From a virus, in the IMG/VR virus record IMGVR_UViG_3300025087_000259, positions 1 to 29,121 of that record: DNA of 29,121 bases, one strand, 5' to 3'. The position numbers and the translations under genes are program-made. The first letter of the stretch is position 1. Every line of letters begins with the position of its first letter. This document shows, one piece after another, positions 1 through 29,121 of this stretch. A model generated the notes under the pieces. It worked only from the letters and a program-made list of their open reading frames with translations. It had not been told where the DNA came from and searched no databases.

Positions 1-106
1 CACCGCCCAACGGAGCCACCGGAGCTGGCAGAATGGCATAGAGAAGCAAGGCCCCGACTGCCCCTCCTACTACCACCAAGACCAGATTTTTTAATACGTT
101 TTTCAT
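1..106 (-). CDS. Small membrane-anchored protein, C-terminus cut by window edge
   Basis: An ATG at 106-104 opens a frame that stays open to base 2 (35 codons visible), so the gene continues beyond the left edge. The visible part starts MKNVLKNLVLVVVGGAVGAL and continues into a Pro/Gly-rich stretch (PAPVAPLGG). This is one N-terminal hydrophobic helix of about 18 residues after a short basic head, that is, a signal anchor or signal peptide. No clear Shine-Dalgarno precedes it; the 17 nt upstream are AT-rich and follow a stem-loop at 124-181. It lies downstream of a gene with the same plan (basic N-terminus, hydrophobic helix, then an exported-looking domain), so the two may act together at the host membrane or virion surface. 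Function not recognised. Confidence 0.6.
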   Translation of the reverse strand, partial: MKNVLKNLVLVVVGGAVGALLLYAILPAPVAPLGG

Positions 107-123
107 AAGTTTAATTATTTATC

Positions 124-181
124 CCGAGGGATTATTCTTTCTCCCTTTGGTTTTGGCAAAAGGAGAAAAGTAAGCCCTCGG
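124..181 (-). other. Nested stem-loop RNA between two anchor-protein genes
   Basis: In the minus-strand transcript the arms CCGAGGG (181-175) and CCCUCGG (130-124) pair over 7 bp. Inside, UUUCUCCUUU (168-159) pairs with AAAGGGAGAAA (148-138), with one bulged G, closing a 10-nt loop. The element begins 3 nt after the TAA of the gene at 184-705 and ends 17 nt before the ATG at 106. No U-tract follows it, so it is not a standard terminator. It may set translation of the downstream gene or protect the upstream message from 3' decay. The pairing is read directly from sequence; the role is inference. Confidence 0.5.
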
Positions 182-183
182 CT

Positions 184-705
184 TTACTGATGTTTGTACT
201 CGTCAAACTGTACGCTGACTGACGATCCCTCGAGGCGAATAAATCTTGTCCATACCCCCTTATTCGTTGGGATTTCAACAGTTGTTCCTGCTGAACCGGA
301 CGCAATTAACACGTCTATCGTTGTTCCGGCCGCAATCGTGGGGTTTTCGTCCACGGATAAGTTGAGCCAGAATACGTCGCGATAGTCGCCTTTATTCGGC
401 AAACAACCCTTAATCAAATTAGCCGCGCTTGGTAGCACCTGTGCTTGCTCAGAGGCGTAACTGTCGCCGTCTAATGTAATTACAGAGTTTTCGCAGATTT
501 CGGGTGCGGTAAAATGTCGCGATCCGCTTGCAACAGTCAATAATCCGCCGGAGAGATTGTCAGCAACAATGCTGGAAAATCGCTCTTGGGTATTATGAAC
601 CAGTCCTCCCAAAGAGGGTAACTGTTGACCGTTGCCGCCAAACAACATAACTGCCAACGATACAACAAGGGCTACTATGCCTCCCACAAATGAGTTTTTA
701 ACCAT
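184..705 (-). CDS. Probable structural/surface protein with N-terminal membrane anchor
   Basis: 173 residues from the ATG at 705; an in-frame GTG at 720 is possible but has no better ribosome site. Residues 6-25 form one hydrophobic helix (GGIVALVVSLAVMLFGG). The rest is Gly/Ser/Thr-rich and beta-like, with two cysteines (in PEICENS and KGCLPN) that could form a disulfide, consistent with an exported domain. The segment around LPSAANLIKGCLPNKGD, followed by alternating beta-like stretches, resembles small beta-domain proteins common in uncultured phage structural operons; I cannot name the family. It is the first gene after the major capsid protein, separated by a structured RNA element. Alternatives are a head decoration protein or a host-surface protein. 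A membrane anchor is unusual for a tailed-phage virion protein. Confidence 0.6.
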   Translation of the reverse strand: MVKNSFVGGIVALVVSLAVMLFGGNGQQLPSLGGLVHNTQERFSSIVADNLSGGLLTVASGSRHFTAPEICENSVITLDGDSYASEQAQVLPSAANLIKGCLPNKGDYRDVFWLNLSVDENPTIAAGTTIDVLIASGSAGTTVEIPTNKGVWTRFIRLEGSSVSVQFDEYKHQ

Positions 706-723
706 TGTGATTGTTAGCACCGA

Positions 724-787
724 TTGACCGGGCCGGGGGTTTAAGCTTTCGCTCGGCCGTTAGGCCAGTCCCCGGCTATCCGATCAA
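724..787 (-). other. Three-way-junction RNA element downstream of the capsid gene
   Basis: The minus-strand RNA starts 9 nt after the capsid stop. UUGAUCGG (787-780) pairs with CCGGUCAA (731-724): 8 bp with one U-G. An AUA bulge follows, then GCCGGGG (776-770) pairs with CCCCGGC (738-732). The enclosed loop holds two adjacent hairpins, GGCC-UAAC-GGCC (766-755) and GAGC-GAAA-GCUU (754-743), the second with a GNRA tetraloop. The ATG of the next gene is 18 nt downstream. No U-tract follows, so it does not look like an intrinsic terminator. It is not a tRNA (no anticodon or T arm) and I do not recognise a known ribozyme core. Structure is read from sequence; function unknown. Confidence 0.6.
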
Positions 788-796
788 GCAGTTATG

Positions 797-2002
797 TTAG
801 AAGCTGGACGAATTAACCTTAACATCAACGAGCATTTTTGCTCCTTCTGCAAAGGTCTTTTTACCGTAGAAAGTGTAAGGCAGGAAGTTTTGACCGAGCT
901 TGTCGGGTACTTCTTTGGTTACAAGTTTTGGCTTGGCTTGGATAACGACGTCAATAGCACCTTTCTTACCAAAAAGATTGTGCTGGATTTGAAGTCCTGA
1001 AGTCCAAACGTCGGCGGTCGCAGTCAAGACTTCCGATACGACAACATTACCCCAACCCTTTGAGGCAATAGTCATATAGGTCGTACCGTCAGTTGCGGTA
1101 ATACCGGAAAGCAAAGCTTGGTTAGCGGCCGAAAGAGCTACGAAGTCGCCGGATACAGAAGTACCCGGAGCATTGATAGACGCAACAAGCGTATCAATCT
1201 GCACGGCGGCGGTTGTTTCAACATCAACATCACCGGCGGCAGTTGGGGTAGCGGCGGCAGTCAAAACGACGCCGTTAATTGTAATAGTATCAGCGGCCGT
1301 CATAGCCGATCCCATTTCCAATCTCGCCGTGTGATACACGGAGTTTGATACATAAATATCAAAGCCGTAGTATTTGCCGATATGTCCGGCAACACCGGTA
1401 CCGTCGCCCAAAGTGGACTCTTTACCGGCAAGATACTGCAAAAGGGTATCCTCCATTTCGGGAGAGATAACCGCAAACAAGTCGCCGTTTCCGGTAAACT
1501 TGATATTTTGCTTTCTCAATCTCCTCTTAGCGAGAGAAAATATCTTTTGGATATTTGAGGTTGAGATCGTAATACCGTCGCCGGAAGTTCCGGAGAAGTC
1601 GGCATTATCCACAACTGACGTAGCGTTTGCGGCTTCCGCCAAAACGTCGCCGTCAATTATGTTAGACAACTTAACGGCCGCGTCGTCCGCGTATTCGTTA
1701 GCTGTCTTATAATTACTCTGTAATGCGTCAAGGTCGTCAACGTAAAACGGAATAATTTTTGCAGTTGCAACTGTCAACTGCTCGTTAGTATCAGTAATGT
1801 CCTGAATAGTAACGGCGGTTCCCGGCGTGTAGGTTTGAACTACCAGCGAGGAACGATACGGTCTATTAACCACGTCGCCGTGTTTGAGTTGGGCTTCCTC
1901 CTCAAAGTTGGCGATCTGCCTGTAAACATCAACTCGGTAATGTATTACCTGCATACGGTTAGACCAGTATTCTTTGAAGCTTGCGCTCAAGGAATTAGCC
2001 AT
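797..2002 (-). CDS. Major capsid protein (HK97-fold type, P22-coat-like) with inserted domain
   Basis: 401 residues; the start at 2002 has AGGA about 10 nt upstream. Its place after portal and scaffold, its length, and the pattern TYTPGTAVTIQDIT followed by IPFYVDDLDALQSNY are those of P22-type phage coat proteins. The middle (roughly 155-230) holds the helix-rich core with SLAKRRLRKQNI and ISPEMEDTLLQYL. Residues of about 230-340 look like a separate insertion beginning ADTITINGVVLTA and containing IDTLVASINAPGT, a beta-alpha-beta module rich in Ala/Thr/Gly that resembles the 'IN' type module of flagellin hook proteins. The chain then returns to coat sequence (VVIQAKPKLVTKEVPD). The insertion probably projects from the capsid surface. 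About 420 copies per particle would be expected for a T=7 shell, but the T number cannot be read from sequence. Confidence 0.85.
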   Translation of the reverse strand: MANSLSASFKEYWSNRMQVIHYRVDVYRQIANFEEEAQLKHGDVVNRPYRSSLVVQTYTPGTAVTIQDITDTNEQLTVATAKIIPFYVDDLDALQSNYKTANEYADDAAVKLSNIIDGDVLAEAANATSVVDNADFSGTSGDGITISTSNIQKIFSLAKRRLRKQNIKFTGNGDLFAVISPEMEDTLLQYLAGKESTLGDGTGVAGHIGKYYGFDIYVSNSVYHTARLEMGSAMTAADTITINGVVLTAAATPTAAGDVDVETTAAVQIDTLVASINAPGTSVSGDFVALSAANQALLSGITATDGTTYMTIASKGWGNVVVSEVLTATADVWTSGLQIQHNLFGKKGAIDVVIQAKPKLVTKEVPDKLGQNFLPYTFYGKKTFAEGAKMLVDVKVNSSSF

Positions 2003-2067
2003 TATCGTAATATCCTACTGTTTCGGCCAATCCCCAAACATGTTGGAAATAGATCGGACAATAGGGT

Positions 2068-3213
2068 TTAATTTATTGGTTTACCTCTACGCGTGATCGT
2101 GGACTTGCTCTTTGAGGCCATTTCGTTTGAATACTTTTCAAACTCTGGGATAGTCATTGCCGCGATTTCAGCCGCCGTCTTGAGGCGATCGTCTTGGGTT
2201 TCGCCCGAAGTTGATCCTCCCCGGCTATGTTCTGCTGATTTCTTTTTTTCCGGGACAAACAACGATCGCTTGAGAGTAAATAATTCTCCGAGTGGGACGC
2301 CAGCGTATCTCACGCCAGCTTCGCTATAAACAAAGCTTTGGATTTTGGCCTTAACTTCGTCCATAGTCAGTCCGCTATCGGCGACTATCTTTTTAACGTC
2401 CTCGTTATCGGCAATTTCGTGCTTAAACTCGTCGTTAAAGTGTTGAGTTTCGGTAGCAATAGTATCTTGCTCCTCTTTTTGAGCGGTTAATTCTGCCTCT
2501 CGCTTGTCAAACTTTTCCAATTTCTCGGTAAGTTCGGGCGATAACTGATTGCCGGAGGCAACCAACTGTTTCGCCGCTTCAAGGATAGATTTAACAACGC
2601 CCGGCTCAATCGCACCCTCGGCTTGCTCAACAATGGTATTAACCAGTTGCTCAAGCTTTTCTGCGGAGTTGTCTATCTTGGCTTTGGTATCCGGGGCCTT
2701 TCCGGAGCCGCTATTGATCTGCGTAGTTAATTTTTCAATCTGCTGTTTCAGCTCTGCGGTTTCAGTTTCAATTCGCTTTTCAAGCTCCTTGATCTGTCGC
2801 TTTTGAGCTACGATAAGAGTTTCCTTTGGATCGCCTATTGGCTTCTCCTCTGGCTTCTTACCGTTCTGCTGGCCGGCCTCCAAGTCCGCTTTCGCTTTCG
2901 CGTCAGCCTCCTCTTTGACCTTTTTATCTGCTTCTACTTTGGCCTCGTCAGCTTTGGATTTCTCCTCGGCTTCCTTTGCGGCTTTTTCGTCGTCAGATAA
3001 TTCGTCGTCGTCTGCGACCGGGGGCTTGTTGGCCTGTGGGTCTTTCTTTTCAAACGGCAACTTATGTCCCTCTGCTTCTAATTTCTCGGCTATCTGCTGG
3101 GTTTCCAGATCAGGATAGCGCGGATCAGTAGCAGGGGTCATTTTTATACTTTCCATATCCTTTGAAGCAACGTCGGATATAAAACGCCAAATATCATTTG
3201 ACGGTTGATACAT
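2068..3213 (-). CDS. Capsid scaffolding protein
   Basis: 381 residues, highly charged and Glu/Lys/Ala-rich, immediately upstream of the major capsid gene, the usual place for a scaffold. Residues 60-110 are a Lys/Glu/Ala low-complexity helix, residues 135-165 a coiled coil (QKRQIKELEKRIETETAEL), and the C-terminal 60 residues are basic (SKSTITRRGKPIN), a typical coat-binding end. It would form the internal core that directs coat assembly and is later lost. The ATG at 3213 has no ribosome site; the in-frame ATG at 3156 has AAAGGA only 1-2 nt away, so the true start is unsure. Its leader is exceptional: 237 nt with a pseudoknot, a terminator and a hairpin, suggesting that entry into scaffold and capsid genes is regulated. 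Confidence 0.75.
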   Translation of the reverse strand: MYQPSNDIWRFISDVASKDMESIKMTPATDPRYPDLETQQIAEKLEAEGHKLPFEKKDPQANKPPVADDDELSDDEKAAKEAEEKSKADEAKVEADKKVKEEADAKAKADLEAGQQNGKKPEEKPIGDPKETLIVAQKRQIKELEKRIETETAELKQQIEKLTTQINSGSGKAPDTKAKIDNSAEKLEQLVNTIVEQAEGAIEPGVVKSILEAAKQLVASGNQLSPELTEKLEKFDKREAELTAQKEEQDTIATETQHFNDEFKHEIADNEDVKKIVADSGLTMDEVKAKIQSFVYSEAGVRYAGVPLGELFTLKRSLFVPEKKKSAEHSRGGSTSGETQDDRLKTAAEIAAMTIPEFEKYSNEMASKSKSTITRRGKPIN

Positions 3214-3232
3214 ACCGGGCCACTTGATTAGA

Positions 3233-3249
3233 GAGGGTTAGCTACCCTC
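3233..3249 (-). promoter_or_regulatory. Hairpin close to the scaffold start codon
   Basis: GAGGGU (3249-3244) and ACCCUC (3238-3233) pair over 6 bp around a 5-nt loop AGCUA. The hairpin ends 19 nt before the ATG at 3213. It includes the purine-rich GGAGGG stretch, the only ribosome-site-like sequence in the leader, so it may tune translation of the scaffold gene. Confidence 0.45.
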
Positions 3250-3303
3250 CAAGACGGTTTATCCTACACCGCAAAAGGGGATTTCTTTTTTGCTTTTTAC
3301 GAC

Positions 3304-3328
3304 AAAAAAGAGGTCTGTTAGAACCTCT
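3304..3328 (-). terminator. Intrinsic terminator inside the scaffold/capsid leader
   Basis: On the minus-strand RNA, AGAGGU (3328-3323) pairs with ACCUCU (3314-3309) around an 8-nt loop and is followed at once by five more U residues (3308-3304). This is a compact Rho-independent terminator. It lies between the gene at 3451 and the scaffold start at 3213. Its 5' arm (3324-3328) is also the 3' end of the 12-bp stem of the upstream pseudoknot element, so the terminator and that stem cannot coexist. This suggests conditional termination (attenuation) rather than a plain operon end. Confidence 0.7.
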
Positions 3329-3426
3329 CCTTTGGCCCCCAATAGATCGCGCGCACGGCCTGTTGGGGGACTCGGAATGGGGCGGTAAAGCACCAAAAGA
3401 GAGGCCCTAACTAATTGCGCGCGATC
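3324..3426 (-). promoter_or_regulatory. Pseudoknotted leader RNA, candidate attenuator or riboswitch for head genes
   Basis: Reading the minus-strand RNA 5' to 3': PKa GAUCGCGCGCA (3426-3416); linker of 11 nt; P1 5' arm CCUCUCUUUUGG (3404-3393); junction of 23 nt (3392-3370); P2 5' arm CCCCCAA (3369-3363); loop containing PKb UGCGCGCGAUC (3355-3345); P2 3' arm UUGGGGG (3342-3336); P1 3' arm CCAAAGGAGAGG (3335-3324). P1 is 12 bp with one U-G, P2 is 7 bp stacked directly on P1, and PKa/PKb is a perfect 11-bp pseudoknot. The last five bases of P1 are the first arm of the terminator at 3304-3328. No open frame explains this 237-nt gap. I do not recognise a known riboswitch class. Confidence 0.65.
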
Positions 3427-3450
3427 GGGTTAAAGGTACAAAACTCGGTA

Positions 3451-3678
3451 CTACTTAACTATTGCTCTATCGGCTGGACGTTTTGAGATAAACCCTGCGG
3501 CTTTCGCTTTCGCGTCTTTGCCGGTGTAAGTGCGTGTCTGTCCGCCCTCAAAACTAACAACAACACCCTTGCCGACTTTTTCCTCGTCAGCTTCGTCTGC
3601 GGCGGCTTCGTCCTCCGCTTTCTTAGCGGCCGCTTCTGCGGCGGCGGCTTTCTGTTCCTCTGTTAATGCTTTTGTCAT
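3451..3678 (-). CDS. Small acidic Ala-rich protein of the head operon, unknown
   Basis: 75 residues. Residues 5-35 are an Ala/Glu/Asp-rich helix; the C-terminal half (VVVSFEGGQTRTYTGKDAKAKA) looks like a small beta domain with a basic tail ending RPADRAIVK. It sits between a 66-residue gene and the scaffold leader. Small proteins at this place can be head-maturation, decoration or scaffold-assisting proteins, but no family is recognised. The ATG at 3678 follows an AT-rich region with a TATAAT hexamer at 3690-3695 and no clear Shine-Dalgarno. It is the last gene before the attenuator, so it would be transcribed even when the scaffold and capsid genes are not. Confidence 0.6.
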   Translation of the reverse strand: MTKALTEEQKAAAAEAAAKKAEDEAAADEADEEKVGKGVVVSFEGGQTRTYTGKDAKAKAAGFISKRPADRAIVK

Positions 3679-3716
3679 ATATTTGAAAATTATATTTTAT
3701 TTACACTACGCCCGAC

Positions 3717-3917
3717 CTATGCGTAGCGGCGATATTTAACTGTATTTGCCTTACCGGATTTGCTCATCATTTTTTCAACTGTTTTGTGGACTTCGCCCAT
3801 ATCTTTGCAAACCATTTTCATTTCGCCGTGCTTCTCGTCATACATTGAAACCATAAAACCGTTTGAGGCTTCCTCAACGGTTACTCTCTTTGGCATTTTT
3901 GGCATTGAAGCTTCCAT
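3717..3917 (-). CDS. Small Met-rich protein, unknown
   Basis: 66 residues from the ATG at 3917, or 62 from the ATG at 3905; the latter has GGAAG 5 nt upstream and is perhaps the real start. The sequence is rich in Met and Lys (NGFMVSMYDEKHGEMKMVCKDM) and its C-terminus is basic (ANTVKYRRYA). It has the look of a compact alpha/beta protein. It is in the head operon between portal and scaffold, with an extended -10 promoter motif at 3947-3955 just upstream. Function not recognised. Confidence 0.6.
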   Translation of the reverse strand: MEASMPKMPKRVTVEEASNGFMVSMYDEKHGEMKMVCKDMGEVHKTVEKMMSKSGKANTVKYRRYA

Positions 3918-3946
3918 AATTTGAGTTGACTTGTTTAGTTAATTTT

Positions 3947-3955
3947 ATTATACCA
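3947..3955 (-). promoter_or_regulatory. Extended -10 promoter candidate (TGGTATAAT)
   Basis: The minus strand reads TGGTATAAT, a perfect -10 hexamer with the TG extension, overlapping the stop codon of the gene at 3948-4301 and 30 nt upstream of the ATG at 3917. No good -35 is present. The same 13 bases, AAAAAATGGTATA, occur at the promoter upstream of the NinG-like gene (12302-12310), which supports a shared promoter type. It would give an extra transcript entering the scaffold leader. Confidence 0.45.
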
Positions 3956-4301
3956 TTTTTTCGCTGTAACGTTTGGTAATGTCATTGTTGATAACTTCCA
4001 CATTCCTTTCGGCTACCGAAAAGAAGCGTATAAAAGTTTCAATCGCTCTCTTTTCTCCGAACCACCGGGCGCGTTGCTTGTCTGTTAATTCCTCGTCCTC
4101 TTGGAGTAATCCGTTAATCCCCTTGAGCTTACGTTCACACATTGTCAAAAGCATTGAAACTCCGGGGTGCTTGGCTAGATTTTCTTTAATAAGCGCCTTT
4201 TTTAGAATATCCCTCGCGCCGTCCAATATCCGGACTGTTTCCGGATCGTTACCCTCGGCTTGCTCTCTTAATTCCTCAATTTTAGAAAATGTATCACTCA
4301 T
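3948..4301 (-). CDS. Small helical protein between portal and scaffold, unknown
   Basis: 117 residues, predicted all helix and highly charged (IEELREQAEGNDPETVRILDG; LTDKQRARWFGEKRAIETFIRFF). It sits 29 nt after the portal stop. Small helical proteins in this position are common in podovirus-like head operons and may assist portal or scaffold assembly, but I do not recognise a family. The gap from the portal carries two near-identical copies of ATGAGTAG(G/A)TTTT, each the start of a tiny frame of 6-8 codons, upstream of the ATG at 4301. No strong Shine-Dalgarno is visible. Confidence 0.65.
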   Translation of the reverse strand: MSDTFSKIEELREQAEGNDPETVRILDGARDILKKALIKENLAKHPGVSMLLTMCERKLKGINGLLQEDEELTDKQRARWFGEKRAIETFIRFFSVAERNVEVINNDITKRYSEKMV

Positions 4302-4330
4302 AAAATCTACTCATTTATTACAAAACCTAC

Positions 4331-6361
4331 TCATTGCATTGGATTGGGTGGATTGCCTCCGGGAGTAGGCGGCGTAGGCCTCTCCGGTGCGCCCATTCCG
4401 GGCGTAGGCACGTTGTTTGGGAACATTCCGGGTAATACCAGCGTTGGGCCTCCGTTCATTGCTCTGCGTGTCATATTTCGCACCACGATAGGTTGCATTT
4501 TATTGAAATAGGCAAACAGTTTAACCTCTTTGTCCAAGTCTAACTCTTGCGTTGCCAGAAAGTCCTCAATCTTGCTCAAAAAAGCTAACGTCGCCTTGCG
4601 GTACATTCGCGGTTCTTTGCCCTCCAAAACGTCTTGGATAGCTTGAGCGGCGTTAATCAGCGAGTCCTCGTCGCCTAAATTATTCAAATCCATAAAGCGT
4701 TTAATAGTTTCCTCGTCCCAGCCACCGTTACGCAAGGTTTCCTCGGCAACAAGTCGTGGATTAAGTAACCGGCCATAAAGCGGAGAGTTAGCCATTGCGC
4801 CAAGTGAGTCGGCTTTAGTTTTCTTTTTTAACTCGTCGGCTTGAAGTTCGGAGGATCCGCCTCGGACAATAATTGCAAAATCAGGTTCGGTATCCTCTTT
4901 CAAAAGTTCCTCCCATTCCACGCCCTCCTCGCCGATAACTTTAACCATAAGCTCTTGGGGCATATGCTCCCACAACCCCCAAGCAAACAAATATCCTAAA
5001 TCGTGCCAAGCTTTTGCGTAGTACTTATTCGTCAATCCGAACCGGGCCGCTACTCTTTGCAGATCGCCAAAGTAAACACCAACCTTAATGTCGTTGGGAG
5101 ATTGACCCTGCGTGCCGGGGGTAATGCCGGTCTTTTGACCCACGAAGTTATCAAGGAAGTTCATTAAATTGACCGTGATTGCCGTATTGTCCTCGGTCTT
5201 AAACTCATAAATACCCGAGCTGATAGCTTTACCGGCTGGGACTGTCGCCGGCACTAATCCGTCCGGGCGCCATTGTAGTAATTCTGGTTCCTCAAAGATT
5301 TCCGGATCATAAGCGCGCGAACCAGAATTGCGCTTATTGATGTTATACATTGCCTCGTTAAAAATCCGCCTCATACCAATCGCAATCGGGCGAATATCGT
5401 CAGCCGGGGCCTTTGATAAAAAGTTGAAAGCGTCGCGGTGTGTCTGCCAACCAACAAACATCGGCTTATTGGACTTAAATACTTCTTTTAACGGCTCAAT
5501 CCTTACCCAAATACCGGTCTGCAAATCCATAAAGACATACCATTTTTTACCTTGATAAGTCGTAAAGCCCTCCGTCAGCCGGTAATTGTTGTCGCCTTGA
5601 TAATCGGCCACCGCGTCGTATTTCAATCCCATTGCCGCGAAGCGGTTGAGCTTGGCCCGGTGTTCTAGTTTATTAAGTTTTGAGGTATCAGTTGAAGCGC
5701 AAGCGGCAATCAATCTCTTTACCTGCTCGGCGTTGTAATGCTTGGAGTTCTCAAGTTCGTATTTTGAGCGAAAGATGTTGTCTTGGAAACCGCAATTATG
5801 CTTCCATAAATCCCCACCGCCCAACGGCTCCGGGAGATAATCAAACGGATCAATGGCCTCAAGGTAACCATTGAAACCCGGATCGCTTTCAAAAAACATT
5901 TTGTAAATACCAACTCCGGTAAAATGAGCAATCTTTTTTACGTCCAGATCAACTGTCGCCCAATCCATTTGCGAGGGCGAGGAGTAAAACCTCCAAGCGG
6001 CCGTAACCTTTTTAGCACGCTTTTTATCGGCAAAGGAAACGTGATCGTATTCAATAATCGGCTCGTCCTTGATATTGGACATTGAGGTATCAATAAAGCC
6101 CGACATAATCGGGAGGGGATAATCAAAACGACCGTCGGCAGTTTCTTTGGCCTTAACGCCGTCGTAAAGATTGATGTTCTCGTTCCAATCCTGTACGCGT
6201 CTTTCTTTGTATTTTAGGGACGCCTGCGCTTGCTTAACACAAAGAGCGGCGATACTATCGCGAGTTTTTAGTTCCTCTGATCGTTCCGCGTCGTCCGCGT
6301 AAAGAGAGGTGGCATTGTTTGGTTGATCTGTTTTTAATGGTAATGCTGTCGGACTTGGCAT
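4331..6361 (-). CDS. Portal protein
   Basis: 676 residues, in the P22-like size class (about 700). The portal is a dodecameric ring at one capsid vertex through which the terminase pumps DNA and to which the tail attaches. Visible family traits: an N-terminal helical region, then DYPLPIMSGFIDTSMSNI; EAIDPFDYLPEPLG, the usual 'D-P-x-D-x' portal wing pattern; a long helical stem and crown (GITPGTQGQSPNDI; YYAKAWHDLGYLFAWGLW); and a Pro/Gly-rich unstructured tail (the last 40 residues contain four PTPG or PPTP-like units). It lies two genes after the large terminase and before scaffold and capsid. The ATG at 6361 has AGGG 8 nt upstream, inside a hairpin. Confidence 0.85.
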   Translation of the reverse strand: MPSPTALPLKTDQPNNATSLYADDAERSEELKTRDSIAALCVKQAQASLKYKERRVQDWNENINLYDGVKAKETADGRFDYPLPIMSGFIDTSMSNIKDEPIIEYDHVSFADKKRAKKVTAAWRFYSSPSQMDWATVDLDVKKIAHFTGVGIYKMFFESDPGFNGYLEAIDPFDYLPEPLGGGDLWKHNCGFQDNIFRSKYELENSKHYNAEQVKRLIAACASTDTSKLNKLEHRAKLNRFAAMGLKYDAVADYQGDNNYRLTEGFTTYQGKKWYVFMDLQTGIWVRIEPLKEVFKSNKPMFVGWQTHRDAFNFLSKAPADDIRPIAIGMRRIFNEAMYNINKRNSGSRAYDPEIFEEPELLQWRPDGLVPATVPAGKAISSGIYEFKTEDNTAITVNLMNFLDNFVGQKTGITPGTQGQSPNDIKVGVYFGDLQRVAARFGLTNKYYAKAWHDLGYLFAWGLWEHMPQELMVKVIGEEGVEWEELLKEDTEPDFAIIVRGGSSELQADELKKKTKADSLGAMANSPLYGRLLNPRLVAEETLRNGGWDEETIKRFMDLNNLGDEDSLINAAQAIQDVLEGKEPRMYRKATLAFLSKIEDFLATQELDLDKEVKLFAYFNKMQPIVVRNMTRRAMNGGPTLVLPGMFPNNVPTPGMGAPERPTPPTPGGNPPNPMQ

Positions 6362-6367
6362 TGAGTG

Positions 6368-6386
6368 AACCCTGCGCGAAAGGGTT
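6368..6386 (-). promoter_or_regulatory. Hairpin holding the portal ribosome-binding site
   Basis: AACCCU (6386-6381) and AGGGUU (6373-6368) pair over 6 bp around a 7-nt loop (UUCGCGC). The 3' arm carries AGGG, the only Shine-Dalgarno-like sequence upstream of the portal ATG (6361). Folding would hide the site, so portal translation may be kept low, as fits a protein needed in only 12 copies. Role is inference. Confidence 0.45.
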
Positions 6387-6397
6387 TATGTGCTTAA

Positions 6398-6458
6398 ATT
6401 GTAACATATTCTCAAATAGATCATAACGAAATAAAAAGTGGATAAGTCAAAGTGTCAA
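6398..6458 (-). promoter_or_regulatory. Tandem promoter candidates upstream of the portal gene
   Basis: This intergenic stretch has two -35-like hexamers, TTGACA (6458-6453, overlapping the TGA stop of the gene upstream) and TTGACT (6450-6445), and two -10-like hexamers, TATGAT (6425-6420; 19 nt from TTGACT) and the extended TGTTACAAT (6406-6398). A 13-nt direct repeat TTCTCAAATAGAT (+ strand) occurs at 6409-6421 and 6477-6489. The + strand AGTGGATAA at 6437-6445 reads TTATCCACT on the minus strand, one base from the DnaA-box consensus. A late promoter for the head operon is likely. Confidence 0.45.
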
Positions 6459-6868
6459 ACCCGGGACGGCCATAGCTTCTCAAATAGATTGACAACCCAA
6501 CTTTCCTTATGGACTGGCTTGATCTCCTCTGGTAACTCTGTAATCCGTCCTCGCACTAAATCTAATTCAAGTTGTGCAAAGCCCAAAGTCAAATCTTCTT
6601 TTTCCACAAGGTGTTTTTTACCAAGTTCTTTGGCCTCAATCCGGAGGGCCATTTGCTTTTCGTGGAGAGGTCTTATCTCCGAGGCGTGCCTAATATCTAA
6701 AACTTTTTGGGAGCGCTCAAAGTTACTGTGTAATATCTTAATCTTATCGGCAATTTCGTGGGGGGTTATGTGATGTTCCTCGTACCAATTCGCTAACCGT
6801 TTCATTGTTTTATAAAATGGTTTCTGTTCCTCAATGGCTCGGTGGATCGCTAAAATTGATTTTGGCAT
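6455..6868 (-). CDS. Helical protein between large terminase and portal, unknown
   Basis: 137 residues, strongly helical and charged (AIHRAIEEQKPFYKTMKRLANWYEE; a heptad-like stretch near 70-110). It starts 2 nt after the terminase stop (TAA-CT-ATG), so translation is probably coupled to that gene. It could be a packaging accessory or portal-binding protein from its place, but no family is recognised. The end (VNLFEKLWPSRV) overlaps one copy of the 13-nt direct repeat described upstream of the portal. Confidence 0.65.
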   Translation of the reverse strand: MPKSILAIHRAIEEQKPFYKTMKRLANWYEEHHITPHEIADKIKILHSNFERSQKVLDIRHASEIRPLHEKQMALRIEAKELGKKHLVEKEDLTLGFAQLELDLVRGRITELPEEIKPVHKESWVVNLFEKLWPSRV

Positions 6869-6870
6869 AG

Positions 6871-8271
6871 TTATAATTCAAACTCACTACTTTGCTTGCG
6901 ACCGCCCTCATAAGGATCGCGAGCTTGGTACGGAGCTTGGCGTTTAATTGGCTTTTTATTTTCGTTAGTCATTTTCTTTTCAACCAACGCGGCATATCTC
7001 AATACGTCCGCAAAATGAGAAGTCCAATCGTGATACGCTTTGAATATCTGCTTTTGCTCAACAAACTCTTGTCTGTGCTGACGCACCGCGTCCAAAAACT
7101 CCTCGCCACCGTAAGCATTGTTAATCCAAAGCTTTGTAAACATTATGCGCACCTGCTCCCGGCCGTCCTCAATTCCGATATTCGGCACAAGATCAAAATC
7201 TATACCGAGCTTCTTTGCAAGTTGTAGCCGGGTCAATCCGCTACTCAATTCTCTCACGTTTATATCGTGCGGTGCAAAGTGTTTACCATAGACGTATCCT
7301 CTTTCCGTTTGAAGCTGTTGGAGGTAAGCGGAGTAATGGTTCAATCCGTAATTTTCGTTTGAGTAAGCGGCAATCAATCTCAACTCGGTACTGATCCTCT
7401 GAAAGAAACCTATCGCCATTGAGTCCGAAACGCCCAAATCCCAAACCGTGTGGACTTTAAGCAAAGGATCAAACGGCACAAATCTAAATCTATTCTCTCT
7501 CTGCATTTGCCTGATCTCGTTGGTGTAAAAAGCTCCCCTGATATTATAATCGTCCCAACTTCCCTGTCGCCATTGCTCACGAAGTCCGTCTGGTAGGCCC
7601 TCCAAGAATGAAACATACGAGGGGTCATTCTCCATAAGGTACCTGTTATCCTCAATCTTTGACGGAACGTACACGCGCCAGCGCCCGGTTACGTCGTCAT
7701 ACGTCCTAATCGGAGTCGTCGGGATACCGGATAACTTCCAGCGTTTCTTTACCCAGACGTGGCCGGGGCCGTCCGGATTGGTAGTTGCAAACACTTGGGG
7801 CATAAGTTCCGGAATAGACGAACGGCAAGAAGCAATTAACATCAAGTATTGCTGTTCGGTAGAAATATGCGTTAGCTCCTCAATCAACTGTCTTTGGTAT
7901 TCGTGGCCTTGATATTTTCGGTAAGCGTTCTCGTCTTTCAAGTGGCCGGTTCTTATCACGGCCCCAATATCGCTTCGGTTATAGATATTCGGAAACCTTA
8001 TCTCCGGCGGATTGCCGACGATCTCGGCTTTCTTGGGACGGAAAAAACCGCGCGCACGGTCAATCCAGTCCTTGAGGTCGTCGGCATTACGTCGGACAAC
8101 TAAAGCTCGATACAATGGGTTGAGGTGGTAGTCGTCTTTGATTAGAAAACCGAAGCCGGCCTCTGTCTTGCCACCGCCACGGCCTCCGCCCATAAGCGTT
8201 TCAAAAGCCGGCATTGAGATTGCTAACGACTGGACTGGTTGTGGTTCCCAATATGGTTTAAGTTTAGGCAT
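6871..8271 (-). CDS. terL: Terminase large subunit
   Basis: 466 residues. This is the ATPase-nuclease motor that packages DNA through the portal. Walker A is GGGRGGGKT (28-36, Lys35). Walker B with the catalytic acidic pair is LIEE (129-132). The coupling motif ATTNP is at 162-166. The nuclease half has VWDLGVSDS (Asp278), a later APHDI, and HFADVLRYA near 424, the expected metal-binding acids of the RNase H fold. The ATG at 8271 has a good ribosome site, AAAGGA, 7 nt upstream inside the end of the methyltransferase gene, with an 8-nt overlap. The C-terminal 40 residues are basic and Pro/Gln-rich. The small terminase candidate is four genes upstream. Confidence 0.95.
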   Translation of the reverse strand: MPKLKPYWEPQPVQSLAISMPAFETLMGGGRGGGKTEAGFGFLIKDDYHLNPLYRALVVRRNADDLKDWIDRARGFFRPKKAEIVGNPPEIRFPNIYNRSDIGAVIRTGHLKDENAYRKYQGHEYQRQLIEELTHISTEQQYLMLIASCRSSIPELMPQVFATTNPDGPGHVWVKKRWKLSGIPTTPIRTYDDVTGRWRVYVPSKIEDNRYLMENDPSYVSFLEGLPDGLREQWRQGSWDDYNIRGAFYTNEIRQMQRENRFRFVPFDPLLKVHTVWDLGVSDSMAIGFFQRISTELRLIAAYSNENYGLNHYSAYLQQLQTERGYVYGKHFAPHDINVRELSSGLTRLQLAKKLGIDFDLVPNIGIEDGREQVRIMFTKLWINNAYGGEEFLDAVRQHRQEFVEQKQIFKAYHDWTSHFADVLRYAALVEKKMTNENKKPIKRQAPYQARDPYEGGRKQSSEFEL

Positions 8272-9145
8272 TTTGTATTCCTTTCAAAATATGGGCTACA
8301 ACTTCGGCATTAAAAGCATTACCAATAACTCCGCCTCGTTTCTCTGTCCTGTTTTCGTTTTCCAAGTCAGTATATCCAACTGGTAATGATTGAAGTTTCT
8401 CAATCTCGTCCCAGTTCATTACCCCAATACGTCCGTCCTCAAAAAGAAAATTAACTTTTGTATTTGTCCGGGCAGTTGGTATCGTCGGAAACTTGCCAAG
8501 AATTGAATAGGCCCGATCCTGTTGCGAAAAGTATCCTTTTCCGCTTGTGTCCCACCGGATACCATTTTTGGTTTTCATTGGGCTACTAACGGTTCGGTAC
8601 TTTCTATCGGCTTTTTCGTTAATAATATCTTTAAGAATAATGCCACGGTCTTGAGGTTCCTTAACCGGTATGTTTGTCCAAAATAAACGCTTACGATTTT
8701 GAGCAGAAACAAGAGCCGCATTTATCATTATCGGATCAACCCCTAACGCTTCTGTTATAACCTGCCTTGCTTCTTTAGGCATACTGTTGACATTCTCAAG
8801 AATAAAATACTTTGGTTTCACTTCCTTGAGGATACGGACATATTCCCAAAATAAACTACTCCTGTTTCCGGCCAGTCCTGTACGTTTTTGTTTAGCGATA
8901 CTTAAATCTTGGCAAGGACTTCCACCTATCAGTAAATCAATTCTTGGCCGGGATATTCCGTGAAATGTTTTACCGTTTAAATCCTTGACGTCCCCGACTT
9001 GAATAATATCGGGCCAATTTTTGTTGCTGATTTTTATCGCATACGGTTCAATCTCTGACGCCCAATAGCTTTCAACCGGAATACCCACCCTTTCAAGGGC
9101 TACTCTCGCACAGGATATACCGTCAAAGAGTGATAGTATTTTCAT
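8264..9145 (-). CDS. DNA (cytosine-5) methyltransferase, orphan
   Basis: 293 residues, full length for a compact C5 methyltransferase. Motif I SLFDGISC (5-12) binds S-adenosylmethionine; motif IV GGSPCQ has the catalytic Cys78; motif VI FILENV has Glu117; motif VIII is QNRKR (149-153); motif X is GNAFN near 276. The start LFDGISCARVALERVG is of the type seen in phage and Dnmt3-like enzymes. The target-recognition region (about 185-250) is short, so the site cannot be predicted. No restriction endonuclease lies beside it, so it probably protects phage DNA from host restriction or affects packaging or expression. It overlaps its upstream neighbour by an ATGA junction and the terminase by 8 nt, so it is firmly built into the packaging operon. 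Confidence 0.95.
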   Translation of the reverse strand: MKILSLFDGISCARVALERVGIPVESYWASEIEPYAIKISNKNWPDIIQVGDVKDLNGKTFHGISRPRIDLLIGGSPCQDLSIAKQKRTGLAGNRSSLFWEYVRILKEVKPKYFILENVNSMPKEARQVITEALGVDPIMINAALVSAQNRKRLFWTNIPVKEPQDRGIILKDIINEKADRKYRTVSSPMKTKNGIRWDTSGKGYFSQQDRAYSILGKFPTIPTARTNTKVNFLFEDGRIGVMNWDEIEKLQSLPVGYTDLENENRTEKRGGVIGNAFNAEVVAHILKGIQNA

Positions 9146-9351
9146 TGCCTCGGGTTTAATCCAAACCTCAATCTGATCGTATCTAAAATAACTTCTCGTC
9201 TATGCTCTCCGGAATATCCCCGGCCAAAAAACTCACAAGCCCAACGATAATTCTGACCGCCTTTGTATAACGCCTTACCGTCAACTCCGAATGGATAAAT
9301 CTTGTAAACCTTGAAGCCGGGCAGATAAGTTGTAGTTTCTCTGATAATCAT
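9142..9351 (-). CDS. Small basic protein, unknown
   Basis: 69 residues from the ATG at 9351 (MIIRETTTYLPGFKVYKIYP). A longer TTG start at 9447 (101 residues) would overlap the small membrane gene at 9384-9542 and is less likely. The stop overlaps the methyltransferase start (ATGA). The sequence is rich in Tyr, Arg and Gly (GGQNYRWACEFFGRGYSGEHRRE) and could be a small alpha/beta nucleic-acid-binding protein. No family recognised. Confidence 0.55.
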   Translation of the reverse strand: MIIRETTTYLPGFKVYKIYPFGVDGKALYKGGQNYRWACEFFGRGYSGEHRREVILDTIRLRFGLNPRQ

Positions 9352-9383
9352 TGTTTTTAGCCATTTATTAAAAACCCGACACA

Positions 9384-9542
9384 CTACATTGACCCTAGAC
9401 GCGAGCAAAACAGCTCTTGAATAGTACGGCACGTCTGATACTCCCAAATGTCCTGTACTACATCATAATGCCCGAACAGGACGATAATTAACCCCACTCC
9501 GCATACCCCCAAAATCAATCCGTAAATAAAATCATTTTTCAT
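9384..9542 (-). CDS. Tiny membrane protein, 52 residues
   Basis: The ATG at 9542 overlaps the TGA of the zinc-ribbon gene upstream (ATGA), and the frame ends TAG at 9384-9386. The product starts MKNDFIYGLILGVCGVGLII, one transmembrane helix (about residues 7-23), followed by a short soluble tail with two cysteines (QTCRT, ELFCSR). Its interlocked start supports it as real although it is very short. Function unknown; it is one of several tiny coupled membrane proteins in this genome. Confidence 0.6.
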   Translation of the reverse strand: MKNDFIYGLILGVCGVGLIIVLFGHYDVVQDIWEYQTCRTIQELFCSRLGSM

Positions 9543-9772
9543 TGCTCTGACATTTTCTTAATTTTGCTTTCGTCAAACGTATCAGCCAGCTCAATCGGAT
9601 CAAGACGTATTCGTTCTGGGTGTAAGCTCGGGGTTAGCATTGTTGGGGCGTACTTTGGTAAGGGCAAGATTGATCCGCACTTCCAGCAACACTCCTCCTC
9701 GTACTGCTTCCGGGACATTATCGCGCCACAGATACTATTCGGGCATTTTATCAATTCCGTTGGGTTTTTCAT
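9539..9772 (-). CDS. Small zinc-ribbon protein
   Basis: 77 residues. CPNSIC (10-15) and CCWKC (29-33) form a four-cysteine zinc ribbon of the rubredoxin-knuckle type, followed by a Pro/Leu-rich linker and an acidic tail (DTFDESKIKKMSEQ). The first 38 nt overlap the end of the small terminase gene in another frame; a TTG at codon 7 would shorten the overlap. Possibly a DNA- or RNA-polymerase-binding adaptor, but no specific family is recognised. Confidence 0.6.
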   Translation of the reverse strand: MKNPTELIKCPNSICGAIMSRKQYEEECCWKCGSILPLPKYAPTMLTPSLHPERIRLDPIELADTFDESKIKKMSEQ

Positions 9773-10505
9773 TTGTTGGTGCCGGCCACGGTGCTTGAGT
9801 CGCCGGTAAAACTATATTGCCAAGTTCCTTACCACCGGAAGTTATGTCTGTTTCGGTCTTGTCGCGCATATCGGTTGTGTTCTTTAAGACAAAGATTGCG
9901 AACGGCGAGGGGGATAATCCGGCGAGGCCATTTTGCACAATAAATTCTTTGTATAAGTCCTGCGCGTGCGTAAAGTGCTGAAAAAACTCAAACAGCTTGG
10001 GCTTCTTAGCGTTCTTGACTGTAAGCGGTTTCTCCTCGTCAATTCTTTCTTGACCCTCATTAACCCAATTCTCTAACGTCGTCCTATGTACTCCAATCTT
10101 CATAGCAAACCTTGTTAGGGTTGGGAGCTTGTTAGCTAATAGCATAAACTCCTCCCGCTCAAAGTTTTGACTTCCAGATTTTCCGAAACCCTTTGAGCTA
10201 GATTTCAACTCTTTCCGAAATGGTGCTATGTCCATAAACTCAATCAACATTGGGCCATACTTCGGATTAAACTTTGTCGGACGGCCGCCGCCTTTGTTGC
10301 CTACGGCGTTCTTGTTGCCAGCCGGCGCACCACTTCCAGACTTTCTCTTACCATTAGCCAACTTCGTCAATCTTTTACCGGCCGGGGACTTCGGATCAAT
10401 CTTAATGACCATACCCACCTTGTCAGCTTTCTCTAACTTCTTTTTAGCCCCCTCAAAAACTTCTTGGACATTATCTTGATTTATTGTGATCTCATTTTCT
10501 ACCAT
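9735..10505 (-). CDS. Terminase small subunit (probable)
   Basis: 256 residues. The small terminase recognises phage DNA and hands it to the large subunit. The basic stretch GAPAGNKNAVGNKGGGRPTKF (about 59-79) is a very common N-terminal mark of phage small terminases. A helix-turn-helix follows (LPTLTRFAMKIGVHRTTLENW, about 127-147), then a helical region, then SPSPFAIFVLKNTTDMRDKTE (about 198-218), where the 'F-x-L-K-N' core with a following charged patch is characteristic. It lies upstream of the large terminase with four genes between. The C-terminal Pro-rich tail (LPATQAPWPAPTNEKP) may contact the large subunit. Confidence 0.8.
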   Translation of the reverse strand: MVENEITINQDNVQEVFEGAKKKLEKADKVGMVIKIDPKSPAGKRLTKLANGKRKSGSGAPAGNKNAVGNKGGGRPTKFNPKYGPMLIEFMDIAPFRKELKSSSKGFGKSGSQNFEREEFMLLANKLPTLTRFAMKIGVHRTTLENWVNEGQERIDEEKPLTVKNAKKPKLFEFFQHFTHAQDLYKEFIVQNGLAGLSPSPFAIFVLKNTTDMRDKTETDITSGGKELGNIVLPATQAPWPAPTNEKPNGIDKMPE

Positions 10506-10534
10506 TCAAGCTTTTTGATTGCGCGTAATCCATT

Positions 10535-10768
10535 TTAATTTCCAATCGGTTGCTCTCCGGCCAGTGGTTGTACCACGAACCGCAAAGGATACTCGGCGAT
10601 TATTTCTTTTTTCAACTCCTCAAGGTGGTCTAATACGCTTGTTATAATTTCTTTGTAGGTATCAATGTGTTTAAGCACGTCCGGGGTAATGGCAAAACTG
10701 ACGCTAAAGTTTACTCCGTCTTTCTCAATAATGATCGTCTTGGTTGTGGCCTTTTTAATTTGCTCCAT
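10535..10768 (-). CDS. Small protein, unknown
   Basis: 77 residues from the ATG at 10768 (MEQIKKATTKTIIIEKDGVN), which overlaps the end of the zinc-ribbon gene by 14 nt. A longer version from 10834 would overlap that gene much more. Alternating strand-like segments (TKTIIIEKDGVNFSVSFAI) are followed by a helix (LKHIDTYKEIITSVLDHLEELKK). No family recognised. It lies directly before the small terminase. Confidence 0.55.
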   Translation of the reverse strand: MEQIKKATTKTIIIEKDGVNFSVSFAITPDVLKHIDTYKEIITSVLDHLEELKKEIIAEYPLRFVVQPLAGEQPIGN

Positions 10769-10952
10769 TTTTATTCTTAGCTTTTTTAACTCCTCCCAAT
10801 ACAACTTTCTTGGAGGGCATTTGTTTAACTTCAAGCATTAAAACTTCGTTGAGGCAGATACCGCACTTCTCCGGTATGCCAATGGCCGGCCGGGGGCGGA
10901 CAAATCGGGTGCGACACTCCGGGCATAAAACAAATACCTGTTCTGTTTTCAT
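10755..10952 (-). CDS. Small zinc-ribbon protein
   Basis: 65 residues from the ATG at 10952, one base after the stop of the upstream gene (TAA-A-ATG); a TTG at 10964 is possible but less likely. CPEC (10-13) and CGIC (30-33) form a four-cysteine zinc ribbon; the C-terminal 20 residues are basic (KKVVLGGVKKAKNKNG). It is likely to bind nucleic acid or act as an adaptor, but the partner is unknown. Confidence 0.65.
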   Translation of the reverse strand: MKTEQVFVLCPECRTRFVRPRPAIGIPEKCGICLNEVLMLEVKQMPSKKVVLGGVKKAKNKNGAN

Positions 10953-10953
10953 T

Positions 10954-11349
10954 TTATAATCCAAATCGGCTTGGAGTCGGAGTCGGCTTTGCGCCGGCTC
11001 TTTCTTTAAGCTGGTTAGTTAATTGCTGTAATTCACGGATCAATCTTATGGAATAAGGCACGGCCGGAGTAAAAGTCTTATCCTCAAGCTGTAAGAGGGG
11101 CAATTCTCCCTTAACAACCTTTTCCAATACTTGATCGTGGACAGAGATAACCTTTTGGAGATTTTTAACTTGAGAGGTTAGTACCCACACGGCGGCAAAT
11201 GATCCGAGGGCAACCACGATAGAGCTAATCGCGGCCCAACGCAGAAAGTCCGGGCGATCAAACAAAACCTTAACCTTGAGCCAAATTACTTTTGCCTTAC
11301 TCTCCGGAGAGATTGGCGTTACCTCAAATTGTGGTTCGTTTTTATTCAT
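10954..11349 (-). CDS. Single-pass membrane protein with coiled coil
   Basis: 131 residues. The N-terminal 40 residues are soluble, residues of about 38-60 form one transmembrane helix (WAAISSIVVALGSFAAVWVL), and a coiled coil follows (TSQVKNLQKVISVHDQVLEKVV), then a helical tail with a Pro-rich end. The topology resembles spanin-like or signalling-type phage membrane proteins, but it is far from the lysis genes. The start overlaps the stop of a 32-residue membrane protein (ATGA), so the two are probably made together. Function unknown. Confidence 0.65.
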   Translation of the reverse strand: MNKNEPQFEVTPISPESKAKVIWLKVKVLFDRPDFLRWAAISSIVVALGSFAAVWVLTSQVKNLQKVISVHDQVLEKVVKGELPLLQLEDKTFTPAVPYSIRLIRELQQLTNQLKERAGAKPTPTPSRFGL

Positions 11350-11444
11350 AAAATGTTGGCTATGGCACTGACCAGAAGTACGAGGCCGGCGACGATAGGA
11401 GTTATCATTAAAACTACCCCGATAATATCAAGCGTTTTTTGCAT
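11346..11444 (-). CDS. Tiny membrane protein, 32 residues
   Basis: The ATG at 11444 shares its A with the TAA of the upstream gene (TAATG) and its own TGA overlaps the ATG of the next gene (ATGA). The product, MQKTLDIIGVVLMITPIVAG followed by LVLLVSAIANIL, is almost wholly one hydrophobic helix. Two interlocked junctions make it a convincing gene in spite of its length. It may partner the 131-residue membrane protein that follows. Confidence 0.6.
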   Translation of the reverse strand: MQKTLDIIGVVLMITPIVAGLVLLVSAIANIL

Positions 11445-11671
11445 TATGCTTGGCCGATCCGCTCATTCTTTGGGCTTGAAACGGCCGGATTATTTCTGAT
11501 TGCGTCTAAATGCGAGTTAAGAAACATCACGTCCCTTGCACCCAGTTTATCGGTTTTAGTTTCCAGCCGAAACGTAATTGATTTGGACTTTCTCTTACAG
11601 ACAACCTCCCAGCCGTCCGGATCGTCTGTTACCACTCCGACTATGAAGAATGATTTTTTAGGTTTAGCCAT
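11444..11671 (-). CDS. Small basic protein, unknown
   Basis: 75 residues. The first 40 look like a beta-rich fold (KSFFIVGVVTDDPDGWEVVC) with a basic patch (KRKSKSITFR), followed by a helix (ARDVMFLNSHLDAIRNN). The start overlaps the stop of the 54-residue gene upstream by 8 nt, and its stop overlaps the tiny membrane gene (TAATG). No family recognised; nucleic-acid binding is possible from the charge. Confidence 0.55.
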   Translation of the reverse strand: MAKPKKSFFIVGVVTDDPDGWEVVCKRKSKSITFRLETKTDKLGARDVMFLNSHLDAIRNNPAVSSPKNERIGQA

Positions 11672-11828
11672 TGAGGGTGTCGTTAAAACTCTTTTTGCAA
11701 TATGGTACGAATACTGGGCTGGCCTGACTGCCGGTTAATACGAATATCCAACCGCCGGGGACTCTAGTAACCTCCCACGATCCGACGCTAGTTACTTCTC
11801 CCAATGTCATTGTAAATAGTTTTTCCAT
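11664..11828 (-). CDS. Tiny beta-rich protein, 54 residues
   Basis: The ATG at 11828 shares its A with the TAA stop of the NinG-like gene (TAATG) and the frame ends TAA at 11664-11666, 8 nt inside the next gene. The core GSWEVTRVPGGWIFVLT resembles a small phage protein pattern 'W-E-x-x-R-V-P-G-G-W-I', probably a compact SH3-like beta domain. I know this pattern only from uncharacterised phage proteins. The interlocked ends support it as real. Confidence 0.6.
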   Translation of the reverse strand: MEKLFTMTLGEVTSVGSWEVTRVPGGWIFVLTGSQASPVFVPYCKKSFNDTLNG

Positions 11829-12274
11829 TAAAACTGTCGGGACTTTGCTAATTCTTGACGCAAGGCTTTTGCGACAACTAAAGCAAGTTTCCGATCCTTT
11901 CTGCCTAGTGTATGCGCTCGCATTTCCAAAATGTTGTATCCATTCTGGCCGAGCTGTTTAATTTTGAAAGCTTTGTATTGCTCCCTCTCGTCGCCGTGGC
12001 CCCAAAGATTGTGGCACCCAGTACAGAGAGCGTCGCAATTTTCCGGATCAAATCTCGTTGACTCTTTCCCCCTGCCCCAATAGTGCGAGCATTGGAGGCC
12101 GATACTTCCGGGAGGGTATCGCTTATGGCATCTGTTACAAGTCCACAAATCACGCTCGCGGACAAACAAGGAAAACTCACTATCCGCTTTACATAATTTT
12201 ATTCTGCCAAACGACATTCTGTTTTTTTGAAATGACGAGGGAGGCAGGGTCAAGCCCCTATGCTTTGCGGACAT
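11828..12274 (-). CDS. NinG/Rap-like HNH-type recombination endonuclease
   Basis: 148 residues from the ATG at 12274, chosen because GGGAGGAG lies 11 nt upstream and a promoter lies just beyond; an ATG at 12217 is the alternative. The core FVRERDLWTCNRCHKRYPPG continues to CSHYWGRGKE and LCTGCHNLWG, with a CxxC pair and a later CxxC-H, matching the NinG (Rap) family, a Holliday-junction/D-loop nuclease that helps phage recombination in lambda. The C-terminal 50 residues are helical and basic. With the NinB-like protein at 14873 and the annealing-like protein at 16258, it makes up a lambda-style recombination set. Confidence 0.75.
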   Translation of the reverse strand: MSAKHRGLTLPPSSFQKNRMSFGRIKLCKADSEFSLFVRERDLWTCNRCHKRYPPGSIGLQCSHYWGRGKESTRFDPENCDALCTGCHNLWGHGDEREQYKAFKIKQLGQNGYNILEMRAHTLGRKDRKLALVVAKALRQELAKSRQF

Positions 12275-12301
12275 TAGCCGCGTAGCTCCTCCCTCTGCCT
12301 A

Positions 12302-12310
12302 ACTATACCA
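12302..12310 (-). promoter_or_regulatory. Extended -10 promoter for the NinG-like gene
   Basis: The minus strand reads TGGTATAGT, an extended -10; TTAAGA lies 17 nt upstream as a weak -35. The start of transcription would fall near 12295, leaving a short leader with the strong ribosome site GGGAGGAG (12293-12286). The -10 region shares 13 bases with the promoter candidate at 3947-3955. A TTATCAACA motif (12349-12341) lies just upstream. Confidence 0.5.
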
Positions 12311-12351
12311 TTTTTTAAGTTTTTTCTTAACAAGAGAAAGTGTTGATAACT

Positions 12352-12708
12352 TCAACCGAGAAGCGAGGCCTGCCTTGGTTGTCGTGGTTCTTGTACTTGA
12401 GCCGGAGTCAATCCGTTCCGGGCCAGTTGATCCAGTATAAAACTGGATACATAAGCCGGGACGGTATCAAATACCCTTTGCAAGTTCTCAAATCTGAAAC
12501 GGCGCTCAAGGTATTTTAGGTTATCAATCTTTTTGCGACTCTCAAACATTTCGGGATAGGCCTTTGCTAATTCAGAAAATCGGGCCGAGGCCCCATACCC
12601 GACAAATAGTTCTCCGCCTTGCATAAAATCCGGCGGATAAAACCACTCCTGCTTATCAAACAACTGGATCATATGGGCGATAATTTTTTCTTGTTGACTT
12701 AATTCCAT
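12352..12708 (-). CDS. Phage early protein, unknown, helical
   Basis: 118 residues. The N-terminal 20 residues (SQQEKIIAHMIQLFDKQEWF) form a helix, a middle section carries GASARFSELAKAYPEMFESRK and a winged-helix-like stretch (LKYLERRFRF), and the C-terminus is Gln/Pro-rich. The pattern is that of a small DNA-binding winged helix with a basic wing, but no catalytic residues are visible. It sits two bases after the previous gene and before the NinG promoter, so it ends the early operon. Confidence 0.6.
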   Translation of the reverse strand: MELSQQEKIIAHMIQLFDKQEWFYPPDFMQGGELFVGYGASARFSELAKAYPEMFESRKKIDNLKYLERRFRFENLQRVFDTVPAYVSSFILDQLARNGLTPAQVQEPRQPRQASLLG

Positions 12709-12710
12709 AA

Positions 12711-13421
12711 TTAAAATGGCAAGTCGCTGGCCTTGATTACGCCTCCGTCCTCAAAGCTAACTTCTGGCGATATTTCTTGTTTTAATGCCTGCGCGTCTTG
12801 AGTTTCTGCCGATATACTTCTCACTACTCCGCGCGGTATATTGAACCCGGCCGTCGGGTGGCAAAACTTACAGGGATTTTTCTTATCCAAAGGGCATTTT
12901 TCAAGCTTTAAGGCCTCCAATTCTCCTAAATGCTCTTGCTTCTTGGCCCAAAATCTGCGCTCCCGGAGAGAGTCCAGAGCGTTTTTAATAGCCACCGCCT
13001 CGTTTGCGTTCTGCCTTACCGAGTAATTTTCCGGTCTTTTGTACCAATGAGGTGTACCCCCAAATGCTCCGGAGTAAAAAATCCTCTCGGTTTTCGCCTT
13101 AATGTAATATCCTCTTTCAACACACCACCAATCAAAAGCATATTGAGCTTTTTCCGGATCGCGTTTGCCTATTGCCTCAAGCTCTCTTTCAACTTTTTTA
13201 ACCATTTCACGGACAATAGGATCGTTTAAGTCCAACGCTCCGGGCTTCCTATCGCCAAACTCAATGTTGACTATCTGATTTTTCAATTCAAATCTCCCGG
13301 GCATAACTTCAAGCGCCGTCGTCCCGGAGATAGTCCGATCAAGCCAGCTTTTATTCAAGACTTCGGCCCAGCCGTTATCTACCTCAAAATTATCTCCGTT
13401 TCGTAATTTAATTTTTGCCAT
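12711..13421 (-). CDS. Early protein with a Cys/His cluster, unknown
   Basis: 236 residues from the ATG at 13421 (MAKIKLRNGDNFEVDNGWAE), which has AGAGA 8 nt upstream and overlaps the replication gene by 14 nt. The first 60 residues look like a small beta domain. A helix-rich middle follows (IVREMVKKVERELEAI; FWAKKQEHLGELEALKL). A CPLDKKNPCKFCHP cluster near 190 could bind zinc. The C-terminus is acidic. Directly after the initiator gene one may expect a helicase loader or primosome protein, but nothing in the sequence shows an ATPase. Function unknown. Confidence 0.6.
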   Translation of the reverse strand: MAKIKLRNGDNFEVDNGWAEVLNKSWLDRTISGTTALEVMPGRFELKNQIVNIEFGDRKPGALDLNDPIVREMVKKVERELEAIGKRDPEKAQYAFDWWCVERGYYIKAKTERIFYSGAFGGTPHWYKRPENYSVRQNANEAVAIKNALDSLRERRFWAKKQEHLGELEALKLEKCPLDKKNPCKFCHPTAGFNIPRGVVRSISAETQDAQALKQEISPEVSFEDGGVIKASDLPF

Positions 13422-14280
13422 AGTTGTATCTCTTAGGGAGCATATCCGGCGTAAGATTTTCCACCGTGATAAACTTCTCGCAAGTTTCAAGCGTCCACGC
13501 AAACTTTGCATTTTCTTTTAAGAACGCCATAACCCTATCAATTCTTTCCTCGTCAAAAGCTTTGGCTAACCGAGAGGCGGCCTTAGAATGCCTCCTTGCC
13601 TCAAACTCAAATTGCTTTTTGGTCTGGTAATTCGTGAGAGATACCCCTTTCATAATCATAAAGTTTCCAACGACTCTTAAATGTTTTGATGTTCCGGATC
13701 GGAGAGATTGCAGATATTCAAACATTGCCTTTGAGTTCCACTCGTTAGGGATCTGTTCTCTTTTCTTAATTTCTATCATTTCGTCAAGCACAGCCGGCGC
13801 GTCCGGCGAAGCCGCGCGCAATGTATTTATTGGTTTAGTTATATCTATGAGTTTAATTAGTGTTGCACCGGTGCTACACGGTGAATGGCCCATTTGCAAC
13901 ACGGGTAGCCGTGTTGCACCCTTGCAACTTGGCTTGATAGGCATAGCCCACTCGGAACTATCAAGCAGAGTATAGACATTATGTCTAAACTTACCCCTTT
14001 CATTGCGAGGTTTTTCAAGAGAAATGATATTTAATTTTCGGAGCAGATTGATTGCCCGGATAACCGTAAAACGAGAACAACCAAGACGCTCGGCCAAGTT
14101 GTCCTGCGAGGGGAAAGAGGTTTGCTCTTTATCGGTATGCCGACAGAGAGCGATATAGACCATAGCACCTGCTGGCCCCACGATCTTGACGTATTTATCA
14201 ATGAAAACATTGACGACCGCAAAATATGGATTTTTCCTTAAATCTCTGACCTTAAATAACTGTGGCTGATTTTTAGACAT
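13408..14280 (-). CDS. Replication initiator-like winged-helix protein
   Basis: 290 residues from the ATG at 14280, 4 nt after the stop of the gene before it. Residues 28-100 form a winged helix: VGPAGAMVYIALCRHTDKEQ, then SFPSQDNLAERLGCSRFTVI (recognition helix), then a wing with KPRNERGKFRHNVY. This fold is used by phage O-type and DnaD/RepA-type initiators. A linker of about 60 residues follows, encoded by an AT-rich stretch next to palindromes (13860-13987), as in lambda O, whose gene contains the origin. The C-terminal half is helical and basic (FEFEARRHSKAASRLAKAF) and could bind the host helicase or loader. No helicase or polymerase gene is in the window, so host enzymes are probably used. 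Confidence 0.65.
   Translation of the reverse strand: MSKNQPQLFKVRDLRKNPYFAVVNVFIDKYVKIVGPAGAMVYIALCRHTDKEQTSFPSQDNLAERLGCSRFTVIRAINLLRKLNIISLEKPRNERGKFRHNVYTLLDSSEWAMPIKPSCKGATRLPVLQMGHSPCSTGATLIKLIDITKPINTLRAASPDAPAVLDEMIEIKKREQIPNEWNSKAMFEYLQSLRSGTSKHLRVVGNFMIMKGVSLTNYQTKKQFEFEARRHSKAASRLAKAFDEERIDRVMAFLKENAKFAWTLETCEKFITVENLTPDMLPKRYNYGKN
13819..13987. other. Origin-like cluster: AT-rich tract and three palindromes
   Basis: Inside the initiator gene, an AT-rich stretch of about 40 bp (13820-13859) is followed by three inverted repeats. The first is GTGTTGCACCGGTGCTACAC (13860-13879; one mismatched pair). The second has arms TGCAACACGG (13895-13904) and CCGTGTTGCA (13909-13918), perfect 10-bp arms with a 4-nt spacer. 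The third has arms TAGACAT (13973-13979) and ATGTCTA (13981-13987). GTGTTGCACC is repeated at 13860 and 13911, and TTGCAAC recurs at 13895 and 13922. This combination beside an AT-rich tract is typical of an initiator-bound origin. Confidence 0.5.
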
Positions 14281-14284
14281 ACGA

Positions 14285-14545
14285 TTATAAATCGTCGTCA
14301 GTATGGTGGTAGCGTTCCAACGCGGCCAACGTATTGTCGCGAGCGATTTCTTTATACGGATCGGGTTCGTCTTTGACGTCAAAGTATTTAATCCAGCATA
14401 GAGCGTCAATCTCGCCGGTTACGGTACAAAACGTCCCGACTTTAGGTTCTCTTTTGTCAATTATAACATACTCTCCCTTTGGTAGTTCGGCCCCACATTG
14501 TTGACAAGTTGTGTCCTTGTCGTTGATAACTGTTTCGTAGCTCAT
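14285..14545 (-). CDS. Small Cys-rich protein, unknown
   Basis: 86 residues. CQQCG near 14-18 and two later cysteines (GTFCTV, DALCWIKY) could form one zinc site. The C-terminal 30 residues are charged and helical (DPYKEIARDNTLAALERYHH). Its start overlaps the stop of the previous gene by an ATGA junction, and it stops 4 nt before the replication initiator, so it is probably co-translated with both. No family recognised. Confidence 0.6.
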   Translation of the reverse strand: MSYETVINDKDTTCQQCGAELPKGEYVIIDKREPKVGTFCTVTGEIDALCWIKYFDVKDEPDPYKEIARDNTLAALERYHHTDDDL

Positions 14546-14871
14546 TTTTTTGATAATTCTTCGTATTTTTTATTTGGAATGTCCCAACTAATACCATACT
14601 CTCCAAAGTGGGTTAGCTTAATTGATTTCAGTAATAGTGCTAACTTTTCCTTACTGTAAGTTTTTAAGTAAACCCAAAGACAGATTTTTAAGTTTTCCTC
14701 AACTTGGAGCATAAGAGTTCTCATTTCCTCCTCGGTTATTCTTGAATAGGATAGGTACTCCATTGGTAGCTTCTTGCCGGCGTGTAGTTCCTCAAGGATC
14801 GTATTATTTCTAACCGACTTTAATGCAATTTGCCGAGCCAAGAGCCGATACTTTCCTAATCTATTACTCAT
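14542..14871 (-). CDS. Small helical protein, unknown
   Basis: 109 residues from the ATG at 14871, one base after the NinB-like stop (TAA-A-ATG). It is basic at the N-terminus (MSNRLGKYRLLARQIALKSV) and all helical, with a leucine-rich section (EKLALLLKSIKL). Its place between recombination and replication genes suggests DNA metabolism, but there is no recognisable motif. Confidence 0.6.
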   Translation of the reverse strand: MSNRLGKYRLLARQIALKSVRNNTILEELHAGKKLPMEYLSYSRITEEEMRTLMLQVEENLKICLWVYLKTYSKEKLALLLKSIKLTHFGEYGISWDIPNKKYEELSKK

Positions 14872-14872
14872 T

Positions 14873-15310
14873 TTATTTTTCTCCGCCCCATTCGTAGTCA
14901 ATGACTACTTCGTTGGGATCGGGGATATTAAGGTTTAATTGGCTGGCCGCCCACACCCGGATACTCTCAATAAAATCAGTAAATCTTATCCTTGAGAGCT
15001 GGGCCGTTGACCTTGCGACTCGTACCTCTTTGCCGAGGATATTTACTATAATGGCATTAAACTTGTCTTTCAAAAAATGGTGGGTTAAGTCGTGATCCAG
15101 CCCCATTTCCTCCGCTATCATTTCCACCAAAACACCGTGGTAATAAGCGTTCTGTTTGAGGGAACGTGTGTCTTTTTCCTTGCGACAAACCAAATCAATC
15201 GGCAGGCCCTCAAGCTTGGCAACGTAGGCGGCAAAATCTTTAGGATTTCTCAATCTTATTTTGCCACCCTCAACAGTGCCTTTCCACACAGGAATTATAT
15301 TAGCTTTCAT
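14873..15310 (-). CDS. NinB-like recombination protein
   Basis: 145 residues, the normal length of the NinB (Orf) family, which in lambda takes part in phage recombination by binding single-stranded DNA and SSB. The diagnostic section is RSLKQNAYYHGVLVEMIAEE (about 49-68) followed by THHFLKDKF, then STAQLSRIRFTDFIESIRVW and a C-terminal IPDPNEV. Its start overlaps the stop of the sigma-4 gene (ATGA). Together with the annealing-like protein, the PD-(D/E)XK nuclease and the NinG-like protein, this fits a recombination-dependent phage. Confidence 0.75.
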   Translation of the reverse strand: MKANIIPVWKGTVEGGKIRLRNPKDFAAYVAKLEGLPIDLVCRKEKDTRSLKQNAYYHGVLVEMIAEEMGLDHDLTHHFLKDKFNAIIVNILGKEVRVARSTAQLSRIRFTDFIESIRVWAASQLNLNIPDPNEVVIDYEWGGEK

Positions 15311-15573
15311 TGGTTTTCATAAACCCTTATTATTTCAATCGCCTTTGCCTCAATCTGCCTCACGCGCTCGCGAGTAACAGAGAAAACTTTACCGACCTGC
15401 TCAAGTGTCTTGTGTTCCTTAAACCTCATTTTTAGTATCCCATATTCTCGCGGCGATAGCTTTGTCCTAACCGATCTAAGGACATTCCATAACTCATTTC
15501 TAAGCTCGGAGCGTTTGCGAGATAAAACACTTAACTCGTCAACAATATCTCTAAACGATCTACTGTTTGCCAT
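15307..15573 (-). CDS. Stand-alone sigma70 region 4 protein
   Basis: 88 residues. From Leu39 onward the chain matches region 4 of primary sigma factors: LSPREYGILKMRF, then the helix-turn-helix TLEQVGKVFSVTRERVRQIE (56-75), where the VTRERVRQIEAKA core is almost identical to RpoD-type factors and contacts the -35 element. There is no region 2 or 3, so it cannot replace sigma by itself. It could act as a phage transcription regulator that touches RNA polymerase or occupies -35 sites. The first 38 residues form a charged helix. GGAGG lies 12 nt upstream of the ATG at 15573. It overlaps both neighbours. Confidence 0.8.
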   Translation of the reverse strand: MANSRSFRDIVDELSVLSRKRSELRNELWNVLRSVRTKLSPREYGILKMRFKEHKTLEQVGKVFSVTRERVRQIEAKAIEIIRVYENQ

Positions 15574-16147
15574 ATCGTTTATACGCCTCCTTGATCTCTT
15601 TCCACGCTTTCGTAGCGCGGCCAGACATTCGGAGAACGTCGGTTAGTGTTATTTTTTTCTCAAAACTGAATACCCGGCCGTAATGCTTTTGATTGGTGCA
15701 GAAGTAATGAAGCATAACCTTGCGCGGAAGCTTGCCCTCTTTCAGATAGACGAGCAAGCTGTAAAAATCAAGCTGGCCGTGCTTATTGACTTTGGCTTGA
15801 GTCCACTCTATTTTTCCGCTTTTGTACTCGCCTATATCCGGCCCTTTTGGATCGTAGCCGTCCAAACTTCCAAGCAGGGGACAATTAGTGCCTCCAATCT
15901 CAATTCTATGCTCACGGAGGGGATACTTCGGGAGGAATATCATAGCTTGAGCCAACGCCGGATCGGGGTTAGCCATATCGTTGTCCTCTAACGCTTTTGC
16001 CATTTCCGAGCCAAACAGATTTGACAGAAAGGTTAAATCCCGGCCCTCAAAATATCGTTGCGCGTAATACTTTGGGCTCTGCTCCCACAGCCATAACTGC
16101 GACCAAGAAAGGTAGGGTTTCGGGGTTTTAGTCGTAGTATTTTTCAT
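15560..16147 (-). CDS. PD-(D/E)XK nuclease (Cas4/RecB-like)
   Basis: 195 residues. The N-terminal YLSWSQLWLWEQSPKYYAQR (12-31) is the classical entry motif of Cas4/AddB/RecB-like nucleases. The catalytic core is GSLDGYD (about 93-99), then IGEYKSGK (about 106-113; Glu and Lys of ExK), then QLDFYSLLVYL (about 124-134; Q-x-x-x-Y motif). It has no four-cysteine iron-sulfur cluster, so it is not a full Cas4. A 5'-3' exonuclease producing single strands for the annealing protein next door is the likely role. Its start overlaps a small membrane gene by 20 nt. Confidence 0.8.
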   Translation of the reverse strand: MKNTTTKTPKPYLSWSQLWLWEQSPKYYAQRYFEGRDLTFLSNLFGSEMAKALEDNDMANPDPALAQAMIFLPKYPLREHRIEIGGTNCPLLGSLDGYDPKGPDIGEYKSGKIEWTQAKVNKHGQLDFYSLLVYLKEGKLPRKVMLHYFCTNQKHYGRVFSFEKKITLTDVLRMSGRATKAWKEIKEAYKRYGKQ

Positions 16148-16286
16148 TGGTTAAGATATTAGCGAGAAACAATCCGGCAATCGCCCCAACAACTACATTT
16201 CCAGCAAATATCAAGCTTACAATAGTGGTGGTAATCGCAAAGACAATAAGCCAGTCCTTAATTCTTTGGTAATTGTATTTTTGCAT
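16128..16286 (-). CDS. Tiny membrane protein, 52 residues, two helices
   Basis: The ATG at 16286 lies within the last 29 nt of the annealing-like gene and the TAA at 16128-16130 lies 20 nt inside the nuclease gene. After MQKYNYQRIKDW come two hydrophobic helices (LIVFAITTTIVSLIFAG and VVVGAIAGLFLANIL) and a short polar tail. It fills what otherwise would be the only gap in the recombination operon. Function unknown; possibly a membrane anchor for a host-takeover factor. Confidence 0.6.
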   Translation of the reverse strand: MQKYNYQRIKDWLIVFAITTTIVSLIFAGNVVVGAIAGLFLANILTNEKYYD

Positions 16287-17079
16287 TGATTAGTTTGGTT
16301 AATTGTAGTTTTTGAGCGACCGTGTATCTCTCCGAAGTGTCTATCTTTTCTTTCCAATCGGCCAGCGTAGTTGGGTCTTTCTGTTCTTGGATCATTGCCT
16401 TTGCTTCGGCAAAAAGCTTTTCGCTTTCAACTTTGACCTCTGTTTTTGTTTTGGCCGGTGCCGGAGCTTTGGGGAGATTATCAACTGCGTCGGCCGGGGT
16501 ATCCTCCAAGTCCTGCGTAAAGAAGTCGGACAAAGCCCCGGTTCTTAATACTGCGTCAATCTGCGCTCTCTTTTGAGCAATTTTGATTGCGTTATTCGGA
16601 GTCCAACTTTCTTTTTCCTTGATCGCGGCCGCCCCTCGGCCCTCGCCCACCACCTCGCCCTTGAGAGTATAGAGTTCGCAAACATAAGCAACTATGCCCT
16701 GCCCCTGCAACATTTCTAAAGTTTCGGTGTCTTTCTTGAATACTGGGCGAAGCTTAAACAGAGATACAAACTTTTCTGATCCCGGCTTAAATAGATTGGG
16801 CCGGCTCCAATGCGAACCGTCTTTGCAGTTGCCTAGTTCGTACTTGTACTGGCAATTTCGGGAGATATGAATACGGCCGAAGTCAACGCCGTCTTTCATA
16901 TGAAACGCAACATACTGCGTTATCAACTTCCTCCGGGCCGCTTCAAGCGTCATTGCTTGTTGCATTTGCTCGGCCGACATTGACTGCACGTTGTAATTTT
17001 CCGGGATTATTGCCAGCGCTACCGCCTCTTTCTTTTTTGGCTCTTTGACTTTTACTGTTGTGGTTTCTTGTTTATCCAT
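16258..17079 (-). CDS. Single-strand annealing (Rad52/RedB-like) protein, probable
   Basis: 273 residues from the ATG at 17079; a TTG start at 17106 is less likely. The N-terminus is basic. The core has FKPGSEKFVSLFKLRP (about 96-111), a central GQGIVAYVCELYTLKGEVVG, and NAIKIAQKRAQIDAVLRTGA followed by FFTQDLED. This series, with 'KPGAEK', 'G-x-G' and 'A-x-K-R-A-x-V-D-A-x-L', is common in phage proteins next to recombination nucleases and is generally considered a Rad52-superfamily annealing protein. A C-terminal helical tail follows (KTKTEVKVESEKLFAEAKAM). The nuclease partner is two genes downstream. The exact subfamily is uncertain. Confidence 0.6.
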   Translation of the reverse strand: MDKQETTTVKVKEPKKKEAVALAIIPENYNVQSMSAEQMQQAMTLEAARRKLITQYVAFHMKDGVDFGRIHISRNCQYKYELGNCKDGSHWSRPNLFKPGSEKFVSLFKLRPVFKKDTETLEMLQGQGIVAYVCELYTLKGEVVGEGRGAAAIKEKESWTPNNAIKIAQKRAQIDAVLRTGALSDFFTQDLEDTPADAVDNLPKAPAPAKTKTEVKVESEKLFAEAKAMIQEQKDPTTLADWKEKIDTSERYTVAQKLQLTKLINAKIQLPKN

Positions 17080-17162
17080 TTTTGTTGTGGCCGACACGCC
17101 TTGCATAAGCCATTTTTAGTTTTCCTATGCTTTCGGCATTGTTGGCATTTTTGGTTACTCAT
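17052..17162 (-). CDS. Tiny zinc-knuckle protein, 36 residues
   Basis: The ATG at 17162 shares its A with the TAA of the previous gene (TAATG); the stop lies 28 nt inside the annealing-like gene. CQQC and CKAC, 12 residues apart, form a four-cysteine zinc site in a basic chain (KCQQCRKHRKTKNGLCKACR). The interlocked start makes 17162 better than the upstream in-frame ATG at 17240. It probably binds nucleic acid. Confidence 0.55.
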   Translation of the reverse strand: MSNQKCQQCRKHRKTKNGLCKACRPQQKWINKKPQQ

Positions 17163-17770
17163 TATCGGATCATAAGCGAGTCCTCCTCCCAAATCCTTAC
17201 TCCGGGGATTTCTTTTACACCGGCCCGTACTGCGTTCCAAATCGCACCGGCGTTGGGTTGGATATACTCAACTGGTAATTTAGTTACATCAACGACCTCG
17301 TACTTAGGGACTTTCTTTGAAGTAGCCGCGCCTTTTTCTGCGGTTACAGTCTGCTTGGGTTGCTCAATTTTCTCAAGCTTCTTTTCTGCGGTGCTAAACT
17401 TCATTTTGCCCTGCTCAACCTTTTTCTGTATCTTGGCTTCCTCCTCGGCCACTTTCCTTGCTTGTACCGCCCGAAAATCTAATATCTTGCCCTTGAGTAA
17501 AGCAATGGCGTTAGCACAATCCGCCTTAAAAGGTGCGAAAAAAGCACGCGTACTTTTAAGCGTTTGGTTAGCCGGATCGGTTATTGATTTTTCTATGGCC
17601 TCAATTCTCTTGGCTCTATCGGATAAATCCTTGCCAAGATCAATGGCCGCTTTTTCGTCGTCGGAGTTGAGGATAACGACGGAGCTTGTCTTTGAAACTA
17701 TAATACTTACGTTCTCCTGTATCTCTTGGAGTTCTTGCGGTTTTACTAATTCTGCTGTGGATTGTTCCAT
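17162..17770 (-). CDS. Coiled-coil early protein, probable recombination accessory
   Basis: 202 residues. Residues 35-135 are a long charged coiled coil (DLSDRAKRIEAIEKSITD; QARKVAEEEAKIQKKVEQ). A short globular end follows: KYEVVDVTKLPVEYIQPNAG, then AVRAGVKEIPGVRIWEED. This end is typical of a family of uncharacterised phage proteins encoded just before single-strand annealing proteins. By position and shape it may be a Gam-like or nuclease-modulating partner, but this is inference. The stop overlaps the zinc-knuckle gene (TAATG). Confidence 0.65.
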   Translation of the reverse strand: MEQSTAELVKPQELQEIQENVSIIVSKTSSVVILNSDDEKAAIDLGKDLSDRAKRIEAIEKSITDPANQTLKSTRAFFAPFKADCANAIALLKGKILDFRAVQARKVAEEEAKIQKKVEQGKMKFSTAEKKLEKIEQPKQTVTAEKGAATSKKVPKYEVVDVTKLPVEYIQPNAGAIWNAVRAGVKEIPGVRIWEEDSLMIR

Positions 17771-17822
17771 TGTCTATCATAACGATTGGTGCTATATTGT
17801 AGGTAGCGTTCCAACAATAGAG

Positions 17823-17840
17823 CATAGCCAATCGGCTATG
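17823..17840. other. Perfect 7-bp hairpin in the early intergenic gap
   Basis: Arms CATAGCC (17823-17829) and GGCTATG (17834-17840) with a 4-nt loop. A T-rich run follows on the + strand only (TTTTATTTTAT), so it would terminate + strand, that is antisense, transcription entering the early region. On the minus strand it follows directly after the stop of the small membrane gene at 17843. The 9-mer CAATAGAGC (17815-17823) adjoining it also occurs in the operator at 18313-18336. Confidence 0.4.
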
Positions 17841-17842
17841 TT

Positions 17843-18001
17843 TTATTTTATAATGAGTCGTAGCAATGCGTCCCAATAGGGGACGTGAACTACTATCTCG
17901 GGCTGGACTAAAAGAGCTAAAACCATAAACGAGAGAATGAGAACGTGGATACCAACAATTAGCGCGATACTATATCCGATATAGTTAATTATTCTTGGCA
18001 T
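17843..18001 (-). CDS. Tiny membrane protein, 52 residues
   Basis: The ATG at 18001 lies 17 nt inside the end of the helix-turn-helix gene; the frame ends TAA at 17843-17845. The product begins MPRIINYIGYSIALIVGIHV and holds one long or two short transmembrane helices up to about residue 32, then a mostly hydrophobic tail (VHVPYWDALLRLIIK). It is the second gene of the early operon, a place where phages often encode host-takeover factors. Function unknown. Confidence 0.6.
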   Translation of the reverse strand: MPRIINYIGYSIALIVGIHVLILSFMVLALLVQPEIVVHVPYWDALLRLIIK

Positions 18002-18239
18002 TTTTGGTTCCTTTCTTTCTCCTTGCGGCGTTTCCGGCTTCTTGCCACTTCTTGATATTGCCGAGTTTCTTGTTTACTTCTGCGGCTCTTTTACCAAGCG
18101 CACTAGCGGCCTTGCTGACAGAGAGTTGGTACCATACTGCACTTCTTGAGCAACCGATCTCCTGCGCGATTGCCCTTTCGCTTTGTCCTTTTACAGATAA
18201 AGCTTTGATCTTTGCGATTTGTGTTTTGGATAATTTCAT
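17985..18239 (-). CDS. Helix-turn-helix regulator (Hin/homeodomain-like)
   Basis: 84 residues. Residues 1-35 form a homeodomain-like helix-turn-helix (KLSKTQIAKIKALSVKGQSE, then RAIAQEIGCSRSAVWYQLSV), as in resolvase tails and small phage regulators. The rest is basic and helical (RAAEVNKKLGNIKKWQEAGN; end RRKKGTKNAKNN). It is the first gene after a strong promoter with two palindromic operators, so it may regulate its own operon; such autoregulation is inference. There is no recombinase catalytic domain. The start ATG at 18239 lacks a Shine-Dalgarno but follows a leader that can fold into a GGGGU/ACCCC hairpin (18291-18277). Confidence 0.7.
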   Translation of the reverse strand: MKLSKTQIAKIKALSVKGQSERAIAQEIGCSRSAVWYQLSVSKAASALGKRAAEVNKKLGNIKKWQEAGNAARRKKGTKNAKNN

Positions 18240-18300
18240 AGTAGAAAGATTTGATTATTTTTTATTCTGTACGACCGGGGTTACGCACCCCCACAGCCCT

Positions 18301-18329
18301 ATCTTATTACACCGCTCTATAAGAGTCAA
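18301..18329 (-). promoter_or_regulatory. Early promoter
   Basis: The minus strand has TTGACT (18329-18324), 17 bp, then TAAGAT (18306-18301): a good sigma70 promoter for the early operon beginning with the helix-turn-helix gene. The transcript would begin near 18294, and its 5' end can fold into a hairpin (arms GGGGU and ACCCC, 18291-18277). The -35 lies within a palindromic operator, so repression is likely. Confidence 0.65.
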
Positions 18330-18336
18330 TAGAGCG
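18313..18336. promoter_or_regulatory. Operator palindrome over the early promoter
   Basis: Arms CGCTCTAT (18313-18320) and ATAGAGCG (18329-18336), perfect 8-bp arms separated by 8 bp. The palindrome covers the -35 element and half the spacer of the early promoter, the right place for a repressor dimer. The half-site CTCTAT also makes up the second palindrome at 18388-18408. Confidence 0.6.
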
Positions 18337-18387
18337 TTCTGTTGATAACTTTTAATACTGGCCTGTCCGTGAGTAGGTTAGTGCAGT

Positions 18388-18408
18388 AGATAGAGATTAT
18401 CTCTATCT
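18388..18408. promoter_or_regulatory. Second palindromic operator upstream of the early promoter
   Basis: Arms AGATAGAGA (18388-18396) and TCTCTATCT (18400-18408) are perfectly complementary with a 3-bp centre. It lies about 60 bp upstream of the -35 and shares the ATAGAG/CTCTAT core with the operator at 18313-18336, but with the half-sites turned outward. An activator or cooperative repressor site is likely; a plain hairpin is the alternative. Confidence 0.55.
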
Positions 18409-18439
18409 TGGGACTTTCTCCAAAGCGGCAGTTTGGTAA

Positions 18440-18469
18440 TATAAAACTCCCCCAAAAGGGAGTTTTATA
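18440..18469. terminator. Strong bidirectional intrinsic terminator
   Basis: A 12-bp perfect stem, arms TATAAAACTCCC (18440-18451) and GGGAGTTTTATA (18458-18469), with a 6-nt loop. T-rich runs are on both strands, so it can stop transcription in both directions. It lies 22 nt past the stop of the HNH gene and closes the late (lysis) transcript just before the early promoter. Confidence 0.75.
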
Positions 18470-18491
18470 ATTGTTGACAATTAGACGACAA

Positions 18492-18974
18492 TTAAAGTCG
18501 GTAGTTGCGCTTCATATTATAAATGCCAATACCCCAAGTCGGGGTCTTTTTGTGGCACGGCCGACAAAGTGTCCGGCCATTTGAAACGGTAAAACGTAGA
18601 TCGGGATATAAAGATTGGGGCTTAATATGATCGGCGTTAAGAGTGCCTCCGTGTTGGCCGCAATCTTGGCAAGTCCAGTTATCTCTTTTAAATACGGCGG
18701 TTCGCCAATCTCTATATTCTTGAGTATGCTTCCAGCTTATCCTGCCTTTAGCCCTTTCAATAGCAAGGAGTCGGGCCTGCTTCTTTCTTTCCGGAGTCCA
18801 TAGGGCCTTTAACTTAAATATAGTAGTCGCCCTGTGGTGTTTTCCTTTATTCCACGGTGTATGTCCGACTCCAAACTCCGACAATGGAGAGTGTCGCATA
18901 CCCTTTTGTTTATTATTCCAGTCCACCGAAAATTGAGGGTGGCCTTTTTGAAAACCCTTAATACCTTTTGGCAT
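18492..18974 (-). CDS. HNH endonuclease
   Basis: 160 residues from the ATG at 18974 (MPKGIKGFQKGHPQF). The N-terminal half has repeated short motifs of the kind found in modular DNA-binding regions of homing endonucleases (GFQKGHPQF; VGHTPWNKGK). The C-terminal HNH domain has CQDCG, then LNADHIKPQSLYPDLRF and LCRPCHKK, with two CxxC pairs binding zinc and the His-x-x-His catalytic set. It is probably a free-standing homing endonuclease or moron, placed between lysis genes and the terminator. A perfect -10 lies 6 nt before the ATG, so it may have its own, nearly leaderless transcript. Confidence 0.8.
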   Translation of the reverse strand: MPKGIKGFQKGHPQFSVDWNNKQKGMRHSPLSEFGVGHTPWNKGKHHRATTIFKLKALWTPERKKQARLLAIERAKGRISWKHTQEYRDWRTAVFKRDNWTCQDCGQHGGTLNADHIKPQSLYPDLRFTVSNGRTLCRPCHKKTPTWGIGIYNMKRNYRL

Positions 18975-18980
18975 ACTCTC

Positions 18981-18986
18981 ATTATA
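18981..18986 (-). promoter_or_regulatory. -10 element directly upstream of the HNH gene
   Basis: The minus strand reads TATAAT, 6 nt before the ATG at 18974. Transcription would start at or within one or two bases of the ATG, giving a leaderless message. No good -35 is visible. It overlaps the region just after the lysozyme stop. Confidence 0.4.
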
Positions 18987-18988
18987 CA

Positions 18989-19504
18989 CTAATAAGGGCC
19001 AGAACCCCATAGACCCTTGGGATCCTCCCAATGCCCGATCCCCTCCTGTTCCAATAAATAGATACCGCAGTCAATGGAGTCATACGGATTGGCTCGATCA
19101 ATTTCTCGGCCTAATTTTTCCTCGCAATGTTTCTCGGTACTGACGATAAGCATAATCAACCCCTGCCCCGATCCGCACCCAAACTCCCGGTTGCATATCC
19201 CATAATCAATCCCTGTATCAAACTCACCCCACTTGCTCTCTCGGCGGATTACTTCCGATAATTGATCGGCGAGATTAACTGTCCGGCATTTTTGTTTTGT
19301 TGAATATCCGCAAACCTTAACCTCTCTGTCGGCTTGCTGTTTAAGATATTCTCTCGGTTCCGGTGTCGGCAATGGTGGCAACTCCGCTATAACCGGGGAC
19401 TGAATAAATAATCCACTTGAATTAACCGCGACGTGAGCCGTGGGATTTGATAAAGACGTAACCGACAGAACTAAAACCGCCAACGCTTGTGAAAATATAC
19501 TCAT
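18989..19504 (-). CDS. Secreted lytic transglycosylase-like endolysin
   Basis: 171 residues. An N-terminal signal peptide or anchor (residues 5-19, ALAVLVLSVTSLS) is followed by a Pro-rich linker and a lysozyme-like domain. Glu89 in VIRRESKW is the probable catalytic acid. The end, ANPYDSIDCGIYLLEQEGIG then HWEDPKGLWG, matches the end of SLT-type transglycosylase domains. Six cysteines (65, 73, 104, 110, 127 and one near 145) suggest disulfides and action outside the cytoplasm. It would cleave peptidoglycan at lysis. The holin-like gene is directly upstream (27-nt gap). Similar six-Cys short domains are frequent in genomes from Patescibacteria-rich samples. Confidence 0.7.
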   Translation of the reverse strand: MSIFSQALAVLVLSVTSLSNPTAHVAVNSSGLFIQSPVIAELPPLPTPEPREYLKQQADREVKVCGYSTKQKCRTVNLADQLSEVIRRESKWGEFDTGIDYGICNREFGCGSGQGLIMLIVSTEKHCEEKLGREIDRANPYDSIDCGIYLLEQEGIGHWEDPKGLWGSGPY

Positions 19505-19531
19505 AAGATATTGGCCGCTTGTTAGACGGTA

Positions 19532-19798
19532 TTATTCCTGCGGTGGAAAGTGCTGTGCTATGTATCTGCGCCCGAGTTCAAGGAACCCGGAAATTACAGG
19601 CATAAGCATTGGCCCATAGGGGCCGAGATCGGCTCCGGTAAGGAACTTGGTTATAAAGTCCAATGCGGCTGTTGCGGCGGCGCCGGCTACGACTACCGCG
19701 AGCAGTCGTCCGGTCTTTTGTAAGTCTAACGCATTTAACGTCCCGGCTGGACTGTTGCTTTCCGGCAATGCCCCAAAAAGAAATTGCTTTGTTTTCAT
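19532..19798 (-). CDS. Holin-like membrane protein
   Basis: 88 residues from the ATG at 19798, 4 nt after the stop of the peptidase gene. A short soluble N-terminus is followed by two hydrophobic helices (LLAVVVAGAAATAALDFITK; GPMLMPVISGFLELG) separated by a short loop with an Asp, and a basic end (RRYIAQHFPPQE). Size, topology and position before the endolysin fit a class II holin that forms membrane lesions at lysis. No closer family is recognised. Confidence 0.65.
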   Translation of the reverse strand: MKTKQFLFGALPESNSPAGTLNALDLQKTGRLLAVVVAGAAATAALDFITKFLTGADLGPYGPMLMPVISGFLELGRRYIAQHFPPQE

Positions 19799-19802
19799 AC
19801 GT

Positions 19803-20876
19803 TTACTCGGCTTCCACAATATCCTTGAGAAGTGGTAAGCGATCTTTGAAAAACACATATGCGTCTTTCACAAACTGATCGCCGACGACGCTTGGCATTG
19901 ATTTGCCAACTACCAAAGCGTCAAACTCCGCTTTCTCAACGACTTCCGGAGAGCCGGTTATTATTTTTACTTCGTCCCGGAGATACTCAAATGTTGAGAA
20001 GTCCGGTACTTTCATTTTGCGACCACCCTCAACAACGTAAACGTCTTGAGAGTCCACCAACTTAATTATTCTTTTCATATTTATAATCTCTTGTCGGTTG
20101 TTAGGAAGATCGGCCAACGTCATTGCGTTGAACGCCCAGCCACCGGTAAGATATTCCTCGGTTATAAAGTAAAATCCATTCACGCCCCAGCTTTCGCCCC
20201 AACTATTTAATCCCCAAAACATTTTCTTTCCGGATATCTCCTTAAATCCGGTCAATACAAGGAAGTGGCCCCACGGTGTCGCGCTCTTTGGCGGTACCGG
20301 ATAACCGGTCTGCCAGCCCTCGTTATCGCCCAATGCCCCAAATACCGCACCGTGATTTTGTTGGATCGCATAGGCCAGTTCGTCCGGGTTAGACATATCA
20401 ATATAAGCATACCCTCTGGCTTTCCGGATTAAGGCGTTTTTAGTTACCGTGTCGGAGTCGTCGCGTAAGCGCATATACGCCTCGCTAGGAGGCTGTCCAC
20501 CCTCATTTGAGGGTACGAGTGTATCTTGGGCTATTCCGCGCGCTGTAATGGCAGATAGGCCCTTGTAGCCATACGCTCCACCCTCCGGGCCGATATAGAT
20601 ACGAGAGTAAATGTCCTTTGCCGATAATTCAACGTGATTTTTGGTTTCCACAAACTCTTGGATTTGAGCAAGATAGGCCGAAGCTTGACCAACGCAAGAC
20701 AATGAACCGTTCTGATTTTTAACCGGCATATCATACCCGAGGGCCTTGAGTACGTCGTAACCGTGAGTCCAATCTATCGTATATGCTTTAGGGATTAGCG
20801 CGCTGAAAGGCACGTCGCGAGCGTCAAGCGATCTTGGCTTTGCACCGGGGTTAAAATTAGGTGGAAATATAAACAT
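19803..20876 (-). CDS. Papain-like (C1A) cysteine peptidase with C-terminal domain
   Basis: 357 residues. The complete papain catalytic set is present at the right spacing: Gln55 (oxyanion hole) and Cys61 in VKNQNGSLSCVG, His204 in WGHFLVLTG, and Asn224 in LNSWGESWGVNGFYF. There is no signal peptide or inhibitory propeptide: only 35 residues precede the mature fold, so it may be active when folded. Residues of about 265-357 form a second region with DVYVVEGGRKMKVPDFSTFE, a small repeat-like domain also seen in cell-wall proteins of uncultured bacteria. It lies between the giant virion protein and the holin. It could process the giant protein, act during DNA entry, or assist lysis. Papain-like enzymes are unusual in phages. 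Confidence 0.85.
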   Translation of the reverse strand: MFIFPPNFNPGAKPRSLDARDVPFSALIPKAYTIDWTHGYDVLKALGYDMPVKNQNGSLSCVGQASAYLAQIQEFVETKNHVELSAKDIYSRIYIGPEGGAYGYKGLSAITARGIAQDTLVPSNEGGQPPSEAYMRLRDDSDTVTKNALIRKARGYAYIDMSNPDELAYAIQQNHGAVFGALGDNEGWQTGYPVPPKSATPWGHFLVLTGFKEISGKKMFWGLNSWGESWGVNGFYFITEEYLTGGWAFNAMTLADLPNNRQEIINMKRIIKLVDSQDVYVVEGGRKMKVPDFSTFEYLRDEVKIITGSPEVVEKAEFDALVVGKSMPSVVGDQFVKDAYVFFKDRLPLLKDIVEAE

Positions 20877-20880
20877 AATT

Positions 20881-20894
20881 ATATTGTATCAATT
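20881..20894 (-). promoter_or_regulatory. Promoter candidate for the peptidase/lysis genes
   Basis: The minus strand reads TGATACAAT (20894-20886), an extended -10, and overlapping TATAAT (20886-20881). The ATG of the peptidase is 9 nt and 4 nt away, so the transcript would be almost leaderless. TTATCAACA (+ strand, 20911-20919) lies upstream. It could give separate expression of the lysis cluster. Confidence 0.35.
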
Positions 20895-20916
20895 CCTTGA
20901 CAATTACTTATCAACA

Positions 20917-23900
20917 TTACTTACTAACACTATGAAACACCTCCGGACTCACTAACTCCTCCTCTTTTATTTTCTGCATAAGCTCCTTAAACTTTTCCGG
21001 GTTCATATCTGATTTGAAAGCTTTGAGCAATACCTTTTTTTCGTCATTTGTCGGCGCGTCCAATAGGGCTGTCAGCCGGGGATCACTCAAGCTTTTGGTT
21101 CGGGCTAACTTAAACTTCTTAACCAATCTGTTTGCGTCAGCTAGTTCGTCTTTATTTTCTGGCTCGTGGCCTAAAAGTTCGGTTACGATCTGGTGGTGGT
21201 ACTCTTTTAGTTTTAACGCGCCGTTCTTGTCCTCGTTAAACTTCTCAACATATTTATTAACGACTTCTTTCTCTTTGAGCCGGCGTCTTGCCGCCTCCTG
21301 TTCTAATGGTCGAAGTTGGGCGCGATACTTCTCCCGGAGGCCATAGTCGGATACTCTGATCCAGCGCCCCACGATATTGCTTACTAAAGGCATTGCCAAG
21401 ATTTTTTCTCCGGCAGTTTTTTGAGCCGGTGGTACACCGTTAGAGTAAAACTTCATAAATATACCTCCGCCTAATTGTTCCCATTGCCAGCCCAAAAATG
21501 GAGAGATTGAGTCCCAGCCACCGGCTTTGTATTGATCGTCTGTTAAAACATTGCGTCCTCTAAAAAAGTCATAAGGATTTGCTCCGGTTATGAATTGGCT
21601 TGTCGCATATCCGGACGTAATGATAGGAGATAGGCTCGGCACCTGCCCTCCCAACAAAGAAACAACATCTATCGCGTCGCGCGCAAAACCTTGGTCGTTG
21701 CTAAACGCCGTCAATCCTTTCCAAAATATCCCAGCGAAAAGCCGGCCGGTTTCGTCCTGCGGTATTCTTAAATAAATTGTTTTGCCATTTTCGTTTACCC
21801 AGAAAGGTACAACAATATAGTTTGTCTTGTCGTATTCGCTCACGCCGTCCATTGCTTCTTTGAGCCAGTCTCCGAGAAAACCGGCCGCCGCCGCGTACAT
21901 TACAAGCTTTGGTAAGAAGTTTATTTTAGCCGTTTTCCACCAGTAACCAGCTCTTGTTTTCGGATCAGTAGCAACTTCAATATCCGAACGGATACCTTGT
22001 ATAATCGCATTTGAAAATAGGAATACTGCATTAGTGTTGGGCGTGATGTGTCCACCGGCCAAGAAGTCCGGAGAGCCGACTTTACGTCTGATATAGCTTC
22101 TCATTTCCTTTGAGGCCACTTGATCTTTGAGTTCGTAGTAACCGGCCGCCTTTGGGATTGTTTCTATGGCGTCGCCGAGATTGGAGATAAAATTAAGTAT
22201 CGGGCGGAGAGCTTTCATTGCGATATTATCTTTTGTTTTTGCTTCTCTTAATCCGACTTGGCGCATAATCGCGTCTATCTGCAAGTCCTCGGGTTGCTGG
22301 CCCATAATTAAATGGTTGTAGGTTGTAGAGAGTACCTGTTCGTATTCCATTTGTTGAATAAGTTTTGCGGACTCAATGTTTTTTTGACTGGCCCCCTCTT
22401 TCAATCCGAAGCCCCTCACTAACGCCGGGCGGATTGCCGGTATGTATCTCTTAACCGTTCCGAGTAATGATCTTGTTGGAGAAGCTTTATAATATCTCCA
22501 AAAATCTCGCCATAGGTTGAAGCTTTGAAAGCCAACGTTGAATGTGATAAATAGCGGTCGGAAAAACTTTGTATTAAACAAGCGGAATGTTTGAATTACA
22601 GCCGAGTTTTGGCCGACGCTATCTCGGTTTATTGAGGTGGCAATGTAGGGGTCAACGTAATGGCCCTTGAGCGAACCGTCCCGATATACGGTAATGAGTT
22701 CTCTGTCGGGTCTGCCGGCCTTGATTGCCTCAAGCGGTATTCTCACTTTTCCGGTAAATAGATATTTTGACTCCTCAATTTCGTCAGAAAAATTACTCTC
22801 CATAAAATCAATCACGCTTCGGGATACTTTATTTCTTTCAATGGCCCGAATTGTAGCAATCATTTTAAGCAACGAGGAATTGGCCGGATTGTTAATATCT
22901 TTGAGAGTTCCGATTTGGTGGGCTATCTTTGCCGATACGCCCTCGTCAATATGATCCAATACTTGAAAAGTTACATAGGACGGATTGCCACGCATTTTTT
23001 CGTAGAGTTCGGGTTTATAAAGACCCTCATTAAAAGCTTCGTCCGCAATAGCCCTCATTTTGCCCCTAAACGCGACCATTTGCTCTTGGAGTATCTTTAC
23101 TCGTTCCGGGCCTAATTCTGTTTGTAGTGCCTCGTATAGCTCGTTTACGGCGGTCGGAGTAAGGCCTCTCGGATTGGCTATGTCGGATCGGTCGCCGGAG
23201 ATTATGCGTTCATAGAACAGTCCCTCGCCAAATTGAGTCCACGTTATATCGTTTTTAACCAGATCCTCATATACCGGCTGGAAGTCGCGCTCAAATATGG
23301 CTTTGATTTTTCCGCCAAGATAATTTCGTTCCTCAAGGGTATAGCGTGGATCGTCGTCGGGGTTTATGTGCTTGCCCTGTTTTTTAAGCTCGTTGACTTT
23401 ATCAATAATTTTCTGGTTGCGATCAACCACCTCAAACTTGAAACGGAAAAAAAGATTTTTCTTTTTTTCCTCGCGTTCAGCCCTCTTTCTTGCCTCAAGG
23501 TCTTTGGCTTTGTAGTCAGCCGTATTAAACATTTCCTGCACCCCGGCCCGACGGTGCGCGATAACATCAATACGCTCTCCGCTTAATAAAGATTGGATTT
23601 CAAAATACGCGTCTTTGACTTCTGCTTTTTGATCTAACTGCTCAAAAAACGTGTTGTAAAACTTTGGGGCCATTTTCTCAACAGTCCCGGGGGAGTTGAA
23701 TAACACCGAGATAGCGTCGGCGTAGAGTTCCGGTGCAGAGTATCGGTATCGGGTAAAACTCGGCTTGTCTTGATCGTCAAAGGGTTTCCAGTATTGAGTC
23801 AGCGCTTTTAGTTCGGTTCTTAATTCTTTGTCGGTGGCGATTATGTCCTCAAAAGTATTTTTTCTAAAATCTTCTAACGTTAAAAGCCGGGCCAGTAAAT

Positions 23901-26844
23901 TGCCCCTCTTGAGATTTTTTGTAGGTAGCCAGTCAGCCAAATGTCCTATTTCGTGGGCCAAAGTTTTTGCCGCTTGATCCGGAGAGGATATTTTGGGATT
24001 AAATAAATCTGCTCTCAATCTTATTTCGCCCTCGCCTTTGCCTATAAATACCCCTAGCGCCGTACCGCCAAAATGTCGGCTTACTTTGTTTTTAATCTCC
24101 GGGGCGGATCCCATTAACTCTCTGGCAAGATCAACAAGCTCTGGAAGCTCAATCGGTTTTATATCTTTCAAATGCCCCAGTTCAACGGTTGTATTCTCTG
24201 CAAAGCCCCCGGCGGAAGCATAGCCGCTTGGAGTTCCGCCCTCATATTTGTTTACCACAAATCCCTTGCCTTTGGCCTTGAGTGTTTGAGCGTCCAATGT
24301 TATCACGTCGCCAATTTTTAAGTTCTCCACCTTGAGGCCTAATGCGTTGGCTTGGATAGTAAACTTCATTTTGCCTTTATCGTAAGAAAGGTATTTGTCG
24401 CCGTCTTTTTCTATGACTTCAAAGGTAGGATTGGCCGCAAACTCCGGAGAAGCTTTTACCAAGTCGGCAAGATCGCCTCGGCTAAATGAGGGTTCTGTCC
24501 CGGCTTTTTTTGGAGCCGTGCTTTCAAGTGTTGCAAATACTCCGCTATCGGTTATAACGTCAAAACCTTTTGATGTTTGTTTTAGTTCAAACTTGCCGGC
24601 TCGGGTCTGATTGCGTGCCTTTTCTCCGAGGACATTAAGCTTATCCTCAAGTTTTTTAGGAAAATTAAGCTCCTCATTTTGAGCTTTTTCGTAACTTGAT
24701 TTTACTGGAAACTTATTACGATTTTTATAAAACGTATCTCTTAATTTTTCGGGGATAGAGTAATAATCCTCAACATCTAATTTGATCCACAACTGGCCTC
24801 CGGTATAATCCCTCATTGGGCTTTCCTCTCGCGTGGCCCGGCCAGTCATAGCATTAACCACGTCTTGTTTGGTAATGGTTAGTCCCTCTTTAGTTTTGGC
24901 CTCAAGAAATAGGCCCTCGCGTTTTCCGGGTACCTGCTGGGTTTTTTTAACCTGCTGGGCCGCTTCCCGGACTCTCGGCTTGATAACTTCCGCCTGTCCG
25001 CCTCCCCGATAAAATACCGTTTCTTTCGGCAACTTTCCCTTAAACTCCTCCTCCGGTGTCTTGGATAATGCCGTTCTTAAATCCTCGGCCGACAATAAAA
25101 TCTCTTTCTCGCTACCACCAATAAATACCTTAATCTGCCCGGGATCAATTTGAGTTTCAGCAATGGGGACATTGACTCCCTCGGAAGTTTGCCCGGCTAC
25201 AAAGTCCTCGGCGGCTTGCCTTGTAAACGCAACCGAAGTCAAACGATCTCCCTCTGGAACGGCCCCGGCTCGGAATACGGTTATGGTGCCGTCGTCATTA
25301 ACCGGCAACTCTTTTGACTGTATGGCTTTTTCAACATCAAGTTTTGTTTTACTTTGGACGGCCGGCAGATTTGAAAACTCTTGTAATCGCAACAATGAAG
25401 CATTGAGGGGTTGTTGATCGCCCTCAAACGATATACCGCTTGATTGATAGCTTTGTATGTCTTTATTAAACTCGCCAATAATTTGATCCTCCGGAGCATT
25501 GGCAAACTTTTGCTCTATACCAAAATGCGCCGGGCCTAAATCGCCTTTCTTAAATTGGTCATAAACGCTTCCGGGTTCAGCTTCTATGGCGGTTGGCCCT
25601 CCTCCGGCTAATTGTGAGGTATCAACGGAACCTCCCATTTTTGAAACAGCAAAACCTCCGGCGGCAACACCGGCGCCGATTACGCCACCAACAAGAAACT
25701 CTTGGATCATATCCCCGGAGAGTACATACCCTTTGGCTTTATCAATAACGTCTTGCTTCTCTTGGTCGGTTTTGGCGTTGGCGTAGTCGTTGGAGAGCTT
25801 TAAGAGGGTCTGCGATACTTCTGTGCCACCCTCAATACCAAATGACTGCACCATTGACTTAACAAGGGCTTTGGCTGGTTGTTTGAATAGTCCCTCAATG
25901 GTTCTACCCAAGAGCTGATCTCCGACGGTATCAATGCCGATATTGAGTAAACTGGAAACTTTGCCTTTCTCTCGTAATTGTTCATCGGCCGAGAGTGATC
26001 CGAAATAAGCGGTTGATACGGCAGTACCAACGGCCGGGGATTTTGTGGCGTTGGTTAATCCTACGCTCAACAACACACCAATCGCCGTCTGTGGCCCAGT
26101 ATTACCAATATTGATTAAAAACTTTTTCCATTCCGGATTATCCGGGTTCTCGCTGGCTTTTTGGTATTTATCGTAGGCCTCTTGGTAGGTATCGTCGCCA
26201 AGAGATTTTATTCGGGCCAAGATAGAGCTTCCGGACGACTCGCGCGCGACAGTAGTAACAATCTTTTTTCCTGTTTTGGTATTGAGGGCTTTGACGATTG
26301 GAGCGTCGGCCTCGTACTCCTCTTTGGTTGCATAGGGTTTATATTTATCCGGGACTGGCAAATTGCGTTCTTTATAAAAGCTAGCGTTCATCTCACGCAT
26401 TTTGTTTTCGTTATCAAAATTAAGCTCTCCGTAGAAGTTTTTAACCTTGCCGACCTTATCTAAAACATATTTGAGCGCGGGGCCAACTAAACTCAATCCT
26501 TTCTCGGCAACTTCTTGAGCAAAGTTTTTGCCGTCGTCTTTCTCTGCTCCCGGTGTTGGAAGCGTCGGTTTTGTTTCCAAAACAGGAGTACCGGCAAACG
26601 CGCCGGTCTTGCTCTTAAACTGATCGTAAATAGAGCCAGTTATTTTTGGCTCTTGGGTTGGAGTAATCGGAACTGGTGCGCTTGGTTTCGGCCCAACGAT
26701 TTTATCCTCAACAAACTTTGGTAAAACAGCCCTCGCTATTTTCTTAAATATGCCCTCGGATTGAGGCGTTGGTTGCGGTTGTGGCGTGGGAGCCGGCGAA
26801 CTGAATACTCCGGTTTTCTTTTGAAAATCCTCATATAATCCCAT
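20917..26844 (-). CDS. Giant polyvalent virion protein: ADP-ribosyltransferase-like, HExxH peptidase, LPD38-like
   Basis: 1975 residues, about one fifth of the window. The N-terminus has Pro-rich linkers and a short motif G-x-[IV/L]-Y-[ED]-x-F at residues 2-8, 70-76 and 425-431. Hydrophobic stretches lie near 250-285 and 380-400. An ADP-ribosyltransferase-like region has Arg525 (VFRAG), Ser537 (TSVAFT) and Glu579/Glu581 (SEKEILL), the R-S-ExE pattern. A zincin motif HEIGH is at 964-968 with a candidate third ligand Glu1039 in ELYADA. Residues of about 1430-1800 (FRPLFITFNVGFQSFNLWRD and onwards) resemble the large polyvalent-protein domain LPD38, with a hydrophobic segment near 1645. The last 150 residues are coiled coil. 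Proteins of this type are carried in phage heads and ejected with the DNA to act on the host; that role is inferred. Confidence 0.75.
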   Translation of the reverse strand: MGLYEDFQKKTGVFSSPAPTPQPQPTPQSEGIFKKIARAVLPKFVEDKIVGPKPSAPVPITPTQEPKITGSIYDQFKSKTGAFAGTPVLETKPTLPTPGAEKDDGKNFAQEVAEKGLSLVGPALKYVLDKVGKVKNFYGELNFDNENKMREMNASFYKERNLPVPDKYKPYATKEEYEADAPIVKALNTKTGKKIVTTVARESSGSSILARIKSLGDDTYQEAYDKYQKASENPDNPEWKKFLINIGNTGPQTAIGVLLSVGLTNATKSPAVGTAVSTAYFGSLSADEQLREKGKVSSLLNIGIDTVGDQLLGRTIEGLFKQPAKALVKSMVQSFGIEGGTEVSQTLLKLSNDYANAKTDQEKQDVIDKAKGYVLSGDMIQEFLVGGVIGAGVAAGGFAVSKMGGSVDTSQLAGGGPTAIEAEPGSVYDQFKKGDLGPAHFGIEQKFANAPEDQIIGEFNKDIQSYQSSGISFEGDQQPLNASLLRLQEFSNLPAVQSKTKLDVEKAIQSKELPVNDDGTITVFRAGAVPEGDRLTSVAFTRQAAEDFVAGQTSEGVNVPIAETQIDPGQIKVFIGGSEKEILLSAEDLRTALSKTPEEEFKGKLPKETVFYRGGGQAEVIKPRVREAAQQVKKTQQVPGKREGLFLEAKTKEGLTITKQDVVNAMTGRATREESPMRDYTGGQLWIKLDVEDYYSIPEKLRDTFYKNRNKFPVKSSYEKAQNEELNFPKKLEDKLNVLGEKARNQTRAGKFELKQTSKGFDVITDSGVFATLESTAPKKAGTEPSFSRGDLADLVKASPEFAANPTFEVIEKDGDKYLSYDKGKMKFTIQANALGLKVENLKIGDVITLDAQTLKAKGKGFVVNKYEGGTPSGYASAGGFAENTTVELGHLKDIKPIELPELVDLARELMGSAPEIKNKVSRHFGGTALGVFIGKGEGEIRLRADLFNPKISSPDQAAKTLAHEIGHLADWLPTKNLKRGNLLARLLTLEDFRKNTFEDIIATDKELRTELKALTQYWKPFDDQDKPSFTRYRYSAPELYADAISVLFNSPGTVEKMAPKFYNTFFEQLDQKAEVKDAYFEIQSLLSGERIDVIAHRRAGVQEMFNTADYKAKDLEARKRAEREEKKKNLFFRFKFEVVDRNQKIIDKVNELKKQGKHINPDDDPRYTLEERNYLGGKIKAIFERDFQPVYEDLVKNDITWTQFGEGLFYERIISGDRSDIANPRGLTPTAVNELYEALQTELGPERVKILQEQMVAFRGKMRAIADEAFNEGLYKPELYEKMRGNPSYVTFQVLDHIDEGVSAKIAHQIGTLKDINNPANSSLLKMIATIRAIERNKVSRSVIDFMESNFSDEIEESKYLFTGKVRIPLEAIKAGRPDRELITVYRDGSLKGHYVDPYIATSINRDSVGQNSAVIQTFRLFNTKFFRPLFITFNVGFQSFNLWRDFWRYYKASPTRSLLGTVKRYIPAIRPALVRGFGLKEGASQKNIESAKLIQQMEYEQVLSTTYNHLIMGQQPEDLQIDAIMRQVGLREAKTKDNIAMKALRPILNFISNLGDAIETIPKAAGYYELKDQVASKEMRSYIRRKVGSPDFLAGGHITPNTNAVFLFSNAIIQGIRSDIEVATDPKTRAGYWWKTAKINFLPKLVMYAAAAGFLGDWLKEAMDGVSEYDKTNYIVVPFWVNENGKTIYLRIPQDETGRLFAGIFWKGLTAFSNDQGFARDAIDVVSLLGGQVPSLSPIITSGYATSQFITGANPYDFFRGRNVLTDDQYKAGGWDSISPFLGWQWEQLGGGIFMKFYSNGVPPAQKTAGEKILAMPLVSNIVGRWIRVSDYGLREKYRAQLRPLEQEAARRRLKEKEVVNKYVEKFNEDKNGALKLKEYHHQIVTELLGHEPENKDELADANRLVKKFKLARTKSLSDPRLTALLDAPTNDEKKVLLKAFKSDMNPEKFKELMQKIKEEELVSPEVFHSVSK

Positions 26845-26855
26845 AATTTTTAAGC

Positions 26856-28130
26856 TTAATACCCGGTTGTTACAGGTTTATAGAAATCGCCGTCAATCGC
26901 TTTTTGGAGAACGGTATAGAAAAACGACGAGTCGGTTTCTAATGCGTTGAGATCGGACTGCTTGAAGCCGGGGAGGGATTGCAAATAACGTGCCGCCGCC
27001 GATTTTTCGTCCGCAGAGGGCTTAAAGAAGTTGTCGCTTGGGTCTTTCGGGGCCTTAAACTTCCTGTCGCCATAGATTAAGAGCTGATCCTTAATCGGTT
27101 TAGTTGTGTCAAAAGTTTTTGGAGTAAGAATAAGCGTACCGTCCGGGGCTATTACCTGTGTATATTCCGTGCTTTTAGCCGGAGCAAAACCAGCCGGGAG
27201 GTCTGATTGTTGAGTTACGATTTTCCCGGTCTTGGGATCAAGCCCATAGGCAAAGACTTTGTTGCCAGAAATCTCGTACTTGTAATCAATCTTATCCTCC
27301 TCTTTCTTGTTGGCGTTATAAAAAGCTTCCAGTCCGAACTTGTCAAAGCCGGTTGAGTCAAGGAGTTTTGTATATTGGTCGCTTGAGAGTTTATCTAATG
27401 ACACTCCGCCTTGAGCAAGGGTTTTTATATCCTCGCGAGATTTATCAACAGTGGCCGCAAGATATTTTAGATATTTTTCGGTATTCCCTAGTGCTTCGGC
27501 TTTTTTGGCTTTAACTTCTTCTTTTGCACGATCGTCGATTTTACCAAATACCTCTTGTATCTTTAACCCCTTTTCTGCTTCTAGCGCGGCGACTTCTTTT
27601 TGGTTTAATTGTCTGGTCTTTTCCGTTTGAGCCGCTCCCATTGGAGAACCGAGCAAGCCTCCGCGAGCTTGGGTTGCTCTTGTTTGTCCCAAGCGATCCT
27701 CTCCGGCTACGGCCACATTTTCAAATAGTGAAACATAACTTTGACTGATAGCGTCAATTTGCGACTGCATTTGCTGTCTTATTTTTTCCCTGATCGTGGA
27801 CTCCTCCTCTGCCGTCGGAGCCGTGCGATCAAGGCCCTCGTAGTAGTTTTTAGCGGCAGTATCATAGGGCGAGGTTCCGGTGTAACGAGCAAAATCAATT
27901 ACCGGATTGCCACTATTTCCGCTATCCCCCCCTCCGCCCGAAGTTTTTAATGAAGCAAAAGGTAAAGCATTTCCGACACCTTGAGGCAAGGAAGCTAAAT
28001 CAATACCGCTCAAAACGGAGGGATCAACTTTTTCAATGTCAGCGGCAGTACCGGTCTTTGTCTGATAATAAACTGGCTCGGTTGTTCCGCTTGGCGTTGC
28101 CTTAAAGTATTTGTATAAATTGTCTGTCAT
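26856..28130 (-). CDS. Virion structural protein with central coiled coil, unknown
   Basis: 424 residues from the ATG at 28130 (MTDNLYKYF); the longer frame from 28247 would overlap the fibre-like gene in another frame. The N-terminal 100 residues are Gly/Ser/Pro-rich, residues 120-240 form helices and a coiled coil (STIREKIRQQMQSQIDAISQ; LNQKEVAALEAEKGLKIQEV), and the C-terminal half is beta-like with repeated charged turns (YKYEISGNKVFAYGLDPKTG). It lies 11 nt upstream of the giant protein gene and may be another internal virion or ejection protein, or a tail adaptor. The central GGLLGSPMGAAQ stretch could be a membrane-interacting loop. No family recognised. Confidence 0.65.
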   Translation of the reverse strand: MTDNLYKYFKATPSGTTEPVYYQTKTGTAADIEKVDPSVLSGIDLASLPQGVGNALPFASLKTSGGGGDSGNSGNPVIDFARYTGTSPYDTAAKNYYEGLDRTAPTAEEESTIREKIRQQMQSQIDAISQSYVSLFENVAVAGEDRLGQTRATQARGGLLGSPMGAAQTEKTRQLNQKEVAALEAEKGLKIQEVFGKIDDRAKEEVKAKKAEALGNTEKYLKYLAATVDKSREDIKTLAQGGVSLDKLSSDQYTKLLDSTGFDKFGLEAFYNANKKEEDKIDYKYEISGNKVFAYGLDPKTGKIVTQQSDLPAGFAPAKSTEYTQVIAPDGTLILTPKTFDTTKPIKDQLLIYGDRKFKAPKDPSDNFFKPSADEKSAAARYLQSLPGFKQSDLNALETDSSFFYTVLQKAIDGDFYKPVTTGY

Positions 28131-28156
28131 TGGGTTAGTTTTAAGTTGAGGACGGA

Positions 28157-29121
28157 TTATTTGTAGAAATAGGCCGTGCAGTATGGACCTAACTGGCATA
28201 CATTCGTCGGCCCACTTATTGTTATTTTGTTTGTAGCAGGGTTCCAAGAAGCCGTAATTGATTTGCTGTCAGCCCCGCCGTCCTCAACGATTGTCCCGGA
28301 AGTTTTGCCAGTTGGGAAAATTGTAACCTCTCCGCCGAATTGTATATCTGGATTCTCGTTCTGATCGCCCACCATAGTAACGATCGCGGCTTTCGCCCCA
28401 GTCGGAGCAGTTATATTTGCCGAACTCCAAACCGAGGTGTCGCCAGTAGCCACCGATCCGATATACTCCCACCTTACAATTGGCCTCCAAGTCATTTCGG
28501 TTACGAAAGAGCTTGAAGAAATGAGAGCATAACCGTCTGCACCGGCCGAGGCCAAGCGTACAAAGTTACCACTCCCCTTAACAATCAAATCTCCGGAGGC
28601 AGAGGCGGTCATAGTTAAACCGGTAACGCCAAGCTTTAATCCGGTAGGCAAAGCCGTGCCATTCAAACGTACAATCTTTCCGGAAGCACCGGCGTTGGAT
28701 ACGTCGTCGGCAGTTATGTATAAATTGCCGGCCCCCGGCGTTCCACTTGATCCGGCTAAAGCGTCTTTCTGTCCGGTGCTTGGTAGAAATGTAGAATAAT
28801 TTGAGGAAGCGAGATAAGAGGGATTGATAAATAACCTTGCGGCCGATCCGCCTAATCCTGTACCAGCGTTAATCTCGGCGACTGTTGCCAATTCGGAACA
28901 ACCTTTTACCGTTTCGCTACCATTGGCACACCCAGCTAAGATACCGGTATCAACATAGTTTTTATCCACCAAAACGCTTGAGCTGGCCGTAGTAAAATCT
29001 TTGGCCGCCGGATAGTACATTATGTTAGGCAACGATTCTTGGCCGTTCAGAATCCTGCTTAAAATCGCGAGTTGTGGGTAGTTAGTAACCTTAATTGAAG
29101 CGCCGCGCCTGTGGGTCTTTT
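28157..29121 (-). CDS. Fibre-like structural protein, N-terminus beyond the right edge
   Basis: The frame is open from the stop at 28157 to the window edge (about 320 codons visible). A TTG at 29032 is in frame, but about 29 more codons without a stop follow upstream (QLAILSRILNGQESLPN is part of them), so the true start is outside. DFTTASSSVLVDKNYVDTG is typical of the attachment region of phage fibres, where 'K-x-Y-V-D' recurs. The rest is Gly/Ser/Thr/Ala-rich and beta-like (SASGDLIVKGSGNFVRLASA), ending with a C-terminal beta domain with two Cys (NVCQLGPYCTAYF). A tail fibre or host-binding protein is likely. It is the first gene of the visible transcript. Confidence 0.65.
   Translation of the reverse strand, partial: KTHRRGASIKVTNYPQLAILSRILNGQESLPNIMYYPAAKDFTTASSSVLVDKNYVDTGILAGCANGSETVKGCSELATVAEINAGTGLGGSAARLFINPSYLASSNYSTFLPSTGQKDALAGSSGTPGAGNLYITADDVSNAGASGKIVRLNGTALPTGLKLGVTGLTMTASASGDLIVKGSGNFVRLASAGADGYALISSSSFVTEMTWRPIVRWEYIGSVATGDTSVWSSANITAPTGAKAAIVTMVGDQNENPDIQFGGEVTIFPTGKTSGTIVEDGGADSKSITASWNPATNKITISGPTNVCQLGPYCTAYFYK

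Follow-up and report, generated by a model that had tools for sequence, protein, structure and literature searches.

A leader RNA with a loop-to-upstream pseudoknot and a shared terminator strand: a candidate attenuator preceding scaffold and capsid genes of uncultured phages

H-type pseudoknots form the basis of the SAM-II, preQ1 and fluoride riboswitches, in which a short linker crosses a groove and an expression platform is coupled to the fold. Attenuator leaders are likewise an established kind of regulatory RNA, represented by trp-type leaders and the rplJL L10(L12)4 leader of B. subtilis. Among phage leader RNAs that bear on termination, HK022 put is ~70 nt long, consists of two stem-loops, and binds RNA polymerase at the β′ zinc-binding domain. 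It is found downstream of early promoters, exerts a processive effect that spans kilobases, and has no strand in common with a terminator (PMC9378689). Here we describe a leader of roughly 120 bases located just upstream of phage shell genes; its kind, an attenuator leader, is known, and its class appears to be new. No family in Rfam 15 (riboswitches included) matched it at the gathering cut-off, and the best sub-threshold match in the window was at chance level, in agreement with an earlier note on this DNA that had assigned the leader to no known class. No described counterpart was found in the open-access literature.

The window, i.e., the whole analyzed stretch of 29,121 nucleotides of viral DNA from an IMG/VR contig, carries on its minus strand, in this order, TerS, a methyltransferase, TerL, a portal-sized ORF, small ORFs, the leader, a 381-aa ORF (2068-3213), and the major capsid gene (797-2002; phrog_267, 4e-29). 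By position, the portal-sized ORF is taken as portal and the 381-aa ORF as scaffold; the latter had no PHROG or Pfam match above cut-off, and is homologous to positions 2933-3955 of L007, a contig whose capsid is 61% identical. The ORF preceding the leader (75 aa, 3451-3678) is also homologous to its counterpart in L007. The location ahead of scaffold and capsid genes was upheld. An identical stretch is present in IMGVR_UViG_3300025009_000248, the only contig matched by the exact DNA pattern of the leader, and a sequence search among named phages matched nothing. Relatives were viral contigs collected through capsid and terminase protein homology. A Patescibacteria MAG contig contains one TerL relative, and KSB1 and Verrucomicrobia bins contain others, so that these point to no single host.

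All helices named in the earlier note, and the terminator, are present letter for letter on the minus strand. The upstream strand PKa, GATCGCGCGCA (3426-3416), begins 24 nt past the stop codon of the preceding ORF and is the exact 11-bp complement of PKb, TGCGCGCGATC (3355-3345). The P2 stem pairs CCCCCAA (3369-3363) with TTGGGGG (3342-3336); PKb lies in its loop, separated from the 5′ strand by a 7-nt linker (3362-3356) and from the 3′ strand by 2 nt. Directly after P2 comes the 3′ strand of P1 (3335-3317). The P1 core, CCTCTCTTTTGG (3404-3393) with CCAAAGGAGAGG (3335-3324), is exact as a 12-bp stem with one G-U pair; however, unbroken pairing between 3411-3392 and 3336-3317 brings it to 19-20 bp, of which three or four are G-U pairs. 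The intrinsic terminator (3330-3304) consists of 5′ arm GGAGAGGU (3330-3323), loop (3322-3315), 3′ arm ACCUCUUU (3314-3307), and a U run (3309-3304). An overlap of five bases between P1 and the terminator had been proposed. The overlap is real; however, because P1 runs to 19-20 bp, it takes in all of the terminator 5′ arm as well as 6 of the 8 loop bases. P1 and the terminator share this strand and are mutually exclusive, as had been claimed. A small hairpin, GAGGGT/ACCCTC (3249-3231), was seen by eye between the terminator and the scaffold start, and in many relatives as well.

The minimum free energy (MFE) of 3440-3304 was -52.6 kcal/mol (z = -3.8), and none of 200 shuffles was equally low; in the MFE fold, the PK strand and the 3′ strand of P2 form part of an alternative extended helix. 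When shuffling was confined to the 35 bases upstream and the stem was left unchanged, the PKa match exceeded chance at p ~0.0005. The full topology score of the window (-72.7) was the best over ~1.95 Mb covering both strands of the relatives.

The architecture recurred at the same place in relatives with different letters, which supports its reading as a conserved structured leader. In these relatives, identified by protein homology, PKa stands directly before a long hairpin, PKb in the apical loop is a perfect 9-14 nt complement of PKa, and the 3′ base of the hairpin also serves an intrinsic terminator as its 5′ arm. Long stems of 20-30 bp were found in nearly all members. L007 has all four parts in the window's order with other letters: PKa AAAGTGTAAC, P1 GGCTCTCTCTTG/CAAGGGAGAGCC, P2 TTCGATG/CATCGAA, and PKb GTTACACTTT inside the P2 loop. 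Its terminator (GCCGC-TGAAAA-GCGGC-TTTCT) draws on the end of the P1 3′ strand and, by eye, its P1 continues beyond a mismatch (TTCAG/CTGAA) and, like that of the window, extends into the terminator loop. Alternative pairings are conserved between relatives, as expected of an attenuator.

A scan of 499 non-redundant intergenic segments for the order PKa-P1a-P2a-PKb-P2b-P1b, with P1b overlapping an intrinsic terminator, gave 15 segments with score ≤ -40 vs. 0.02 expected from 100 dinucleotide shuffles per segment, with search parameters set after inspection of the window and L007 and modeled on these two. The opposite strands of these segments gave one. One of the 15 (L179) has a doubtful register, and its leader still scores in the looser test described below. 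Fourteen of the 15 elements directly precede the scaffold gene, and that of L120 is in the same block, three genes farther upstream; an automatic tally gave 12 (p = 7e-10) because L127 and L152 had been entered under duplicate names. In the looser test, which scores pseudoknot plus stem, 48 non-redundant leaders from a single scaffold family were evaluated and 22 of them reached p ≤ 0.01 (0.5 expected), the best-scoring pseudoknot sometimes differing from the hand-checked one (L034, L093, L176, L188, L181, L218). L004, a 41% capsid relative, also scored in this test. Within one clade, the scaffold and capsid ORFs that follow the element are homologues of one another; the window, L007 and L034, as well as L057, have other capsids. 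At these numbers, and at a homologous position, a chance origin of the inverted repeats in a GC-rich intergenic region can practically be dismissed despite the few full-length homologues of the exact window sequence, since recurrence is far beyond shuffled expectation and the architecture of the homologues already refutes it.

The earlier note had named homologous leaders lacking both P1 and the terminator, or lacking covariation, as evidence against the element. The outcome was favorable for many homologues; however, a good part lack the element, namely L131-L135 (72-80% capsid identity to L034), L112 and L115. Its absence from capsid relatives as close as L131-L135 indicates that it is not essential. 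No such element was seen in the leaders of L003, L010, L011, L020 and others. Six named or annotated phages with related capsids or TerL (Roseobacter CRP-345, Pelagibacter HTVC103P, vir515, Microcystis MaAM05, and two Manatee Spring phages) had no shared-terminator element in the stretches checked.

Several other features were observed in relatives. Related scaffold leaders of L112 (2318-2474), L123 (589-758), L129 (1303-1443) and L193 contain a chain of competing hairpins (GCCTC..GAGGC, AGGCCTGA/TCAGGCCT, GGCCTTACGGAAGGCC) with no U run. In L072 (5328-5440), L060 (7101-7189) and L084 (5096-5181), a hairpin with loop-to-upstream pairing and no recognized terminator precedes other genes, and is perhaps a translational or processed form of the same design. 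In L118 (2620-2665), L120 (1310-1346 and 2600-2627) and L116 (2650-2695), a small hairpin is followed by GTAAAAY or similar and a start codon; such leader-end hairpins also precede other genes of the same phage in the L093/L120 clade, and are possibly a translation-start or stability signal. The helix GGACGCC/GGCGTCC of L116-L119 was considered as P1 and rejected, since comparison with L120 identified it as the pseudoknot. An HNH-endonuclease-like ORF (by eye) lies antisense within the scaffold leader of L003 (4408-4815, minus strand). A group I intron was found at 3087-3382 of L026 (Rfam RF00028, 51.5 bits); the capsid match there starts only at residue 88, and the intron therefore probably interrupts the capsid gene. 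Capsid matches also begin near residue 78-97 in the L093/L120 relatives L125, L123, L126-L128, L169-L172 and L188-L194, and the gap in L125 (3091-3341) is group I intron-like by eye and below the Rfam cut-off. In Manatee Spring phage L139 (MW202566.1, 5695-7646), which has a related terminase, mhsp60 and groeL chaperonin annotations adjoin the packaging genes.

Covariation was evaluated in two homologous trios. In a MAFFT alignment of L178, L182 and L181 (67-70% alike), 10 pairs had changed on both sides vs. 5.0 in shuffles (1 of 500); when the partners were slid as a control, 1-4 such pairs were found. When shortened PKa-linker-PKb strings were aligned to assess the pseudoknot by itself, these three sequences showed compensation in 4 of 9 pairs and no broken pair. 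In the second trio (L195/L146/L147), the pseudoknot was invariant and covariation elsewhere was not above shuffles.

The geometry of 17 elements was evaluated with the stem folded and PKb kept open. Each formed a single hairpin of 21-38 bp (median 26 bp). The linker between PKa and P1 was 0-14 nt (median 2), that between the 5′ strand and PKb (L2′) had a median of 4 nt and was U-rich (34 of 58 bases), and that between PKb and the 3′ strand (L3′) was 0-3 nt (median 0). The L2′ and L3′ lengths would fit stacking of the loop helix onto the 3′ strand while the linker crosses the deep groove. Simultaneous formation of P1, P2 and the pseudoknot, as the earlier note had drawn it, was rejected: PKa is tethered too near the foot of P1, and the coaxial span was out of reach in 17 of 17 elements (nearest L007, 93 of 95 Å). 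With the pseudoknot folded back along the stem, the span was still impossible in 11 of 17. Because PKa is tethered a median of 2 nt from P1, the pseudoknot and the complete hairpin should exclude each other; the pseudoknot and the apical hairpin pairs may coexist. These linker lengths also imply the logic proposed previously, in which the pseudoknot without P1 leads to the terminator and P1/P2 leads to read-through. An HDV-like ribozyme topology, in which the partner strand comes after P3, was rejected, the partner strand here lying inside the P2 loop.

Nested equilibrium folding by transcript length, a model type that cannot score a pseudoknot, was performed for the 17 elements. The probability of PKa/PKb pairing was ~1 once PKb was transcribed, and P1 reached 0.88-1.0 in 16 of 17 once its 3′ strand was transcribed (0.31 in L120). 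On addition of the terminator 3′ arm, the window, L152, L120 and L057 reverted to pseudoknot plus terminator (the terminator entry of the window is 0 in this analysis because scoring was restricted to a trimmed 5-bp register; the MFE fold does contain the terminator). At full length, most members stayed with the hairpin, i.e., the antiterminator. In many members, the energies of the two alternatives were often within a few kcal/mol. Since the full-length equilibrium mostly favors the antiterminator, termination needs kinetics or a factor.

We consider it reasonably probable that the leader is a cis-acting attenuator that controls passage of RNA polymerase into the scaffold and capsid genes. 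PKa and PKb would pair as soon as PKb is transcribed; apical hairpin pairs may stack on this helix, given an L3′ of 0-3 nt, and the short U-rich strand would cross it, giving an H-type pseudoknot. While the pseudoknot stands, PKa would be tied 0-14 nt from P1, which would be unable to close, so that its free 3′ strand would pair with the terminator 3′ arm and transcription would stop. If PKa/PKb were blocked, melted or outpaced through polymerase pausing, P2 and then P1 would zip up, and the resulting hairpin of 21-38 bp would take in the terminator 5′ arm and allow transcription of scaffold and capsid genes. As trigger, we favor either kinetics, through the speed or pausing of polymerase, or a phage protein that acts on the pseudoknot. 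As judged from sequence and comparison, the architecture itself is well supported, and the predicted helices, the shared terminator, the conserved position, the covariation in one homologous group and the linker lengths are established. We infer which fold is ON, the order of events, and the actual use of switching.

A protein-bound attenuator, in which scaffold, capsid or another phage protein stabilizes one fold through the pseudoknot or apical loop and the head genes are autoregulated, would be the same switch with its trigger specified; it is unlikely but deserves consideration. The position of 14 of 15 elements directly before the scaffold gene would suit it, and, the full-length equilibrium often being the antiterminator, the OFF state would need a pseudoknot stabilizer; the logic is known from the B. 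subtilis L10(L12)4 leader (PMC4538822). However, the loop and pseudoknot letters are unrelated between elements despite homologous scaffolds in one clade, and a conserved binding site is not visible.

It is rather improbable that the element is a passive device, in which a partial terminator is combined with a long hairpin for mRNA protection or processing (an RNase III-like substrate), with no regulated switching. The long hairpin alone, with no U run, in L008 and L016 and the 20-30 bp stems of nearly all members point in that direction; this reading leaves unexplained the recurrent perfect complementarity of PKa and PKb (compensated in one trio) and the doubling of the P1 3′ strand as terminator 5′ arm.

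Translation-coupled attenuation of the trp type, in which a ribosome finishing the preceding ORF governs PKa pairing, drew attention because, in 16 of 17 elements, PKa starts 12-24 nt past the stop codon of the preceding ORF. However, the footprint of a terminating ribosome extends only ~10-11 nt past the stop. PKa lies just beyond it and the spacing therefore looks like insulation rather than sensing, which makes such coupling quite improbable. A trans-acting or multimeric RNA, through PKa-PKb kissing between molecules or with the terminated ~120-nt RNA as product, is less probable again: a PKa at the foot of a hairpin with its complement in the loop suits chain or ring formation, but neither the shared terminator strand nor the site directly before the scaffold gene would be explained.

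Shell proteins are needed in hundreds per portal, and not too early. A cis-acting attenuator at this position would probably be an on/off control of shell-gene expression that has not been described before. Somewhat more tentatively, and at a little under even chances, it may represent a new RNA-switch class of a large uncultured phage group, defined by architecture rather than sequence, in which a loop-to-foot pseudoknot sterically bars the antiterminator. Such a switch would set the timing or the dose of scaffold and capsid transcription and would be read by kinetics or by a factor that the phage encodes. If so, it would be a compact RNA-only switch and a regulatory class that sequence-based searches miss, as the element is found in different capsid lineages while hardly any of its letters are conserved. 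The tether-length lock is a design open to direct test in vitro.

The earlier note had left open a put-like antiterminator and a riboswitch. Like HK022 putRNA, the leader is a phage RNA bearing on termination; however, it is one long hairpin with loop-to-upstream pairing. Put-like processive antitermination is disfavored, because put has two stem-loops and no shared terminator strand (PMC9378689). Like the H-type riboswitches, the leader combines a pseudoknot, a short linker across a groove and an expression platform. In contrast to them, no conserved aptamer nucleotides were seen in it save the U-rich linker, its pseudoknot excludes the base of the stem and closes no ligand pocket, and no metabolic gene lies downstream. 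A metabolite riboswitch is not favored, because only the short L2′ linker is alike among elements and no conserved unpaired core was seen. The trp-type and B. subtilis rplJL L10(L12)4 leaders (the latter in PMC4538822) share with this leader three mutually exclusive pairings in series (1:3, 2:4, 4:5) and an intrinsic terminator that shares a strand with the antiterminator. In contrast to these leaders, the present element precedes phage scaffold and capsid genes, had no leader peptide that was seen, lacks sequence conservation, and uses as anti-antiterminator a loop-to-upstream pseudoknot pairing of mostly 9-14 perfect bp.
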